A stretch of DNA of 64,000 bases from an uncultured Bacteroides sp. (GTDB taxonomy: Bacteria; Bacteroidota; Bacteroidia; Bacteroidales; Bacteroidaceae), in the NCBI GenBank assembly GCA_949294185.1, contig CASFGA010000010.1, forward strand, positions 62,001 through 126,000, in the 5' to 3' direction. Position numbers and translations under genes: made by a program. Positions 1 through 64,000 of the stretch are shown one piece after another. The notes beneath the pieces are model-generated. The model did not search any database, was not told the DNA's origin, and saw only the letters and a program-made list of their open reading frames with translations. The stretch's first letter is position 1. Each line of letters starts with the position of its first letter.

Positions 1-782
1 CAGAATGCCGCCTTGATGATAAATCCGCCGGCACGGTCAATTCCCCACAGATTACCCTGTTCGTCCATCGAGATAGCCTGACCGGGGAAAGGCACCGGAT
101 AAGTGGCCGTCCACTTCAGCGTGCTTCCGCGCTCGGGAAGCTCCAGCACATAACACTCGGCAGCGTCGTGCCCCGTACAGTAGAAGCGGCCGTCCACCAA
201 TATGCCCCCTGAAAGACTGCACGGACGCAGGCGCTTTATCAGTTCGGCAGGAAGAACCCACGCTTCTTGCGCTCTCCACTCGTCATCGAACCTGACCAAC
301 TGCGACCATGACACATCATAACCCGGCTGACGGGCGTAGTTTTCGTAATGCGCGAAGAAGGCATACCAACTGTTGCCCTTGCGCACCATCCATGTGCACG
401 AGCCATAGCGGATTCCCAAGCTGACACTCGACAAGTGCTCCAATGTCCGGGCATCGAAAACCTCAATGGAACTTGTCATCGGTATCCGGGGATAATTGGA
501 GTTGACACAATAAAGCTTGCCTTCTTCCACAAATCCGCTGTTCATGTGGATAATCGCTTCCGGGTCAGTCTCCTTCCATTCCGCAAGAGAATCCCCTTCC
601 AGCGTATATTTTACAATGCAGCGGTTTGAAACGGCATACAGACATCCGTCGCCGACCACCGCGGCCTGCGTAGCCAAACGGTTAGGGATACGGGCCACCT
701 CCTTATAGCCCTGCGCATGCAGACATGCGCCACAAAATAACCCTCCTGCAATGAGGAGGGTCTTGAATAAGGTCTTTTTCAT
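1..782 (-). CDS. Secreted beta-propeller-like protein, C-terminus cut by window edge
   Basis: The reading frame is open from an ATG at 782 to base 1 with no stop, so about 260 residues are visible and the rest lies outside the window. It starts with a typical signal peptide (MKKTLFKTLLIAGG, then a likely cleavage after CLHA). The mature part repeats short strand-turn units such as VVGDGCLYAVSN, EEGKLYCVNS and ILVDGRFYCTG, ending near ISMDEQGNLWGID, which is how NHL/YncE-like propellers look. It is the last visible gene of the minus-strand SusC/SusD operon, 29 bases after the DUF218 gene. A periplasmic or surface location is inferred from the signal peptide. I do not recognise a specific family and no enzymatic residues can be assigned. 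Confidence 0.75.
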   Translation of the reverse strand, partial: MKKTLFKTLLIAGGLFCGACLHAQGYKEVARIPNRLATQAAVVGDGCLYAVSNRCIVKYTLEGDSLAEWKETDPEAIIHMNSGFVEEGKLYCVNSNYPRIPMTSSIEVFDARTLEHLSSVSLGIRYGSCTWMVRKGNSWYAFFAHYENYARQPGYDVSWSQLVRFDDEWRAQEAWVLPAELIKRLRPCSLSGGILVDGRFYCTGHDAAECYVLELPERGSTLKWTATYPVPFPGQAISMDEQGNLWGIDRAGGFIIKAAF

Positions 783-811
783 CGTCTGGACTTATAAAAA
801 AACACTTCTGA

Positions 812-2050
812 TTAAGGATCAATCGGTTCGGTAGGATTGATAATGAACGACTCAGGCAGCGGAACAAACTCCACGACGCGGGCAGACAGACGCTTGCCGG
901 CACGATAAGGCACGAAGCCCAGTTCTCTCAGGCAGCGCTGAGGGAGAGAAGTTTCCGTTGCCACATCGTTGATGTGGGATTTAGAGGAAGTAGACAGCGC
1001 ATAACGGTCTGCCGGAAAGCCGTTGCGCAGCATAATGCGGGCGGCATTGCGGTAATTGGTGGTAGTGTGCCGGGCATGCGGCTCCATGATAATGGCGCTC
1101 TCTGGTATCTGCCATACCTCCATCAGATAACGCTTCATTTCTCGCGCTTCATTGTAAGGGGTATGATAAGGATGTACCCGTCCTCCCGACAGGATGATAA
1201 AGGGAGCCTGGTGCTGCCGATAAAGCATGGCGGCATAAGCCGAGCGCAACCGCCCTTCGGGACTGATGGCTTCACGCGGATCTTCCGGTCCGGCTCCAAG
1301 CACGAGTATAGCCGTATAGGGATAGGCATCCCAGTCTGTCAGCCTGATCTGCGCATAAGCCTCCCGGTTTTCCGTTTCAGAAAGCGGCTCGTAATCGAGT
1401 GCCTGCGAACGATCATTTACATCAAGCAGAATGCGCACGGCCTTCAGCGGCACGGAGTAAAAGGCCGGCGACACGCTGTTCCAACAGACAACGTTTTGTT
1501 GGCAGGCCGGAAGAATCTCTCTGACGAATCTCCGGCTGCGCACATCAAAGCCGATGGAGTCGATGGCCGGATAATTCGGCTTGCGGGCGTCTGCATACAC
1601 ATCGATGGCATAGTTCATCCCCTCGGCATCCTGACGCCAAATCCTGCGTACAAGGTCTGCACCGGTCTCCTTATACTGCTGATAACAGCCGGAGGGAATG
1701 ATATGCCTTGACAATATCCTGCCCAAAGCATTGTTGGGCTTATAGAGTCCGGCCAAAGCATCGGCAGCTTCTGTCATTTCCTCCTCAGAAAACTTCATGG
1801 CGGCAATGCGTTCCTCCGTTGTTTCCGCCTTCTCCAGACGCTGCTGCTTGTCTTGCGCCATCTGTGTCAAGGCGGAAGATGTGCGTATCAGCGAATCGGC
1901 ATCCGCAAAATGCTGAAGCAAAGAGGTGAAATAATAGTTCTTGCTCTCTATCGTATGCGGGGCAACTATCTTGTAGTCCCGCTGAATCTGTGCCTGCGCA
2001 GGAAGCACAAGCAGACACATCCCTATAACAAATAAATGTATCCTCTTCAT
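812..2050 (-). CDS. Secreted DUF218 (YdcF/SanA/ElyC-like) domain protein
   Basis: 412 residues with a signal peptide (MKRIHLFVIGMCLLVLP, cleavage near AQA). The C-terminal half carries the DUF218 signature: a first strand ILVLGAG near residue 248, an R-x-x-x-A-Y-A-A helix, the strand-turn FIILSGG near 285, an EA-x-x-M-x-x-YL helix, and the E-P-H-x-x-x-T-x-x-N motif near 330. The N-terminal ~230 residues are helical and not part of the domain. E. coli relatives (SanA, ElyC, YdcF) are envelope proteins of poorly defined biochemistry; in this family the domain sits on a Rossmann-like fold. The start codon overlaps the stop of the preceding GDPD gene by four bases (ATGA), so the two are translationally coupled. 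A role in handling a phosphorylated or envelope-derived substrate is inference from that neighbour. Confidence 0.85.
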   Translation of the reverse strand: MKRIHLFVIGMCLLVLPAQAQIQRDYKIVAPHTIESKNYYFTSLLQHFADADSLIRTSSALTQMAQDKQQRLEKAETTEERIAAMKFSEEEMTEAADALAGLYKPNNALGRILSRHIIPSGCYQQYKETGADLVRRIWRQDAEGMNYAIDVYADARKPNYPAIDSIGFDVRSRRFVREILPACQQNVVCWNSVSPAFYSVPLKAVRILLDVNDRSQALDYEPLSETENREAYAQIRLTDWDAYPYTAILVLGAGPEDPREAISPEGRLRSAYAAMLYRQHQAPFIILSGGRVHPYHTPYNEAREMKRYLMEVWQIPESAIIMEPHARHTTTNYRNAARIMLRNGFPADRYALSTSSKSHINDVATETSLPQRCLRELGFVPYRAGKRLSARVVEFVPLPESFIINPTEPIDP

Positions 2051-2940
2051 CGTCTGTCGTGTTTGTCCAAATAATCAATCAACTGAGCCGGACGGTCGGT
2101 CTGTATCAGCGCGGCCCCCTGTTCGAGCAGCCATCCCCAGCTTTCGTCGGGCTGCTTCAATTCCACAGCGCGGTCGTCATCATGTCCGGCGTTGAGCGAA
2201 GGCCACAGCGAGTTCAGCCAGATTTTAGAGCCGTTTGCCCTTACCTTCTTCAGCAGACGAAGCACATCGGGCGTCACTTCAGCGAAGCAACATTCCATAG
2301 CAACGGGCTTCAGCGCTTTATAGCCGTCTATCATCTCTTCCGCACCCGGTTGGTCGAGATTGACGATGGGCATATAGATTACCTTATCCAGCACCTCACC
2401 GTTTTCAGCCTTAACCTTTTCATACGGATATCCGGACTTTATGACTACCTGGTCAATGGTTCCGGTCTTTTCCAGCAAGGCATACACATCCTTGAAATAG
2501 TCATAGCCCTTGTCTATATTGATGAGAATCTTCCCTTTTGTCAGGCCAAGCACCTCTTCAAGCGTAGGAATCGGATGGAAAGTCACGCGCCCGAGACCGT
2601 TTTTCAAACGGAAGCGGCGGATTTCCTCCAGTGTATAGTCAGACGGCTTCCCTTTACCGTCCGTCGTCCGGTCTATCGTATTGTCGTGCATGATAATCAG
2701 ATGACCGTCTTTCGTCTTTTTCAAATCAATTTCTATCATGTCCACCCCCATTTCGATACAGTTCTCAAAAGCCTGCAAGGAGTTTTCAGGAGCATTTCTC
2801 CAGTCGCCCCGATGAGCGACAACCAATACCTTCTCCGAGTCTTCATCCCTCAATTCACGAACGAGAGTCTTTACGCCCTCCTGTGCGGAGAGCATAAAGA
2901 CTGCGGAGAGAAAGTATATGAAACAAATTACTTTCTTCAT
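2047..2940 (-). CDS. Secreted glycerophosphodiester phosphodiesterase family protein
   Basis: 297 residues with a signal peptide (MKKVICFIYFLSAVFMLSA). GDPD TIM-barrel hallmarks are intact: His43-Arg44 in VVAHRGDW, P-E-N-S-x-x-A-F just after, metal ligands Glu70 and Asp72 in MIEIDLK, and catalytic His85 in IIMHDNTIDRTT. Family members hydrolyse glycerophosphodiesters to glycerol 3-phosphate plus an alcohol using divalent metal; some act on teichoic-acid-like or other phosphodiesters, so the substrate is open. It lies 15 bases after susD and overlaps the DUF218 gene, so it is part of the SusCD operon. This suggests that the operon imports a glycerol-phosphate-containing molecule rather than an ordinary plant glycan. 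No glycoside hydrolase is present in the operon within this window. Confidence 0.9.
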   Translation of the reverse strand: MKKVICFIYFLSAVFMLSAQEGVKTLVRELRDEDSEKVLVVAHRGDWRNAPENSLQAFENCIEMGVDMIEIDLKKTKDGHLIIMHDNTIDRTTDGKGKPSDYTLEEIRRFRLKNGLGRVTFHPIPTLEEVLGLTKGKILINIDKGYDYFKDVYALLEKTGTIDQVVIKSGYPYEKVKAENGEVLDKVIYMPIVNLDQPGAEEMIDGYKALKPVAMECCFAEVTPDVLRLLKKVRANGSKIWLNSLWPSLNAGHDDDRAVELKQPDESWGWLLEQGAALIQTDRPAQLIDYLDKHDRR

Positions 2941-2955
2941 AATGATGTGTGTGTG

Positions 2956-4524
2956 TTAGTATCCCTCGTTTTGATACATACCTTCCGGATTGAGCAACCA
3001 TTCATCGTAAGGTATCGGATAATAGATATCCGTTTCAGTAAAGTTCTGCAAGTTGGAGATATTATAGTCTTCCTGATCTTTAGAGTGCATATAATCCACC
3101 AGTTCCGACGGCGTAAAGAAACGGAGCAGGTCATACCAACGCTGATTCTCGAATGCAAGTTCGACGCGGCGCTCATGCAAGATGGCTGTCTTCAGGTCAG
3201 AATACTTGCTGCTATAGGCAGAATTCAGCATAGCAGTTTCATAATCGGGAACACCTGCCCGCTCGCGCACTTCATTCAAATAGTCAATGGCATCATTGTC
3301 ATTGCCCAACGCCTCGTTCACTTCAGCCAACATCAGGATAACATCTGCATAGCGCAGGATAATCCAGTCATTGCCACCGTATCCCAATGTCCCGGCCGCT
3401 TCGCTCTTGTCACGATACTTCTTTACATAGTAGCAATTCTGATTCGTAGAATAGCCAACAGAGCAATCATAACGTGAATCAGTCCATGCAAAGCCGTTGT
3501 CTGAGGTTTCATATTCCTTCACCAAATCCGGAGTAACCCTCAATGAAGGCACACCCTGTGTTGCATACAGAGAGTTGGTCGTTTCTCCTCCGGGCTGTGT
3601 GTCGGCCGCAATGGAAGAATGATAGTCTCTGTCTCCCTGACGATATACAATCTGGAACAGAATTTCAGGACAAGCCGACTTGTTGCCTACGTTGAACACG
3701 CCGTTTGAAGCATCCGGGTCGAAAGAAATCTCATTCAGTCTGCCGAAAGTCTTCATACCATAACATTGTTCCAGATAAGTCTTGGCACTGTTCAGATATT
3801 CAGTTTCCTTTCCGTCATCAAGCACATGCGCCATTGTCAAATAGACCTTTCCAAGCAATCCCGCCATCGCAGCCTTGTTTGCACGGCCCTTACCGCCTTC
3901 ATCCTGATGATTGGGCAGCGTGCTCTGCTCCAAACCGAACTTCAAGTCCTGCACAATCTGGTCGTAAATCAGGGCCTTGTCCTCGCGATAAGTATGCGCT
4001 TCAATCTGGTCAGGCGTTGAAAGATATTCCGTAACAAGCGGCGCGTCTCCCCATTTGCGCACGATATCAAAATAAACCAGGGCACGCACGAATCTTGCTT
4101 CGGCAATGTCATTGTTCCGGTCGGCCTCAACCGCATAGGTTATCTCTTCCGCTCCCTTTATGGCAAAGTTAGCATTGTTTATTGTTTCAAACATTGCCGT
4201 CCAATGTCCTTTCAAATAAGTGTTGCTCGCAAGCAAAGAGAAATCTGTGAACTGGAAAGGCTCGCCGGCAGACGACTGGTTGTCCCAACGTCCGGCATTG
4301 TCCGAGCGTTCTTCAGTATACAAAGTGCTTCCCTCTCCCATGCAGCTTCCGGAACGCAAGGCCATATAGGCACCGTTCACAGCACGCTCCACGTCGTTTT
4401 CCGTAGAGAAGAAGTGTTCTGCCACGATGTGGTTCGGGTCATTCTCTGTCAGAAAGTCTTCACAAGAAGTCAAAGACAAGACTCCGGCCGCCAGAAGTGA
4501 TGCTAAATATATGTTCGTTTTCAT
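2956..4524 (-). CDS. SusD/RagB family nutrient-binding outer-membrane lipoprotein
   Basis: 522 residues. An N-terminal lipoprotein signal ends in the lipobox LTSC, with Cys21 as the likely acylated residue, followed by EDFL as in most SusD proteins. Typical SusD segments follow: an N-terminal helix pair with ERAVNGAYMALRSG, TPR-like helices (ARFVRALVYFDIVRKWGDAPLV), and the C-terminal ILRYADVILMLAEVNEALG and LNEVRERAGV motifs, ending with YPIPYDEWLLNPEGMYQNEGY. SusD proteins sit as a lid on a SusC barrel at the cell surface and bind the ligand. It is 17 bases downstream of its susC partner. The ligand cannot be read from sequence. Confidence 0.95.
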   Translation of the reverse strand: MKTNIYLASLLAAGVLSLTSCEDFLTENDPNHIVAEHFFSTENDVERAVNGAYMALRSGSCMGEGSTLYTEERSDNAGRWDNQSSAGEPFQFTDFSLLASNTYLKGHWTAMFETINNANFAIKGAEEITYAVEADRNNDIAEARFVRALVYFDIVRKWGDAPLVTEYLSTPDQIEAHTYREDKALIYDQIVQDLKFGLEQSTLPNHQDEGGKGRANKAAMAGLLGKVYLTMAHVLDDGKETEYLNSAKTYLEQCYGMKTFGRLNEISFDPDASNGVFNVGNKSACPEILFQIVYRQGDRDYHSSIAADTQPGGETTNSLYATQGVPSLRVTPDLVKEYETSDNGFAWTDSRYDCSVGYSTNQNCYYVKKYRDKSEAAGTLGYGGNDWIILRYADVILMLAEVNEALGNDNDAIDYLNEVRERAGVPDYETAMLNSAYSSKYSDLKTAILHERRVELAFENQRWYDLLRFFTPSELVDYMHSKDQEDYNISNLQNFTETDIYYPIPYDEWLLNPEGMYQNEGY

Positions 4525-4541
4525 TTTTTATCGCTGTGTTT

Positions 4542-7500
4542 TTAGAATGTTAACTGAATACCCATGTTATAAGCCCTCATCAAAGGATATTTTCCATAAT
4601 CCACACCCGGAGTCAGGTTAGAGCCATTGTTGTAGTCCACCTCGGGATTGTATCCCATATACTTGGTCACTGTAAACGGATTGTCAGTAGCTACGTAAAG
4701 GCGGAGATTGCTGATGACTCCCTTTGACCACTGGCTGATTTTCGGGAAAGAGTATCCGACCGTGATGTTGGTGCAGCGGAAGAACGATCCGTCTTGCAGA
4801 TAAAAAGTGGAGAGACGGGTACTGTTGCTCTGCGTACCGCCGCGAGAAGCTTTATACACCCATCCGTTTCCGGGATTCTCCGGGTTGCGGTAACGATCGT
4901 CAACTACGGCGTACTGGTTGCCCGAACCTTCCATGTTGAAGAGATAGTAATCCTGTCCGTCAAGCACCTTGTTCCCGTAAGAACCATTGAACGAAGCACT
5001 GAAGTCCAAGTCCTTGTAGTTTCCGCTCAAGTTGAATCCGTAGGTAAACTTGGGATGCGGGTTGCCGATGACCGTCTTGTCGTCGTCGTTCACCACGCCA
5101 TCGCCGTTTACATCCTCAAAATACAGGTCGCCCGGCTGTAAGGCAATTGACTGCGACAATGAGCGGGGAGGCCCTTGCAGCTTGTATCCTTCGGGAAACT
5201 TGTTTCCGTTTGCCTTGTATACGGCATCATCGGCCGCCAGACCCGCCATATCGGCTTCGGTTACCATGCCTGCCACCTTGAATCCATAGAACATACCGAT
5301 GGGCTGGCCTTCTTCTGTGATGTGAGTCATGTACGAACGCTCGGCACCGTTGGTGATTATCGTATTATCACCCAAGTCAAGCACTTTATTGCGGTTTACA
5401 GAAATATTTCCGCTCAGGTTCAAATTAAAATCCCGTCCTGTCAAAATGCGGGCATCCACCTGCAAATCGAAACCGGTGTTGCGGATCTTTGAGTCCGGCA
5501 AGTTGGTCAGCATGGAAGTTGCACCTGATATGGCAGAGATAGGCTGCTCGAACAGCAGGTCTTTGGTATGGCTCAAATAATAGTTACCCGAGATGGCCAG
5601 ACGGTTGCTGAAGAGAGAAAGGTCGAATCCCACGTTATACTGTGAGGTAGACTCCCATCCGATGGCGTTATCCTTTACACCGCCCGGATACATGGCCGAA
5701 CCGATGGTCCCGTTTCCAAATACCACACCGGTCGGTGAATTCATGATAGCGGCATACTGATAGTTACCGATGTTGTTGTTACCGCTCATACCCCAGCTTG
5801 CGCGCAGTTTAAACGCGGTACTTTCTCCTATATTATCTTTCCAGAAATCTTCATTCGAGAGCGTCCATGCCGCAGAAACTGACGGGAAGTAGCCCCAACG
5901 GTTTTCCGGGCCGAAGAGAGAAGAGGCGTCTCCACGGAACGAAGCGGTGATATAATACTTGCTGGCGAAATTATAGTTCACACGGGCGAAATAGGAAAGC
6001 ATAGTCCAGTTCGACTTGTATGTGTTGTTCAGCTGGATATTGCTTGGGTCTGCCCCGTGTCCGGTCACTTCGGTAATATGGTCGTCTTCATATCCGGTGG
6101 CCTTTACACCCAGAACATCTATCTGGTCTTTCTGTACAGAATAACCGGCTACACCGCTGAAATTATGGATATCGTTCCATGTCTTGTTATAGTTGGCCGT
6201 GAACTCAGCCAGGTAGTCCGATTGCAAAGTGGTGTTTGCTATTGCATTGGCAGCCGCCTTTGCCTGATCGGAATACGGTTGGTTAGCACCGTCGGACAAG
6301 CTTGTCGGGCGATAGAACTCGTATTTCTCACTATAAGTATACATACCCAGATTCGCCTTCAGGAAGAGGTTTTTCACCGGCTCGTAAGAAGCGGTCAAAT
6401 TATAGGTATTGCGCACTCCGTTGCGGCGTATCTTCGTCTCCGTTGCCAGAGCTACGGGGTTTTCTATCTGTTGGAAAGCATATCCGCTTGAATAAGAAGT
6501 CATCTCTCCCTTTACCAACTGACCGTTTTCGTCGTAGCAGCGGAAAATCGGAGCGTAAATCAAGGCTCCCAAGATCGGTCCCTGATGGAAACGGCCTTCC
6601 TGCACCTCACGGTTCCAGTTGGATGTGCTTGAAAGGTTGGCTCCCATCCTGAACTTGGAGCTGACTTCCACATCCAAGTTGGCACGCAGGTTCAGTCTTT
6701 TCTGTCCGGTAGACAGGATAATGCCTTCCTGATTCTGATAAGCGGCACTCACTTCATAGCGAATCTTGTCCGTTCCTCCGTTTACAGAAACGTGGTGACG
6801 CTGTGAAAGCGCATTGCGGTAGAGTTCGTCCTGCCAGTCGGTATCGTATTGCGGAGTGATGACCTGTGCCTTCTCAAAATCGTAAAGGAACTCCGGAATC
6901 ATGACACCGGCTTCAGCCGAGCCCAGACGCTGTGCGCGCACATCGTTTGTATCGTGTATATAGGAATCCTGCCAACGGTCGCCCAACAGATTGCGGTAAT
7001 TGTTGTTGCGTCCTTCCACCACCAAATCGGCAAACTGTGCCGAGTTGAGCAGGTCAATCTTCTTGGCAAGCTGGTTTACGCTCAATTGGAAGTTATAGTT
7101 CACCTTGGCCTTTCCTTCCTTTCCGCGCTTGGTAGTGATCAATACGACACCTCCCGCTGCACGCGAACCGTAGATGGCGGCCGAAGCGGCATCCTTCAAT
7201 ACTTCGATTGACTCGATGTCTTCGGGATTCAGCATCAGGTCTTCGTTTGAGGGATAACCGTCAATCACGTAAAGCGGATCGGAACTGGCGTTGATTGATG
7301 CCACACCACGCACACGAATCTTCGTGTTTCCGTAAGGCGCGCCGCTCACCTGCGAAATCTGCACGCCCGAAACCTTACCTACGAGGCTTTGCCCCACAGT
7401 CGGCGTGGTGACATTAAGCTCGTTTGCCTTGATACTCGAAACGGCTCCCACAAGGTCGGTCTTGCGCATGGTCTGATAACCCACCACTACCACCTCGTCG

Positions 7501-7823
7501 AGCGTCTCGGTGTCTTCCTTCAAAATGACGCGAAGCTCCTTTCCCGGTTCGGCCTGCACGCTCTGGGTGGCATATCCGATATAGGAAATCTCCAGCGTGT
7601 GACTGTAGTCTTCAATCGTCAGGCTGAACCTACCGTCGATATCGGTAATCGTTCCGTTCTGAGTGCCCTTTTCAAAGACACTTGCGCCGATGATGGCCAT
7701 GCCGCTTTCATCGGTCACCACTCCTTTTACAATGTAATCAGAGGGATCGGCAGCCTGTATGGGCACATTCAGCATGCACAACAAGCCCCACATTAAGAAT
7801 AGCAAATTAAGTGTTTTTTTCAT
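4542..7823 (-). CDS. SusC/RagA family TonB-dependent transporter
   Basis: 1093 residues. Signal peptide at 1-24; a carboxypeptidase-regulatory-like beta-sandwich at about 30-110 (VKGVVTDESGMAIIGASV ... LEISYIGYATQSV); then the SusC box DEVVVVGYQTMRKTDLVGAV; a TonB plug with IRVRGVASINASSDPLYVIDG and SIEVLKDAASAAIYGSRAAGGVV; and a long 22-stranded-type barrel ending in an aromatic residue (IQLTF). There is no STN signalling domain, unlike the second SusC in this window, and no sigma/FecR pair lies beside it, so it is not expected to be controlled by trans-envelope signalling. It is the first gene of the minus-strand operon and has a good -7 box just upstream. Confidence 0.96.
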   Translation of the reverse strand: MKKTLNLLFLMWGLLCMLNVPIQAADPSDYIVKGVVTDESGMAIIGASVFEKGTQNGTITDIDGRFSLTIEDYSHTLEISYIGYATQSVQAEPGKELRVILKEDTETLDEVVVVGYQTMRKTDLVGAVSSIKANELNVTTPTVGQSLVGKVSGVQISQVSGAPYGNTKIRVRGVASINASSDPLYVIDGYPSNEDLMLNPEDIESIEVLKDAASAAIYGSRAAGGVVLITTKRGKEGKAKVNYNFQLSVNQLAKKIDLLNSAQFADLVVEGRNNNYRNLLGDRWQDSYIHDTNDVRAQRLGSAEAGVMIPEFLYDFEKAQVITPQYDTDWQDELYRNALSQRHHVSVNGGTDKIRYEVSAAYQNQEGIILSTGQKRLNLRANLDVEVSSKFRMGANLSSTSNWNREVQEGRFHQGPILGALIYAPIFRCYDENGQLVKGEMTSYSSGYAFQQIENPVALATETKIRRNGVRNTYNLTASYEPVKNLFLKANLGMYTYSEKYEFYRPTSLSDGANQPYSDQAKAAANAIANTTLQSDYLAEFTANYNKTWNDIHNFSGVAGYSVQKDQIDVLGVKATGYEDDHITEVTGHGADPSNIQLNNTYKSNWTMLSYFARVNYNFASKYYITASFRGDASSLFGPENRWGYFPSVSAAWTLSNEDFWKDNIGESTAFKLRASWGMSGNNNIGNYQYAAIMNSPTGVVFGNGTIGSAMYPGGVKDNAIGWESTSQYNVGFDLSLFSNRLAISGNYYLSHTKDLLFEQPISAISGATSMLTNLPDSKIRNTGFDLQVDARILTGRDFNLNLSGNISVNRNKVLDLGDNTIITNGAERSYMTHITEEGQPIGMFYGFKVAGMVTEADMAGLAADDAVYKANGNKFPEGYKLQGPPRSLSQSIALQPGDLYFEDVNGDGVVNDDDKTVIGNPHPKFTYGFNLSGNYKDLDFSASFNGSYGNKVLDGQDYYLFNMEGSGNQYAVVDDRYRNPENPGNGWVYKASRGGTQSNSTRLSTFYLQDGSFFRCTNITVGYSFPKISQWSKGVISNLRLYVATDNPFTVTKYMGYNPEVDYNNGSNLTPGVDYGKYPLMRAYNMGIQLTF

Positions 7824-7851
7824 ACCTTTGTTAGTGTATTAAAATTTACCG

Positions 7852-7859
7852 CAAAGGTA
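7852..7859 (-). promoter_or_regulatory. Putative -7 box upstream of susC
   Basis: Reading the minus strand, TACCTTTG matches the Bacteroidetes -7 consensus TAnnTTTG and lies about 29 bases upstream of the susC ATG. No clear -33 TTTG is present at the usual distance, so support rests on the -7 box and position only. Confidence 0.45.
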
Positions 7860-8021
7860 TGGACAGGTATTTACGCTGGGATTGCAAGCAGATTAAATGC
7901 AATTTTCAATAAAATTACAAAATTATTTCAACGAAATCCGGCATTTTCCAAGCACCGGCTCCGGATATGCCCCTTACAAAAGACAAGCGGGATACTGTCA
8001 ATATGAAATTCGCATGCGGAC

Positions 8022-8066
8022 AAAAAAAGTGAAGCTTCCCGATGCAGCCGCAGCAGGAAGCCTCAC
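8022..8066 (-). terminator. Rho-independent terminator of cysS
   Basis: On the minus strand, 21 bases after the cysS stop, an 11-bp stem (GTGAGGCTTCC pairing with GGAAGCTTCAC, one mismatch) with a 16-base loop is followed directly by seven T residues. This is a textbook intrinsic terminator. Confidence 0.8.
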
Positions 8067-8087
8067 TCATTTATATCAAGCCCGAGA

Positions 8088-9566
8088 TTATTTGTTCAGT
8101 CTCCAGGTAAATCCGTCTTTGGTATCTTTCACTTCAAATCCCAAAGCGGCAAGATGGTCGCGTATCTTGTCACTCGTCGCCCAGTCCTTGTTGGCCTTGG
8201 CCTGCATGCGCTGTTCAAGCAGCATGTCCACCGCCTTGCTGTAGGCTTCTTCACGCGCGGCATTATTTTCCGCCTCCGTCTTCAGTCCCAGAATGTCGAA
8301 GGCAAACAGGCGGAACACCTGTTTCAGCTCTTCCAGATCCGCGGCACTGATGGTCGCCTTCCGATCGATAACCGTATTTATCATGCGTGTCGCCTCAAAA
8401 AGGTGCGAGATGACAATCGGCGTATTCAGGTCGTCGTTCATCGCCTCATAGCACTTCTCACGCAGCCCCGCCGGAGAAATGCCTTCGGTTGCCGGTGCCG
8501 GAGTGATACGCTCCAGATTCTTGATGCCTTCCATCAGGCGTTCCAGTCCTTTTTCGGCGGCCTGCAGCGCTTCGTTGCTGAAGTCCACCGTGCTGCGATA
8601 GTGCGCCTGCAGGATAAAGAAGCGGATGGTCATCGGCGAATAAGGCTGTGTGAGCAGACTGTTGGATCCGGCGAAGAATTCGTCTAATGTAATGAAGTTT
8701 CCCAACGACTTTCCCATCTTCTGCCCGTTGATGGTAATCATATTGTTGTGCATCCAGTAGCGCACCATGTCATGTCCCATCGCGGCGACACTCTGTGCTA
8801 TCTCGCATTCATGGTGAGGAAAAATCAAGTCCATGCCGCCGCCGTGGATGTCGAAATGCTCACCCAGATATTTCCGTCCCATCGCCGTACATTCGCAGTG
8901 CCATCCCGGGAATCCGTCGCTCCATGGAGACGGCCACCGCATAATGTGTTCCGGCTGCGCGCACTTCCAAAGCGCGAAGTCGGCAGGGTTATGCTTCTCC
9001 TCCTGTCCGTCCAGCTCGCGGGTTGTATTCAGCACATCGTCCAGATTGCGCCCCGAAAGCTTGCCGTAATGGTGGTCTTTGTTGTATTTCGCCACATCAA
9101 AATACACCGATCCCTGACTCTCGTAGGCGTATCCGTGGTCCAGAATCTCCTTTACAAGCTGTATCTGCTCGATGATGTGCCCTGAAGCGTGCGGTTCGAT
9201 GCTCGGCGGCAGCACGTTGAGCGCGTCCATCGCCTTGTGGTAACGGATAAGATAGTGCTGCACCACCTCCATCGGCTCCAGTTGCTCCAGCCGGGCTTTC
9301 TTGGCAATCTTGTCTTCGCCGTCGTCGGCATCGTGCTCCAGATGTCCCACATCGGTGATATTGCGCACGTAACGCACCTTATACCCCAGATGGTTCAGGT
9401 AACGGAACAGTATGTCGAAGGTTATTGCGGGGCGCGCATGGCCCAAATGAGCGTCGCCATATACCGTAGGCCCGCATACATACATCCCCACGTGCGGAGC
9501 ATGGAGCGGAACGAACGCTTCCTTCTTGCGGGTCAGCGTATTGTAAATGATCAGTCTGTTTTCCAT
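8088..9566 (-). CDS. cysS: Cysteine--tRNA ligase
   Basis: 492 residues, full length for CysRS. It charges tRNA-Cys with cysteine using ATP in the cytoplasm. The class I signatures are intact: the zinc ligand Cys31 in [14 protein letters not shown] at residues 40-43 (HIGH box), the second zinc cluster around [16 protein letters not shown], and the KMSKS-type loop KMGKS near residue 283. The C-terminal anticodon region ends with [13 protein letters not shown]. The start ATG at 9566 fits the family N-terminus. It is a stand-alone housekeeping gene between the SusCD operon and the NVEALA regulator, with its own terminator. Confidence 0.98.
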
Positions 9567-9602
9567 AAGCCAATATCTTTTTAGTGAGGCAAAGTTATAA
9601 CT

Positions 9603-10661
9603 TTATTTCATAGGCACAGCGCAGAGACACAAGTTTTTTAGGATTTCCTGCCCTACTGCCAGCCGGAAGAAATCCGGTTCATCGCCCACGAGGGTGCATT
9701 GCGGAAATTCCTTCAATACTTTCCGCAGATAGTGGATGTGGCCATCAATGCGGTTGTTCAGCACGGCAGAATTCGTCCGCCCTATTTCATCCGGCCAGAG
9801 CGCACGGCTTATTTCCCCGCGCGACACCCGGTGCTCCGGACTTTCCATCAGCATGTCCATAATCTGGAATCCCGTGTTGCGGAGCTTTACCGACTTCCCG
9901 CCGACCTGCATGCACTGGCTCACGGCATCCAGATGAATGGCTTCCCGCACCGGGTCGAAGACCTCCTCCACCGGAGGCGCGGGCAAGACGGGTTCCTCCA
10001 CCAGTGGAACTTCCTTTTTCCTCCTTATCCGCCACAAGGCAAGTGAGGCAAACACGGCATACAAGGCGGCAATCGCCCACACTTTCCCGTCGGCATGCCG
10101 CCATATCACCGCCGGCGGACATTCCACCCATGCCTGTATGCACGCCGTATTCTTTATGTCAAGCGCGTGAACTTTTGAGCAAATCGCCCCTTTGCAGCTT
10201 ACAGAATCGTTTCCGCTGTATTGCCGACCGTCTTCATAACGGTAAACAATGCCCGTCTGACTTACATCCGCCTTTTCCTTCATCTTGTCCTTAAACAAGG
10301 CATTAAATTGGTCGGGGTTTATAGGGCGGCATTGAGCCAATATATATTGTGCGGCCAGCTGATCAGCTAAATGCTCATCAATACTATCTTCTAAGGTAAT
10401 AATTTCTGTTCCATTTACAGTAGAAATCTTTATCTCATTGACTTTCTTTCCTGTCGGCAATGTCTGACCTTTTATTTCAATAGCATTCCGCTGATGAAAA
10501 TCAATTTCTACTACTTCCTTTAATATGTCATCCGCAATTTCCCGTAAGTTATCTTTCCCCGACATATAAAGAAGATAAACCAGAAGCATCCCTCCAACAC
10601 CAAGCAAAACAATAAGCTCCAGTTTCTTGTCCTTAATCTTAAAAACATTTTTCATAAGCAT
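9603..10661 (-). CDS. Membrane-anchored OmpR-type winged-helix regulator of the NVEALA locus
   Basis: About 352 residues from the ATG at 10661, chosen because a GGAAAG motif lies 6 bases upstream; the open frame extends further upstream with an unlikely start, and 10655 is an alternative. Architecture: cytoplasmic N-tail, membrane helix 1 (about 14-33, LIVLLGVGGMLLVYLLY), a periplasmic domain of about 160 residues with five cysteines (SCKGAICS, ACIQAWVEC), membrane helix 2 (about 194-210), a proline-rich linker, and a C-terminal cytoplasmic Trans_reg_C winged helix (about 238-337) with the typical SRALWP, NRIDGHIHYLRKVL and LVG segments. It resembles ToxR/CadC in principle but with the DNA-binding domain at the C-terminus. 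It is divergent from the NVEALA peptide genes, so it most likely senses an envelope signal and controls them. There is no receiver domain and no kinase nearby. Confidence 0.75.
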   Translation of the reverse strand: MLMKNVFKIKDKKLELIVLLGVGGMLLVYLLYMSGKDNLREIADDILKEVVEIDFHQRNAIEIKGQTLPTGKKVNEIKISTVNGTEIITLEDSIDEHLADQLAAQYILAQCRPINPDQFNALFKDKMKEKADVSQTGIVYRYEDGRQYSGNDSVSCKGAICSKVHALDIKNTACIQAWVECPPAVIWRHADGKVWAIAALYAVFASLALWRIRRKKEVPLVEEPVLPAPPVEEVFDPVREAIHLDAVSQCMQVGGKSVKLRNTGFQIMDMLMESPEHRVSRGEISRALWPDEIGRTNSAVLNNRIDGHIHYLRKVLKEFPQCTLVGDEPDFFRLAVGQEILKNLCLCAVPMK

Positions 10662-10744
10662 TCGTTTCTTTCCACAAAAATAACAGAAAATGCAAATATC
10701 ATCCAACATTATGACAAAATAGTCCAAAAATTAATCTTCTTAGA

Positions 10745-10752
10745 CAAAACTA
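10745..10752 (-). promoter_or_regulatory. Putative -7 box for the winged-helix regulator
   Basis: TAGTTTTG on the minus strand matches TAnnTTTG, about 84 bases upstream of the regulator start and back to back with the opposite-strand box at 10788. No good -33 element is visible. Confidence 0.35.
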
Positions 10753-10762
10753 AGGACTTTCA

Positions 10763-10795
10763 TTGAGCTTATTTGGATTTGAGTCTCTACTTTTG
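10763..10795 (+). promoter_or_regulatory. Putative promoter of the NVEALA operon
   Basis: A TACTTTTG -7 box at 10788-10795 (consensus TAnnTTTG) is preceded by a weak -33 TTG at 10763. The predicted transcript would begin only about 13 bases before the first NVEALA start codon. Confidence 0.45.
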
Positions 10796-10814
10796 TCACA
10801 AAACAAGACGAATT

Positions 10815-11033
10815 ATGAAAAAGAAAATAAGCTTATCAGTTTTACTATTAGTTGTGACCTTATCAATCGTTGTTCTAAAAAAAGCAAGCCAAGAAACAAC
10901 CGATGAAAATCCCATAGTAGCAGCCAATGTGGAAGCACTTGCCACAGGCGAAGGCTCTTTAATAAAATGTTACAGTATTGGTTGTTTGATCTGCCCTGTC
11001 AATGGAGTAAAAGTTGCATATATAAAAGAATAA
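10815..11033 (+). CDS. NVEALA family small exported peptide 1
   Basis: 72 residues from the ATG at 10815, chosen because it gives a canonical KKK-plus-hydrophobic signal segment (MKKKISLSVLLLVVTLSIVV); the longer upstream frame lacks this. The motif NVEALA is present at about residues 38-43 (AANVEALATGE), which defines the Bacteroidales NVEALA family (Pfam PF14055). The short C-terminal tail has three cysteines (KCYSIGCLICP). The molecular function of the family is not established. It is the first gene of the plus-strand unit, facing the membrane-anchored regulator, and is followed 63 bases later by a second NVEALA gene. Secretion or periplasmic release is inferred from the N-terminal segment. 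Confidence 0.85.
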   Translation: MKKKISLSVLLLVVTLSIVVLKKASQETTDENPIVAANVEALATGEGSLIKCYSIGCLICPVNGVKVAYIKE

Positions 11034-11043
11034 CAAAACAAAG

Positions 11044-11057
11044 TAGAACCGGTTCTA
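11044..11057. promoter_or_regulatory. 14-bp perfect palindrome between the two NVEALA genes
   Basis: TAGAACCGGTTCTA is perfectly self-complementary and lies 10 bases after the first NVEALA stop codon. It could be a dimeric-protein binding site, or, because it is followed by TTTT, a weak hairpin terminator or attenuator (TAGAA-CCGG-TTCTA). Confidence 0.4.
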
Positions 11058-11096
11058 TTTTAAATATTAAATTAACCATTAAAAAAGACATTCAAG

Positions 11097-11333
11097 ATGA
11101 AAAAACTAATTAGAATGACGCTCGTAACAGCATTCGCCTTTGCTGCGGGTTATAGCGTATACCAATCTCAAAAGGAAGTAACCTTACCAGACTTAATATT
11201 GGAAAATGTTGAAGCTCTAGCAAGAAGTGAAATAGAAAATTATCACGGCTTCTTCCTTGACCACAAATCAAACGGCTGCAATGTTTGCGAACGAGGCAGT
11301 GGAATTTGCAATGTACACAGTCAAGGATGTTAA
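11097..11333 (+). CDS. NVEALA family small exported peptide 2
   Basis: 78 residues starting MKKLIRMTLVTAFAFAAGYSVY, a signal-like or membrane-anchoring segment. The family motif appears as ENVEALARSE at about residues 37-46. The tail carries four cysteines in a compact pattern (GCNVCERGSGICNVHSQGC), ending on Cys78. It differs from peptide 1 outside the motif, so the pair looks like diverged paralogues rather than a recent duplication. Function is unknown. A strong hairpin follows the stop codon and separates it from the propeller lipoprotein genes. Confidence 0.85.
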   Translation: MKKLIRMTLVTAFAFAAGYSVYQSQKEVTLPDLILENVEALARSEIENYHGFFLDHKSNGCNVCERGSGICNVHSQGC

Positions 11334-11341
11334 CATCATTT

Positions 11342-11377
11342 ATAGTGCTAAAGCAAGCAAACTTGCTTTAGCACTAT
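11342..11377 (+). terminator. 16-bp perfect hairpin after the NVEALA genes
   Basis: ATAGTGCTAAAGCAAG pairs perfectly with CTTGCTTTAGCACTAT around a 4-base loop (CAAA), nine bases after the second NVEALA stop. No T-run follows, so it may be an mRNA-stabilising or processing hairpin or a partial terminator that keeps peptide expression higher than the downstream lipoproteins. Confidence 0.55.
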
Positions 11378-11402
11378 CCACACACAATGCTTTATAAATA
11401 GA

Positions 11403-12623
11403 ATGAAAAAAATATATTGGTTTATTGTTGGTCTATTACTTTGCTTTACCGCTTGTAATAAAAACGATAAAGAAATGGGATTCTCTGCCGGAGTTCCAGT
11501 CGTAAAAATATCTGCTGACAAGGGAGGTGTGCTTAATCTATCCGACTTTGCAGATTCCATCGAGATCATCCCGTTGGAGACAAGGGATGACAATCTGATT
11601 GGGTGGATTCCGCGTATCCTTTCCACCGATTCCCACTACTATATCGTGGCGGCAAGCGGATGGCATTCCAAGAAGCTGCTCGTGTTCGACAAACGGGGAA
11701 ACTTCATCCGCCAGATAAGCAAAGAAGGGGGAGGCCCTGAAGAATATGTCGATTTGAGGGACATCGCGCTTGTGGGGGATACGCTGATAAAGCTTTCGGC
11801 CGTATACAACATGCTGAACTTCGATACCTGCGGCACCTTCCGGTCGAGCAGAAAGCAGCGTGACACCCCAAAAGAAATCTGCCACTTCAAAGGGAAAACC
11901 TTGTCTTACAGCAGCGGCTCCCGATTCAGAGAGAACCAACTGCTGACTTTGATAGACAATCAGGATATTCTTGTCCGAGATTTTTTCCCTGTATCCGATA
12001 CCGAAGCCAAAGTGAGCGATGCCTTTTCGCGCGAAGCCGCCTTTACTCCCGGCGACAGCCTCTGTTATTTCAATCCTCCGCTCAGCAACCGGATATACGG
12101 AATTGATGTGGAAAACGACTGCAAGACTTCACTCCGCTATCAGATTGACTATGGAAACAAGAACTTATCGTGGGATGTATTCGGGGAAGACGGCGATGCG
12201 AGCACCTGGGGAGATGTGCTAAAGCGGGGAAAGAACTATCTGGCCGTATCTGCCATATTGGATTTGGGCAATCATCTCATTGTCAACTCCACGGACAAGG
12301 AATACAACGGATATTTCTCCATTTATTCCAAACGGAGCGGCAGGGTGATGACCGGACAGTGTATCAAAGATGATGTCTTTTTCAGAGGCAATCTACTGAG
12401 ACTAAAGGCGATGGATACCCCTCATTACCGGGACGGCAACCGGTTGGTATGGGTAATAAAGCCGGAATTCCTGCTGAACGGCTGCGAAAGCTACCGCAAA
12501 CTGCTTGGCGAACCCAAATGGCGCGTCTTTTGCGAACGCTATCCGCATCTGGTGAAAGTATGCGACCGGCTGAAAGAAGATTCTAACCCAATATTAATAA
12601 GAGTAAAACTCAAAGATTTCTGA
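11403..12623 (+). CDS. Six-bladed beta-propeller lipoprotein
   Basis: 406 residues. Lipoprotein signal peptide with lipobox FTAC (Cys18). After it comes a short strand region with LNLSDFADSIEIIPLET, then repeated blades. The blade LLVFDKRGNFIRQISKEGGGPEEYVDLRDIAL carries the G-x-G-P-x-E-[FY] signature seen in Bacteroidales six-bladed propeller lipoproteins (the 6-bladed beta-propeller/TolB-like Pfam families), and the same signature recurs in the next two propeller genes. It is probably anchored at the inner face of the outer membrane or the surface. Its stop is three bases before the thioredoxin-like gene, so the two are co-transcribed. Ligand and role are unknown. Confidence 0.8.
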   Translation: MKKIYWFIVGLLLCFTACNKNDKEMGFSAGVPVVKISADKGGVLNLSDFADSIEIIPLETRDDNLIGWIPRILSTDSHYYIVAASGWHSKKLLVFDKRGNFIRQISKEGGGPEEYVDLRDIALVGDTLIKLSAVYNMLNFDTCGTFRSSRKQRDTPKEICHFKGKTLSYSSGSRFRENQLLTLIDNQDILVRDFFPVSDTEAKVSDAFSREAAFTPGDSLCYFNPPLSNRIYGIDVENDCKTSLRYQIDYGNKNLSWDVFGEDGDASTWGDVLKRGKNYLAVSAILDLGNHLIVNSTDKEYNGYFSIYSKRSGRVMTGQCIKDDVFFRGNLLRLKAMDTPHYRDGNRLVWVIKPEFLLNGCESYRKLLGEPKWRVFCERYPHLVKVCDRLKEDSNPILIRVKLKDF

Positions 12624-12625
12624 CA

Positions 12626-13225
12626 ATGAAAAAGACTTCATACTTCATAATCATTTTTTTAATAACAGTTACGGGAATTTTCTGCTACTGGCATCTCCAT
12701 TTAGAAAAAAAGAAATTGATAGATTTAGTTATTCACCAACGAGAAACCTCAGAACAACTCTTCTTTAATTTAAAGGAACTATCGAAATTGCAATATTATG
12801 GTGAAGGGAAACAAATTAAAAATATACCAGCATATACATTAAGCGGTGATACTGTAAATTTACACCAGCTACTTAATACAAGTAAATTTGTTGTATATAT
12901 TTCTGAATACGGATGTTCTCTTTGTTATTCTCCTTTTTTGAACTATTTAAAAGATTATCCGCTTTTAGAAGAAAGAATGATAATCCTTGCAGGTTTTGAA
13001 AATCAACGAGACTTCAAAATTTATATTGAAAATTTCGAATTTCATTGTCCTATATATAGAATTAATACAAACTTAAATATCTATCCAGACTATAATGATT
13101 ATGCTTTGGCCTGCATAATATCAAAAGATATGGTCATTAACAACCTATTGTTATTAGATAAAAGTAATAAAGAATACATAGAAGATTATTTAAGAATAAC
13201 AGAACAAAAAATGCAATTTAAATGA
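12626..13225 (+). CDS. Thioredoxin-like protein with CxxC, AT-rich
   Basis: 199 residues: an N-terminal signal anchor (about 5-22, YFIIIFLITVTGIFCYW), a short charged helix (LHLEKKKLIDLVIHQRE), and then a region that looks like a TlpA/AhpC-type thioredoxin fold. Strand FVVYISEYGCSLCYSPF contains a C-S-L-C redox-type motif, followed by MIILAGFENQRDF and later NDYALACIISKD. Overall similarity to known families is weak. The gene is strikingly more AT-rich than its neighbours, with many AAA/ATA/TTA codons, which suggests separate acquisition. It starts 2 bases after the first propeller gene. A periplasmic thiol-exchange role is inferred from the CxxC. Confidence 0.65.
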   Translation: MKKTSYFIIIFLITVTGIFCYWHLHLEKKKLIDLVIHQRETSEQLFFNLKELSKLQYYGEGKQIKNIPAYTLSGDTVNLHQLLNTSKFVVYISEYGCSLCYSPFLNYLKDYPLLEERMIILAGFENQRDFKIYIENFEFHCPIYRINTNLNIYPDYNDYALACIISKDMVINNLLLLDKSNKEYIEDYLRITEQKMQFK

Positions 13226-13331
13226 CAGAAAAAATATTTTAAACATTAGTCAGACAAACAAGTACATTAAGCCTATACACTTTTATCTCACCATACAGAA
13301 ACAAATTCCACTAAAACTCAATTATCAAAAT

Positions 13332-14369
13332 ATGAAAACTTCGCATTACATCATTCTTTTCATCTGTCTGGCCTTGGTTTCCTGCCAGACGAACCGTCAG
13401 AAAGGCATTGACACATTCAAGGAAACGCAGGAAATAACGGATTTCGAGGTGGTCTTTACTGACAAAAGCGAGCCAGTGGGCAGCATCATCGAACTGAGGA
13501 AATGGAAAGACATACTGATTGCAGCACACTATGGCGACGAATACCGCTTTTCCTTCATCGATGCCAATACCGGGAAGGTGTCAAGGCGGTGGGGAAAAAT
13601 CGGAGAAGCCCCGGGAGAATTCATTGATTTCGGCATGAACTTTTCCGTCTGCGATTCTTCACTTGTCTTTCCAACGACCATGAAGAAGGAAACCAATGCG
13701 GTTTCCATACCCGCCCTATTGAGAGGGGATGAAGTGTCCGTGGAACGGGAAAGTTATCCCTATACGGCCGACTTCAGGCCCATGAAAATCCTGCCTTTGG
13801 GCGAGGAGAAGGTCGTGACCGGCTTTTTCAAATCCGGACTGTTCGGGATAATCGACTCAAACAACGCCGTGAAAGGGACTTATTCCGACTATCCTTTCGC
13901 TACCGAACTGGACGATATCTACAAGGGAACGGTATTCCAGACCTTGACTGAAACGAACGAAAAAAAGAAGCGCTTTGTCATCTCGGTCTTGGCTTCGGAC
14001 ATCTTTGAAATCTATCAGGAAGGAAAAGACGGAATCAACAGGATATACACCAGTCCGTTCATGCACGAGCCGCAAGTCAAGCAGAGCAACGGACGGTATG
14101 GCATCGACGACAATGAAAGTATCGCAGGGATATTGAACATCGCGACCTCGGACAACGCGATTTATTTAGGATACTCTCCGCTGAAATACATCGAAGCCAG
14201 TCGTCTGGACTATACCTTCGACGAAGTGTTGTGCTTCGACTGGGACGGAAATCCGCTAAAGAAATACATACTGCCTTTCCCGGTAAGCACTTTATGCGCA
14301 GACGAGGAAGCGTTGTACGGGGTCTGCAACAAAGGGGATGAGATGCTCATCTGCCGTTTCAAGCTATAA
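13332..14369 (+). CDS. Six-bladed/TolB-like propeller lipoprotein
   Basis: 345 residues. Lipoprotein signal with lipobox LVSC (Cys18). The mature protein starts with an ITDFEVVFTD strand region and contains the blade SFIDANTGKVSRRWGKIGEAPGEFIDFG with the conserved G-x-A-P-G-E-F motif. The C-terminal blade reads VLCFDWDGNPLKKYILPF. The pattern matches TolB-like six-bladed propellers found in Bacteroidales NVEALA neighbourhoods. An intergenic stretch of 106 AT-rich bases precedes it, with no convincing promoter, and a hairpin follows the stop. Function unknown. Confidence 0.8.
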   Translation: MKTSHYIILFICLALVSCQTNRQKGIDTFKETQEITDFEVVFTDKSEPVGSIIELRKWKDILIAAHYGDEYRFSFIDANTGKVSRRWGKIGEAPGEFIDFGMNFSVCDSSLVFPTTMKKETNAVSIPALLRGDEVSVERESYPYTADFRPMKILPLGEEKVVTGFFKSGLFGIIDSNNAVKGTYSDYPFATELDDIYKGTVFQTLTETNEKKKRFVISVLASDIFEIYQEGKDGINRIYTSPFMHEPQVKQSNGRYGIDDNESIAGILNIATSDNAIYLGYSPLKYIEASRLDYTFDEVLCFDWDGNPLKKYILPFPVSTLCADEEALYGVCNKGDEMLICRFKL

Positions 14370-14370
14370 A

Positions 14371-14400
14371 CACCCGGCAACAGCCGTTGCCCACAGGGTG
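14371..14400 (+). terminator. Interrupted 11-bp hairpin between propeller genes
   Basis: CACCC+GGCAAC pairs with GTTGCC+GGGTG around the loop AGCC, with a 4-base bulge (CACA). It begins one base after the stop codon and is not followed by a T-run, so it looks more like a processing or stability element than a full terminator. Confidence 0.4.
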
Positions 14401-14426
14401 AAGCCATAAAACAACCGACTTATATC

Positions 14427-15440
14427 ATGAGAAACCTGACATTACTGACCGTATTGCTGATTGTCTGCTCCTGTTCTTCCCGCCATTCATCGTCCGTCCT
14501 GTCGGATTTGGGAAATGAAATTCCGTTGGCGGCACAGGAGTATACGAACGAGATTGTCATGCCCAATCCTCTGAGCATCGCGATGGCAGAGGGAAAGCTG
14601 CTTTTGTTTCAGGGGGTAGGCGAGGATGCCATCCTGGTTGTCAACCCGAAAGACGGCACGCTGCAAGGGCGGTTCGGCCTGCGGGGCGTGGGGCCGGGAG
14701 AGTTTACCTATCCGATATACTGGGGAAGCAATGCCGACCGGAACGAGCTTTACCTCTTCGACCTGAATCTCTCCTGCCTGCGCACCTATTCCTGCCGGGA
14801 AGAAGGCGACAGCATCCGTTTCTCTTTGGAAAAGGAAAAGAGGATGGAAGCGGAAACCTCCGTCCATTCGGGCGTTGTGATAGGCGATTCGCTGTCTGTC
14901 GCCTCGGCTCTCTTCAATTCTCCCCAGCCTCTGGTGCTTTTGGACAAGAATCTGAAGCCTTCCGGCTATGTGGAAACCTTTCCGAAGCCGGGCGATTCGC
15001 CGGACTTGCTTACCTATGCAGGCGTATTTTCATCCCATGGAAAACGGTTTGTGTATGGCATGGAAAACATGGGATACCTTGCCTGCTACCTTTGTGAAGG
15101 TTCAGAGGTGCGGAAGGAATGGGAAGTTTTTCTGGAAGAACCGCGCTACAAGAGCGAAAAGCTTGACATCAACCGGCTGAAGCAAGGCTTTCTGGATGTG
15201 AGGATGACGGAAAACTACATCTTCTGCAACTACTCGGGCCAGGTTTTCTCGCCTGAAAATCCCGGATTCTTCGGCCATCACATTTTAGTGTTCAATCACC
15301 GGGGAAAGCTGGTCAAGAACTTCAAATTAGACAGAAGGATTGCACACATGACCGTGTCCCCCGATGAAAAGACCGTCTACGCTATCGCCTACGAGCCGGA
15401 TGTGAACATCGTAAGGTTTCATGTCGGCGATTTTCTGTAA
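14427..15440 (+). CDS. TolB-like propeller lipoprotein
   Basis: 337 residues. Lipoprotein signal with lipobox IVCSC (Cys15 or Cys17). It contains the blade ILVVNPKDGTLQGRFGLRGVGPGEFTYP with the G-x-G-P-G-E-F signature shared with the two upstream propellers, and a final blade HILVFNHRGKLVKNFKLDR followed by MTVSPDEKTVYAIAYEP, the classic TolB/NHL strand-turn pattern. It is the last intact gene of the locus. Function unknown; paralogy to 13332-14369 is plausible but low in sequence. Confidence 0.8.
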   Translation: MRNLTLLTVLLIVCSCSSRHSSSVLSDLGNEIPLAAQEYTNEIVMPNPLSIAMAEGKLLLFQGVGEDAILVVNPKDGTLQGRFGLRGVGPGEFTYPIYWGSNADRNELYLFDLNLSCLRTYSCREEGDSIRFSLEKEKRMEAETSVHSGVVIGDSLSVASALFNSPQPLVLLDKNLKPSGYVETFPKPGDSPDLLTYAGVFSSHGKRFVYGMENMGYLACYLCEGSEVRKEWEVFLEEPRYKSEKLDINRLKQGFLDVRMTENYIFCNYSGQVFSPENPGFFGHHILVFNHRGKLVKNFKLDRRIAHMTVSPDEKTVYAIAYEPDVNIVRFHVGDFL

Positions 15441-15482
15441 AACAAACTCCAAGAAAAAGGATTGCCCGCTCAAACGATGTAT

Positions 15483-15659
15483 ATGAAAAGGATTCTCTGG
15501 CTTCTTGCAAGTGTGATGTGATGCATTTTCATCCGCAACAAACTTCATTTTGACGCGGGCTTACGGATTTTTCACCGCGAACCTATTTCATTCGGGAAAC
15601 GGGAAAACGAGCCTGCCTGCGGAAGGAAAACGTACAAGCCGTTTCCAAAACAATTCCTT
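15483..15659 (+). pseudogene. Possible remnant of a small signal-peptide protein, UGA-interrupted
   Basis: Just after the last propeller gene, ATG at 15483 encodes MKRILWLLASVM and then meets an in-frame TGA at 15519. The frame stays open beyond the stop and continues CIFIRNKLHFDAGLRIF. The N-terminal part looks like a signal peptide or anchor, so this may be a decayed member of the locus, but the stretch is short and the reading is speculative. Confidence 0.25.
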
Positions 15660-15665
15660 ATGCGC

Positions 15666-17666
15666 TCAATAGACAAATTCCAGCAGCCCGCCCTTCACGA
15701 TATCGGCGTGAGCCAGGCGGAAGTCCGTCACAATCCTGCCGTTCAGCCGGACTTCACGCACAGACTGCGCCGGGTCTTTACGGTTCACCGCACGGATAAC
15801 GAACTTTTTCCCCGGGGCGACAGACAGCGTGACTTCATCAAACAGCGGGGAAGCCAGTTCATAGAAAGGTTCTCCCACAACAAGCGGATAGATTCCCATG
15901 GCACTGAACACATACCACGCGCTCATCGCTCCGTCGTCCTCGTCCATCTCGGGACAGAATCCGTCGGGCGCATTGCGGAATGCCCGCCCCACGAACGGAG
16001 AGGGGTATTCGGCGTTTCCCCCATAAATATGCCTTGTCAGGACGGTCAGAATGCGGCGCACCGTGGCCTGCGTCTTTTCCGGACTTCCGAGGCGGTTGAA
16101 CAGGAAAGGCACATGAATGTCCGGCTCGTTGCCCTGATTGTAAAGGTCGCGGGCAAAGAACTCCGTGAGCTGCGCCTCAAGCGAATCCCGGCCCACCATT
16201 TCAATCATCCGGTCTAAATATTGCGGAGCGGCCCACCGATACTGCCAGCGCGTCCCCTGATACAGTCCGTTGCGCCTCATCCTTACGAAAGAAGAATCTA
16301 TATCCTTGAACTCCCGCGCCCATACCGCACAGAAAAGGCTGTCTCCCATCCGGGCATAACGGGCGGCATCACCTTTATTATTCAGAATGTCCGCCATGCG
16401 CGAGAGTGCCCACCAGTCTGTTACCGCCTCCATGCAGCGGTCCGGCGAACTTAGAGAAAGGCTCTCCGCCTCGCGCTTCATGCCCTCGTAGGCGTCGGCC
16501 AGGTTCTCCACCCCGATTCCCTTCAGATGACTGTCGAGCAGCAACGGGATGGCGTGTTCGGTACGCACGGTCGGAACGCATTCATGGCCGGTAGACCAGT
16601 CGCGTTTCCCCGTCACATACAGGCGGGCGAGCGAGCGCATCATGTCCGCCATGCGCTCCGAAACGAGCAGGGTGAGCAAAGGAAACTTGGTGCGGTACGT
16701 ATCCCAAAGCGACCACGAACTGTAATAGTCGAACCCTTCGGCACGGTAAACCCTGCCGTCGGTCGCGGTATACACCTCGTCCCCCTCTGATGTCACCTGA
16801 AACGGACTGTAGCATGTGCGGCACAAAGCGGTGTAAAACAAAGTGCGGTCGTCGTCACTCCCTCCCTTTACCTGAATGCGGGAAAGTATTTCGTCCCATG
16901 CTGCGGATGCCTGCCGCCGGACAGCGTCGAAATCAAGGGACTCTTCCTTCAGATAACGCTCGCGGGCGTGCTCTATGCTTTGTGATGAAAGCGCAATGCG
17001 CACCTCAATTTCCTTTTCCGCACCGAACATCAGCTTCCGGCAGAAGCCGTCGGCCTCTCCGCGGAAAGGAGCATCCGTATGCAGATAATAATACAACGTA
17101 TATTTGCCGTTGCCGCACGTGTTGGCAGAAGCGATACTTCCGCCCGCTTCATGGGCAGACAACACCTCGAAGGAAAAACCGTATACCTTTTCAAACGAAG
17201 ACAGCGGATTGACGGTCAGCACAGACTGCCCCCCGGACGGATAGACAAAACGGTAACAGGCCGTGACACGCGTGGCCGTAAGCTCAACCTCCACGCCGTT
17301 GCTCAGGCACACCCGGTAATATCCCGGCTCGGCCGCCTCCGTCTGCTTCACCATACGCACCTCCGCTCCCGCCAAATCCGGATACAGACTGACATTCCCG
17401 CCGCATCCCTGCCCTCCCACGCCAGACAGGCGGTTGACAGAAATCCCGGAGATACGGGTTTCGGCATAGTCATAGCCTGCATGCTGACGGGGATTGCTGT
17501 CCGGCCCGACCTGAACCATTCCAAACGGGACGCATGCCGCCGGCGAAAGCTGGCCGTGGTCGCCCGAAGTTCCCCAAAACATATTCACTTCCCTTATCAA
17601 TCCCTGTGCAAAAGACAGGCCGCCCCCTATCAGCAGGCAGAGCAACAAAATCAAATTCCGTTTCAT
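15666..17666 (-). CDS. GH92 family alpha-mannosidase
   Basis: 666 residues from the ATG at 17666, which gives the signal peptide MKRNLILLLCLLIGGGLSFA; the longer frame would need a TTG start. Family hallmarks: the N-terminal strand region IREVNMFWGTSGDHGQLSPAA with PFGMVQVGPD, HAGYDY, and GCGGNVSLYP. The C-terminal alpha/alpha domain has WSLWDTYRTKFPLLTLL, and near the end DEDDGAMSAWYVFSAMGIYP, the region holding GH92 calcium and catalytic residues. GH92 enzymes are calcium-dependent exo-alpha-mannosidases acting on N-glycans or yeast mannan, periplasmic or surface located. It is somewhat short (typical members exceed 700). It stands alone between the propeller locus and argE, with no SusCD partner. 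Confidence 0.93.
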   Translation of the reverse strand: MKRNLILLLCLLIGGGLSFAQGLIREVNMFWGTSGDHGQLSPAACVPFGMVQVGPDSNPRQHAGYDYAETRISGISVNRLSGVGGQGCGGNVSLYPDLAGAEVRMVKQTEAAEPGYYRVCLSNGVEVELTATRVTACYRFVYPSGGQSVLTVNPLSSFEKVYGFSFEVLSAHEAGGSIASANTCGNGKYTLYYYLHTDAPFRGEADGFCRKLMFGAEKEIEVRIALSSQSIEHARERYLKEESLDFDAVRRQASAAWDEILSRIQVKGGSDDDRTLFYTALCRTCYSPFQVTSEGDEVYTATDGRVYRAEGFDYYSSWSLWDTYRTKFPLLTLLVSERMADMMRSLARLYVTGKRDWSTGHECVPTVRTEHAIPLLLDSHLKGIGVENLADAYEGMKREAESLSLSSPDRCMEAVTDWWALSRMADILNNKGDAARYARMGDSLFCAVWAREFKDIDSSFVRMRRNGLYQGTRWQYRWAAPQYLDRMIEMVGRDSLEAQLTEFFARDLYNQGNEPDIHVPFLFNRLGSPEKTQATVRRILTVLTRHIYGGNAEYPSPFVGRAFRNAPDGFCPEMDEDDGAMSAWYVFSAMGIYPLVVGEPFYELASPLFDEVTLSVAPGKKFVIRAVNRKDPAQSVREVRLNGRIVTDFRLAHADIVKGGLLEFVY

Positions 17667-17792
17667 AAGCATCAAATGGATGCGCAAAGAAAGGCATTTC
17701 TTGTGTCAATCCTGTTACACTCCGGTTTCAATCTTTAATCAGACACGCAAATAAACTCCGCCCGATTGTTTCCCGCATCCGATAAATATTTT

Positions 17793-17800
17793 TATATTTG
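17793..17800 (+). promoter_or_regulatory. Putative -7 box of argE
   Basis: TATATTTG matches TAnnTTTG and lies 25 bases before the argE ATG. A weak ATTG at 17765 could be the -33 element but is 24 bases away, slightly too far. Confidence 0.45.
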
Positions 17801-17825
17801 CCTTGACAAAAAAGAGCCTAATCTT

Positions 17826-18887
17826 ATGACAGAAAATATCTATACATCCGAAGCGATCACCCTGCTTCAAGCCCTTATCGGGATTCCATCCGTAAGCCGC
17901 GAAGAGGAAGCGGCCGCCGACTTCCTGCAAAACTACATCGAAGGAAGCGGCATCATGACCGGCCGCTCAGGCAATAACATCTGGTGCATCAGTCCGATGT
18001 TCGACATGAGCAAGCCAACCATCCTGCTTAACTCTCATATCGACACGGTGAAGCCGGTATCCGGATGGAGACGCCAACCGTTCACACCCAAGATCGAGAA
18101 CGGAAAGCTGTATGGTCTGGGCAGCAACGACGCGGGTGCCAGTTTAGTCTCACTTTTCCAGGTCTACCGCCATTTAAGCGCGACCCACCAGAGTTACAAC
18201 CTGATCTATCTGGCTTCGTGCGAAGAGGAAGTGTCGGGAAAAGGAGGCATTGAGAGTGTATTGCCCAAGCTTCCCCCCATTACGCTCGGCATCGTAGGCG
18301 AGCCGACGGAGATGAATCCGGCCATTGCCGAGAAGGGACTGATGGTATTGGATGTAACGGCACACGGAAAGTCCGGACATGCCGCACGGAATGAAGGAGA
18401 AAACGCCATTTACAAAATACTGCCCGATGTGGAGTGGTTTCGCACCTACCGTTTCGCCAAGGAATCGCCGCTGCTTGGAGCCGTAAAGATGAGCGTAACC
18501 CAAATCAATGCCGGGACACAGCACAATGTAATCCCCGACTTGTGTACGGCAGTCGTGGATGTTCGCAGCAACGAATGTTATTCCAACGAGGAGCTGTTTG
18601 AAGAAATCAGCAAGCATATAGGCAGCGAGGTCAAGGCCCGCTCTTTCCGGCTCAATTCTTCGAGCATTTCCGCCGAGCATCCGCTGGTGAAACGTGCCGT
18701 AAACTTAGGGAAAACGCCTTACGGTTCGCCCACTCTCTCCGACCAGGCGCTGATGAGATTCCCTTCTGTAAAGATAGGACCGGGGAAATCTTCACGTTCG
18801 CACACGGCAGACGAGTATGTGATGCTGAGCGAAATAGAGGAAGCCATCGGCCTGTATATCCAATTGTTGGACGGACTGAAGATTTAG
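17826..18887 (+). CDS. argE: ArgE-like M20 N-acyl-amino-acid deacylase
   Basis: 353 residues from the ATG at 17826; the upstream in-frame extension is not preceded by a plausible N-terminus. M20/ArgE metallopeptidase signature: LLNSHIDTVKPV (first metal His and Asp), LYGLGSNDAGAS (bridging Asp), ASCEEEVSGKGGIES (catalytic Glu and metal Glu), and GEPTEMNPAIAEKG. It would remove the N-acyl group in arginine synthesis. In Bacteroides the pathway uses N-succinylated intermediates (B. fragilis has an N-succinylornithine transcarbamylase), so the natural substrate may be N-succinylcitrulline rather than N-acetylornithine; this is inference from the genus. The argR-argGCD operon is only 2.5 kb away on the other strand. 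Confidence 0.9.
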   Translation: MTENIYTSEAITLLQALIGIPSVSREEEAAADFLQNYIEGSGIMTGRSGNNIWCISPMFDMSKPTILLNSHIDTVKPVSGWRRQPFTPKIENGKLYGLGSNDAGASLVSLFQVYRHLSATHQSYNLIYLASCEEEVSGKGGIESVLPKLPPITLGIVGEPTEMNPAIAEKGLMVLDVTAHGKSGHAARNEGENAIYKILPDVEWFRTYRFAKESPLLGAVKMSVTQINAGTQHNVIPDLCTAVVDVRSNECYSNEELFEEISKHIGSEVKARSFRLNSSSISAEHPLVKRAVNLGKTPYGSPTLSDQALMRFPSVKIGPGKSSRSHTADEYVMLSEIEEAIGLYIQLLDGLKI

Positions 18888-18919
18888 TCCGGCATTGTAT
18901 GTTTCTTGACAGCATAAAA

Positions 18920-18951
18920 CATCCGGTTTGCCATAGCCGACAAGCCGGATG
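18920..18951. terminator. Bidirectional hairpin between argE and ispF
   Basis: CATCCGGTTTG pairs with CAAGCCGGATG (one G-T) around a 10-base loop between the two convergent genes, followed by moderately T-rich sequence on each strand. Confidence 0.6.
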
Positions 18952-18975
18952 CTCTTGCTTTATTTGCGGAATATC

Positions 18976-19455
18976 CTATACTTTCTCTATCAGCACCGTG
19001 GCATAGGCGGAAATGCCCTCTTCACGCCCGGTGAATCCCAACTTCTCCGTGGTGGTAGCCTTAACCGAAACATCGTCCGGGTCTATTCCCATCACACGCG
19101 CCAATACTTCCTGCATCTCCGGGATACGGGCTTTCAGCTTGGGACGCTCGGCACAAACCGTAGCATCCACATTGCCAACCCGATATCCTTTCCCGGCAAT
19201 CAGTCTGACGGTCTTTTCCAACAGAACTTTGCTGTCGATGCCCTTGAACTCGCCCGCCGTGTCGGGGAAATGATAGCCTATATCGCGCATGTTGGCGGCA
19301 CCGAGCAAAGCGTCGCAAATAGCGTGTATCAACACGTCGGCATCCGAATGTCCCAACAGTCCGAGCTCATGCTCGAACCGGATGCCCCCTAACCACAGTT
19401 CGCGTCCCTCGACCAAACGGTGGACATCAAAGCCGAAACCAACTCTTATCTTCAT
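18976..19455 (-). CDS. ispF: 2-C-methyl-D-erythritol 2,4-cyclodiphosphate synthase
   Basis: 159 residues, the usual length. IspF makes the cyclodiphosphate intermediate of the MEP isoprenoid pathway in the cytoplasm. The metal-binding motif GFDVHRLVEG (Asp8, His10), the flexible loop LLGHSDADVLIHAICDALLGAA, and IGYHFPDT are intact, as is the C-terminal TTEKLGFTGREEGISA. Third gene of the rex-FAH-ispF operon; its start overlaps the upstream stop by four bases (ATGA). Confidence 0.97.
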   Translation of the reverse strand: MKIRVGFGFDVHRLVEGRELWLGGIRFEHELGLLGHSDADVLIHAICDALLGAANMRDIGYHFPDTAGEFKGIDSKVLLEKTVRLIAGKGYRVGNVDATVCAERPKLKARIPEMQEVLARVMGIDPDDVSVKATTTEKLGFTGREEGISAYATVLIEKV

Positions 19456-20066
19456 CTTATATAGAAATCCAGCACTTTATTATCTTCCAAATATCCTTCC
19501 AAATGATTGCCGACAGCCACCGGGCCGACTCCGACCGGCGTTCCCGTAAACAGCAGGTCGCCTATCTTCAGCGTACAGAAACGGCTGACATAGGCGATAA
19601 TCTCATCCACCCGGAAAAGCATGTCGGCCGTATTTCCCTGCTGCACCGTCTTTCCGTCAATATCCAGACGGAAACCGATGCGCTGCACATCAAACTGTCC
19701 GACCGGCATCCAGTCGCCGATGGCCGCCGAACTGTCAAAACCTTTGCAAAGCTCCCACGGCTTGCCTTCTTCGCGGAAGCGCCGCTGCATGTCGCGGGCT
19801 GTAAAGTCGATTCCCACCGTTACCGCATCATAATAACGATGGGCAAACCGTTCGGCTATATTCTTCCCCAAACGGTTGATGCGCACCACCAACTCCGTTT
19901 CATAGTCTACCTGCTCACAAAAGTCCGGGATAAAAAAAGGCTTGCTGTCTTTCAGCAGTGCCGAATCCGGCTTCATGAAAATGACCGGCTCCTTTGGCAG
20001 CGGTTCTCCGGCATGAAGTTCACGGCAGTGAAGCGGATAATTCATGCCTACGGCTATAATCTTCAT
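19452..20066 (-). CDS. Fumarylacetoacetate hydrolase (FAH) family protein
   Basis: 204 residues, consisting of the FAH C-terminal domain only. The metal-binding pattern is present: VDYETELVVRI (Glu ligand), then VTVGIDFTARDMQ, WELCKGFDSSAAIG, and FTGTPVGVGPVAVG. Small members of this family are acylpyruvate hydrolases or oxaloacetate decarboxylases, so the exact substrate is uncertain. It overlaps both rex upstream and ispF downstream by four bases, a tightly coupled operon. Confidence 0.9.
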   Translation of the reverse strand: MKIIAVGMNYPLHCRELHAGEPLPKEPVIFMKPDSALLKDSKPFFIPDFCEQVDYETELVVRINRLGKNIAERFAHRYYDAVTVGIDFTARDMQRRFREEGKPWELCKGFDSSAAIGDWMPVGQFDVQRIGFRLDIDGKTVQQGNTADMLFRVDEIIAYVSRFCTLKIGDLLFTGTPVGVGPVAVGNHLEGYLEDNKVLDFYIR

Positions 20067-20722
20067 AGCTCTGTCTCCTTTATTTCATTCAAACGATTAA
20101 ACATTACGGCAAGATGGGCATAAAGAGAAGTGTTTTGCACCACGATATGCTCCGGCACCCGGATGCGGAAAGGCGTAAAGTTCCATACGGCCTTTATTCC
20201 TCCCGCCACCATCTTGTCTGTGATATCCTGGGCAATGTTGATGGGAACAGTCAGCACACCGATATTTACCCCGCCCGATTTCATCTTTTCTTCAAATTCA
20301 TCGGTATGGTACACCGGCACACCGTTGATGGATGTACCTACCACTTCCGGCCTGACATCGAAGGCTCCCACTATCTTCAACCCGAAATGAGCCAGACCTG
20401 AATCGCACAGCAAGGCCGCCCCCAAGCTTCCCACACCGAAAAGATAGGCTTCATGCAGATTGGTGAATCCCAGAAAATCTTCAAGCACCCGAATCAGCGA
20501 ATCGATTTCATAGCCCACTCTCGTGCGTCCGGATATGTCGACAAAGGAAAGATCCTTTGCTATCTGCGCGGCATCTATGTTTATCTGCTTCGATATCTGG
20601 GTGGAAGACACGTACCTCTCTCCTTTCTCTTTCATCAGCTTTGCATTGGAAAGATACCACGGCAGTCTCCGCAACGTAGGTTCGGGGACTTTGTCCGTAT
20701 GCTTTGATGTACGTGCTGTCAT
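20063..20722 (-). CDS. rex: Redox-sensing transcriptional repressor Rex
   Basis: 219 residues from the ATG at 20722 (the longer frame adds an unlikely leader). The N-terminal winged helix (LRRLPWYLSNAKLMKEKG ... SSTQISKQINIDAAQIAKDLSFV) is followed by GRTRVGYEIDSL and a Rossmann domain with the NAD(H) loop LFGVGSLGAALL, and the C-terminal swap helix (SLYAHLAVMFNRLNEIK). Rex senses the NADH/NAD+ ratio and represses fermentation and respiration genes when NADH is low. First gene of the rex-FAH-ispF operon, with a TACTTTTG -7 box on the minus strand (20754-20761). Confidence 0.96.
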   Translation of the reverse strand: MTARTSKHTDKVPEPTLRRLPWYLSNAKLMKEKGERYVSSTQISKQINIDAAQIAKDLSFVDISGRTRVGYEIDSLIRVLEDFLGFTNLHEAYLFGVGSLGAALLCDSGLAHFGLKIVGAFDVRPEVVGTSINGVPVYHTDEFEEKMKSGGVNIGVLTVPINIAQDITDKMVAGGIKAVWNFTPFRIRVPEHIVVQNTSLYAHLAVMFNRLNEIKETEL

Positions 20723-20753
20723 GACAGGTTCAGGCTCTGTTTCTCTCTGAATG

Positions 20754-20761
20754 CAAAAGTA
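20754..20761 (-). promoter_or_regulatory. Putative -7 box of the rex operon
   Basis: TACTTTTG on the minus strand matches TAnnTTTG, 31 bases upstream of the rex ATG. No clear -33 partner. Confidence 0.45.
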
Positions 20762-20822
20762 AAGCATTTATTTCGTAATCCCGAAGTGAGAAGGTTTAAT
20801 TTTATATAATCGCAGAATTCAC

Positions 20823-20830
20823 TATCTTTG
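20823..20830 (+). promoter_or_regulatory. Putative -7 box of the SUI1-family gene
   Basis: TATCTTTG matches TAnnTTTG and lies 26 bases upstream of the ATG at 20857, divergent from the rex promoter. Confidence 0.45.
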
Positions 20831-20856
20831 GACGCGCAAACAAATACGGAAATCTC

Positions 20857-21195
20857 ATGAAAAAAAATGACTGGAAAGACCGGCTGAACATTGTATACTC
20901 TACCAACCCGGACTTCAACTACACAACAGAAGAAAACGAAGAGGCTGAAACCTTGCCCAAAAACCAGCAAAGACTGCGTGTGTCCGTGGAAAAGAAAGGA
21001 CGCGGAGGGAAAACCGTCACGCTGATAAGGGGATTTGTAGGTACGGAAGAGGATCTGAAGGAGTTAGGCAGGCTGCTTAAAGCCAAGTGCGGCGTGGGAG
21101 GCTCGGTGAAAGACGGCGAAGTGCTGGTGCAAGGCGAATTCAAACAGCGGATTACCGAACTGCTGAAGGCGGAAGGATATACCCAGACAAAATAA
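20857..21195 (+). CDS. SUI1/YciH family translation factor-like protein
   Basis: 112 residues. The C-terminal ~80 residues form a SUI1 (eIF1-like) domain: LRVSVEKKGRGGKTVTLIRGF, EEDLKELGRLLKAKCGVGGSV, and VLVQGEFKQRITELL, matching bacterial YciH. The N-terminal 40 residues are acidic and low in conservation. YciH-type proteins are thought to influence initiation fidelity; the bacterial role is not firmly established. Monocistronic, between rex and argD. Confidence 0.92.
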   Translation: MKKNDWKDRLNIVYSTNPDFNYTTEENEEAETLPKNQQRLRVSVEKKGRGGKTVTLIRGFVGTEEDLKELGRLLKAKCGVGGSVKDGEVLVQGEFKQRITELLKAEGYTQTK

Positions 21196-21333
21196 TACGG
21201 CATCCGCCGCACCAACCGCTCATGGCCCTGCATCGTTTCATGCCCGACAAAAATCCGGCGCATCCGCGCCAAAAAGATGTCTGCCCTATATGAAAAATCC
21301 ATATCTCCGAGGCAAAACGGCCATACAACAGCA

Positions 21334-21366
21334 ATGCCGGGACAAGGCACAGCCTCATCCCGGCAT
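21334..21366. terminator. Hairpin at the end of the arg operon
   Basis: ATGCCGGGA pairs perfectly with TCCCGGCAT, with an inner GGC/GCC pair in the 15-base loop, 18 bases from the argD stop. It lacks a strong T-run, so termination strength is uncertain. It could also serve the convergent SUI1 gene. Confidence 0.5.
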
Positions 21367-21383
21367 AAATATAAAGTCAACCA

Positions 21384-22508
21384 TCAATCCAGCACCTTAT
21401 GCAGACGGTTCAGGAAGTCATCGGCCTCCTTCATGCTCAGGCAAAGCGGCGGAAGCAGGCGGATAACATTCGTTCCGCTTACGCCGGTAAACACCTTCTG
21501 CTCGAACAGCAGACGACGGCGAAGCTCCTTTATCGGACTTTCAAACTCAAGCCCGATCATCAGGCCGCGTCCGCGCACTTCCTTTATCCCCTTGAAGCCC
21601 TTCAGTTCATCCAAAAGAAAACCTCCTACTCTCGCGGCATTCTCGACCAATCCTTCGGACTTCATGACATCGAGCACTGCAACAGCCGCCGCGCAAGCCA
21701 GATGATTTCCACCGAAAGTAGTGCCCAACTGCCCGTAAACCGGCGTGAACTTCGGACTGATCAGCACACCCGCCATCGGAAAGCCGTTGCCGATGCCCTT
21801 TGCCACCGTAATGATATCCGGACGAATTCCGGCATACTGGTGCGCAAAGAACTTGCCGCTGCGTCCGTAGCCCGACTGAATTTCATCGAGTATCAGTATC
21901 GTATCATTTTCATCACAGGCCTGACGCAACGCCTGCATAAACTCCGTGGTGGGCAGCTGAATGCCTCCCACTCCCTGGATACCTTCGATAATCACCGCAC
22001 ACACATCCCCTTTCGCCAGTTCGTCTTTCATTGCCTTCACATCATTGAGAGGCAAATACGTTACATGCCCGTTGTCGTTGATGGGAGCAATAATCTTGGG
22101 ATTGTTGGTTACTTCCACCGCCAGCGAAGTACGCCCGTGAAACGCCTTGGCAAACGATACCACACGCGTACGCCCATTATGGAAAGAAGCCAGTTTCAAG
22201 GCATTCTCATTGGCCTCTGCTCCTGAATTAATCAGAAACAGTTGGTAGTCATCGTAGCCGGAGATGGCACCCAGACGGTCGGCTACCTCTTGCTGAAGCT
22301 TGTTTATGACAGAGTTTGAATAAAATCCCAAAGTAGCGACCTGCCTGCTGACCGCCTCCACATAATGCGGATGCGCGTGCCCGATGGAAATTACGGCATG
22401 CCCGCCGTAAAGATCAAGGTATTCATCGCCCTTGTCATCCCATACATGGCAACCTTTTCCCCGCACGATATTGACATCAAAAAGGGGATAGACATCGAAT
22501 AACTTCAT
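21384..22508 (-). CDS. argD: Acetylornithine/succinylornithine-type aminotransferase
   Basis: 374 residues, class III PLP aminotransferase. Visible motifs: GHAVISIGHAHPHYV, NSGAEANENALKLA, FHGRTSLAVEVT, the ILILDEIQSGYGRSGKFFAHQY block, and the PLP lysine in ITVAKGIGNGFPMAG. It makes N-acyl-ornithine from N-acyl-glutamate semialdehyde and glutamate. Last gene of the argR-GNAT-argG-argC-argD operon, 19 bases after argC. Confidence 0.94.
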   Translation of the reverse strand: MKLFDVYPLFDVNIVRGKGCHVWDDKGDEYLDLYGGHAVISIGHAHPHYVEAVSRQVATLGFYSNSVINKLQQEVADRLGAISGYDDYQLFLINSGAEANENALKLASFHNGRTRVVSFAKAFHGRTSLAVEVTNNPKIIAPINDNGHVTYLPLNDVKAMKDELAKGDVCAVIIEGIQGVGGIQLPTTEFMQALRQACDENDTILILDEIQSGYGRSGKFFAHQYAGIRPDIITVAKGIGNGFPMAGVLISPKFTPVYGQLGTTFGGNHLACAAAVAVLDVMKSEGLVENAARVGGFLLDELKGFKGIKEVRGRGLMIGLEFESPIKELRRRLLFEQKVFTGVSGTNVIRLLPPLCLSMKEADDFLNRLHKVLD

Positions 22509-22527
22509 TTCTACTTTCTTTTAAATG

Positions 22528-23496
22528 TCAGAAAGCACTCGGCTTGAGCCTCAAGCCGACCGTTTCTTCCAGATTAAACATCAGGTTCATATTATGTACA
22601 GCCTGTCCGCTCGCCCCTTTCAGCAGATTGTCTATGCATGAAATGACAAGCAGCTTATCGCCATGCTTCTCCAAATGCAGGAGACACTTGTTGGTATTCA
22701 CTACCTGCTTCAGGTCTATGTTCTTGTCAACGACATGTGTGAACGAGTCTTCCGCATAGTATTCCTCATACATCTTCACGATTTCCTCCAGTCCCACCTT
22801 TGTCTTCACCACGATAGTGGCAAAAATGCCACGGGCAAAATCGCCGCGGTAAGGGATGAAGTCAATCTCCGAGTCGAAGCTGTTTTGCAGTTGCTTCAGA
22901 GACTGCTTGATTTCGGGCACGTGCTGATGAGCAAACGGCTTATAGATACTTATATTATTGTTCCGCCAACTGAAATGGCTGGTAGCGCCCGGCTTCACTC
23001 CCGCCCCCGTGCTTCCCGTAATAGCATTGACCGTCACATCGCCGTTCAGCATCAAGTGCTTCGCCAGAGGGAGCAATCCCAACTGGATGCAAGTGGCAAA
23101 ACAACCGGGATTGGCGACATGCCTGCTGTGGCATATCGTCCTGCGGTTCAGTTCAGGCAGTCCATAAACAAAATCATGCTCGGGACTCTTGATGCGGTAA
23201 TCCATCGAAAGATCGATAATCTTCAGGTCTTCCGGCACATTGTGACTATCCATGAACTTTTTGGTATCGCCGTGAGCTGTACAGAAAAACAGCACATCGA
23301 CCGTATCCAAAGGCAGTTCGTCGGTAAACACCATGTCAGTCTCCCCGTACAGCCCTTCATGCACATCCGTTATCCTGTTGCCGGCGTTGCTTGAACTGTT
23401 GACAAACTTGACTTCCACTTCCGGATGGTTCAGCAGCAGGCGGATCAGTTCGCCTGCCGTATATCCCGCACCTCCTATGATACCTGCCTTAATCAT
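22528..23496 (-). CDS. argC: N-acyl-gamma-glutamyl-phosphate reductase
   Basis: 322 residues. The N-terminal NADP-binding Rossmann fold starts GIIGGAGYTAGELIRLL. The catalytic cysteine sits in HVANPGCFATC, followed by GSTGAGVKPGATSHFSWR. C-terminal KGASGQAVHNMNLMF is typical. It reduces N-acyl-glutamyl-phosphate to the semialdehyde. It overlaps argG by four bases. Confidence 0.96.
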   Translation of the reverse strand: MIKAGIIGGAGYTAGELIRLLLNHPEVEVKFVNSSSNAGNRITDVHEGLYGETDMVFTDELPLDTVDVLFFCTAHGDTKKFMDSHNVPEDLKIIDLSMDYRIKSPEHDFVYGLPELNRRTICHSRHVANPGCFATCIQLGLLPLAKHLMLNGDVTVNAITGSTGAGVKPGATSHFSWRNNNISIYKPFAHQHVPEIKQSLKQLQNSFDSEIDFIPYRGDFARGIFATIVVKTKVGLEEIVKMYEEYYAEDSFTHVVDKNIDLKQVVNTNKCLLHLEKHGDKLLVISCIDNLLKGASGQAVHNMNLMFNLEETVGLRLKPSAF

Positions 23497-24701
23497 ATAT
23501 TCTCTTCGTCTTTATGTTTTGCATAATAGGCCCGCAGCGGAGTGGAAAGCACTTTGATGAATCCCTTGGCGTCTTCAGCCGTCCATCCCTTCTGCATCTC
23601 GCCGTATTCTCCGAACGGATTCTTCACCAGGTCGTCTTCAGACTCCACGCCCACCGTGGAGAAACAATACGGACGAAGCTCCAAAATGGCAGTTCCGTTG
23701 ACATTCCGCTGAGATTCCTGCAGCATGGCTTCGATATCACGCATAACCGGCTCCAGGTATTGGCTTTCGTGAAGGAACATTCCATACCAGTTGGCAACCT
23801 GATCCTTCCAATACTGCTGCCATTTGCTCAGGGTATATTTTTCCAAGAACTTATGCGCCCCGATTATCAACATGGGAGCGGCGGCTTCAAATCCTACACG
23901 CCCCTTGATTCCGATTATGGTATCGCCCACATGCATATCGCGTCCGATTCCGTAGGCCGCACCAATCTCCTCTACTTTCTGAATCGCCTTGATTTTATCG
24001 TCGAACACCTCGCCGTTTACCGCATACAGTTCGCCCTTCTTGAACTCCAGTTTCAGCTGTTCGCTGCCTGTCTTGTTCACCTGCTTCAGGTAGGCCGTTT
24101 CAGGAAGCCCTTGCGCAGAGTCCAGAATCTCGCCTCCGCAGATGGATGTGCCCCATATTCCTACATTATATGAATACTTCAGCTTGGTGAAGTCAGCTTC
24201 AAAGCCATGTTCCTTCAGGTAGTTGATTTCATAATCACGGCTCAACGCCATATCGCGAGTCAGCGTAATGATTTCTACTCCGGGCGCCATCACCAGAAAA
24301 GTCATGTCAAAACGCACTTGGTCATTTCCTGCGCCGGTCGAGCCGTGTGCAATGGCATGCGCGCCTATTTCATTGGCATAGCGGGCAATGGCCAAAGCCT
24401 GGAAAATCCGTTCCGAACTGACGGAGATGGGATATGTTCCGTTACGCAGCACGTTACCAAAAATCATATACTTCAGGCTCTTCTCATAATATTCCTGCGT
24501 AACGTCTATCGTCACATATTTCACGGCCCCCAGTTTGTAGGCGTTCTCTTCATTCCGCTTCAATTGTTCCTCGCTGAAGCCTCCCGTATTCGCACAGGCA
24601 GCATAAACCTCATAACCTTTTTCCTTTGCCAGATACATCACCGTAAACGATGTATCCAATCCGCCGCTGAAAGCAACGACCACTTTTTTCTTTTCTTCCA
24701 T
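23493..24701 (-). CDS. argG: Argininosuccinate synthase
   Basis: 402 residues. The ATP PP-loop VVVAFSGGLDTSFTVMYL is at the N-terminus; IAHGSTGAGNDQVRFD and GIWGTSICGGEILDS lie in the substrate-binding regions, and RDMHVGDTIIGIKGRVGFEAAAP in the second domain. It ligates citrulline and aspartate using ATP. 75 bases separate it from the upstream GNAT gene. Confidence 0.97.
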   Translation of the reverse strand: MEEKKKVVVAFSGGLDTSFTVMYLAKEKGYEVYAACANTGGFSEEQLKRNEENAYKLGAVKYVTIDVTQEYYEKSLKYMIFGNVLRNGTYPISVSSERIFQALAIARYANEIGAHAIAHGSTGAGNDQVRFDMTFLVMAPGVEIITLTRDMALSRDYEINYLKEHGFEADFTKLKYSYNVGIWGTSICGGEILDSAQGLPETAYLKQVNKTGSEQLKLEFKKGELYAVNGEVFDDKIKAIQKVEEIGAAYGIGRDMHVGDTIIGIKGRVGFEAAAPMLIIGAHKFLEKYTLSKWQQYWKDQVANWYGMFLHESQYLEPVMRDIEAMLQESQRNVNGTAILELRPYCFSTVGVESEDDLVKNPFGEYGEMQKGWTAEDAKGFIKVLSTPLRAYYAKHKDEENI

Positions 24702-24776
24702 AAGGCATCTATTTTAATGGAAGCAGAAGCCCCGGGCTCCCGCCTCTTCTTCAATTATATTAATGTTATATTATCT

Positions 24777-25349
24777 TCAGAAATTCGTAACCTTGTCGTC
24801 CGTATGCAGTGCCGGATCATAAAGCATTGCCGTGCAGATGCAGAACTTACGCTTTTTGGCCACCAGAATGTCGTGATTGATACAGCCCTCACAACCTTTC
24901 CAAAAGGCATCGTCGTCGGTCAGCTCGTTGAATGTGACAGGAACATACCCCAATTCGGTATTCATCTTCATGACCGCAGCTCCCGATGTCAGGCTGAAAA
25001 TCTTGGCTTTCGGCCATCGCAGGCGCGCCAGCGTGAACGAAGCGTGCTTGATGCGCTTGGCCAACCCAAGCCCGCGGTATTTAGGATGCACAATCAGTCC
25101 GGAAGTAGCGACATATTGCTTGTTCCCCCACGACTCGATATAGGTAAACCCGGCAAAATCATCACCGCACAGCGCAATGATGGCCTTTCCTTCCTTCATT
25201 TTTGTCGCCACATACTCGTGCGTGCGTTCGGCAATACCGGTTCCGCGCACCTTGGCGGCTTCTCTAATCGTATTCAATATTGTGTCAACATATACCTCAT
25301 GCGAGGCGTCGGCTACCATCACATCTATTTGTTGGTTAGCAGTATCCAT
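24777..25349 (-). CDS. GNAT family N-acyltransferase, likely the arginine-pathway glutamate N-acyltransferase
   Basis: 190 residues from the ATG at 25349 (8 bases after argR; the longer frame would overlap argR). GNAT features: YVATSGLIVHPKYRGLGLAKRIKHASF with the acyl-CoA pyrophosphate-binding R-G-x-G-L-A loop, then KIFSLTSGAAVMKMNTELGYVPV. Its fixed place between argR and argG in an arginine operon that otherwise has no first-step enzyme suggests it acylates glutamate (acetyl or succinyl). It is not similar to classical ArgA or ArgJ, so the activity is inferred from context. Confidence 0.8.
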   Translation of the reverse strand: MDTANQQIDVMVADASHEVYVDTILNTIREAAKVRGTGIAERTHEYVATKMKEGKAIIALCGDDFAGFTYIESWGNKQYVATSGLIVHPKYRGLGLAKRIKHASFTLARLRWPKAKIFSLTSGAAVMKMNTELGYVPVTFNELTDDDAFWKGCEGCINHDILVAKKRKFCICTAMLYDPALHTDDKVTNF

Positions 25350-25357
25350 TTTATCAA

Positions 25358-25840
25358 TTAGTTTAAATTTATATTCGGTATAATAGAAGAAAGCGTATAC
25401 TTTACATTCGTATGCGAACAACCCTCCCGGATGATAAGCATGATGGTATCATCTCCGGCTATCGTCCCGAGAATCTCATGGAAGTTATGCATGTCAATGT
25501 CGTAAGCCAAGCTGCTGGCATAGCCGGGACGGGTCTTTATGACCGCTATGTTGCCTGAAAAATCTATTGAGACAAATCCATTGTTACGCAGCATCTCGCT
25601 CGCGCTCTGCGGGTCTGTCATCCGTTTGTACATTGTGTTATTGGGCAACACATATACATAATTACCGTTCATACTGGCTGCCTTGGCAACCTTCAGTTGC
25701 TTCAAGTCGCGCGACAGGGTGGCCTGCGTCACATGAAATCCTTCTTTGACCAATTCCTGAAGAAGCTCTTCCTGGCTTCCGATTTCCTTACTGGAAATGA
25801 TTATCTTTATGGAATCAAGCCGCTGGTTTTTATTCTTCAT
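25358..25840 (-). CDS. argR: Arginine repressor
   Basis: 160 residues. N-terminal winged helix (SIKIIISSKEIGSQEELLQELVKEGFHVTQATLSRDLKQL, with the recognition element TQATLSRDL), and a C-terminal hexamerisation/arginine-binding domain with LGTIAGDDTIMLIIR, the GDDT Asp pair being the arginine-binding core. First gene of the arg operon, so autoregulation is likely. Confidence 0.96.
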   Translation of the reverse strand: MKNKNQRLDSIKIIISSKEIGSQEELLQELVKEGFHVTQATLSRDLKQLKVAKAASMNGNYVYVLPNNTMYKRMTDPQSASEMLRNNGFVSIDFSGNIAVIKTRPGYASSLAYDIDMHNFHEILGTIAGDDTIMLIIREGCSHTNVKYTLSSIIPNINLN

Positions 25841-25860
25841 CGTATAATTATTCTTTAACC

Positions 25861-25900
25861 GGATGCAAATTTACAGATGTTTTTGGAATTAAATGCATCC
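25861..25900 (-). promoter_or_regulatory. Putative argR operon promoter and operator
   Basis: TAAATTTG (minus strand, 25866-25873) fits the -7 consensus, 25 bases from the argR start. It lies inside an interrupted inverted repeat, GGATGCA at 25861-25867 and TGCATCC at 25894-25900, which could be an ArgR operator. ArgR sites in this phylum are poorly defined, so the assignment is tentative. Confidence 0.35.
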
Positions 25901-25962
25901 GACCAAAACTTTTTTTATTTATATTCCAAAATCGGTTTCATCAGTATGATAAATAATTTTTG

Positions 25963-25970
25963 TACTTTTG
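25963..25970 (+). promoter_or_regulatory. Putative -7 box of the methyltransferase-recO pair
   Basis: TACTTTTG matches TAnnTTTG, 22 bases before the ATG at 25993. It diverges from the argR promoter. Confidence 0.45.
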
Positions 25971-25992
25971 TTCCGATTTTAGACTCAGACTT

Positions 25993-26724
25993 ATGAATAC
26001 CGCCTTACTGACAGAAGACAAAGACCCGATGGGGGCAGCCATCCAAGATTATTTCAAGCACAAAAGGGCAAGCCGCCTGCGTGTCTTTTCATCCCAATTC
26101 GATGAAGACGAAATCCCAGTGGCAACCTTGTTCCGCTCTTACGAAGAAATGCCGCCGATAGAGCAAACGGCCTTGAGGCTGGCGGCGGGCAGCATCCTCG
26201 ATGTGGGGGCAGGAAGCGGATGCCATACGCTTGCCCTCCGCGAAATGGGCAAAGACGCCTTGCCGATAGACATCTCTCCCCTTTCGGTCAAGGTAATGCA
26301 GGCACGGGGACTGGATGCCCGGCTGACAAACCTTTTCGACCCGCACTTCTGCAACCGGTTTGACACGATACTGATGCTGATGAACGGTTCGGGCATCATC
26401 GGAAAACTGGCGAACATCGGGGACTTCTTTCTGCGCATGAAGCAGCTGCTGAATGCCGGAGGCTGCATCCTGATGGATTCGAGCGACCTGAAGTACCTGT
26501 TTGAAGAGGAAGACGGAAGCTTTCTCCTGAACCTGGACGGCGATTATTACGGAGAAGTCGATTTCCGCATGCAGTACAAACAGATAAAGGGCGAGGCTTT
26601 CGACTGGCTTTATATTGACTTCGACACACTTTCCCTGTATGCGTCCCAATACGGATTCAAGACCGAACTGATGGAAAGAGACGACCATTATGCCTTTTTG
26701 GCCAAACTAACCTTAAGGGATTGA
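25993..26724 (+). CDS. Class I SAM-dependent methyltransferase
   Basis: 243 residues from the ATG at 25993. SAM-binding motif I is [18 protein letters not shown] (about 69-86), motif II-like acidic end PIDISPLSV, and the post-motif [34 protein letters not shown] is motif III. The protein substrate is unknown; the short N-terminal helical cap ([17 protein letters not shown]) resembles other uncharacterised Bacteroidales members. It sits one base before recO, so they form an operon. Confidence 0.88.
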
Positions 26725-26725
26725 C

Positions 26726-27457
26726 ATGCTGCAAAAGATTACGGGCATAACATTAGGAACAGTGCGATATAACGACAAGTCGAATATCGTACATATCTAT
26801 ACACGGGAGAAAGGCATGACATCCTTTTTGATTCCGGTCCAACGCTCACGCAAGCCGAAGATAAACGCCGTATTGTTTCAGCCGTTTTCACTTGTGGAGT
26901 GTGAAGCGGATTTCCGGCCGCATGCCGGAATCCATCCGATCAGGGAGGCACGCACGTGGCATCCCTTCCAGTCACTTCCCTATAACCCTTACAAATCGGG
27001 CATCGCCTTGTTTCTTACCGAGTTCCTCGACCGAGCCTTAAGGGAAGAAGAAGGAAACGAACCTTTATTCGCCTATCTGACATACTCCATCCAATGGCTG
27101 GATGCCTGCAATGAGGCGTTCGCCAACTTTCATCTGGTATTCCTGATACGGCTTTCCCGCTTCCTCGGCTTTTATCCCAATCTGGAAAACTACACGGAAG
27201 GCTGTCATTTCGACCTGCTGAACGCTTGCTTCGTGCGCGAACAGCCGCTCCACGGTATGTTTCTTCATCCCCAAGAAGCCTCACATATCCGTCTGCTGAC
27301 GCGGATGAACTATGAAACCATGCACCTTTTCAGCATGAGCCGGGCAGAACGCAACCGCTGTCTGGACATTATCTGCGAATATTACCGGCTTCATCTCCCA
27401 GACTTTCCGGAGCTGAAGTCGCTCGCCGTGCTGCAAGAACTGTTCGGAAATCTATAA
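26726..27457 (+). CDS. recO: DNA repair protein RecO
   Basis: 243 residues. The N-terminal OB-fold reads [31 protein letters not shown], followed by [18 protein letters not shown]; the helical C-terminal part includes [21 protein letters not shown]. RecO helps RecA load at gaps in the RecFOR pathway. The zinc-finger cysteines found in some RecO proteins are not evident here. The stop lies two bases from the convergent dgt stop. Confidence 0.92.
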
Positions 27458-27459
27458 TC

Positions 27460-28791
27460 CTACACCGCAGGCAGACTGTTCCCGTTAATCTTGCGGTAAA
27501 GGTCAAGAGCATATACATCGGTCATGCCGGATATATAGTCCAATACCGCCTGTATCTTTCCGTAAAGAGTAGGCGCCTGCACATCATACTGATGGGAAAC
27601 CCGGTTTATCAACAGCTCGGAATAGGCCTTTTCCGGATATCGGACGGCCTCAATCATCAGGTCTACGAGGGTGGTGATTACCTGATAACCCGCCAACTCT
27701 ATATCCAAAACATCCTTCGCACAGTATATCTTGGCGAAGGCGGTATGCGAACAATGTTCGTATGCCTGCTTCACCGGTTCCGCCAGATGCTTGATAAGCG
27801 GCCCCTGGAACGATCCGGCCAATATTTCCTCTTCATTATCCGTAAACACTCGCGTGCATTCCTTTATCAGCACGCCGATGGCCGACGAGCGCAGATAGGC
27901 AATCTGCTCGTTTGTATCCGTCACGATATGGCAAATCTCGTCGATACGCTTCAGCCGCTCCGGAGCAAAAAAACGTCTGTAAAGTTCCTTTGTCTCCTGC
28001 GTCGTCAGTATCTTCAGCTTGTGTGCGTCCTCAATGTCCATCATCTGGTAACAAATGTCATCCGCCGCCTCAACCAAATACACCAACGGATGCCGCGCAT
28101 AGCGGAGAGGCTCTCCATCCGCACTCAGTCTCGTAATGCCCAGCTCCTCCGCAATGCGGCGATAATCCTCCTCTTCACTCAGGAAAAAGCCGAACTTCTG
28201 CTTCTTTCCGGCCAGACGCGAGGAGTAAGGATATTTCACGATAGAGGCAAGGGTGGCGTAGGTCATGACAAACCCGCCCGCCCTGCGTCCGCGAAACTGG
28301 TGGGTCAGCAGGCGAAATGCATTGGCATTCCCCTCAAAATGCGTCAGGTCTTCCCATTCGGAAGCCGACACAAGGTCTTTCAGGCACAATCCCTTGCCTT
28401 CCGAAAAGTAAGTGCCGATGGCCTTCTCGCCCGAATGGCCGAACGGAGGATTTCCCAAGTCATGAGCCAGACAGGCTGCCGACACAATCGAGCCAATCTC
28501 CGACAAATGGGAATCCGACAGTTCGGGATGCCGCTTCAGCAACAGGGCTGCCGACTCGTTTCCCAAAGAGCGGCCCACGCATGACACCTCCAGACTATGC
28601 GTCAACCGGTTATGAACAAAAATACTGCCCGGAAGCGGAAACACTTGGGTCTTGTTCTGCAAACGGCGGAAAGGGGCCGAAAAGATAAGACGGTCATAAT
28701 CGCGCTGAAATTCCGTACGGTCATCCTTCCGGCTTTCATGCAGAAATTCCAGTCCGAAACGCTTGTTTGAGATGAGCTGCTGCCAATTCAT
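27460..28791 (-). CDS. dgt: dGTP triphosphohydrolase (dGTPase)
   Basis: 443 residues from the ATG at 28791 (MNWQQLISNKRFG); the open frame extends 134 codons further upstream, but that part is not protein-like. HD-domain hallmarks: FPLPGSIFVHNRLTHSLEVS (first His), AHDLGNPPFGHSGEKAI (His-Asp), and YLVEAADDICYQMMDIEDAHK (distal Asp region). It hydrolyses dGTP to deoxyguanosine and tripolyphosphate. It is divergent from dut, pairing two dNTP-pool enzymes around one intergenic region. Confidence 0.95.
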   Translation of the reverse strand: MNWQQLISNKRFGLEFLHESRKDDRTEFQRDYDRLIFSAPFRRLQNKTQVFPLPGSIFVHNRLTHSLEVSCVGRSLGNESAALLLKRHPELSDSHLSEIGSIVSAACLAHDLGNPPFGHSGEKAIGTYFSEGKGLCLKDLVSASEWEDLTHFEGNANAFRLLTHQFRGRRAGGFVMTYATLASIVKYPYSSRLAGKKQKFGFFLSEEEDYRRIAEELGITRLSADGEPLRYARHPLVYLVEAADDICYQMMDIEDAHKLKILTTQETKELYRRFFAPERLKRIDEICHIVTDTNEQIAYLRSSAIGVLIKECTRVFTDNEEEILAGSFQGPLIKHLAEPVKQAYEHCSHTAFAKIYCAKDVLDIELAGYQVITTLVDLMIEAVRYPEKAYSELLINRVSHQYDVQAPTLYGKIQAVLDYISGMTDVYALDLYRKINGNSLPAV

Positions 28792-29107
28792 AGGTCTTTT
28801 TGTCCGGTTAAAATTTATCTTCTGCGAATATAAGGATATTTTTCCAATCGCCCATGCCTCGCGGCACAGTTCCGCAGAAAGAGTTTCACCGGAGAAAAAA
28901 GGCGTTTCATACCGATGAAAAAACGATTTCATGCGCATAAGCCCGAGGGTTTCAAACGGCCATCTTCCGCCATACACCCGAATCCGGCATTTTTCCACCG
29001 CATGGCCGACCGCAAACTCAATGAAAATATATAAAAAATGGTAAACCCATCTGTAAATTCCGCGAAATGTGTAACTTCGCAAATCAATAACGAAAAAACG
29101 CCAACCA
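28792..29107. other. Intergenic region between dgt and dut
   Basis: No gene is supported in these 316 bases. Two near-consensus -7 boxes occur, TATATTCG on the minus strand (28825-28832, toward dgt) and TAACTTCG on the plus strand (29072-29079, toward dut). Both have C in place of the second T of TTTG, so they may be weak promoters. I see no RNA gene or long repeat. Confidence 0.35.
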
Positions 29108-29542
29108 ATGAAAATACAGATTATCAATAAGTCCAAACATCCGCTACCACAATATGCAACCATCCATTCGGCCGGCATGGACATCCGTGCCAACCTGAGC
29201 GAACCTATCGTCTTGAAGCCGATGGAGCGGTGTCTTGTCCCGACAGGGCTTTATATTGCCCTGCCCCACGGCTACGAAGCACAGATGCGTCCGCGGAGCG
29301 GACTGGCTCTCAAGCGGGGCATCACCCTGCTCAACACTCCGGGAACCATTGATGCCGACTACCGGGGAGAGATAGGAATCATCCTGATCAACCTGTCGGC
29401 AGAAAATTTTGTCATTGAAGACGGCGAGCGCATTGCCCAGATGGTCATCGCCCGATACGAACAAGCCGAATGGCTGGAAGTGGAAATACTGGACGAGACC
29501 GAGCGCGGAAGCGGAGGATTCGGCCATACGGGCAACAAATAA
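29108..29542 (+). CDS. dut: dUTP diphosphatase
   Basis: 144 residues, standard trimeric dUTPase. All five motifs are recognisable: AGMDIRA (1), RPRSGLALK (2), [12 protein letters not shown] (3), ERIAQMVI (4), and the Gly-rich C-terminal arm GSGGFGHTG (5). It converts dUTP to dUMP and pyrophosphate, keeping uracil out of DNA. The TPR lipoprotein gene follows 14 bases later and probably shares the transcript. Confidence 0.97.
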
Positions 29543-29556
29543 GCGCAGGAAAAATC

Positions 29557-31350
29557 ATGAAGCCATTTGTATATATACTTATATGTGTGGCCTCTCTGCT
29601 GACAGCCTGCGGAAGCGCCGGAAAATCGCTCCGCAAGACAGAGCCGTCGCAAGAGGAAAAAGAGAAAGACCCGCTGACCTACGAGCAGCGGCGCAAATTC
29701 GACTACTTTTTTCTGGAGGCACTGCGGCAGAAGCAAAAGGGCGAATACGATGCCGCCTTCGAGCTTTACCGCCATTGCTTGGACATCAATCCCCATTCGG
29801 CTGCCACTCTTTATGAGATATCCCAGTTCTACATGGCGTTGGGACAAGAGAAAAAGGGGGAAGAGGCGCTGAAGCAGGCTGTCCGCTCCGATGAATCAAA
29901 CTTCTGGTACAAGCAGACGCTCGCGGCCTGGTATCAAGGAAAGCGCGACCTGCCGAAGGCCATCGCCGTATACGAAGACATGACCCGGCTTTTCCCCTCA
30001 CGGCTGGAACCGCTGATGGCACTGGCCGATCTGTATAATCAGACAAAAAGCTATCAGGAAGTCATAAAGACCCTCAACCGGTTGGAGGAACTCGACGGAA
30101 AGTCCGAACAGATAAGCATGGAGAAGTTCCGCATTTATCTGCAGATGAACAATCAGGAACAGGCTTTTCAGGAGATAGAGAATCTTTCCAAGGAATATCC
30201 GTATGACTTGCGCTATCAAACGATTCTGGGAGATGTTTATCTGAACAACAATCATCCTGAGGAAGCATACGAAACCTACCAACGAATCCTGAAAGAAGAA
30301 CCGGGATATGCGCCTGCCCTTATATCAATGGCATCGTATTATCAGAAGACAGGCCAGGACAGCCTTTATCAAACGCAGCTCGACACCATTCTTCTGAACG
30401 ACAATGTAGAGTCGAACATGAAGATGGAGATTATGCGGCAGCTCATTTTCCAGTCTGAACAGACCACTAAAGACAGCACACAAATCATTTCGCTCTTCAA
30501 CGAAATACTGAAACGCCCGCAGCAAAACGCAGATTTGGCCATGCTCTGCGCGCAATATCTGGTAACGAAAAGGATGGAAAAAGAGTCTGTCCCGGTGTTG
30601 CATCAGGTGCTTTCGCTGGATCCGGAGAACAAGCCTGCCCGTTTGCAGCTGTTAGGCTATGCCATTCGCAAGAACGATCTGGACGAAGTAATCAGGATAG
30701 CGGCGCCTGCACTGGAATATAATCCCGAAGCAATGGAATTCTATTATTATTTGGGTCTGGCCTACTATCAGAAAGAAGATAGCGACAAGGCTTTGGAGGT
30801 CTTTCAAAAAGGAGTGCGTCAAGTAAACGAAAAAAGTGACAAAAGCATCGTTTCAGACTTTTACGCCATTCTCGGCGACATTTATCATACGAAGGGAATG
30901 AGCGCGGAAGCTTATGCGGCTTACGATTCGTCACTGGTTTACAATCCGAACAATATAGGAACGCTGAACAATTACGCCTATTACCTGTCCGTTGAACGGA
31001 AGAATCTGGACAAAGCGGAGGAGATGAGCTACCGTACGGTCAAGGCAGAACCTGAAAATGCCACCTATTTAGACACGTATGCCTGGATTCTCTTCGAGAA
31101 AGGACGGTATACGGAAGCCCGTATCTATATAGAGCAAGCTCTGAAAAACGGCGGGGAAACCAGCCGGGTCATTGTGGAACACTGCGGCGACATCTATTAC
31201 AAACTCGGAGAGGAAAAGAAGGCACTGGAATTTTGGAAGAAGGCAGACAGCATAGAGCCGGACTCTGACGACGGTTCCACCCCTCCTACCGAAGCCGAGA
31301 TAAAGCGTCTGAAACGTAAAATCGCCTTGAAAAGATATATAGCAGAATGA
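29557..31350 (+). CDS. TPR-repeat lipoprotein
   Basis: 597 residues from the ATG at 29557, which gives a lipoprotein signal (lipobox LTAC, Cys17); an earlier in-frame start inside dut lacks it. Many TPR units follow, for example AAFELYRHCLDINPHSAATLYEISQFYMALGQ, LEYNPEAMEFYYYLGLAYYQ, and AYDSSLVYNPNNIGTLNNYAYYLS. It is probably anchored in the envelope and acts as a protein-interaction scaffold. The gene overlaps the DUF4292 lipoprotein by four bases and is coupled to an EnvC-like gene, an arrangement that points to an outer-membrane or cell-wall assembly role. Confidence 0.9.
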   Translation: MKPFVYILICVASLLTACGSAGKSLRKTEPSQEEKEKDPLTYEQRRKFDYFFLEALRQKQKGEYDAAFELYRHCLDINPHSAATLYEISQFYMALGQEKKGEEALKQAVRSDESNFWYKQTLAAWYQGKRDLPKAIAVYEDMTRLFPSRLEPLMALADLYNQTKSYQEVIKTLNRLEELDGKSEQISMEKFRIYLQMNNQEQAFQEIENLSKEYPYDLRYQTILGDVYLNNNHPEEAYETYQRILKEEPGYAPALISMASYYQKTGQDSLYQTQLDTILLNDNVESNMKMEIMRQLIFQSEQTTKDSTQIISLFNEILKRPQQNADLAMLCAQYLVTKRMEKESVPVLHQVLSLDPENKPARLQLLGYAIRKNDLDEVIRIAAPALEYNPEAMEFYYYLGLAYYQKEDSDKALEVFQKGVRQVNEKSDKSIVSDFYAILGDIYHTKGMSAEAYAAYDSSLVYNPNNIGTLNNYAYYLSVERKNLDKAEEMSYRTVKAEPENATYLDTYAWILFEKGRYTEARIYIEQALKNGGETSRVIVEHCGDIYYKLGEEKKALEFWKKADSIEPDSDDGSTPPTEAEIKRLKRKIALKRYIAE

Positions 31351-32186
31351 CAAAGAAACTTTTTTATTATCTGTCGGTCTGTCTCATCGTGATGGCAGTA
31401 TGCTCCTGTTCTTCCACACGGAAGATGGGACGGGAGCCGATAATCGGAGGTCTGAAAGGAACGGACTATACGGAAAGTCTGATCAGCCAGTCGCACCGGT
31501 GGGAAAACCTCACAGCCAAGGCTTCTGTGAGTCTACAGTTAGGAGATAAGGGAAATACAAAGGTCAATGCCACGCTACGCATCCGGCGCGGAGAGGTTAT
31601 CCGCCTGTCCGTAGCTCCGCTGTTAGGCATCGAAGTGGCCCGAATGGACATCACACCGGAGAATATCCTGCTGATAGACCGCCTAAACAAACGTTACGTA
31701 CGGGTTTCGTTCAAAGAGATAAGTCGGTTGGCCAATACGGAACTGAACTTCAACATCCTTCAGTCCCTCTTTCTGAACGAGCTTTTCCTTCCGGACAAAG
31801 CCTCATTAAGCGCCGATGACGCCAAAGCTTTCAGCATAAGAGCCGACAATGGGCAGGCTGTTCTGGAGGCAAGACACGGTAAAGCCATGTCATACCGTTT
31901 CCGTGCAGCCGCAACAGATGGACTATTAGAGGAGACATCCATCGCTTTAAAAGATACAGACTACGGACTGACCTGGAAGTATGCCGATTTCGGGAGAGTG
32001 GACGGAAAAACTTTCCCGCAACACATGCACGTTACTGCCGGGAAAGGAGAGGTTCAGAACCTTTCTGTCGACATGAAGCTGTCTCGTCTCTCCGCCAGTG
32101 ACGGATGGGACGCACAGACGGAGCTGTCATCGAAATACCAGGAAGTGGAATTAACAGAATTGCTGCAACTGCTACTGAAATCATGA
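31347..32186 (+). CDS. DUF4292 lipoprotein
   Basis: 279 residues. Lipoprotein signal with C-S-C-S lipobox region (VMAVCSCSST). The body is an open-barrel type pattern (WENLTAKASVSLQLGDKGNTKVNATLRIRRGEVIRLSVAPLLGIEVARMDITPENILLIDRL) similar to LolA/LolB-like folds and to the Bacteroidetes DUF4292 family. A lipoprotein- or lipid-handling role is inference. It overlaps its neighbours on both sides by four bases (with the TPR gene and with the EnvC gene). Confidence 0.85.
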   Translation: MTKKLFYYLSVCLIVMAVCSCSSTRKMGREPIIGGLKGTDYTESLISQSHRWENLTAKASVSLQLGDKGNTKVNATLRIRRGEVIRLSVAPLLGIEVARMDITPENILLIDRLNKRYVRVSFKEISRLANTELNFNILQSLFLNELFLPDKASLSADDAKAFSIRADNGQAVLEARHGKAMSYRFRAAATDGLLEETSIALKDTDYGLTWKYADFGRVDGKTFPQHMHVTAGKGEVQNLSVDMKLSRLSASDGWDAQTELSSKYQEVELTELLQLLLKS

Positions 32187-33430
32187 AACGCTGGATTGGA
32201 CTTTTCATCGTCTGTTTGGGAGTGTTGCTTGCCGAAGCGCAGACCACATCCACTATCCGACGCCTGGAAAAGCAGCGCAACGAGCTGCACAAGCAGATAT
32301 CGGAATCGGAATCGCTGCTGCTTTCCACCAAGAAGGATGTGAAAAGCCAGTTGGACAACCTTGCTCTGCTGACCGGACAAATCAGCGAACGGCAGAAATA
32401 TATCTGGCAAATCGAAAATGATGTAAGAACCATCCAACTGGAAATCAACCGCCTGACTATCGAGTTAAAACAGCTGGAAAAAGATTTGGCCGACAAGAAA
32501 AAGAAATATGCCCAGTCTTTACGCTACATGTACCGCAACAAATCCGTGCAAGAAAAGCTCATGTTCATTTTTTCAGCAGACAATCTGAACCAGATGTACC
32601 GCCGTCTGCGGTATGTGCGCGAATACGCCGACTATCAGCGCCTGCAAGGAATCCAGTTGCAACATAAGCAAAAACAAATCGGATTACAGAAAAAAACTCT
32701 TTTGGAAAGTCAAAAAGCCAAAGAAGACCTGTTGAAACAGGGAGAAGCTGAGAAGCTCAAGCTGCAAAATCAGGAGAAAGAGCGCAAGACGATTCTTTCA
32801 TCCCTGCAAAAGAAACAGCGCAGCATCCAACAAGAGCTGAACAAGAAACGCCGCTCAGCCGACAAGCTGAACGCCCAGATTGACCGCCTGATTGAAATGG
32901 AAATAGAAAAAGCGCGAAAAAAGGCGGCCGGCAAAAAAGAAAACGAAGCAGGCACAAAGAGAGAAACGCCAAAAGGGGAAACGGAGGTTTACAAAACAGA
33001 CGCAGACGACCGCCGTCTGTCCGGTTCATTCGAAAAAAACAAAGGCATCCTGCCCATTCCGATAACAGGGCCTTATGTCATCGTAGGACATTACGGGCAA
33101 TATCAGGTGCAGGGTCTTAAAAACGTGCGGCTGGACAATAAAGGAATTGACATTAAAGGAAAGGAAGGAGCCAATGCACGCGCCATCTTCGACGGCGAAG
33201 TGTCGGCCATATTCCAATACAACGGCTTGAACAATGTATTGGTACGCCATGGCAGCTACATATCCGTGTATTGCAACCTGTCTTCCGTCCGGGTAAAAAA
33301 AGGGAGTCCGGTACGCACCCGTGACATTCTGGGAGAAGTCTATACCGACAAAGAGGGCAACGCCGTCCTTCACTTCCAGCTGCGCAAGGAAACGGCCAAG
33401 CTAAACCCCGAACAATGGCTGAGCAAATAA
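32183..33430 (+). CDS. EnvC/NlpD-like murein hydrolase activator with degenerate LytM domain
   Basis: 415 residues from the ATG at 32183. Signal peptide, then a long coiled coil (about 22-260, rich in E/K/Q/L heptads), and a C-terminal M23/LytM domain (about 305-412). The peptidase zinc ligands are partly lost: the usual H-x-G-x-D-I is NKGIDI, and the final H-x-H is VLHFQL (one His only). Loss of metal ligands is the rule in E. coli EnvC, which activates amidases AmiA/B during cell division rather than cutting peptidoglycan itself. So this is more likely an activator than an enzyme. It ends the TPR-DUF4292-EnvC operon. Confidence 0.9.
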   Translation: MKRWIGLFIVCLGVLLAEAQTTSTIRRLEKQRNELHKQISESESLLLSTKKDVKSQLDNLALLTGQISERQKYIWQIENDVRTIQLEINRLTIELKQLEKDLADKKKKYAQSLRYMYRNKSVQEKLMFIFSADNLNQMYRRLRYVREYADYQRLQGIQLQHKQKQIGLQKKTLLESQKAKEDLLKQGEAEKLKLQNQEKERKTILSSLQKKQRSIQQELNKKRRSADKLNAQIDRLIEMEIEKARKKAAGKKENEAGTKRETPKGETEVYKTDADDRRLSGSFEKNKGILPIPITGPYVIVGHYGQYQVQGLKNVRLDNKGIDIKGKEGANARAIFDGEVSAIFQYNGLNNVLVRHGSYISVYCNLSSVRVKKGSPVRTRDILGEVYTDKEGNAVLHFQLRKETAKLNPEQWLSK

Positions 33431-33536
33431 AGATTTTGTAACATCCACATTACATCTGTCTGACAAAAAAGCAGCGTCCTCTCTTGATTCGGGTTAATAA
33501 ACCCAAAGCCAAACAAACTTTTTCAATCATAAGGGC

Positions 33537-33566
33537 TTTGCATTCTAACATTTATTCTTATTTTTG
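33537..33566 (+). promoter_or_regulatory. Strong promoter of the aldolase gene
   Basis: A perfect TTTG -33 element (33537-33540) and a TATTTTTG -7 box (33559-33566) are 18 bases apart, close to the Bacteroidetes consensus spacing. The -33 box also forms the right arm of a CAAAGCC/GGCTTTG inverted repeat (left arm at 33504), a possible regulator site. The start codon is 42 bases downstream. Confidence 0.7.
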
Positions 33567-33608
33567 CAAATGGAATTTAATCACTAACAATTATAAAAAT
33601 TTACGACA

Positions 33609-34616
33609 ATGGTTAATTACAAAGATTTAGGTTTGGTAAACACAAGAGACATGTTTGCCAGAGCAATCAAAGGCGGATATGCTATCCCGGCTTTCAACTT
33701 CAATAACATGGAACAGTTGCAGGCTATCATCAAAGCATCTGTTGAAACCAAGTCTCCGGTAATTCTTCAGGTTTCTAAGGGTGCTCGCAACTATGCCAAT
33801 CAAACGCTGTTGCGCTACATGGCCGAAGGAGCCGTTGCATACGCTAAGGAATTAGGTTGCGAACATCCTGAAATCGTGTTGCACCTTGACCACGGAGATT
33901 CATTCGAACTCTGCAAATCTTGCGTAGACCTGGGCTTCTCTTCTGTAATGATTGACGGTTCTCACCTTCCTTACGAAGAAAACGTTGCCTTGACCAAGAA
34001 AGTAGTAGAATATGCTCATCAATATGATGTGACTGTTGAAGGTGAACTGGGTGTATTGGCCGGTGTAGAAGACGAAGTATGCGCAGAACATCACACTTAT
34101 ACAAATCCGGAAGAAGTTATTGACTTTGCTACCCGCACGGGCTGCGATTCATTGGCTATCTCTATCGGTACTTCTCACGGTGCCTACAAGTTCAAGCCCG
34201 AACAATGCCACGTTGATCCGGCTACAGGTCGTCTGGTTCCTCCTCCTTTGGCATTCGATGTATTGGACGGAGTAATGGAAAAACTTCCGGGATTCCCAAT
34301 CGTTCTTCACGGATCATCTTCAGTTCCTCAGGAATATGTTGACATGATCAACCAATACGGCGGTAAACTCGACGCTGCTATCGGTATTCCTGAAGAAGAG
34401 CTGCGCAAGGCTGCCAAGTCTGCTGTATGCAAAATCAATATTGACTCAGACTCTCGTCTGGCCATGACTGCCGCCGTACGTAAAGTATTCGTTGAAAAAC
34501 CGGCTGAATTCGACCCGCGTAAATATTTGGGCCCGGCTCGCGACGAAATGGAAAAGATGTACAAGCATAAAATCATCAACGTATTGGGTTCTGACAATAA
34601 ACTGGCTCAATGCTAA
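33609..34616 (+). CDS. fba: Class II fructose-bisphosphate aldolase
   Basis: 335 residues. Zinc ligands and active-site motifs are visible: VLHLDHGDSFELCKSC (catalytic Asp and zinc His), VEGELGVLAGVEDEV, SIGTSHGAYKFKP, and IVLHGSSSVPQEY. It cleaves fructose 1,6-bisphosphate into dihydroxyacetone phosphate and glyceraldehyde 3-phosphate in glycolysis. Codon choice differs from its neighbours, with strong bias toward C/T-ending optimal codons, fitting a very highly expressed gene. It has its own promoter and terminator. Confidence 0.97.
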   Translation: MVNYKDLGLVNTRDMFARAIKGGYAIPAFNFNNMEQLQAIIKASVETKSPVILQVSKGARNYANQTLLRYMAEGAVAYAKELGCEHPEIVLHLDHGDSFELCKSCVDLGFSSVMIDGSHLPYEENVALTKKVVEYAHQYDVTVEGELGVLAGVEDEVCAEHHTYTNPEEVIDFATRTGCDSLAISIGTSHGAYKFKPEQCHVDPATGRLVPPPLAFDVLDGVMEKLPGFPIVLHGSSSVPQEYVDMINQYGGKLDAAIGIPEEELRKAAKSAVCKINIDSDSRLAMTAAVRKVFVEKPAEFDPRKYLGPARDEMEKMYKHKIINVLGSDNKLAQC

Positions 34617-34639
34617 CAGACGATTTCTAAATAAAGAAA

Positions 34640-34670
34640 GGATGTCCTTAGGGGCATCCTTTTTTATTTT
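34640..34670 (+). terminator. Rho-independent terminator of fba
   Basis: GGATGTCC pairs with GGGCATCC (one G-T) around the loop TTAG, followed by TTTTTT. It lies 23 bases after the stop codon. Confidence 0.9.
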
Positions 34671-34720
34671 CCTCTTATATGCCTGTCTAAATGCGCTAAG
34701 TCCGTGACGGACTGCACTGG

Positions 34721-34858
34721 ATGATGGCTCACTATTTAGAGCCGCTGCCTATCAAACAGTTTTTGCTGACCTCTTCCGACCACGCGGATGTAGAGCTGTC
34801 TCCCTTGTATCAGAATCCATACTGGCCGCTTGTGGCAGACAGTCCGGCTGAGCAATAG
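34721..34858 (+). CDS. Small open frame of 45 codons, possibly a gene fragment
   Basis: ATG at 34721 to TAG at 34858 encodes a 45-residue peptide beginning MMAHYLEPLPIKQFLL and containing VELSPLYQNPYWPLV. It has a protein-like composition and no signal peptide. Its position upstream of a PUL enzyme, with no obvious ribosome-binding site, is compatible with either a short peptide gene or the remnant of a larger gene. I do not recognise it. Confidence 0.25.
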   Translation: MMAHYLEPLPIKQFLLTSSDHADVELSPLYQNPYWPLVADSPAEQ

Positions 34859-34926
34859 GTGCAAAAAACATTAACAATAAGTATTAGTTGCTAAATATTA
34901 TACATTAATCTTTTTTTGATAAGGTT

Positions 34927-34982
34927 CGAAGCAAAGAAATTGTGTACATTCATACGGATGCTTCACGGATTTCTTTGCTTCG
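34927..34982. repeat. 14-bp perfect inverted repeat in the GH2 leader
   Basis: CGAAGCAAAGAAAT at 34927-34940 pairs with ATTTCTTTGCTTCG at 34969-34982, loop 28 bases. If transcribed it folds into a stable stem 73 bases before the GH2 start, and could act as a leader structure. Confidence 0.55.
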
Positions 34983-35055
34983 CTGCCGAGAAAGAAAGAA
35001 GATTGCCACAATTTAAGCAGAAACGGATTAATCACCCCTATAAAAAAGGATATAT

Positions 35056-37641
35056 ATGAAACATCATTTCTTTATGATAAGCTGCCTGATGCTGCTTTGT
35101 ATTTGCAGCGCGGGATATGCCTATTCTCCGCGTGAAGTCATCAATCTGAACCGGGAATGGAAGTATATGCGCGGAGACTGCCGGGGAGCGGAGCAGACGG
35201 GATATGACGACAGCGGTTGGGAGCGTATCGGACTGCCCCATTCCTTCAGCATTCCGTACTTCATGTCGAGAGATTTCTACACGGGATACGGATGGTATCG
35301 CAAGCATGTCAACTTTACGGAAAAGAATCTCTCGGGAAAAATCTTTATGGAGTTCGACGGCGTGTTTCAGGAGGCGGAGATATTTGTAAACGGAAAGTTC
35401 GTCGACCGCCATCGCGGGGGATATACCGGATTTTCAGTCGACATAACGGAGGAGGCGCAGGCGGGAGACAATCTGATTGCGGTGCGGGTAAACAATTTAT
35501 GGCAGCCGACTCTTGCGCCGCGCGGCGGAGAACATGTATTCAGCGGGGGAATATACCGGAATGTCCGGTTGGTATTGAAGTCGTCCACCTACATCGACTG
35601 GTACGGAACGTTTGTCACGACATCCGGACTGGACACGAGCAACGGCGGATATGGGATTGTGAACGTTTCAACCGAGGTCAGGCATTCGGGAAACGATACT
35701 GACAACTTCCGTCTGGTATCCAATGTGCTGTCTCCCGACGGCCGGATTATCGCATCGGCCGAGAAAGAGATAGATATGAAGGGCAATACGGCTCAAACCG
35801 TAAGGCAGACGACGGAAAAGATTAAAAACCCTTGCCTGTGGCATCCGTCACATCCGGTATTGTATAAGCTGGAGAGTCTGCTTTTCAAAGGCGACAAACT
35901 GATAGACCGGGATGAAACTTCGTTCGGCTTCCGCTGGTTTGAGTGGACAAAAGACCACGGCTTCTTTCTGAACGGGGAACATCTGTATTTTAAAGGAGTA
36001 AACGTACATCAAGACCAAGCCGGATGGGGCGATGCCGTAACGGACGCCGCCGCGCGCCGCGATGTGGCTCTGGTTAAGGAAGCGGGATTCGACATGATTC
36101 GCGGTTCGCATTATCCGCATTCCCCGGCATTCGCGAAGGCGTGCGATGAAGAAGGCGTGCTTTTCTGGTCGGAAGCTCCCTTTTGGGCCACGGCCGGAGA
36201 AAAGAAAGACGGGTATTGGACGGCAAGCGCCTATCCCGTCCGGCAGGAAGACTGCGATGCTTTTGAAGAAAATGTCCTGCAACAATTGGAGGAGATGATA
36301 CGCATCCACCGAAACCATCCTTCCATCATTGCATGGAGCATGTGTAACGAACCTTTTTTCACCACACCGGAAACGATGGACGGAGTAAGGAAACTGCTGA
36401 AGCGGATGGTAGACTATACGCATCTGCTTGATCCGACTCGACCGGCCGGCATAGGCGGAGCACAGCGTCCGTTAGGAGAAGAACGGATTGATCTGATAGG
36501 CGACATCGTGGGATATAACGGCGACGGAGCCACTATCCTCGATTTCCAGCAGCCTCCCATACCGAGCATGGTGACGGAATACGGGAGCACAAACGCCGAC
36601 CGCCCGGGCGAATACATCCCGGGATGGGGAGACCTGGAGAAGAATGACGCATGGAAAGGCGTGGAGTGGCGGAGCGGACAGGCCATCTGGTGCGGGTTCG
36701 ACCACGGAAGCCTCTTTGGGGAAGGAATGGCCAAACTGGGCATAATCGACTATTTCCGCATCCCGAAGCGCTCCTGGTACTGGTACCGCAACGTTTATGC
36801 CGGTGTCAACCCTCCGGTATGGAGCGTATCGGGTACTCCGGCCAAACTGAGACTGGAAGCATCGCGATATACCGATATCAAGGCCGACGGTACAGACGAT
36901 GTTCATCTGACCGTGACAGTCCTCGACGAGGAAGGCAGGGAACTGAGCAATTCACCGGATGTAAAACTTACTCTGATATCGGGTCCGGGAGAGTTTCCTA
37001 CCGGTGGCAGCATCCTGTTCGAGGCGGGAAGCGACATCCGCATCATGGACGGAAAGGCAGCGATAGCCTTCCGCTCCTATTATGCAGGCGAGTCCGTCAT
37101 CGAAGCCACCTCACCGGGACTGGAGCCTGCCCGCATCAAGCTGACTTTTACCGGAGCACCGGCCTACAAAGAAGGGGTCACTCCGAAGGTGGCAGACCGT
37201 CCGTATGTTCCTTTCTCCTTGCAGAAAAAGGGGAAGATACAGAGCTTCGGGCTGAACAATCCCGCATTCGCGAGCAGTGCTGCTGACGGACACTCCACAG
37301 GATATGCTGCCGACGGCAAGTTTGATACGTGGTGGGAACCCGAAAGTTCTGACCGAAATGTCTATTGGACGCTTGATACGGAACGTTCCCTGATGCTGAG
37401 TGAAGTCAGCATCAGGTTCGCTTCTACAGACCGATACCAATATAAGGTGGAAGTGTCAGAAGACAACAAGAATTGGATGCTGGTCTCAGACAAGACAGGC
37501 AACAAGAATCCGGTCGGATCGGACAAGATAAAACCCGAAAAGACGGTGAAGATGCACTATCTTCGCCTCAGCTTCCCCCAGACCGGGAAATATGTAACGC
37601 CGAAGCTTGCCGAGGTGGAAATTCTGGGACAATTGGATTAA
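35056..37641 (+). CDS. GH2 family glycoside hydrolase (beta-galactosidase-like) with C-terminal discoidin domain
   Basis: 861 residues; signal peptide MKHHFFMISCLMLLCICSAGYA. Domains: GH2 sugar-binding jelly roll (about 25-185, LGRE-type REVINLNREWKYMRGD; GYGWYRKHV), immunoglobulin-like domain, TIM barrel with general acid Glu432 in WSMCNEPF and nucleophile Glu508 in VTEYGS, Ig-like/DUF4982-type region, then an F5/8 type C module near the C-terminus (about 730-858). It acts on exo beta-linked galactose, glucuronate or mannose; the exact linkage cannot be read. An AAAAAGGA ribosome-binding site precedes the ATG. It converges on GH31 and shares the PUL with GH115 and SusCD. Confidence 0.93.
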   Translation: MKHHFFMISCLMLLCICSAGYAYSPREVINLNREWKYMRGDCRGAEQTGYDDSGWERIGLPHSFSIPYFMSRDFYTGYGWYRKHVNFTEKNLSGKIFMEFDGVFQEAEIFVNGKFVDRHRGGYTGFSVDITEEAQAGDNLIAVRVNNLWQPTLAPRGGEHVFSGGIYRNVRLVLKSSTYIDWYGTFVTTSGLDTSNGGYGIVNVSTEVRHSGNDTDNFRLVSNVLSPDGRIIASAEKEIDMKGNTAQTVRQTTEKIKNPCLWHPSHPVLYKLESLLFKGDKLIDRDETSFGFRWFEWTKDHGFFLNGEHLYFKGVNVHQDQAGWGDAVTDAAARRDVALVKEAGFDMIRGSHYPHSPAFAKACDEEGVLFWSEAPFWATAGEKKDGYWTASAYPVRQEDCDAFEENVLQQLEEMIRIHRNHPSIIAWSMCNEPFFTTPETMDGVRKLLKRMVDYTHLLDPTRPAGIGGAQRPLGEERIDLIGDIVGYNGDGATILDFQQPPIPSMVTEYGSTNADRPGEYIPGWGDLEKNDAWKGVEWRSGQAIWCGFDHGSLFGEGMAKLGIIDYFRIPKRSWYWYRNVYAGVNPPVWSVSGTPAKLRLEASRYTDIKADGTDDVHLTVTVLDEEGRELSNSPDVKLTLISGPGEFPTGGSILFEAGSDIRIMDGKAAIAFRSYYAGESVIEATSPGLEPARIKLTFTGAPAYKEGVTPKVADRPYVPFSLQKKGKIQSFGLNNPAFASSAADGHSTGYAADGKFDTWWEPESSDRNVYWTLDTERSLMLSEVSIRFASTDRYQYKVEVSEDNKNWMLVSDKTGNKNPVGSDKIKPEKTVKMHYLRLSFPQTGKYVTPKLAEVEILGQLD

Positions 37642-37736
37642 GCAGGTTTGGACAGCATCCGCCTGCGCGATGATGCGGTCAGAACAGATTTTTGACCGTA
37701 ACAAGAATTTTCTCATGTCCGACGGACGGAACGGAC

Positions 37737-37788
37737 ACAGGAAAGAGTCTTGCTCTGGGATGCCCTCAAGAGCAAGACTCTTTCCTGT
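37737..37788. terminator. 20-bp perfect bidirectional terminator between GH2 and GH31
   Basis: A 20-bp perfect inverted repeat (left arm 37737-37756, right arm 37769-37788; core AGAGTCTTGCTCT) with a 12-base loop lies between two convergent genes and is followed by T-rich sequence on the plus side. Confidence 0.8.
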
Positions 37789-37790
37789 TT

Positions 37791-39410
37791 TCAGTCAATC
37801 TGCAAGCTGATGTCCTTGCCTTCCGCAACAATCAGCAGTTCTTTCCGTTCCGCATCATACTGCCAGTCGGCCGCATCCTTTACCGAGGACACGGCAGGCA
37901 TATTCCGCAATATAAAGGCATAGCGGGCATGACGGTCTGATTTCAACCGGAGTTCACCCTTAGCTTCATCAAAAGAGACCGTGCAGTCGTAATATTCCGT
38001 ACCATCGCCCTGCGGCAGATGAAGCGTGCGGGCGGAAAGGCCGTTCGGACAAATCAGGAAAGAGCGGCAGCCTTCCAGCTTTTCACAGCCGATGCCTGTT
38101 GTCCCCGACCGGATATCCATCGGGATGATTGCCCCCTTCCGGATGAACAGCGGGAACTCGTCCAACGGATACCGGCGTGAAATCCGGGTGTCTGGGGCAA
38201 AAGAGTCGCCCGTCCAGAAGTCAATCCAGGTTCCTTCAGACGGAAGGTGGAAGACCACCGGACCGGAACCGGCCGAAGTAATGGCTTTCGTAAAGATATA
38301 ATCGCCCACCTGGTGGCTTTCCTCACTGAAAGAAACATTCTTCAGGAGCGAACCTCCGTGCAGATGCGCGTCGACAACCGTAGAGAACAGATAAGGCACC
38401 AGTTCATCGTGCAATACCACGCAAAAGCGGTAGATATCCTCCACATCCTGTCCGTGAAACCAGGGCAGATGGTTGGTAAACGCTCCGTTTTCCCCGCCGT
38501 TGATCATGGCGGCCGTCATGCAGCCGAACTGGGCATAGCGGACAAATTCCTCCTTGCCGGCACGCCGCATGAAGAAGCCCGCCACTTCGCAGGCCGGCGA
38601 GGCATATCCGCGCAGAGCCGACCGGTAGATATTGTCGATTTGCAGCTTCAGGCCGCTCCAGTCTCCCGAGAAATCGCCGCACCATCCCAGATTCATCTTG
38701 TCCGGACTGGCGAAATAGCCTCCCTGATGGGAATAAGGACGCGCAATGATGATTCCTTCCGGATTCCGGGCCGTGGTATAGTCGTACATGGCATCGTAAT
38801 AATACGGGCGAAACTCGGCATTGCTCATCGTTCCCTTGCTGGTCTGGAGATAGTCTCCGAACCAAAACTCGCCCTGATCGACCTTCCATCCGTATACTCC
38901 GTCAACAAATACTTTGTCCAACTGCGTATGCCACCATTCCACGGCCTTCGGGTTGGTAAAGTCGATGTGAATGCCGTATCCCTTCCACCATTCGTGCGGT
39001 TCGCTGCCGTTTATCCCCAGTTTGTTGCTGCGCACATAGTCGTAAGCCTCGCACTGCTGCAGCGGAGTGTCCTTTCCTTTCTGGTTCACCACGCCGGTCA
39101 GCCACAGAATGACCTTTACATCCTTCCGCTTGAAGTAGGAAAGCATCCCTTCAGGGTCGGGATACCGCGCTTTGTCCCAGTTGAAGTCATTGTAGGCAGT
39201 CGACCACGGACTGTCGATGATGGTAGCTTCCACCGGAATGCCCCTTGACAAATATCCGTCGACCAGTTTCTTTGCTCCCGTTTCCGTGTTCAGGCTGTCT
39301 TCCCATACGATGTGCCTGAACGCCCATGCGGGCGTTATAGGAGGAGTCTGGGCATGAATCGCAGTCAGCATGCCCAGACCAAACAGACTTGCTATGACAA
39401 TCCTTTTCAT
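37791..39410 (-). CDS. GH31 family glycoside hydrolase, short form
   Basis: 539 residues; signal peptide MKRIVIASLFGLGMLTAIHA. The catalytic barrel starts almost at once (WAFRHIVWED), so the N-terminal beta-sandwich of larger GH31 enzymes is missing. Catalytic nucleophile Asp178 lies in GWKVDQGEFWF, and the acid/base Asp246 probably lies in GDFSGDWSGL. Other GH31 segments: EATIIDSPWS, VKVILWLTGVVN, and HDELVPYLFSTV; the C-terminal beta domain has FPLFIRKGAIIPM. GH31 enzymes act on alpha-glucosides, alpha-xylosides, alpha-galactosides or sulfoquinovosides; specificity is not assigned. Seven bases separate it from GH115, so they are co-transcribed. Confidence 0.92.
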   Translation of the reverse strand: MKRIVIASLFGLGMLTAIHAQTPPITPAWAFRHIVWEDSLNTETGAKKLVDGYLSRGIPVEATIIDSPWSTAYNDFNWDKARYPDPEGMLSYFKRKDVKVILWLTGVVNQKGKDTPLQQCEAYDYVRSNKLGINGSEPHEWWKGYGIHIDFTNPKAVEWWHTQLDKVFVDGVYGWKVDQGEFWFGDYLQTSKGTMSNAEFRPYYYDAMYDYTTARNPEGIIIARPYSHQGGYFASPDKMNLGWCGDFSGDWSGLKLQIDNIYRSALRGYASPACEVAGFFMRRAGKEEFVRYAQFGCMTAAMINGGENGAFTNHLPWFHGQDVEDIYRFCVVLHDELVPYLFSTVVDAHLHGGSLLKNVSFSEESHQVGDYIFTKAITSAGSGPVVFHLPSEGTWIDFWTGDSFAPDTRISRRYPLDEFPLFIRKGAIIPMDIRSGTTGIGCEKLEGCRSFLICPNGLSARTLHLPQGDGTEYYDCTVSFDEAKGELRLKSDRHARYAFILRNMPAVSSVKDAADWQYDAERKELLIVAEGKDISLQID

Positions 39411-39417
39411 GGCAAGA

Positions 39418-41991
39418 CTATTTCAGGATTCTTATATCAGGCCCCACATACGTTTGCTTCAGTCCGCCCCAGTCTGCGATAATGCGCTGTATCATCACGC
39501 CGGGGTCTCCGCAACTTAAAGTCAGCGTGTGCTTCTCGCGGCTGCGGTCGATCGGGAAAGTAAACGTTGCCTTGACTCCGTTTTGAAGCACATGGTCTTT
39601 CCATTCCTTCGAGTATTCCACCGGCACATTGTTCGTTACCTGCACAGGCTGCCCGTCAACCGACACGCCGAAGCGTGTACCTCTTCCCTTATAAATCGGG
39701 AAAACAGGCAGAGAATATACATGCAGTGTCACCGAATCGGCATCTATGGCCGGAAGCTCATATTCTATCTGCGGGGCAGACGGGGAAGTCGGGTCGGCCA
39801 ACGCTTCTGTAGCCTTGCCCAACTGGATGATATGCCAGTCGTATCCCAATCCTTTTACCAGACGCAGCGTGTGTCCGGACGCAGACTTCAGATTATATTT
39901 AGCCAGATCCACAAGCGTACAGCCGTCCAACGCCTCCTGCTCGGGACGGAGTGACAGGTCGACCGGCGTTTCACCCTTGCCATCGGTATAGGTTACCTGC
40001 GGCATCTCCTGATATTTAGCTACCCATCCCGGTGCCAACATCATCATATTGTTCCATTTTCCATCGAGCTGCGTGTTGTATCGACGGTTCAAAGCGGCAA
40101 TGCTGTCATAGGCAGCCTGCGACTGGCGGGCGGCCCAATTGGCTTTTTCCACTTGCCCGGCGGCAAGCATCTCGCGGTTGAGCTGCGCCATGAGGAACTT
40201 GCGGTTCATCTGATAAGAAGCCAAAGCCTGGTATCCCAGCACCTCAAAGAAGGCCGGACGGTATGCAGCAGGCAGTTCACCGTATAGCTGTGCTGCCTTG
40301 TCCGACAGACGCTGATAGTCATCCAGGCGGCGGAGCGCGTCATTATAGTTCTGGAAGGAGTATTCGGTAGAGGCCAGTTCCGTATATTCCGGCGTGTCCC
40401 ACTCGCGCTCCCATCCCATAAACTCCGGCTTGCGGCTCCAGGCCAGACGATAATACTCGTCAAGCATCCGTTGGAAACGGCTTTCATACTGGCTGCCGAA
40501 GATGCCGGCCATGAATGCCGCCTGATGACCGTTGATGGTATTCATATCATACCTGTCGATGTCCCATGCCATATCGAAATAAGTCTTGATGGCGAGTTCG
40601 GCCGGCTTGATGTCGCCCACGTTCAGCAGCCAGTAGCGGTCGGCTCCGGTATCGTATGCCTTCTTCAGCTCCTCGTACATCAGCACGGGAGGAGTGGTGC
40701 ATATCCAGAGATAATCGTGGGGAGCACCCAGATAGGAAGTGTGATAGTAGACACCTGCCCGCCCCTTGCGCTGCTGCTCCTGCGGATTGCTGAGGCGTTT
40801 CATATAGCCGTAGTTGTCGTCCACCCATACCAGTGTCACATCATCAGGCACCTTCAGTCCGCGTTCATAGATGTCCATCACCTCTTTGTAGGGAACAAAC
40901 TGCTGCGGGATAGAGTCGATGGGGTGATTGATATATTTGGCCAGGATGTTCCGTTGGTCGTCAAGCACCTCTTCTATCAGGCTTACTTCGCGTTCTTTAG
41001 GCACGCCCACCAGTCCGGCATCGTGAATGCCGCGCATGGCAAGGGTATAGAAGTTTTCGTAAGGGCCGTTTTCCGAGATACGCTTGTCGAGCACCTTGTT
41101 GATGCCGTCTTTGTTGGTCATATAGTTCCATTCGCCCATCGTTTCCTTATGCCACTCCGTCACGTTGTTGAAGAGCAAAGGTTCGCAGTGTGAAGAGGTC
41201 ATGACGATGCCATAGCTGTCGGCCACCACTTTGTTCTCAGGATATTTGTTGAATGCTCCTGAACTCGGATGCATGGCAGGAGCCAGCATGTTTCCCTTCA
41301 TGCGGAGAATCAGTTCGCACACCTTCGCATAGGTTTTCGGCCCGATGTCGCCCAGCTCCTTGTCGAAGGTCTTTGAAGCCCACGGCGTGATGCCCCATCC
41401 TTCGTCATTGATGAAGATGCCCCGATACTTGATGCTCGGAGCCTTTGACACATAATCAAGCGAACCGACAAACAGAGCACTCTGCTTCTTTACCGGAACA
41501 TCGGCCCACCAGTAAAGGGGAGAAACTCCCATTGCCTCTGACAAGGCAAACGCACCGTATGCCGCTCCGCGGCGGTCGCATCCTGCAATCACCAGCGCAC
41601 GGTCTATCCCTTCCGCCGGATTGTCAATCGTTTTTATGACATACTGCTCCCAACCGTGACGGATGGCGGACACATCCAGCTTTTTCTGCTCTACCAGTCC
41701 GTCGATGAACGGATTATGTCCCAACGTGCCGAGCACCACCACGCTTTTTCCTTTCGGCCGGACATCCGAAACGCTGCCTTTTACTCCCGTTACCCTCTGG
41801 ATATCTTCAGAAAACAAGGCGGCCACTTTTTTTACAACCTCAAAGTCCTTTGCGCTTACATAGACCGTAGCGGCCTGCCCGTCGGCACATAGACGGAAAT
41901 CAGACGGGCTTCCCAGGCGTTCGCTTATCTTTATCTGCGAGAAGGCCGACAGTCCGCAAAGGAGAAACAGAATAACAAATATCTTTTTCAT
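39418..41991 (-). CDS. GH115 family alpha-glucuronidase
   Basis: 857 residues from the ATG at 41991 (MKKIFVILFLLCGLSAFS signal peptide; the longer frame adds an implausible leader). GH115 hallmarks: RGAAYGAFALSEAMGVSPLYWWADVP, SIKYRGIFINDEGWGITPWA, RMKGNMLAPAMHPSSGAF, MTSSHCEPLLFNNVTEW, TLVWVDDNYGYMKRLS, and WLLNVGDIKPAELAI. The family removes (4-O-methyl-)glucuronic acid from xylan side chains or from arabinogalactan. A C-terminal Ig-like module (about 740-857) is usual. It follows SusD after an intergenic gap with terminator-like hairpins and has its own -7 box. Confidence 0.95.
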   Translation of the reverse strand: MKKIFVILFLLCGLSAFSQIKISERLGSPSDFRLCADGQAATVYVSAKDFEVVKKVAALFSEDIQRVTGVKGSVSDVRPKGKSVVVLGTLGHNPFIDGLVEQKKLDVSAIRHGWEQYVIKTIDNPAEGIDRALVIAGCDRRGAAYGAFALSEAMGVSPLYWWADVPVKKQSALFVGSLDYVSKAPSIKYRGIFINDEGWGITPWASKTFDKELGDIGPKTYAKVCELILRMKGNMLAPAMHPSSGAFNKYPENKVVADSYGIVMTSSHCEPLLFNNVTEWHKETMGEWNYMTNKDGINKVLDKRISENGPYENFYTLAMRGIHDAGLVGVPKEREVSLIEEVLDDQRNILAKYINHPIDSIPQQFVPYKEVMDIYERGLKVPDDVTLVWVDDNYGYMKRLSNPQEQQRKGRAGVYYHTSYLGAPHDYLWICTTPPVLMYEELKKAYDTGADRYWLLNVGDIKPAELAIKTYFDMAWDIDRYDMNTINGHQAAFMAGIFGSQYESRFQRMLDEYYRLAWSRKPEFMGWEREWDTPEYTELASTEYSFQNYNDALRRLDDYQRLSDKAAQLYGELPAAYRPAFFEVLGYQALASYQMNRKFLMAQLNREMLAAGQVEKANWAARQSQAAYDSIAALNRRYNTQLDGKWNNMMMLAPGWVAKYQEMPQVTYTDGKGETPVDLSLRPEQEALDGCTLVDLAKYNLKSASGHTLRLVKGLGYDWHIIQLGKATEALADPTSPSAPQIEYELPAIDADSVTLHVYSLPVFPIYKGRGTRFGVSVDGQPVQVTNNVPVEYSKEWKDHVLQNGVKATFTFPIDRSREKHTLTLSCGDPGVMIQRIIADWGGLKQTYVGPDIRILK

Positions 41992-42013
41992 GATTAAATT
42001 GGTTATATTGATA

Positions 42014-42021
42014 CAAATATA
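42014..42021 (-). promoter_or_regulatory. Putative -7 box for GH115-GH31
   Basis: TATATTTG on the minus strand matches TAnnTTTG, 22 bases upstream of the GH115 ATG. Together with the hairpins upstream this suggests that GH115-GH31 can be transcribed separately from susCD. Confidence 0.45.
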
Positions 42022-42146
42022 AAAGTATTTACTAACATTCGCTGCCATTTCATACAGAATGTTCGAAACGTTCTTCCTGCTTTTCAAGTCCTTTCATCAA
42101 GGCAAATTCCTCCGGCCTGCCGTTTGTCGGGTCACAGGCACTGTCA

Positions 42147-42196
42147 CAAATACGACCACGCCTGTTGGTCTGTATCTTTCGGCGTGGTCGTACTTG
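42147..42196 (-). terminator. Long stem-loop between SusD and GH115
   Basis: TACGACCACGCC at 42151-42162 pairs perfectly with GGCGTGGTCGTA at 42181-42192; the stem continues with ACAA/TTGT after one mismatch. Loop 18 bases. No T-run follows, so it may be a processing or stability element rather than a terminator. Confidence 0.5.
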
Positions 42197-42270
42197 TCAT
42201 TGTCACCAGACTTTCCCCCGTTTGATGATTGCCAAAAGTCTGTCTTCACCTGATGAAAAATTTATTTGAT

Positions 42271-42311
42271 GCCTTGAAGCCCACGCCCCGACAAGGCATA
42301 AGCTTCAAGGC
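42271..42311 (-). terminator. Terminator-like hairpin after susD
   Basis: GCCTTGAAGC pairs perfectly with GCTTCAAGGC around a 21-base loop, eight bases after the susD stop; on the minus strand it is followed by ATCAAATAAATTTTT. This fits partial termination at the end of susCD. The rest of 41992-42318 holds only the second hairpin and the GH115 promoter. Confidence 0.6.
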
Positions 42312-42318
42312 GCAGGAT

Positions 42319-44067
42319 TCAATCGTTGTATCCCGGATTCTGCTCCAGCTTGGCTCCTATATTGGCCTCGATGGCAGAATAGGGAATCGGCCACAGGTTA
42401 TAATGCTCTTGCATTCCCACGCCGTCGCCGTTGGTCGCTGGATCGGCATAATACGGATTGCACTTCATCACACGGTCATACAGCGTGCCCGTACGCATCA
42501 GTGTGAGGCGGCGTTTCTCTTCAATGCCCAATTCGCGCATACGCTCGTCGAGGATATAATCCAATGTGACATCGGCATCGGCCACCGGATTGGCGCCCGC
42601 ACGGCTTCTTACCTCGTTGATGTCATCGGCAGCCAGGTCTGTATGGTTCAGATTGAGGTAGGCTTCCGCTCTCAGCAGGTAAGTTTCCGCCAAGCGGAAC
42701 ATGTACTGGTCGGTAAAGGTCGTGCCCGCAATGCTCTTCAGCGTATACTCTCCCCGGTCATCATAAAGTTCATCCGGATGGTTGTACGGGGTGGTACACT
42801 TTGTGGAATAGGCATAAATGCCGCGCTGAGGTATGGAACCTACCAGTTCGGCCGGCGGATTTTCCGTATCAATCTCAGTATATCCGAGAGCAATCAGGTC
42901 GGGATTCTGAATCTCAAATATACGGTTGAAATTCCATTTGGAGTTCCGAATGTCATTGCTCCAGTCGCTTTCCCAGATGGTATTGCTGAAATATTTGGTG
43001 GAAACGCCCCAACCGATGCCTCGTCCGCCCGTATAGTCGCCGACCGGCCATAAACTGAACGGCTGATAGTCATTCCCGTTCACGGTCATGTGCACCTGGT
43101 TGCCTTGCGGCCCGTGATGCCTTTCCAACATATAGTTTCCGGCAATCTTCAGGTCGACAGTCGAGCTACCGCCGCCGGGGAGGTCTGTCTCAAACTGAAT
43201 GACCCAAATCCCTTCGGTATTGCCCGCTCCGCGGTTTTGGTTGTTCTGACGGAACAAATCCCAATACAAGTCTCCGTCCGGCTGCCCGTCACCGTCTCTG
43301 TCCGGTTCGTTCATACGCGAACCGAAGCGGCTTCTCATCAGGTCTAAGGCCGGATTGTCTATCACCTTTGTCAGAGCCTTTTCTGCTTCTTCATCCATAC
43401 CCAAGGCCAGATAGATTTCACCCAAAAGGTGATAGGCCGCAGGCGAAGAAACTTCTCCATCCCTTACCGCCGTGATATCCGGCAGGTTTTCGGCGGCGAA
43501 CAGCACATCATCCTTGGCCTGAGTCAGGGTCTCTTCACGGGTTGACCGTACATAATCCGTCTTGGGAGTCTCTACCTCATGCAGTTCCAGGGGCACACCG
43601 CCGTAAAGATAGCCCAAAGTGCGGTAAGACAAGCCTCGGAAGAAACGCGCCTTCGCGGTAATCTGAGTCTTTACATCCTCTGAAAAATCGGAAGCCTCGA
43701 TGCGGTCGATGATTGTATTGGCTTCGGCTATGATTTTATACAGGTTAGTCCAGTGTACTTTGGGGATGTTGGCGGTAGGATCATAGGCGGCAAGCATGTT
43801 CCCGTGCCTGTTTGTCGTTCCCGGCTCGCCGTCATAAATCAGGTCTGTTCCGTATATATAGTCGAAAGGCGTGTTCTCATCGACGCTATAGAACTCCAAT
43901 CTGACCAGATTATACAGGTCATTGATCGACATGTCAAAGTCCGTTTCGGTCAGAAAGGCATTGGAAGTACTCATAAAGTCTTCCGGAGTTTCTTTCAGGA
44001 ACTCGCTTTCGTTACAGCCGGAAAGGATACAGCCGGCCAATGCACATAAAGCTATATATTTTTTCAT
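42319..44067 (-). CDS. SusD/RagB family nutrient-binding outer-membrane lipoprotein
   Basis: 582 residues from the ATG at 44067. Lipobox LSGC (Cys18 or nearby), followed by NESEFLKETPEDFMS, a common SusD N-terminus. SusD motifs: LRRTLGY-like FFRGLSYRTLGYLYGGVPLEL, EIYLALGMDEEAEKAL, the C-terminal FRLAETYLLRAEAYLNLNHTDLAADDINEVRSRAG, and LWPIPYSAIEANIGAKLEQNPGYND. It binds the oligosaccharide at the cell surface for its SusC partner, which ends 15 bases upstream. Confidence 0.96.
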   Translation of the reverse strand: MKKYIALCALAGCILSGCNESEFLKETPEDFMSTSNAFLTETDFDMSINDLYNLVRLEFYSVDENTPFDYIYGTDLIYDGEPGTTNRHGNMLAAYDPTANIPKVHWTNLYKIIAEANTIIDRIEASDFSEDVKTQITAKARFFRGLSYRTLGYLYGGVPLELHEVETPKTDYVRSTREETLTQAKDDVLFAAENLPDITAVRDGEVSSPAAYHLLGEIYLALGMDEEAEKALTKVIDNPALDLMRSRFGSRMNEPDRDGDGQPDGDLYWDLFRQNNQNRGAGNTEGIWVIQFETDLPGGGSSTVDLKIAGNYMLERHHGPQGNQVHMTVNGNDYQPFSLWPVGDYTGGRGIGWGVSTKYFSNTIWESDWSNDIRNSKWNFNRIFEIQNPDLIALGYTEIDTENPPAELVGSIPQRGIYAYSTKCTTPYNHPDELYDDRGEYTLKSIAGTTFTDQYMFRLAETYLLRAEAYLNLNHTDLAADDINEVRSRAGANPVADADVTLDYILDERMRELGIEEKRRLTLMRTGTLYDRVMKCNPYYADPATNGDGVGMQEHYNLWPIPYSAIEANIGAKLEQNPGYND

Positions 44068-44082
44068 ACTAAAAACCAATTT

Positions 44083-47000
44083 TTAAAGTGTAACATTTAA
44101 TCCTACAGTAAAGCTCTTCAGAACCGGACGCCCGAAGTAATCTTGTCCGGCCTCAGGATCCCAACCGTCCCACTTCGTGAAAGTCAGCAGATTCTTCCCG
44201 CTTACGTACAGATTGAGGTTCTCGATGCCGATGGGTCTTAGCCAGTTTCTCGGCAGGTCATAGCTCAAAGTGATGTCTTGCAGGCGCACAAAGTTTCTCT
44301 GCTGATAGCGTGTACCGCCTATCGTACCGCCAACCGTAGAGCGGGAGTATACTCCGTCCGGATTGAGCGGAGACCAATATTTCTCGGCCATTTCACTAAC
44401 GCGGTTCCAACGGCGGTCATTGGCATTACCACGGTTCAGCGTGCCAGAGTTTGACTGCATATACCCGTTCTTTCCACCCTGGACAGAATTGATGAAGAAG
44501 CTCAAAGAAAGTGACTTCCAACGGAGCTTATTCATGATACCAAAGCGGTAGGCCGGGTCGGTCTTACCCAAAATCACGCGGTCGTCGGGCGTAATGTCGC
44601 CGCTTCCGTCTGTATCCACAATCCGATAGTTACCCGGATGATATCCGGTCGGGATGTCGTCGTTCAATTGCCAGATGCCATTGATCTGATAATCATAGAT
44701 AGCGGATGTTGATTCGCCGATGAAAAGGTTGCTTGCCGTCAGGTCGTCTTCTCTTCCATCGCCGTCACTGTCTCTTCCCAACAAGGAAATAATCTTGTTC
44801 TTGTTTGCAGAAATGTTGAAAGTCGTGCTCCACTCGAAGTCCGGGGTTACGATATTGCGGGAAGTGATGGTGAACTCGATACCTTTGTTGCGTATTTTTC
44901 CGATATTCGTGCTTACACTTGCAAATCCGGTCATGGTCGGCAGCACCATATCGTAAAGCAAATCGCGGGTAGTCGTTGAGTAAAGTTCCAGCGAACCGTT
45001 CAGACGGTTGTTAAGCAGGGTGAAATCCAAACCTACGTTGAATCCCATTGTCTTTTCCCACTTCAAATCCTTGTTACCCATCGTTGAAATCTTCTGGATG
45101 GTTTCAGTCGAACCTCCGTCGCCAAATACATAACCGGCTTCCGTCGTCATGGTAGGCAGAGACTTGTAGCGTGAAGTCTGGTTTCCGCTGATACCCCAAC
45201 CGCCGCGGAGCTTCAGATAATCTATCCAGGACACCTTAAACCAACTTTCTTCTGACATAATCCATCCCAAAGCAACAGACGGGAAGATGGCCGACTTGTT
45301 GTTTTCCGCGAAGCCGGAGAATCCATCGCGGCGTACGGTGGCAGTCAACAGATAGCGGTCTCTGAACTTATAGTTCAATCGCAGCATCTGATACAGCAGA
45401 GCCTCGCTCCAAGCATCCGAAGTGGTAAACTGATCCTGCCCTAATTCCAGACTGTTGTATCCCAAAGAAAGGCGGGCAAACTTCTGTGCCTTGGCTTCCG
45501 TATAGTTTTGCTTGCGCTTGCTTGCACCATAAAGGAAGGTAGCGGCAATGCTATGCTCGCCAAACTCACCGTTATAGTTTACTATATTATCGAAAGTCCA
45601 GTCATAATATTCCGTATGCTGCTTGTAAGCCTCTCCGTTCAAGCTTGCGCCATACTGGCTTGCCCGGTAGTGTTGGTCTATACGGTAGTTGTTACCGAAA
45701 TTGAAGCGATAAGTCAAGCCCTTTACCGGCAGTTGGATTTCGGCATAAAGATTGGCAAAGAAATAATTATGTCTTTCTTTATCGTCCACATCAGAGCCCA
45801 TAAACGGATTTGTATCAAGTGTATTAAAAGGATAAGGTATTATGTCCCCGTTCTCATCATAAGGCACGCACAAAGGATTCTGGGTAATCAAATTCCAGAT
45901 TCCCGGCTCCGCACCGTCCTGATTAACGAATGAACCGAATGCCTGGACACCGGTCTTCAACCAACTGAACGGCTTCACATCTACATTTATACGGAGGCTG
46001 TTGCGCTTGAAGTCATCATTTACGATATAGCCTGACTGGTCAGTATGCGCGTAAGACAAGAGATAAGACATGGCATCCGTTCCTCCGGACAGACTTAGCT
46101 TAGTCTCCCACATGGAAGCATTCTGTGTTCCTTCTCCCCACCAGTCGTAATCATTGGCGGATAAACCGTCGGGCTGCGTGTTGTCCTTCATCGGATTATC
46201 CGGCAGCTTATCACCAGACGCCAGATTGAAGTCGGGATTCGGAGTGGTATAGTCCGGTCCCAAGAATGCTTCATCGTAGTAGAATGTAGTCATGAAGTCC
46301 AAATATTCCTGGCGATTCATGGGACGCAGGTCTTTTGTCGGAGAAGAAGTCGTGTAAGACGTTGAGAAATTCACTCTTGCCTTACCTGCCTTACCACGTT
46401 TGGTCGTAATCAGCAAAACGCCATTGGCTGCCTGAGCTCCATAAACAGCGGTGGCACTGGCATCTTTCAATACATCAATAGATTCGATATCGTTCGGATT
46501 GATGGAAGACAAGGAGCTGTTGTATATAATACCGTCCAATACGATCAGAACACTTTTGTTTCCAGACAAAGTATTTGTTCCACGGATAGAAATGTCAGGA
46601 GTAGTTCCTGCTGCCGTCGTTTGTCCGATATTCAATCCCGGAACAGTCCCCTGCAAAGACTGAAGGATATTGGTATTAGGAGATTTTTCAAAATCCTTGA
46701 TGTTGGCACTTACTACGGCTCCGGTCAGGTCTGACTTCTTCATTGAACCATATCCTACGACCACTACCTCGTCCAAAGTCTGCGTATCTTCCCGCAGCGT
46801 GACGAGCAGCACCTTTCCGGGCGTGGCCTTGACGGTCTGCGTCTCGTATCCGATATAGGAGATTTCCAGGGATGCGCCGGCGGAAGCGACATTCAGCGCG
46901 AAGTTGCCGTCGAAGTCACTGATGGTTCCGTTCGATGTGCCCGTCTCCTTCACCGTCGCGCCGATGACCGCCTCCCCGTTCTGGTCGACAATCCGTCCCT

Positions 47001-47418
47001 TTACCTCGACCGACTGCTGGGCCGGACGGCGGGAAGGGACTTCCGTGGAGAGGATGATCTTCCGGTCGAGCACGGCATAGTTCACGTCCGTGCCGCTAAA
47101 TACCGCGTCGAGCACCGAGAAGATGTCGCTACGCTCCGTGGGGACGGAGACTTCGCGCTCCAGATCGATGTGACTGTTGTTGTAAAAGAAGTCGAAGTCA
47201 GACTGGCTCTCGATTTCGCGAAGCACTTCGCCCACGCTCATGCGGGAGGAGCCAAGTTCCACCCGGACTCTCTGGGCATAGCTGTCCGCAGCATAAAGCA
47301 TACTGACAGAACAAAACAAACAAGCTAAAAAGATTTTCATGGTTAATGGTACCTTTTTCCAGATAAAGCACAGACGCTTAATACCCGGATTCATTTGGAT
47401 ACTTAATTGTTTTTCCAT
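44083..47418 (-). CDS. SusC/RagA TonB-dependent transporter with STN signalling domain
   Basis: 1111 residues. The N-terminus has a long positively charged leader before the signal peptide (signal core about 27-44). An STN domain (about 49-125: RVRVELGSSRMSVGEVLREI ... VNYAVLDRKIILS) precedes the carboxypeptidase-like sandwich (about 135-215), the SusC box DEVVVVGYGSMKKSDLTGAV, the plug (ISIRGTNTLSGNKSVLIVLDG ... DIESIDVLKDASATAVYG) and the barrel ending FTVGLNVTL. The STN domain touches FecR in the periplasm, so this transporter reports substrate to the adjacent FecR/sigma pair. Confidence 0.97.
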   Translation of the reverse strand: MEKQLSIQMNPGIKRLCFIWKKVPLTMKIFLACLFCSVSMLYAADSYAQRVRVELGSSRMSVGEVLREIESQSDFDFFYNNSHIDLEREVSVPTERSDIFSVLDAVFSGTDVNYAVLDRKIILSTEVPSRRPAQQSVEVKGRIVDQNGEAVIGATVKETGTSNGTISDFDGNFALNVASAGASLEISYIGYETQTVKATPGKVLLVTLREDTQTLDEVVVVGYGSMKKSDLTGAVVSANIKDFEKSPNTNILQSLQGTVPGLNIGQTTAAGTTPDISIRGTNTLSGNKSVLIVLDGIIYNSSLSSINPNDIESIDVLKDASATAVYGAQAANGVLLITTKRGKAGKARVNFSTSYTTSSPTKDLRPMNRQEYLDFMTTFYYDEAFLGPDYTTPNPDFNLASGDKLPDNPMKDNTQPDGLSANDYDWWGEGTQNASMWETKLSLSGGTDAMSYLLSYAHTDQSGYIVNDDFKRNSLRINVDVKPFSWLKTGVQAFGSFVNQDGAEPGIWNLITQNPLCVPYDENGDIIPYPFNTLDTNPFMGSDVDDKERHNYFFANLYAEIQLPVKGLTYRFNFGNNYRIDQHYRASQYGASLNGEAYKQHTEYYDWTFDNIVNYNGEFGEHSIAATFLYGASKRKQNYTEAKAQKFARLSLGYNSLELGQDQFTTSDAWSEALLYQMLRLNYKFRDRYLLTATVRRDGFSGFAENNKSAIFPSVALGWIMSEESWFKVSWIDYLKLRGGWGISGNQTSRYKSLPTMTTEAGYVFGDGGSTETIQKISTMGNKDLKWEKTMGFNVGLDFTLLNNRLNGSLELYSTTTRDLLYDMVLPTMTGFASVSTNIGKIRNKGIEFTITSRNIVTPDFEWSTTFNISANKNKIISLLGRDSDGDGREDDLTASNLFIGESTSAIYDYQINGIWQLNDDIPTGYHPGNYRIVDTDGSGDITPDDRVILGKTDPAYRFGIMNKLRWKSLSLSFFINSVQGGKNGYMQSNSGTLNRGNANDRRWNRVSEMAEKYWSPLNPDGVYSRSTVGGTIGGTRYQQRNFVRLQDITLSYDLPRNWLRPIGIENLNLYVSGKNLLTFTKWDGWDPEAGQDYFGRPVLKSFTVGLNVTL

Positions 47419-47490
47419 AATTTTGCGATGAATTTAGGTTTAAAAAAAGGTTTTCTGTTTGTCGCCAAACAAACATTGAAAGGGACTTTC

Positions 47491-47522
47491 ATACAGACGG
47501 ATGCGCCAACATCTGTCTGTAT
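47491..47522 (-). repeat. 13-bp imperfect inverted repeat in the FecR-SusC intergenic region
   Basis: ATACAGACGGATG pairs with CATCTGTCTGTAT (one G-T) around a 6-7 base loop. It lies between the FecR stop and the SusC start on the minus strand, followed by more short hairpins and a T-run (CCTTTTTTT) near 47440. It may lower read-through from fecR into susC. Confidence 0.5.
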
Positions 47523-47577
47523 GTTTTTCTACGTTCAGGGAGGATGTGTGTTTCTCATTTTTTGTAGGTTTTAAGGG

Positions 47578-48603
47578 TTAATACAATTCTATTCGGATTT
47601 TCTCCTGATCTATGTTCGGATCATCAAGATACCGCCAACGGATATGGGAGGAAATTTTAAAGTATTCCAGAATACGGTCTAAATGCTGGTTCGTAAAGGT
47701 TCCCGTAAAGGAATAGCGGTCAAAGCGACTGTCTTTTACGATAAAGTCCACATTATACCGTTTCTCCAGCATGTGCAGCGTTTCATTAAAGGAGGTATTC
47801 GAAAGGATAATCTTCCCTTCCCTCCACGACAGCTCCGACTTGCCGTCAGTCCGATAGCGGCTCACTTGCTCATCCGCCGTCTTATAAACCACCTTCTCGC
47901 CGGGCTTCATAAGCACACGCGATATATGTCCGGACTTTTCATAGACGAATCCGATGCTTCCTTCCGTCAAGGTGGCGACAACCGCACCGGCATCTGCAAA
48001 GGCTTCCAGATTAAAGCTTGTACCAAAAACTTCTACTTTCGAACCTTGCGGAGTGGAGACCACGAAACGATGCTCCGGATCCTTTGTCACTTCGAAATAA
48101 GCTTCACCGTCAAGATACACTTCACGGCCGTCTTCAAAGGCTGAAGGATAGCGAAACACCGAGCCTGAATTAAGGCAGACCAACGTACTGTCCGGCAAAC
48201 GGAAAGAAGTGATCATGCCGGGATTCGTGCGCATCTCTATCATGCTTACCGCTTCCGCAGGCAAAGAGACCGGCCGCTGACCATATAAGATGAATACGGC
48301 CACGACCAACGGCAGAAACAGGACTGCCGCCACCCGCTGCATCCACATCCAGCCGAGCTTCCGGACATGCCGCATGGCGATACGCCTCTTTGTCCGCCGC
48401 AGAGAGTCTTCCGTATCGAGTCCTTTCATGATACGCAAAGTGTCGGTGGCAAACAGCAACGCATACAACCGCCGGGCATTCTGCCGGTTTTCCGCCGATT
48501 CGTTCATCCAAGCCTCAACCTTCCTCACTTCCTCCTCTGTCGCCGTACCGTCATAATACCTCACAAGCAGCTCTTCCATCAATATATCGTTTTCCTTATC
48601 CAT
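47578..48603 (-). CDS. FecR family anti-sigma factor
   Basis: 341 residues. Cytoplasmic N-terminal helical part (1-85, MEELLVRYYDGTATEEEVRKVEAWM), one membrane helix (about 88-107, RVAAVLFLPLVVAVFILYG), periplasmic FecR domain (MRTNPGMITSFRLPDSTLVCLNSGS ... VYLDGEAYFEV ... VFGTSFNLEA), and the C-terminal STN-like DUF4974 domain (WREGKIILSNTSFNETLHMLEKRYNVDF). FecR sequesters or activates its cognate ECF sigma factor depending on the SusC signal. The sigma gene is divergent, 134 bases away. Confidence 0.96.
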   Translation of the reverse strand: MDKENDILMEELLVRYYDGTATEEEVRKVEAWMNESAENRQNARRLYALLFATDTLRIMKGLDTEDSLRRTKRRIAMRHVRKLGWMWMQRVAAVLFLPLVVAVFILYGQRPVSLPAEAVSMIEMRTNPGMITSFRLPDSTLVCLNSGSVFRYPSAFEDGREVYLDGEAYFEVTKDPEHRFVVSTPQGSKVEVFGTSFNLEAFADAGAVVATLTEGSIGFVYEKSGHISRVLMKPGEKVVYKTADEQVSRYRTDGKSELSWREGKIILSNTSFNETLHMLEKRYNVDFIVKDSRFDRYSFTGTFTNQHLDRILEYFKISSHIRWRYLDDPNIDQEKIRIELY

Positions 48604-48621
48604 CCTTTTTATTGGAAAGAC

Positions 48622-48646
48622 AATCGGGAAAATGCATTTCCCGATT
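48622..48646. promoter_or_regulatory. 10-bp perfect palindrome between fecR and the sigma factor gene
   Basis: AATCGGGAAA and TTTCCCGATT flank the 5-base centre ATGCA. It is located 19 bases upstream of the fecR ATG and about 90 bases from the sigma start. Both a dimeric-repressor operator and an RNA hairpin in the fecR leader fit. A run of eight C residues (48649-48656) follows. Confidence 0.5.
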
Positions 48647-48724
48647 TACCCCCCCCATTTTTAACAATCAATAACAATTATGCGTTATAAAGAAAGCAAA
48701 TATCCAACCATACGAAAAAATCAT

Positions 48725-48732
48725 TATATTTG
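48725..48732 (+). promoter_or_regulatory. Putative -7 box of the ECF sigma gene
   Basis: TATATTTG matches TAnnTTTG but sits only 5 bases upstream of the ATG at 48738, so the transcript would start at or near the start codon. Confidence 0.35.
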
Positions 48733-48737
48733 CATTC

Positions 48738-49322
48738 ATGAGAAGCACCGAAGAAACATATCTGCTGACTGCCTTGTCGAAAGGGGAGCAATCCGCCTTC
48801 AACAGCATTTTCAGGAAATACTATCCCATACTTTGTGCTTACGGAAGCCGTCTCGTAGGCTTGGAAGACGCAAAAGAGATTGCCGAAGAAACCATGATAT
48901 GGCTATGGGAACATCGGGAAAGTCACGTGATAGAAACTTCTTTGGGCAGCTATCTCCTGAAATGCGTATACCGAAGAGCGCTAAACCAAATCAGGCGGAA
49001 CGAAATTAAGGGCATGGCAGACACTCATTTCTTCAATGAAATGCAGGAGATGATGCAGGATGCCGACTTTTATCAGTTTCAGGAACTGTCAAGACGAATT
49101 AAGGAAGCCGTCGACGCCTTGCCGGAATCGTATCGGGAAGTATTCATCATGCACCGTTTCCAGGAGAAAACCTACCGGGAAATAGCAGAACAGCTCAATA
49201 TCCCCACCAAGACTGTGGACTACCGCATGCAGCAGGCACTGAAACAGCTGCGCAAAGACCTGCGCGACTACCTGCCATTCCTGGTTTTCATACTGACCAA
49301 ATACATGTTTCCCGGGCATTAA
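48738..49322 (+). CDS. ECF-type RNA polymerase sigma factor (Bacteroidales FecI-like)
   Basis: 194 residues. Region 2 (about 18-85: FNSIFRKYYPILCAYGSRLV, EIAEETMIWLWEHRE) and region 4 (about 128-185: LPESYREVFIMHRFQEKTYREIAEQLNIPTKTVDYRMQQALKQLRKDL, with the helix-turn-helix) are clear, and region 1/3 are absent as in ECF factors. It should direct transcription of the susCD/GH operon when released by FecR. Unlike the usual order, it is not in the same transcript as fecR but divergent from it. Confidence 0.95.
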   Translation: MRSTEETYLLTALSKGEQSAFNSIFRKYYPILCAYGSRLVGLEDAKEIAEETMIWLWEHRESHVIETSLGSYLLKCVYRRALNQIRRNEIKGMADTHFFNEMQEMMQDADFYQFQELSRRIKEAVDALPESYREVFIMHRFQEKTYREIAEQLNIPTKTVDYRMQQALKQLRKDLRDYLPFLVFILTKYMFPGH

Positions 49323-49387
49323 AATCATTTCGGGACATAACAAAAAAATTTTATCCCCTCATTCCGCAGCAAGACACTACAGTCTTT

Positions 49388-50692
49388 TCACTCAAATTCC
49401 AGCACAAACGTAGTGTTCCACCCGTTCGTCCCGGCCCGCAGCAGACTGATGCTTCCGCCCGACAGCTTCATAATCTGCCGGGAAAGAGACAGCCCGATGC
49501 CGCTCCCCTCCTTCTTTGTCGTAAAGAAAGGTACAAAAATCTCTTCCGCCTCATTCTCCGGGATGACCGGCCCATCATTGCTGACATAAACGAATACATG
49601 TTCATCGGCCGCACTGTATGCCCGGATGTGAATGCGTCCTTTATCCGCCCCGATGGCCTGCACCGCATTCTTCATCAGATTGATGAAAACCTGACGAATC
49701 AGATTCGGGTCTGCATATACCATAAGGTCTTCCGGCTCTATCTGGCAGGTAAAGCCCACATTATCCGGCATCAGACGCAGTTCTTCTATCTGCCGCACCA
49801 GCTCCGACAGATAGAAAGGTTCGGGCGCCGGCTTCTGCAAGGCAGAGAATTTACGGTAGCTGTCGACAAAAGACACCAGTCCCGCCGATGTGTCGTGTAT
49901 GGCACGGATTCCGTCATAAAGCGGCCCTCCGATGACATCCTCCCGTCGCAGAAACGTTTCGCTGAGCGAAGAAATCGGCGCGATAGAGTTCATGATTTCA
50001 TGCGTCAGCACACGCGTGAGCTTTATCCACGAGTCAAGTTCCTTGGCATCCAGTTCACTACGGATGTCATTCAAGGTAAGAATCTTCACTTCATGCCCTC
50101 CGACCTGCATTACCGAAGCGCGCACCAGAAGATATGCCTCGCCCTTCGCCGTGGTATACTCCAGATTACAGCGCTCTCCGGCCGCCAGATTGCGGAGTTT
50201 GTCCGGCAGCTCCCTGCCATACCGCTCCAACTGCTGAAGCGTTCCCAATACCGGAAGTCCCAACAGCCGGGCGGCAGCCGGATTGGTCTGTATGACCTTC
50301 ATCTGTTCATCCAGTACCACAACACCCGATGTCACGCTTGAAAGAATCTGTTCATAAAACCGTTCCCGCTGTTCCATCAGCTGCTTCTGCTCGCCCATCA
50401 GGGCACCAAACTGGTTTAATGTATCCTGCAAGATGCGCTCGCCCCCTGAAAATCCATAGACAGGCAGGCGAAACGAATAGTCGCGGTTGCGAATGGCCTC
50501 CAGCATCAGGAAACTCTTTTCACGAAGCTGCTTCCGGATTCTGAAAAAGAAGTACACGGCCAGCAGACAGCAAAGTGTTCCCGCAATCATGAACGCAGTC
50601 TGTCCCCGGCTGACGCCCAACGTAAGCAAGACCGTCCCGACAATCGGCAGACCGGCGCGAGCCAAAGCGGAAAAGATTCCCCTACAAGCCAT
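49388..50692 (-). CDS. Membrane sensor histidine kinase (NtrB/NtrY type)
   Basis: 434 residues. Two adjacent N-terminal membrane helices (about 8-50) with almost no periplasmic loop, a HAMP-like linker, a PAS domain (about 115-215: FYEQILSSVTSGVVVLDEQMKVIQTNPAAARLLG), the phospho-acceptor histidine in LTRVLTHEIMNSIAPISSL, and the ATPase domain (VFINLMKNAVQAIG, ... GSGIGLSLSRQIMKLSGGSI). The near absence of an outside sensor domain suggests it detects a membrane or cytoplasmic cue. It overlaps the response-regulator gene by 11 bases and lies downstream of it in the same operon. Confidence 0.94.
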   Translation of the reverse strand: MACRGIFSALARAGLPIVGTVLLTLGVSRGQTAFMIAGTLCCLLAVYFFFRIRKQLREKSFLMLEAIRNRDYSFRLPVYGFSGGERILQDTLNQFGALMGEQKQLMEQRERFYEQILSSVTSGVVVLDEQMKVIQTNPAAARLLGLPVLGTLQQLERYGRELPDKLRNLAAGERCNLEYTTAKGEAYLLVRASVMQVGGHEVKILTLNDIRSELDAKELDSWIKLTRVLTHEIMNSIAPISSLSETFLRREDVIGGPLYDGIRAIHDTSAGLVSFVDSYRKFSALQKPAPEPFYLSELVRQIEELRLMPDNVGFTCQIEPEDLMVYADPNLIRQVFINLMKNAVQAIGADKGRIHIRAYSAADEHVFVYVSNDGPVIPENEAEEIFVPFFTTKKEGSGIGLSLSRQIMKLSGGSISLLRAGTNGWNTTFVLEFE

Positions 50693-52049
50693 AGCGCTTC
50701 ATCTTATTATAAAGAGTCTGACGGGTGATGCCCAGTTGGGCTGCCGCCTGCGAAAGGTTTCCGCTGCACTGGTCAATGGCTTTTTTCACCAAGCTGCATT
50801 CCATTTCATCCAAAGTCTGTATCGGCACATCCGCCTGCTGCTGCAACTTTTCCGGGCCTGCCGGCTGCGGCGTATGGGAAAACTCCAGACAATCGGCCTG
50901 CAATTCATCCCCGTCGGCCAGTATCACCGCCTTTTCGACAGTATGTTGCAGTTCGCGGATATTGCCATACCAGGGATAATCCAAGAGCCGGCGTGCCGCT
51001 TCGGGCGAGAAACCTTGCAGCCGGCGGCCGTATTGCAGACTGTATTGTCCCAGAAAACGCTTTGCCAACGGCAGAATGTCTTCCTTCCGCTCGCGCAGGG
51101 GCGGAATATGCAGATGGATGGTATTGATTCGGTAAAGCAAATCCTCGCGGAACTCCCCTTTCCGCACCATTTCCTCCAGGTCGCGGTTGGTGGCGCAAAC
51201 CAGACGGATGTTCGTTGGCTGCGGAATATTGCTCCCCACCTTGACGAAACTCCGCTTCTGTATGGCCGTCAGCAGCTTCGCCTGAAGATGGTAAGGCAGG
51301 TTGGCTATTTCATCTAAAAAGAGCGTACCGCCGTCGGCCGCTTCGAAACGCCCCACACGGTCGGCATGCGCATCAGTAAACGAGCCTTTCACGTGTCCGA
51401 ACAGCTCACTCTCAAACAAAGATTCCGTTATGGCACCCATATCCACCGATACGAGCGGGCCATCGTGCCGGCCCGACAGGCGATGAATCTCCCGGGCCAG
51501 CATATCCTTTCCCGTTCCGTTCTCTCCCGTTATCAGGATATTGGCATCCGTGGCGCTCACCTTCTCCACCAAAAGTCTCAGCGGAGCTGTCGCCGGAGAA
51601 TTTCCCCAATACATTCCGGCCTCCGGCTCCGGAGAAGCAGCCGCCTTCTTCTTTCCTTTCACCGTGGTCTTGGCATACGCCTCCTGGAGAGTCTGCACCA
51701 GCCTGGCGTTATCCCAAGGCTTCACCACAAAATCGGAAGCTCCTTCCTTGATGCCCGTCACGGCCAGACTGATGTCGGCATAGGCCGTAAAGAGAACGAC
51801 CTGCGTCTGCGGCCTCAGCCTCCTTATCTCACGCAGCCAATACAGCCCTTCATTCCCGCTGTTTATGCCCGAAGAAAAGTTCATGTCAAGCAAGACCACA
51901 TCAGCCGCCTGCTCTCTCAAGACTGAAGGGATGGTTACCGGCGAACTTAATGTCACCACCTGAGCGAAATGTTCTCCCAACAAATATTTGAGGGAAGTCA
52001 GTATATTCACATTGTCATCCACCACGAGTAAAGTTCCTTGCTTAGCCAT
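50682..52049 (-). CDS. NtrC-family sigma-54-dependent response regulator
   Basis: 455 residues. Receiver domain (1-125; phospho-acceptor Asp55 in VVLLDMNF), AAA+ domain with Walker [18 protein letters not shown], Walker [13 protein letters not shown] and [17 protein letters not shown], and a C-terminal Fis-type helix-turn-helix ([23 protein letters not shown]). The sigma-54-contact loop, normally GAFTGA, reads GSFTDA, a form I believe is common in Bacteroidetes. It would activate a sigma-54 promoter; a very good candidate site lies upstream of the divergent TolC gene. Start at 52049 is supported by a -7 box at 52080-52087. Confidence 0.95.
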
Positions 52050-52079
52050 GCTTCATATCATTTAATCCAACAACACCTG

Positions 52080-52087
52080 CAAAGGTA
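52080..52087 (-). promoter_or_regulatory. Putative -7 box of the response regulator-kinase operon
   Basis: TACCTTTG on the minus strand matches TAnnTTTG, 30 bases upstream of the response regulator ATG. Confidence 0.45.
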
Positions 52088-52116
52088 GCCAAAAAAAGAA
52101 AAGAACCGGGGAAGAC

Positions 52117-52161
52117 GGGTGACAAATATTTAGACACCTGCTGTCTAATTTTTTGACACCC
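52117..52161. promoter_or_regulatory. 45-bp inverted repeat, likely NtrC-type enhancer
   Basis: Two 20-base arms match at 17 of 20 positions around the centre CCTGC. The inner part TTAGACA/TGTCTAA is perfect and the outer part is GGGTGwCAAA. The centre is 75 bases upstream of the -24 GG of the sigma-54-like promoter, the usual distance for an activator site. It also lies about 90 bases upstream of the response regulator start, allowing autoregulation. Confidence 0.6.
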
Positions 52162-52212
52162 GCGTTTCATACGGGCATACAGGGATTATTGACTTTCAAT
52201 AATTTAGTTTTA

Positions 52213-52228
52213 TGGCATGATATTTGAT
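52213..52228 (+). promoter_or_regulatory. Sigma-54-like -24/-12 promoter of the efflux operon
   Basis: TGGCATGATATTTGAT agrees with the RpoN consensus TGGCACGrNNNTTGCW at all but two positions. The GG (52214-52215) and the GA in place of GC (52226-52227) are exactly 12 bases apart. Transcription would begin near 52239, just before the TolC gene start. The divergent NtrC-family regulator is the obvious activator. Confidence 0.65.
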
Positions 52229-52256
52229 TAGGATACTGTGAAAAATGAAAGAAGAC

Positions 52257-53627
52257 ATGAGCAAACACAAGGGAATAGCAATCACACTCTGCCTGTTGGC
52301 CTGCTGTTACGGCAGCCGTCCGGCGGCGCAGGAAATCTGGGATGTGGACCGCTGCATGGAATACGCCGTAAAACACAACCGGACGGTAAGGCAACGCCAG
52401 CTTGAAGCCGACAATTACCGGCTCGACCGCATGAAAGCCATCGGCAACTTCCTGCCGGGAATCAGCGCAAGCACGGGCATACAGTACAGCTTCGGGCGTT
52501 CGGTCGATCCGGAGACCAATACCTATAATAATGTGTCCACATTCAACAACAGTTATAGTGCCCAGGCCACGGTGACTCTCTTCAACGGGGGCAGCCTGAT
52601 CAACGAGGTGCGCCGCTCACAAGCCGCCTTGCTGCTGGGAAAAGCTGCCATCCAAGAAGCGCAAGACAATACCGCCCTCGAAACTTTCCAAGCCTATATC
52701 GACGCCTTGTACTATTACGGCACGACCAGACTGGCTCAAAAAAAACTTGCTGAAAGCGATTCGCTGCTTTACAAGACGCAAAGGCAGGAGCAACTGGGGT
52801 TGAAGGGACAGGCGGATGTCGCCCAAATGGAAGCGCAACAGGCCACCGATGCCTATAATCTGACACACCAGCGCAATCTGTATGAGACAGCCCTGCTTAC
52901 GCTGAAGCAGAAAATGAATTATCCGGCGGCCGACACCCTGCTGCTCGATACGGAAATCTTACGGACAAGCGCACTCCAGTCGGCCGTACTCAGTATCGAC
53001 CGCGCGGAAGATGTATGGCAAACCGCACTGAATACGAATCCCACGCTCCGCCAGTCGGAGATGAACAAGAAGATAGCCCGTCTGCAACGGAAAATATCGT
53101 GGGCAAACGTGCTCCCTTCCATTTCTCTTTCCGGCGGAATATCCAGTTCTTATTTCAAAGAACTGCACAATCACAGCTATCCCGACTTTCGCAACCAGTT
53201 CGACAACAACTTGGGAGAATATTTCAGCATAAGCATGAGCATCCCTATCTTTAACCGGCTGAACGGTATGGCAGGAATCCGCCAGGCGCGGAACAACTAC
53301 CGCATCGCCTGCGAACAGCATGAAGCGCAGAAAGAAGAACTGCAAAAGCTGGTGCTGCAGGCGGTGCAAGACCGCGAAGGCTACCTGCGCGAAAGCATCC
53401 AGATGGAGAAGAAAGCAGCTTCAGACTCACTCGCCTATCACGTGACCCGGCGAAAATATGAAGAAGGCCTGATGACTTCGCTCGATGTGCAAAGCAACGC
53501 GGCGACATGGCTTGAGAGCGAAACGCTGCTGCTGCAAAGCAAACTGACCTACATCATGAAGTGCCGGTTGGTGGACTACTACAAAGGCGAGGAAATCATC
53601 CGTCCGATAAATAGAACGAACAATTGA
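52257..53627 (+). CDS. TolC family outer-membrane efflux protein
   Basis: 456 residues from the ATG at 52257; an in-frame ATG at 52245 would add MKED, which is unfavourable before a signal peptide and very close to the predicted transcription start. Signal peptide, then two OEP repeats with the typical long helices (MKAIGNFLPGISASTGIQYSFG ... ARNNYRIACEQHEAQKEELQKLVLQAV) and the strand regions QATVTLFNGGSLINEV and ISMSIPIFNRLNGM. It forms the outer-membrane channel for the adjacent HlyD/permease complex. Confidence 0.93.
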   Translation: MSKHKGIAITLCLLACCYGSRPAAQEIWDVDRCMEYAVKHNRTVRQRQLEADNYRLDRMKAIGNFLPGISASTGIQYSFGRSVDPETNTYNNVSTFNNSYSAQATVTLFNGGSLINEVRRSQAALLLGKAAIQEAQDNTALETFQAYIDALYYYGTTRLAQKKLAESDSLLYKTQRQEQLGLKGQADVAQMEAQQATDAYNLTHQRNLYETALLTLKQKMNYPAADTLLLDTEILRTSALQSAVLSIDRAEDVWQTALNTNPTLRQSEMNKKIARLQRKISWANVLPSISLSGGISSSYFKELHNHSYPDFRNQFDNNLGEYFSISMSIPIFNRLNGMAGIRQARNNYRIACEQHEAQKEELQKLVLQAVQDREGYLRESIQMEKKAASDSLAYHVTRRKYEEGLMTSLDVQSNAATWLESETLLLQSKLTYIMKCRLVDYYKGEEIIRPINRTNN

Positions 53628-53650
53628 CAACAGAACAAACAACCAAGAAA

Positions 53651-54901
53651 ATGGACATACAGATAGAAAAGAAAAAAGGAATCCAGAAGCGGCATCTGCC
53701 TTACATCATAGGCGGAGCGGCCCTGCTTCTGCTGGTAATCTGGATTGCATTCGGCAATCATGCCTCCACGCTGAGGGTGGACGGGCGTTCGCTCAACATA
53801 GCTGAGGTTACTTACGGGGAATTCAACGACTATATCCGTATAAACGGGCAGGTGCAGCCTATCTCCATCGTGCAGATAAGTCCCGAAGAGGGCGGCATCG
53901 TGCAGGAAAAGGTGATTGAAGAGGGAGCGCAGGTGAAAAAGGGGGACATTATCCTCCGGCTGAGCAATTCAGACCTCGACCTGCAGATACTCAACGCCGA
54001 GTCGGAACTGGCAGAAAAGCAGAATCTGCTGCGGAATACGCAGGTTACCATGCAGCAAGACAAGCTGACTAACGAGACCGAGAAAGTTCAGCTCGACATA
54101 GACACGCGGCGCAAGCAGCGAACCTACCGACAGTATAAGCGTCTGTACGACGAACGCTTGATCAGCCGAGAGGAATACCTTCAGGCAAAGGAGGATTATG
54201 AGGTGTCGCAGAAGAAACACAGCCTGATAACCGAGCGGCTGGTACAGGATTCCATATTCCGCACCATACAGATGGACCAGATGGAAGAGAACCTGCGGAA
54301 CATGCGCCAGAATGTGCTGCTCATCCGCGAACGCAAAAACAAGCTGGAGGTACGGGCTCCGATTGACGGGGAACTGGGGCTGCTCGACGCGGAACTGGGA
54401 CAAAACATCACAGCCGGGCAGAAAGTGGGGCAAATCAACGACCTTTCCGACTTCAAGATCGAGGCAATGATAGACGAACACTATATCGACCGGGTAACGA
54501 ACGGCCTGCCGGCCTCTTTCGAGAGGCAGGGGACGCAGTTCAGCCTGAGGGTGCGCAAGATTTACCCCGAAGTGCGCGAAGGGCGTTTCCGAACCGACCT
54601 GGTATTCCGCAGCACTCGTCCGGAAAACATCCGGAGCGGACAGACTTATTACATCGACCTTCAGCTGGGCGAGCCTACGCAAAGCGTGCTCATCCCCAAG
54701 GGAACCTTCTTCCAAACCACAGGCGGAAACTGGATATTCGTGGTGGACAAGGAGGGCGGGAAGGCATACCGCCGACAGATACGCATAGGCCGACAGAATC
54801 CGCAATATTATGAGGTGACCGAAGGACTGGAGCCGGGCGAACGGGTCATCGTGTCCGGCTACGAAAGCTACAAGGACAACGAGATTCTGATACTGAAATG
54901 A
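53651..54901 (+). CDS. HlyD family periplasmic adaptor protein
   Basis: 416 residues from the ATG at 53651; the upstream frame would need a TTG start. One N-terminal membrane helix (about 22-37), a biotinyl-lipoyl half motif (EEGGIVQEKVIEEGAQVKKGDIIL), a long alpha-helical hairpin (about 105-225), the second lipoyl half with RAPIDGELG, and a beta-barrel domain (LIPKGTFFQTTGGNWIFVV). It links an inner-membrane transporter to TolC. 23 bases after the TolC gene, same operon. Confidence 0.93.
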   Translation: MDIQIEKKKGIQKRHLPYIIGGAALLLLVIWIAFGNHASTLRVDGRSLNIAEVTYGEFNDYIRINGQVQPISIVQISPEEGGIVQEKVIEEGAQVKKGDIILRLSNSDLDLQILNAESELAEKQNLLRNTQVTMQQDKLTNETEKVQLDIDTRRKQRTYRQYKRLYDERLISREEYLQAKEDYEVSQKKHSLITERLVQDSIFRTIQMDQMEENLRNMRQNVLLIRERKNKLEVRAPIDGELGLLDAELGQNITAGQKVGQINDLSDFKIEAMIDEHYIDRVTNGLPASFERQGTQFSLRVRKIYPEVREGRFRTDLVFRSTRPENIRSGQTYYIDLQLGEPTQSVLIPKGTFFQTTGGNWIFVVDKEGGKAYRRQIRIGRQNPQYYEVTEGLEPGERVIVSGYESYKDNEILILK

Positions 54902-54968
54902 CGGGATTACGCTACTGAGAAGAAAATGTTTTTCACACTTATAAGAAACTGATTAAAACAAGCAAAAC

Positions 54969-55577
54969 ATGAGAACAATCTTTTTAACCCTTATCGGGAT
55001 ACTGGCAATGGGAAACCTTGCCTCGTGCATGGCCGGAAACGACCGGGAAACCACAGAAGAACGCCGGGTGGAAAACTATTCCGCCATCGAGATGGACGGA
55101 GTGGCACAGGTATATTTCACACAGGCGGAAACTTATTCGCTGCGCATCACCGGCAGCGAAAGGCTCGTAAAGGCCACCCGAACCGAAGTCAGAAACCATA
55201 CGCTCTGCATCGACCAGGAGAAGGTAAAGTCAAACAGAGGGAAAATAAGCATCTTCATATCGGCTCCCCGACTGGACAAAGTGGCATTCGACGGCGTAGG
55301 TGCTTTTCTCTGCGAAGAACGGCTGGATGCAGACGATATCCGGTTCGAGATAGACGGCGTGGGCAAGGTGTCGGTCGCCGACCTTCACTGCCGCTCGCTG
55401 TTGGTCGAGATGGACGGAGTGGGAAGCGCGAACATACACGCAGACTGTCGTGACCTGACGGCCAGCCTCGACGGCGTGGGGAAAATGACGCTGAGCGGAA
55501 AGGCCGGCCGCGCTGAAATACATAAAGACGGGGTGGGCGTATGCGACACCCGCAATCTGAAAACAGGACAAGACTAA
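54969..55577 (+). CDS. GIN-domain (DUF2807) lipoprotein
   Basis: 202 residues. Lipobox LASC (Cys20) after MRTIFLTLIGILAMGN. The rest is a right-handed beta-helix-like GIN domain (DUF2807, PF10988) with repeated DGVG turns: MDGVAQVYF, FDGVGAFLC, IDGVGKVSV, MDGVGSANI, LDGVGKMTL and KDGVGVCD. Bacteroidetes GIN-domain proteins are envelope proteins of unknown function. Sitting inside an efflux operon between the adaptor and permease genes, it takes the place where an ATPase gene might be expected. Confidence 0.88.
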   Translation: MRTIFLTLIGILAMGNLASCMAGNDRETTEERRVENYSAIEMDGVAQVYFTQAETYSLRITGSERLVKATRTEVRNHTLCIDQEKVKSNRGKISIFISAPRLDKVAFDGVGAFLCEERLDADDIRFEIDGVGKVSVADLHCRSLLVEMDGVGSANIHADCRDLTASLDGVGKMTLSGKAGRAEIHKDGVGVCDTRNLKTGQD

Positions 55578-55587
55578 AACGCAGCTG

Positions 55588-57939
55588 ATGAAAACACTGA
55601 TTCGCAACTTCTCGCACACGTTCCGCCGCTTCATGACGGCGAGTGTGCTGAACATCGCAGGACTGAGCATTGCTTTCGCCTCGTTCTTCATCATCATGAC
55701 GCAGGTGGACTACGATCTCAACTTCAACAAGGGATACAAAGATTATGAGCGGATATACCGGGCGGAATTTGATTCCAACGGAAACTCCGAGTATAACACC
55801 GCCATCCCCCGCCCGCTCGGCGAGCTGGCCGAAACGAGCTCGCCACATATCACCGCGGTTTCCATCCAGGAATGGCCCGGCAATGAAGACTATGAGGTGG
55901 ACGGAAACCTGTTCAGCGAACCTACGCTGGCCGGATTCGGAAACTTTATGGAGGTATTCCAGCCCGAAATGGTATGCGGCTCTGCCGACGCGCTCAACAT
56001 CCAGGGGCAGGCCCTGATACCGCAGTCGATGGCCCTGCGCTTCTTCGGCACGACGGATGCCGTAGGCAAGACCATCTTCCGCGGCAAGCGGTCGAACAAC
56101 AAGCCGCTGACCATCGGCGGAGTTTACAAGGACTTCCCCGAAAACACCCAGATGGGAAACCCGCTCTGCCTGCCGCTTCCCGCCGACGAGAACAAGGATA
56201 TATGGAACAACTGGAACTACGGATGCTACGTGCGCCTGAGCGGTACGGACAAGGTGACGGAGATAGAAGAAGCACTCAACCGCGAAGTGGCTAAAGTTAA
56301 CTACTACTCCGCCGTGAAGGAAAGGGGACACAAGTTTTTCCACCTCACCCCGATTGCCGACGTGCACTTCTCCGCCTTGGGCGACAAGAGTGCAAGCAGC
56401 CGCGCCACCGTGTATCTGCTGATTTGCGTGTCGTTCCTCATCGTCGTGGTAGCCACGATAAACTTCATGAACTTCTCGCTTGCCGAGACTCCCATGCGCG
56501 TGCGCAGCATCAATACCCAGAAGGTATTGGGGGCCACTACCGGCTCGCTGCGGCTCAGCCTGGTTGTCGAGGCCGTTTTGATGAGCGTCATCGCATGGAT
56601 GCTCTCGGTCGTCCTGCTCGCCGTGCTGAGGGACTCGGGCGTGCAGGACTTGGTGACCGCCGACCTCGACCTTGCCGAGCATCCGATACTGCTTGCCGCA
56701 ACCTTCGGCATCAGCATTGCGATGGGAGTGGCCGCCGGGGCGTACCCCTCGTGGTATGTCACCTCCTTTCCTCCCGCCCTCGCGCTGAAGGGATCGTTCG
56801 GACTTTCTCCCAAAGGACGGCGGCTGCGCACCGCCCTGGTCTGCATCCAGTTTTTCGTGGCCTTCACACTGGTCATCGCCATAGGCATCATGTATGCGCA
56901 GAGCCACTACATCCGAACGGCCGACTATGGTTATGACAAAGATGCTGTGGTAATCGGCGACATGACTCCGGAGACCATCGCACATGCCGATGCGGTAACA
57001 GAAGAGCTGAGACATACGCCGGGCGTGGAGGACGCGGTCGTATCGATGTATGCCATCAGCTCTTACGACCATTACATCTCATGGGGCATGGGGGAGGAAG
57101 GAGAATATGTACAGTTTCAGGTGATGATCGTGGATTACCGTTATCTGGATGTGATGGGCATACAGGTTACCGACGGGCGGAACTTCAGGGCCACCGACGG
57201 CAACGTGATGATAGCCAACGAGGCAGCCCGCACCGCCTACCCGTGGCTGAAGCTTGGAGAGCCTCCCACAAAAGACGGGGTGCCCTATCCCATCGTGGGA
57301 TTCTGCGAGAACGTAAGGTTCACATCCTTCCGCAATGATGACCATACCATCCCCCTGCTATTCGTCACCTACGGAGCTCCGTATACCGAATGGGGGACGA
57401 AACACTTCATCAATGTCCGCATCAAGGCAGGAACAGACCGGATAGCTGCCGTAGGCGAACTGCAGCGGGTGATGGAGAAGTTCACGCCGGGACACGACTT
57501 CAACTTCCGCTTCATCGACCAGATAATCGACGAGAACTACCGCAACGAGATGCGCTTCACCCGGCAGATACTGCTGTTCTCCCTGCTCGCCATCCTCATC
57601 AGCATGATAGGAGTGTTCGGCCTGACCATGTTCGAAAGCGAATACCGCCGCAAGGAGATAGGCATCCGCAAGATATTCGGCAGCACCACAGGCGAGATAC
57701 TGAGCATGTTCAGCCGCCGTTACTTCTACATCCTGACGGGATGCTTTGCCGTGGCTGCCCCCTTCGGTTGGTGGATGGGACTGCACTGGCTTGAGGGATT
57801 CGCCGAAAAGACTCCCATCCGGCCGTGGGTGTTCCTTGCCTCGTTCCTGCTTGTAACGGTCATCACAATGATTACCGTCACCGTGCAGAGCTGGCGGAAT
57901 GCCAACGAGAATCCTGCCAACAGCATCAAGACGGAATAG
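55588..57939 (+). CDS. MacB/FtsX-type ABC transporter permease 1
   Basis: 783 residues. An N-terminal membrane helix (LNIAGLSIAFASFFIIMTQ) with a MacB-type periplasmic domain, then a first FtsX set of three helices (TVYLLICVSFLIVVVATINFMNFSLAET ... VLAVLRD), a second periplasmic domain, and a C-terminal FtsX set (ILLFSLLAILISMIGVFGLTMFESEYRRKEIGIRKIFGST). There is no nucleotide-binding domain. Such double-FtsX permeases work with a MacB-like ATPase; none is encoded in this window. Eleven bases after the GIN gene. Confidence 0.94.
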   Translation: MKTLIRNFSHTFRRFMTASVLNIAGLSIAFASFFIIMTQVDYDLNFNKGYKDYERIYRAEFDSNGNSEYNTAIPRPLGELAETSSPHITAVSIQEWPGNEDYEVDGNLFSEPTLAGFGNFMEVFQPEMVCGSADALNIQGQALIPQSMALRFFGTTDAVGKTIFRGKRSNNKPLTIGGVYKDFPENTQMGNPLCLPLPADENKDIWNNWNYGCYVRLSGTDKVTEIEEALNREVAKVNYYSAVKERGHKFFHLTPIADVHFSALGDKSASSRATVYLLICVSFLIVVVATINFMNFSLAETPMRVRSINTQKVLGATTGSLRLSLVVEAVLMSVIAWMLSVVLLAVLRDSGVQDLVTADLDLAEHPILLAATFGISIAMGVAAGAYPSWYVTSFPPALALKGSFGLSPKGRRLRTALVCIQFFVAFTLVIAIGIMYAQSHYIRTADYGYDKDAVVIGDMTPETIAHADAVTEELRHTPGVEDAVVSMYAISSYDHYISWGMGEEGEYVQFQVMIVDYRYLDVMGIQVTDGRNFRATDGNVMIANEAARTAYPWLKLGEPPTKDGVPYPIVGFCENVRFTSFRNDDHTIPLLFVTYGAPYTEWGTKHFINVRIKAGTDRIAAVGELQRVMEKFTPGHDFNFRFIDQIIDENYRNEMRFTRQILLFSLLAILISMIGVFGLTMFESEYRRKEIGIRKIFGSTTGEILSMFSRRYFYILTGCFAVAAPFGWWMGLHWLEGFAEKTPIRPWVFLASFLLVTVITMITVTVQSWRNANENPANSIKTE

Positions 57940-57961
57940 GGAATCCGCCCGACCCGCTTTT

Positions 57962-58159
57962 TTGAGTCGGGCAACCCGTTGTGACGAGTTGGGCAACTCG
58001 CTGTGACGAGTTGGGCAACTCGCCGTGACGAGTCGGGCAACTCGCCGTGACGAGTCGGGCAACTCGCCGTGACGAGTCGGGCAACTCGCCGTAACGAGTC
58101 GGGCGACCCGCCGTGACGAGTCGGGCAGACCGCCGCAAATGAGTCGGGCAGACCGCCGC
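57962..58159. repeat. 22-bp tandem repeat array, about nine units
   Basis: Units of 22 bases follow without spacers; the core is CGAGTCGGGCAACTCG flanked by CGCCGTGA. The first unit is divergent and the last has an extra base; units 58027-58092 are identical (three copies). Each unit holds a small hairpin (CGAGT/ACTCG). A preceding GCCCGAC (57947-57953) pairs with GTCGGGC of the first unit. The array sits inside the operon between two permease genes. Confidence 0.9.
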
Positions 58160-58215
58160 AGGACACCTGCACGGCCCCGCAATGTCAAAAAACTAAAAAA
58201 ACAATAACGAAAGCC

Positions 58216-60564
58216 ATGAAAGGACTAAAGACTTATTTCACATTCCTTGAGCACAACAAGCTCTTTACACTTGTCAACGTTGCCGGACTCAGCATCTCGC
58301 TGATGCTCGTACTGCTCATTGCCGATATGGTGACCCGCCAGCTTACCGTAGACAAAGACCTGCCCGATGCCGACCGCATAAGCATCTTTGCCAATGAGGT
58401 ATGGGCAGGGGCACACTATAACCTGGGCGACCGCCTGCAGAGCCGCTATCCGGAGATAGAGGACTGGTCGGCTCTGACGGCATGGAAAACTGCTGTGGAG
58501 ATTGACGGCAAGCCCGTCACCCTGACCGGGGGAATGGTGAGGAAGAACTTCTTCCTGCTGTTCCGCTTCCCCGTCTTCGAGGGAAGCCGCGAGCATCTGC
58601 TGGCGGACGACAACGGTGCCGTCATTACCCGCTCGGCGGCCAAGCGGCTGTTTGGGACGGAACACGCCATGGGCATGACGATGAAGGTTCCGGATTGGGA
58701 CGACCAAACGTATACCGTGACCGGCATCATCGAGGATATCGACAACTCGGTAATCTCGTCGGAGATGGAGATATTCCTCCCTTATGAGAACATGAAATAC
58801 ATCAACCCGGCCTGCGCCATCGAAGATACCCACATGAGCAACGCGGCTTCCGCGGCCCTGTTCATCCGCACCACGCCGGGAAGCGACCTCAACCAAAAGG
58901 AGGCCGACATGGTGGCCTACATGAAGGAGTTCTTCTGGATATACCAATATGAAACCGTGAAGCATGCCCGGTTCATTCCCCTGCGCGACTTCTACTTCTC
59001 CGGAACTCCCTCGAACGCGATGCTGAACCAATACGACTTCAAGCTTGTCATCATCTTCCTGACGACAGGTCTGCTCATCCTGTTCATGGCGGTATTCAAC
59101 TACGTAAGCATGAGCCTGGCACAAACCTCCTACCGTGCAAAGGAGATGGCCACGCGCCGCCTGCTCGGTTCCTCCCGCCCCGAAGTCTTCTGGCGCATGA
59201 TAGCGGAATCGTTCATACTTACGCTGACGTCCTTCGTCGCCGGATTTCTGATGGCAAAGGCGGTCGAGCCGAAGGCGATGGAACTGCTCAATGTCAGACT
59301 GGACTTGGCAGGCGACCTCTCCGCCCCTACCGTGCTGGCATATATCGCCTTGACGGCCGTCCTCTCGCTGCTTGCGGGATTCGTTCCCGCCACCATCCTT
59401 TCAAACTACAATCCGATGGATGTGGTGAAAGGCACCTTCCGCCGCAAGACGAAAGCCGTCTACTTGCGTATGCTCAACATCGTTCAATGCGGACTGACCG
59501 CCGCCATGCTTGCCTGCTCCCTCTATCTGAGCATACAGATATACCGCATCCTCCATGCCCCACTGGGATATGAATACGGGCACGTGCTGATATACGAGGG
59601 TGCGGCAGACCTTCAGAATCTGCAGCGCTTCCGCGATGAAGTGAAGAAGCTGCCTTATGTGAAGCGTGTCTCCTTCTCGCAGGGAACGCCCCACAACAGG
59701 GGGAACAACAACACGACCTACATCCCGGTTGCCGACAGCTCACTGGTGATGAGCTTCCAAACGTTTGTGGCCGATTCCACGTTCTTCGACATCTATCACA
59801 TCCGCATCACGGAAGACCGCCATACACTCGCCGACGAAGCCCATGTGTTCCTGAGCGAAAAGGCGATGAAAGACCTGGAATCTGCCGGGCTGAAAGACTA
59901 TTATCCGGTGGGAAACGGTCGTGTGAACATTGCAGGAGTGTTCAAGGACTTCCATATCGGCCGGTCGCTCATCGACAACGACATCCATCCCTTGCAGATA
60001 ATGGTCATTCCGTCGGACCATATCTATCCGTGGAACATATCCGTGGAGGTGCAGGACGGCGATCTGGCAAGTTATCAGAAGGAGACAGACCGGCTTTATT
60101 CCGAAGCAATCGGCGGCATCCCCTTTGAGTCGAAATGGTATGGCGACCTGATGACCGACCTGTATTCCGACTTCACAAGGATGAACAAGCTGATGGCTGT
60201 CTTTACCTGTGCCGCCTTCCTGATCTCCCTGCTGGGTCTGACGGCCATGAGCCTCTATTTCATCGCACAGAGGAAACGCGACATCGCTATCCGCAAGGCG
60301 TTCGGCTCAAGCACAAGACACGAGCAGTGGAAGCTGATGCACTTCTCACTCATCTCCGTGGGCATCAGTCTGCTGATAGCCGTCCCGCTCACGATATTCG
60401 GCATACACCAGATAGACAAGATTGTGACCTACGACAGTTCTTTCCCGTGGTGGGTTCCGATATCCGCATACCTGACGGTAGCCGCCCTGTCAATCGGCTC
60501 CGTATGGCTCATCAGCCTGAAAGCGACACGGGAGAATCCCGTCAATAACCTGAAGACTGAGTAG
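58216..60564 (+). CDS. MacB/FtsX-type ABC transporter permease 2
   Basis: 782 residues, same layout as permease 1: N-terminal helix LVNVAGLSISLMLVLLIADMV, MacB-type periplasmic domain, FtsX helices (IIFLTTGLLILFMAVFNYVSMSLAQTSYRAKEMATRRLLGSS), a second periplasmic domain and a last FtsX set (FLISLLGLTAMSLYFIAQRKRDIAIRKAFGSS). Permeases 1 and 2 are of equal length but differ clearly in sequence, so they probably form a heterodimer. The same missing-ATPase remark applies. Confidence 0.93.
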   Translation: MKGLKTYFTFLEHNKLFTLVNVAGLSISLMLVLLIADMVTRQLTVDKDLPDADRISIFANEVWAGAHYNLGDRLQSRYPEIEDWSALTAWKTAVEIDGKPVTLTGGMVRKNFFLLFRFPVFEGSREHLLADDNGAVITRSAAKRLFGTEHAMGMTMKVPDWDDQTYTVTGIIEDIDNSVISSEMEIFLPYENMKYINPACAIEDTHMSNAASAALFIRTTPGSDLNQKEADMVAYMKEFFWIYQYETVKHARFIPLRDFYFSGTPSNAMLNQYDFKLVIIFLTTGLLILFMAVFNYVSMSLAQTSYRAKEMATRRLLGSSRPEVFWRMIAESFILTLTSFVAGFLMAKAVEPKAMELLNVRLDLAGDLSAPTVLAYIALTAVLSLLAGFVPATILSNYNPMDVVKGTFRRKTKAVYLRMLNIVQCGLTAAMLACSLYLSIQIYRILHAPLGYEYGHVLIYEGAADLQNLQRFRDEVKKLPYVKRVSFSQGTPHNRGNNNTTYIPVADSSLVMSFQTFVADSTFFDIYHIRITEDRHTLADEAHVFLSEKAMKDLESAGLKDYYPVGNGRVNIAGVFKDFHIGRSLIDNDIHPLQIMVIPSDHIYPWNISVEVQDGDLASYQKETDRLYSEAIGGIPFESKWYGDLMTDLYSDFTRMNKLMAVFTCAAFLISLLGLTAMSLYFIAQRKRDIAIRKAFGSSTRHEQWKLMHFSLISVGISLLIAVPLTIFGIHQIDKIVTYDSSFPWWVPISAYLTVAALSIGSVWLISLKATRENPVNNLKTE

Positions 60565-60582
60565 CCCGACTGCCTTCTCCCG

Positions 60583-60651
60583 CGGAAGCCGATTACGGCC
60601 AAAACAGATTTTGAACAGAGAAGAATCTTTTTTGACCATAATCGGCTTCCG
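60583..60651 (+). terminator. Large stem-loop ending the efflux operon
   Basis: CGGAAGCCGATTACGGCC at 60583-60600 pairs with 60634-60651 at 16 of 18 positions, loop 33 bases, 19 bases after the permease stop. The loop holds an AT-rich element similar to one at 37675-37700. Confidence 0.55.
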
Positions 60652-60680
60652 GTTTGTATAGGAGACAATAAATTTATCCG

Positions 60681-60688
60681 TATCTTTG
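60681..60688 (+). promoter_or_regulatory. Putative -7 box of queD-queE
   Basis: TATCTTTG matches TAnnTTTG; a TTTG at 60653-60656 could be the -33 element but is 24 bases away. The start codon is 65 bases downstream. Confidence 0.45.
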
Positions 60689-60753
60689 CAGCGGCGTTGA
60701 GGTGACATCAGACGCCTTTCATATATTTCAAACAAATTTATCGAAGGTATTGT

Positions 60754-61086
60754 ATGTACACTGTAATCAAGCGAATGGAGGTTTCGGCAGCGCATGCCCT
60801 GAAACTTTCCTACCCCAGCAAATGCGAACGCCTGCACGGGCACAACTGGATCATCACCGTATATTGCCGCGCAGAAAGGCTGAACGCCGACGGGATGGTG
60901 ACAGACTTCAGCCACATCAAAGACACAGTGATGGGCACACTCGACCACCAGAATCTGAATGATGTGCTTTCCTGCAACCCCACGGCGGAAAACATCGCCC
61001 GATGGATATGCGAACGGGTGGAAAACTGCTATAAAGTGGAGGTCTGTGAATCGGAAGGTAATACGGCTGTCTATGAGAAAGATTAA
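60754..61086 (+). CDS. queD: 6-carboxytetrahydropterin synthase QueD
   Basis: 110 residues, small PTPS family. Zinc ligands His14, His28 and His30 lie in SAAHALKL and RLHGHNW; catalytic Cys24 in SKCERLHG; DHQNLND and PTAENIARW are typical. It makes 6-carboxytetrahydropterin from dihydroneopterin triphosphate in queuosine/7-deazaguanine synthesis. The next gene, queE, overlaps it by 14 bases. Confidence 0.95.
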   Translation: MYTVIKRMEVSAAHALKLSYPSKCERLHGHNWIITVYCRAERLNADGMVTDFSHIKDTVMGTLDHQNLNDVLSCNPTAENIARWICERVENCYKVEVCESEGNTAVYEKD

Positions 61087-61624
61087 CGAGATATTCTACA
61101 GCCTTCAGGGAGAAGGATTCCATACGGGCACGCCCGCCGTATTCGTGCGCTTTTCGGGCTGCAACCTGAGATGCAGCTTCTGTGACACCAATCATGAGAA
61201 CGGCACCGAAATGTCTGACGACGAACTGATGGAGAAAGTTTCGGCCTATCCATGCCGCATGGTCATCCTGACGGGAGGCGAACCGGGTCTGTGGATTGAC
61301 GACGAACTGATAGAGCGTCTGCACGCCGCAGGCAAGTATGTGGCCATCGAAACGAACGGAACGTGTGTCTTGCCCGAGGCTATCGACTGGGTGACCTGCT
61401 CGCCGAAGCAGGGAGCAACGCTCCGCATCCGCCGCATTGATGAGGTAAAAGTGGTATATACGGGAACAGGGCAAGATATTGCCTCTTATCTTGCCCTGCC
61501 CGCCAAACATCATTTCCTCCAGCCCTGCTCCTGCCGCAATACCGACGAGGTCATCGCCTACATCAAGACGCATCCCCAGTGGCGGCTGAGCTTGCAGACG
61601 CACAAACTTGTCAATTTTCCTTAG
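61073..61624 (+). CDS. queE: 7-carboxy-7-deazaguanine synthase QueE
   Basis: 183 residues from the ATG at 61073; the longer frame would lie over most of queD. Radical SAM cluster motif GCNLRCSFC (CxxxCxxC) after EIFYSLQGEGFHTGTPAVFVR, then MVILTGGEPGLW and VAIETNGTCVLP. It converts 6-carboxytetrahydropterin to CDG. Its last 14 bases overlap the convergent malQ coding end. Confidence 0.95.
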   Translation: MRKINEIFYSLQGEGFHTGTPAVFVRFSGCNLRCSFCDTNHENGTEMSDDELMEKVSAYPCRMVILTGGEPGLWIDDELIERLHAAGKYVAIETNGTCVLPEAIDWVTCSPKQGATLRIRRIDEVKVVYTGTGQDIASYLALPAKHHFLQPCSCRNTDEVIAYIKTHPQWRLSLQTHKLVNFP

Positions 61625-64000
61625 CCCGTTCACCGCGTCCGCTGGCGGAAACCACCTCACGGATAAGTTCGTTCAGCCCGTCCGCCTTCATCAGCTGCTC
61701 CAACGTGATGTGCATACGCCAGTGCCAATAGTTGTGCGGGTCGGCAGGAACATTGATGCGCTCGGCCTTGACATCCGGATTGCGCAAAGTCTCGTCCATC
61801 GAAGTCCAGTCTTGCCATGTCAGGATGCACAGCATAGAAGGGCTCTCCAGATGCTGCATGATGACTTCCCGGCACAGCCATGCAGGAGCGTGTTCGGGCA
61901 CCTCCCCCCAATGATGAAGCTCATTGTGATAAAAACGCTCGGTAAGAGCCGCATCTTCCTCCCACCATCCGCGCAGTGTAGACATGTCATGCGTGCCGAT
62001 GGTACATACGGAATGGAAAGGATATCCGCTCACGCACCCGAATTCCTGCCCCATGGCTTTCGGCATGCGCTGTATCTCAAGCGACAGAATCTGTAGCTCG
62101 TTCATCACCCACGGCACACAATCGGGCACCATGCCCAAGTCTTCCCCACAGACCAACATGGGAGTGGACTGTGTGAGTACGGGCAGTTTCTTCATCGCCT
62201 CGTGATACCAGAACTCGTTATGCCGTTGATAATAATAATGATTATAAAGATGGTTGAAGGCTTCCTGCTCCTGCGACGACAGTTGCTTGAAGATATAATC
62301 AGTCTGTACGGCAATGCGCGGATGATAAAGCTCCGGATTCTTCCGGTCGGGGACAAACAAGACATCGCTGATCAAAGCATAAAGGTTTTCTTTCAAGCGC
62401 AGACTTTCGGCATCGGTCTTACCTTCAAAAAAAGCTTCCACCTTGCGCTGCGTGTCAAACTCCGGACGCATTTCATACAGATCATGGTGAAGCGGACGCA
62501 CGAACGTATGGCGAACGTAACCGCTCTGCTCGCCAAAAACCGTATTCAGAATGTATTCATTGATAAACGGCCGAAGCATATCCGCACGGAAATTCAAGCC
62601 GAAACTACGTATTTCATCGGCACTCATCGGAAGAGCCGGAACAAACTGCCCCAACAGCCCGTGAACGCTATGCTCGGGTATCTCCCATATCCGGAAGAAA
62701 CCCAATATATGGTCAATGCGATAAGCTGTGAAATATTCAGCCATCTTTGCGAAACGGCGACGCCACCACAGATAATTGTCTTTTTCCATCACCTCCCAGT
62801 CATAGGTAGGAAATCCCCAGTTCTGTCCGTTTGCAGAAAAAGCATCCGGAGGTGCTCCCGCCTGCCCGTTCAAATTGAAATAATAAGGTTCCACCCATGA
62901 CTCTACGCTGCTGCGGCTGATGCCGATAGGAATATCGCCCTTTAGAATGACACCTTTCTGACGGGCATGACAAGCGACAGACAACAGCTGCACGTGAAGC
63001 TGATACTGAAGATAATAATAGAATCCGATATACGGAAACGCTTCGCTATCGGGGGAACAGAGCTGCTCGACTTCATCCCTGTCGTATTTGCCATAGGCTT
63101 TCCACGAACGGAAGTCAGGCGTTCCATACAAATCACGCAAATAACTGAAAGCTGCATACGGACGCAACCAATGCTCATTGTCCACAAAAAATTCAATGAA
63201 CGGCTTCGACTGCAGGACTTTCTCCCCTTCCTGACGATAGATTTCCCTCAAATAAGCACGTTTCAAGCGGTTGACTTCCTCATAGTCCACTGCCGGTAAA
63301 GCGTTCAGACGCACCCGCTTTTCTTCAAAGTCTTTAGCCAACTTCCAGTCGGACAACGAAGGAAGCTGACGAAGGTCGATGAACATGGGATGAAAAGCAT
63401 AGATAGAAATACTGTTATAAGGGTAAGAGTCAGTCCATGTCCCGCTCATTGTCGTATCATTAATCGGCAAAATCTGTACAACATGCTGGCCGGTAGCAGC
63501 CGCCCAAGTGACAAATGTCTCCAAATCACCAAAGTCGCCTACACCGAAACTTCCCTCCGAACGCAAAGAAAAGACAGGAATGGCCGTTCCTGCAAACTTA
63601 CGCGCCGGAAGAGCAAAAAAGACTTCCGTATCCATAGGCAGATAAGTCTCCCCTCGTTGCAGCGGCTGAATATGAAACACCCGGTTCGGACAAGATTCCC
63701 ACTCTTCCACAGCACCGCTTTCTGCATTTATCGCAACAAATTTATATTCAAACGGAGATTCTAAAGACGAAGCATCCAATGTAATATGCCATACATTCGG
63801 CTGAACTTCCTGCATCCGCAAAGGTCTGCAATATTCCCAATTTCCCAAAGCGTTACAGCTTCCGATAATTCCCAATGCCTGATTGTGACAACTTAATTCC
63901 GGACAAAGCGCCCTGAAAGTAATGCAACTTCCGACACCATCAGAAAGCTTATTGTAAGATTGAGGCTGATAGATGCCATTGAATGCGGAACTATACCGAT
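61611..64000 (-). CDS. malQ: 4-alpha-glucanotransferase (amylomaltase) with N-terminal CBM20, N-terminus cut by window edge
   Basis: The frame is open to base 64000 with no stop, so about 796 residues are visible and the start lies outside; an internal TTG near 63875 is not the true start. The visible N-terminal part is starch-binding CBM20-like (LGIIGSCNALGNWEYCRPL ... NVWHITLDAS ... FEYKFVAIN). The GH77 barrel has FSLRSEGSFGVGDFGDL, the nucleophile in AYRIDHILGFFRIW, the acid/base in LVCGEDLGMVP, and the third Asp in TIGTHDMSTLRGWW. It transfers alpha-1,4-glucan chains in maltodextrin/glycogen metabolism. Its coding end overlaps the queE end by 14 bases. Confidence 0.95.
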   Translation of the reverse strand, partial: RYSSAFNGIYQPQSYNKLSDGVGSCITFRALCPELSCHNQALGIIGSCNALGNWEYCRPLRMQEVQPNVWHITLDASSLESPFEYKFVAINAESGAVEEWESCPNRVFHIQPLQRGETYLPMDTEVFFALPARKFAGTAIPVFSLRSEGSFGVGDFGDLETFVTWAAATGQHVVQILPINDTTMSGTWTDSYPYNSISIYAFHPMFIDLRQLPSLSDWKLAKDFEEKRVRLNALPAVDYEEVNRLKRAYLREIYRQEGEKVLQSKPFIEFFVDNEHWLRPYAAFSYLRDLYGTPDFRSWKAYGKYDRDEVEQLCSPDSEAFPYIGFYYYLQYQLHVQLLSVACHARQKGVILKGDIPIGISRSSVESWVEPYYFNLNGQAGAPPDAFSANGQNWGFPTYDWEVMEKDNYLWWRRRFAKMAEYFTAYRIDHILGFFRIWEIPEHSVHGLLGQFVPALPMSADEIRSFGLNFRADMLRPFINEYILNTVFGEQSGYVRHTFVRPLHHDLYEMRPEFDTQRKVEAFFEGKTDAESLRLKENLYALISDVLFVPDRKNPELYHPRIAVQTDYIFKQLSSQEQEAFNHLYNHYYYQRHNEFWYHEAMKKLPVLTQSTPMLVCGEDLGMVPDCVPWVMNELQILSLEIQRMPKAMGQEFGCVSGYPFHSVCTIGTHDMSTLRGWWEEDAALTERFYHNELHHWGEVPEHAPAWLCREVIMQHLESPSMLCILTWQDWTSMDETLRNPDVKAERINVPADPHNYWHWRMHITLEQLMKADGLNELIREVVSASGRGERAKEN

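What the first reader, a model, noticed from the sequence alone, without database searches (positions are those of the whole stretch)
10661..15440. NVEALA peptide locus with membrane-anchored regulator, propeller lipoproteins and a thioredoxin-like protein
Two exported NVEALA micro-proteins with 3 and 4 cysteines face a regulator whose periplasmic domain has five cysteines, and are followed by three propeller lipoproteins and a CxxC thioredoxin-like protein. NVEALA proteins are known only as a family, without an assigned function. The shared cysteine content suggests (inference) a disulfide- or redox-linked envelope signal or an exported peptide whose state is read by the regulator.
Basis: partly seen in the sequence, partly recalled or inferred. 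Interest (0 to 1): 0.7.

Follow-up and report, generated by a model that had tools for sequence, protein, structure and literature searches.

The report
Variable exported peptides with matching propellers
A gut Phocaeicola bacterium carries one unit of a widespread, apparently undescribed Bacteroidales system in which small cysteine-rich exported peptides with interchangeable tails each travel with their own matching propeller lipoprotein under a membrane-bound gene switch, much like toxin-and-immunity or peptide-signal gene cassettes.

Summary
I compared about 105 NVEALA loci from more than 60 Bacteroidales genomes. (1) NVEALA genes are directly followed by a propeller gene in 148 of 162 testable non-regulatory cases. 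Variable tail and propeller match across genomes (r=0.72; leader r=0.10; 0 of 1000 within-genome re-pairings as good), and other families agree. (2) The NVEALA gene beside the membrane regulator is a separate class (C-x-G-x-G-S-x-x-C-P..KV) with its own propeller clade; its promoters carry 11-bp-period direct repeats (z=11.7), as expected for PhoB/OmpR-type binding. (3) Against its 90%-identical relative, the window differs by one swapped cassette, 11233-13313 (NVEALA-2 tail + propeller 1 + thioredoxin), which left the old tail's propeller as an orphan. Propellers without peptides are common (92/241); peptides without propellers are rare. (4) Many loci also carry a signal peptidase, Wzy-type ligase, transglutaminase-like protein and thiol oxidoreductase. 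The regulator's cysteines are not conserved. Best reading: a polymorphic peptide/cognate-propeller system, most likely bacteriocin- or kin-recognition-like with propellers as immunity, switched on through a regulator-linked peptide. Architecture is shown; function is inferred.

The parts
9603..10655 (-). REG: membrane one-component regulator (TM, periplasmic sensor domain, TM, C-terminal OmpR/PhoB-type winged helix)
   Evidence: Trans_reg_C E=1e-8; AlphaFold pLDDT 89; winged helix matches VanR, SaeR, PhoB at Z 10.7-12.4
10739..10760 (.). candidate REG operator: two 11-bp direct repeats CTTAGACAAAA CTAAGGACTTT
   Evidence: 11-bp period is strong over 22 homologous intergenic regions (z=11.7) but weak in the window alone (96/300 shuffles)
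10788..10795 (+). Bacteroidales -7 promoter element TAnnTTTG (TACTTTTG), 27 bases before NVEALA-1
   Evidence: sequence; the consensus itself is from own knowledge
10815..11033 (+). NVEALA-1: regulator-linked peptide class (tail KCYSIGCLICPVNGVKVAYIKE)
   Evidence: PF14055 over cut-off; class motif in regulator-adjacent peptides
11097..11333 (+). NVEALA-2: variable peptide (tail NYHGFFLDHKSNGCNVCERGSGICNVHSQGC)
   Evidence: PF14055 E=9e-15; same tail type in L022 and L112
11233..13313 (+). exchanged cassette: NVEALA-2 tail + propeller 1 + thioredoxin-like gene
   Evidence: flanks 90-91% identical to L018, which has 163 unrelated bases here with another tail
11403..12623 (+). propeller 1 (PF17170 lipoprotein), cognate of NVEALA-2
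   Evidence: nearest propellers in L022 and L112 follow the same tail type
12626..13225 (+). membrane-anchored thioredoxin-like CxxC protein
   Evidence: hhalign E=1.3e-6 to the locus oxidoreductases, which match StoA
13332..14369 (+). propeller 2 (PF15869 lipoprotein), orphaned partner of the displaced tail
   Evidence: closest to L018 and L070 propellers that follow the displaced tail type
14427..15440 (+). propeller 3 (PF15869 lipoprotein), no peptide known for its subfamily
   Evidence: nearest relatives are themselves unpaired

Best explanation
Shown by sequence: NVEALA genes encode Sec-type precursors with a genome-specific leader and an exchangeable tail of usually 30-45 residues with 2-6 Cys. 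Each variable tail belongs to one cognate six-bladed propeller lipoprotein encoded directly downstream, and the two move together as a cassette by recombination at the end of the conserved leader. One peptide class (window NVEALA-1) is tied to a membrane one-component regulator and to its own propeller clade. Inferred: the leader is removed at the AxA of NVEALA by signal peptidase (S26 enzymes are common in these loci), and thioredoxin-like partners set the disulfides. The regulator-linked peptide acts as inducer or co-sensor: the regulator's periplasmic domain senses it, alone or with its propeller, and the winged helix binds the 11-bp repeats and controls the operon. The variable peptides are exported effectors in competition or kin recognition among Bacteroidales, and the probably periplasm-facing propellers bind and neutralise them as immunity proteins. 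Orphan propellers then protect against neighbours' peptides.
For: Propeller directly downstream in 148/162 and 36/43 in a second set nearly all from other families. Tail-propeller r=0.72 against leader-propeller 0.10, 0/1000 re-pairings. Cassette swap 11233-13313 with orphaned propeller 2. Asymmetry: 92/241 propellers lack a peptide while only 8 of 162 peptides lack any propeller in their run. Regulator-linked peptide class 23/35 against 1/151 by strict pattern and its propeller clade. 11-bp repeats only at the regulator-linked promoters. Locus oxidoreductase, S26, Wzy_C and transglutaminase genes. Position 6 of the motif is only A/S/G/T/C and position 4 always A. Propellers mostly lack the surface export signal.
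Against: No toxicity or protection data exist. Tails are near neutral and polar, unlike membrane-lytic peptides. No outer-membrane exporter is recognisable. Seven peptides stand beside a short propeller (draft genomes may explain some). Ten of 34 NVEALA genomes in the genus lack a detectable regulator. Tail and propeller are neighbours, so linkage contributes to the correlation. The window's own repeat pair is not significant alone.
Confidence: 0.47

Rival explanations
1. Peptide-receptor signalling or self-recognition without killing. Every NVEALA peptide is a ligand and its propeller the periplasmic receptor, as for the regulator-linked pair; variable pairs are strain-specific signals.
For: One peptide-propeller class is tied to a membrane transcription factor; tails are neutral, folded-looking mini-proteins.
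Against: Only the regulator-linked class has a regulator; the other pairs have no visible output. Propeller retention without peptide and the displacement pattern are typical of immunity genes (PMC10539506).
Confidence: 0.22
2. Structural complex. The peptide is an obligate small subunit or plug of its propeller in an envelope complex, and variation reflects surface selection by phages or hosts.
For: Tight tail-propeller match; a six-bladed propeller is part of the Bacteroidota BAM complex (PMC12578637).
Against: 92/241 propellers exist without peptide; propellers mostly lack the surface export signal; a peptide run with a single propeller exists (L053).
Confidence: 0.13
3. Redox- or disulfide-sensing envelope switch: the regulator reads the thiol state of the peptides through its own cysteines.
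For: Cysteines in peptide and regulator; thiol oxidoreductases in most loci; a regulator paralogue in the same genome is divergent to a TlpA-like protein.
Against: No conserved cysteine in the regulator family; tails and propellers co-vary without reference to the regulator.
Confidence: 0.06
4. Pairs are only linkage. Tail and propeller are inherited together as neighbours without interacting.
For: They are adjacent, and recombination uses the conserved leader.
Against: Pair identity holds down to propeller similarity of 0.15-0.3 and between families, and the only regulator-like tail found away from a regulator is followed by a propeller of the regulator-linked clade (L037).
Confidence: 0.08

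Closest known systems
NVEALA protein family (Pfam PF14055)
   Same: Both peptides are members by curated cut-off
   Different: The family has no assigned function and no paper in the held library names it; the pairing with propellers and the regulator-linked class are new here
Polymorphic toxin and immunity cassettes (Rhs, CdiA; PMC3482391, PMC10539506)
   Same: Constant N-terminal part, exchangeable C-terminal tail, partner gene directly downstream, tail swaps by recombination in the constant part, orphan partners downstream
   Different: Small peptides instead of large proteins, Sec leader, no known toxin domain; beta-propellers were noted as not found among immunity proteins (PMC3482391)
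Quorum-regulated class II bacteriocin loci of Gram-positive bacteria (PMC3546714)
   Same: Small exported peptides with a shared leader, a partner gene in the operon, a separate peptide linked to the regulatory genes
   Different: No ABC/C39 exporter in the locus, regulator is a single membrane protein instead of kinase and response regulator, partner is a propeller lipoprotein
Bacteroidetocins (PMC6671954)
   Same: Bacteroidales peptides with four Cys and a thiol oxidoreductase in the locus
   Different: Bacteroidetocins have a 15-residue GG leader, a peptidase-ABC transporter and no immunity protein
ToxR/CadC-type membrane one-component regulators
   Same: OmpR-type winged helix joined to a membrane and periplasmic domain
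   Different: The winged helix is C-terminal after a second TM segment (ToxR topology is from own knowledge); the sensor shows only weak kinase-sensor resemblance

Membership tests
NVEALA family PF14055 | Profile score over the curated cut-off with the NVEALA motif | tested here: met
   29.2 and 54.5 bits against 27
Polymorphic toxin/immunity system | Variable tail with cognate gene directly downstream, exchanged as a unit | tested here: met
Polymorphic toxin/immunity system | Orphan partner genes left downstream of active pairs | tested here: met
   37 of 92 orphans lie in a run downstream of a pair; window propeller 2
Polymorphic toxin/immunity system | Recognised toxin domain in the tail | tested here: not met
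   Pfam and NCBIfam find only the NVEALA model over cut-off in the two window peptides
Polymorphic toxin/immunity system | Toxicity of the tail and protection by the partner | not testable with these tools
   needs experiment
Class II bacteriocin locus with inducing peptide | Regulatory peptide sharing the leader type of the other peptides, next to its sensor | tested here: met
Class II bacteriocin locus with inducing peptide | GG leader and C39-ABC exporter | tested here: not met
   Sec-type leaders; ORF maps and profiles show no recurrent exporter in the loci
Class II bacteriocin locus with inducing peptide | Histidine kinase and response regulator pair | tested here: not met
   a single membrane regulator instead
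Bacteroidetocin | GG leader and peptidase-ABC transporter | tested here: not met
OmpR/PhoB-type DNA-binding regulator | Winged helix fold of the OmpR/PhoB effector domain | tested here: met
   Z 10.7-12.4 to VanR, SaeR, PhoB
OmpR/PhoB-type DNA-binding regulator | Direct repeats with 11-bp period in the controlled promoter | tested here: met
   family-wide z=11.7; window alone not significant
Thioredoxin-like oxidoreductase (window 12626-13225) | CxxC in a thioredoxin-like domain | tested here: met
Surface-exposed Bacteroidales lipoproteins | Lipobox followed by acidic export signal K-(D/E)2 or Q-A-(D/E)2 (PMC12632263) | tested here: not met
   adjacent acidic pair in only 7/135 propellers with a recognised lipobox; none in the window's three

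The most novel reading that the evidence does not exclude
A categorically new envelope system of Bacteroidales: a peptide-propeller module in which one constant peptide-propeller pair feeds a membrane transcription factor, while a swappable repertoire of disulfide-stabilised peptides with dedicated propeller partners mediates strain-specific recognition or killing. It would be the first use of six-bladed propeller lipoproteins as cognate immunity proteins or receptors for small exported peptides.
Probability: 0.4. Interest if true: 0.9.

Novelty: new variant of a known kind. Interest (0 to 1): 0.74.

Why it matters
NVEALA proteins and the DUF5128/TolB-like propellers are common annotations in gut Bacteroidales without a function. 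Showing that each variable peptide has a matching propeller, and that one peptide class belongs to a membrane regulator, makes both families testable at once: bind cognate against non-cognate pairs, delete a propeller, add the regulator-linked peptide. If the pairs are effector and immunity, this is a new, Sec-dependent arsenal of gut Bacteroidales with a partner fold noted as absent from immunity proteins. If they are signal and receptor, it is a peptide communication system in a Gram-negative group.

Tried and rejected
Redox sensing by regulator cysteines: rejected as a family feature because no Cys column is conserved. Bacteroidetocin or C39-exported peptide: rejected, wrong leader and no exporter in the loci. 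Surface receptor role for propellers: made less likely by missing export signals. Sensor-domain fold: predicted well (pLDDT 90), but the PDB comparison gave nothing above Z 6.5; weak rows for kinase sensor domains (KinD, DraK) stand among ribosomal proteins, so this is inconclusive. Remnant of the old tail between the thioredoxin-like gene and propeller 2: none seen. 11-bp repeats upstream of other NVEALA genes: none (z=0.8). The search for related loci with the regulator alignment failed for lack of conserved blocks; the single-protein scan found only an uncultured Phocaeicola. Literature: open-access papers only; searches found nothing and one incidental paper. A docking model of peptide on propeller was not attempted, because the tool takes single chains and returns no coordinates.
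Full report
OBSERVATION. The regulator is 9603-10655 (-), just outside the stated interval. It faces NVEALA-1 (10815-11033) and NVEALA-2 (11097-11333), followed by propeller 1 (11403-12623), a CxxC protein (12626-13225), and propellers 2 and 3 (13332-14369, 14427-15440). Both peptides pass the PF14055 cut-off. The genome is probably a Phocaeicola: the nearest named relative is an uncultured Phocaeicola MAG, with the regulator 83% identical. The same genome has 7 NVEALA genes over the cut-off in three loci and a weaker one at C9, and about 22 propeller loci, of which about 16 lie in these NVEALA loci.

COMPARATIVE SET. I searched 201 genomes of the family, 61 of the genus, 392 of the order and 392 of the phylum. 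At the thresholds used every hit was in Bacteroidales, and distribution is patchy: 34/61 in the genus, 21/392 in the order sample. I took 84 loci from the family (and the window) and 20 loci from other families of the order, plus further stretches of the window's own genome, and built gene maps with profiles made from the window and its paralogues.

RESULT 1, PEPTIDE-PROPELLER PAIRS. Apart from regulator-linked peptides and contig ends, 148 of 162 NVEALA genes are directly followed on the same strand by a propeller (141 full-length, 7 short); six of the rest are in tandem NVEALA runs and eight lack one. In the second set 36 of 43 are followed by a propeller (the set includes one extra locus of the own genome). 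For 125 adjacent pairs I compared tail, leader and propeller similarity between different genomes: tail-propeller r=0.72, leader-propeller r=0.10, tail-leader r=0.10. Re-pairing propellers within genomes gave mean 0.11 and maximum 0.35 in 1000 trials. Where tails resemble each other, the propeller of one is usually the best match to the propeller of the other among about 120. In the second set, the four tails with similarity of at least 0.35 to a first-set tail had propeller ranks 2, 4, 1 and 1 of 125. One of these is L112, whose tail (CKICERGSGTCNIHDQEPC) matches window NVEALA-2 and whose propeller is closest to window propeller 1. Leaders are alike within a genome, tails are alike across genomes. 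Linkage alone explains part of this, but pairs stay together over deep divergence.

RESULT 2, CASSETTE EXCHANGE. L018 (genome G196) is the window locus in a close relative. DNA is 90-91% identical up to window 11232, three to four codons after NVEALA, and again from 13314, 18 bases before propeller 2. Between them the window has 2081 bp (tail, propeller 1, thioredoxin-like gene), and L018 has 163 bp with another tail. That other tail type precedes a relative of propeller 2 in L018 and L070. So in the window a new tail-propeller-oxidoreductase cassette most likely displaced the old tail and left propeller 2 as an orphan. More generally 92 of 241 propellers have no peptide directly upstream; 37 of these lie in a run downstream of a pair, and 52 have a relative (similarity at least 0.35) that is paired in another genome. 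This is the pattern described for Rhs tails and orphan immunity genes (PMC10539506).

RESULT 3, REGULATOR MODULE. Peptides next to the regulator have a special tail, C-x-G-x-G-[SDN]-x-x-C-P...KV. A strict pattern finds it in 23/35 regulator-adjacent and 1/151 other peptides; by eye about 32/35 belong to it. In the second set 4/5 regulator-adjacent peptides have it. Propellers beside the regulator or beside these peptides largely form one clade (20 of 32 in a clade of 22, support 93), and the single regulator-like tail found away from a regulator is followed by a propeller that joins that clade at support 99. Window NVEALA-1 is of this class; its propeller is not in the window, but a clade member lies in the C4 locus of the same genome (L012:3329-4426). 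Regulator and NVEALA presence are associated in the genus (24/10/4/23, p=1.3e-5). The regulator's winged helix is of the OmpR/PhoB type. The divergent promoter regions carry direct repeats with an 11-bp period (z=11.7 against shuffles; other lags at most 2.3), while upstream regions of other NVEALA genes do not (z=0.8). In the window this signal is weak by itself (96/300). That 11 bp is the PhoB/OmpR repeat spacing is own knowledge. The regulator's cysteines are not conserved. Sensor similarity and linked-tail similarity correlate (r=0.43, 0/1000 permutations), but leader r is 0.30, so shared ancestry contributes.

RESULT 4, MATURATION GENES. S26 signal peptidases, Wzy_C-TPR ligases, transglutaminase-like lipoproteins and thioredoxin-DUF1573 lipoproteins recur: in the fetched loci of 35, 27, 31 and 39 of 47 genomes, and S26, WZY and TG are often neighbours. 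The window locus has none of the first three, but the C4 locus of the same genome has all. The NVEALA motif fits a signal peptidase I site: position 4 is Ala in 176/176 and position 6 is only A, S, G, T or C. A Gln 12 residues before the motif (93/176) is an alternative or first site under the Bacteroidetes Q-rule (PMC5837995). Tails have an even Cys number in 78% and are near neutral. Propellers are lipoproteins mostly without the surface export signal (7/135; signal as in PMC12632263).

INTERPRETATION. Shown: polymorphic exported peptides, cognate propellers, cassette exchange, orphan propellers, and a dedicated regulator module with its own peptide and propeller class. Inferred: the variable peptides act on other cells and propellers neutralise them; the regulator-linked peptide induces the operon. 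The genetic logic matches Rhs/Cdi effector-immunity cassettes and quorum-regulated class II bacteriocin loci (PMC3546714), but no part is recognisably homologous to those, and propeller folds were noted as absent from immunity proteins (PMC3482391). I therefore do not file it as a member of either. Signalling between peptide and propeller without killing, and a structural complex, remain open. The absence of NVEALA from the open-access literature suggests that the system is undescribed, though subscription papers could not be searched.

Noticed in passing
L104:2753-9265 (G000 C6): Two PF17170 propellers stand beside a C39-peptidase ABC transporter and an HlyD-like protein in the same genome, without a visible GG-leader peptide; the propellers may also serve another peptide-export type.
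   Followed up: partly
L102:6850-9185 (G000 C9): A regulator paralogue is divergent to a TlpA-like CxxC protein and has no NVEALA neighbour.
   Followed up: partly
L103:6612-9355 (G000 C9): Compact unit of a divergent NVEALA peptide (NIEVVG variant), propeller, thioredoxin-like protein and S26 signal peptidase.
   Followed up: partly
window 8088-10655; L079; G227 C21:110509-114099: Regulator genes lie close to cysS in three Phocaeicola genomes, although the closest relative G196 has its locus on another contig than cysS; possibly an insertion hot spot.
   Followed up: partly
L053:9410-11239: Tandem run of five NVEALA genes with related but diversified tails before one propeller.
   Followed up: no
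L022:7680-10200: A second copy of the window-type pair in G062 has a tail that looks frameshifted and a broken thioredoxin-like gene beside an intact propeller.
   Followed up: no
literature, PMC10434189: B. thetaiotaomicron BT0662 (O-antigen ligase family) and BT0664 (6-bladed propeller) lie close together and are listed as lower under iron limitation, with p-values 0.13 and 0.35; possibly an NVEALA locus of a laboratory strain.
   Followed up: no
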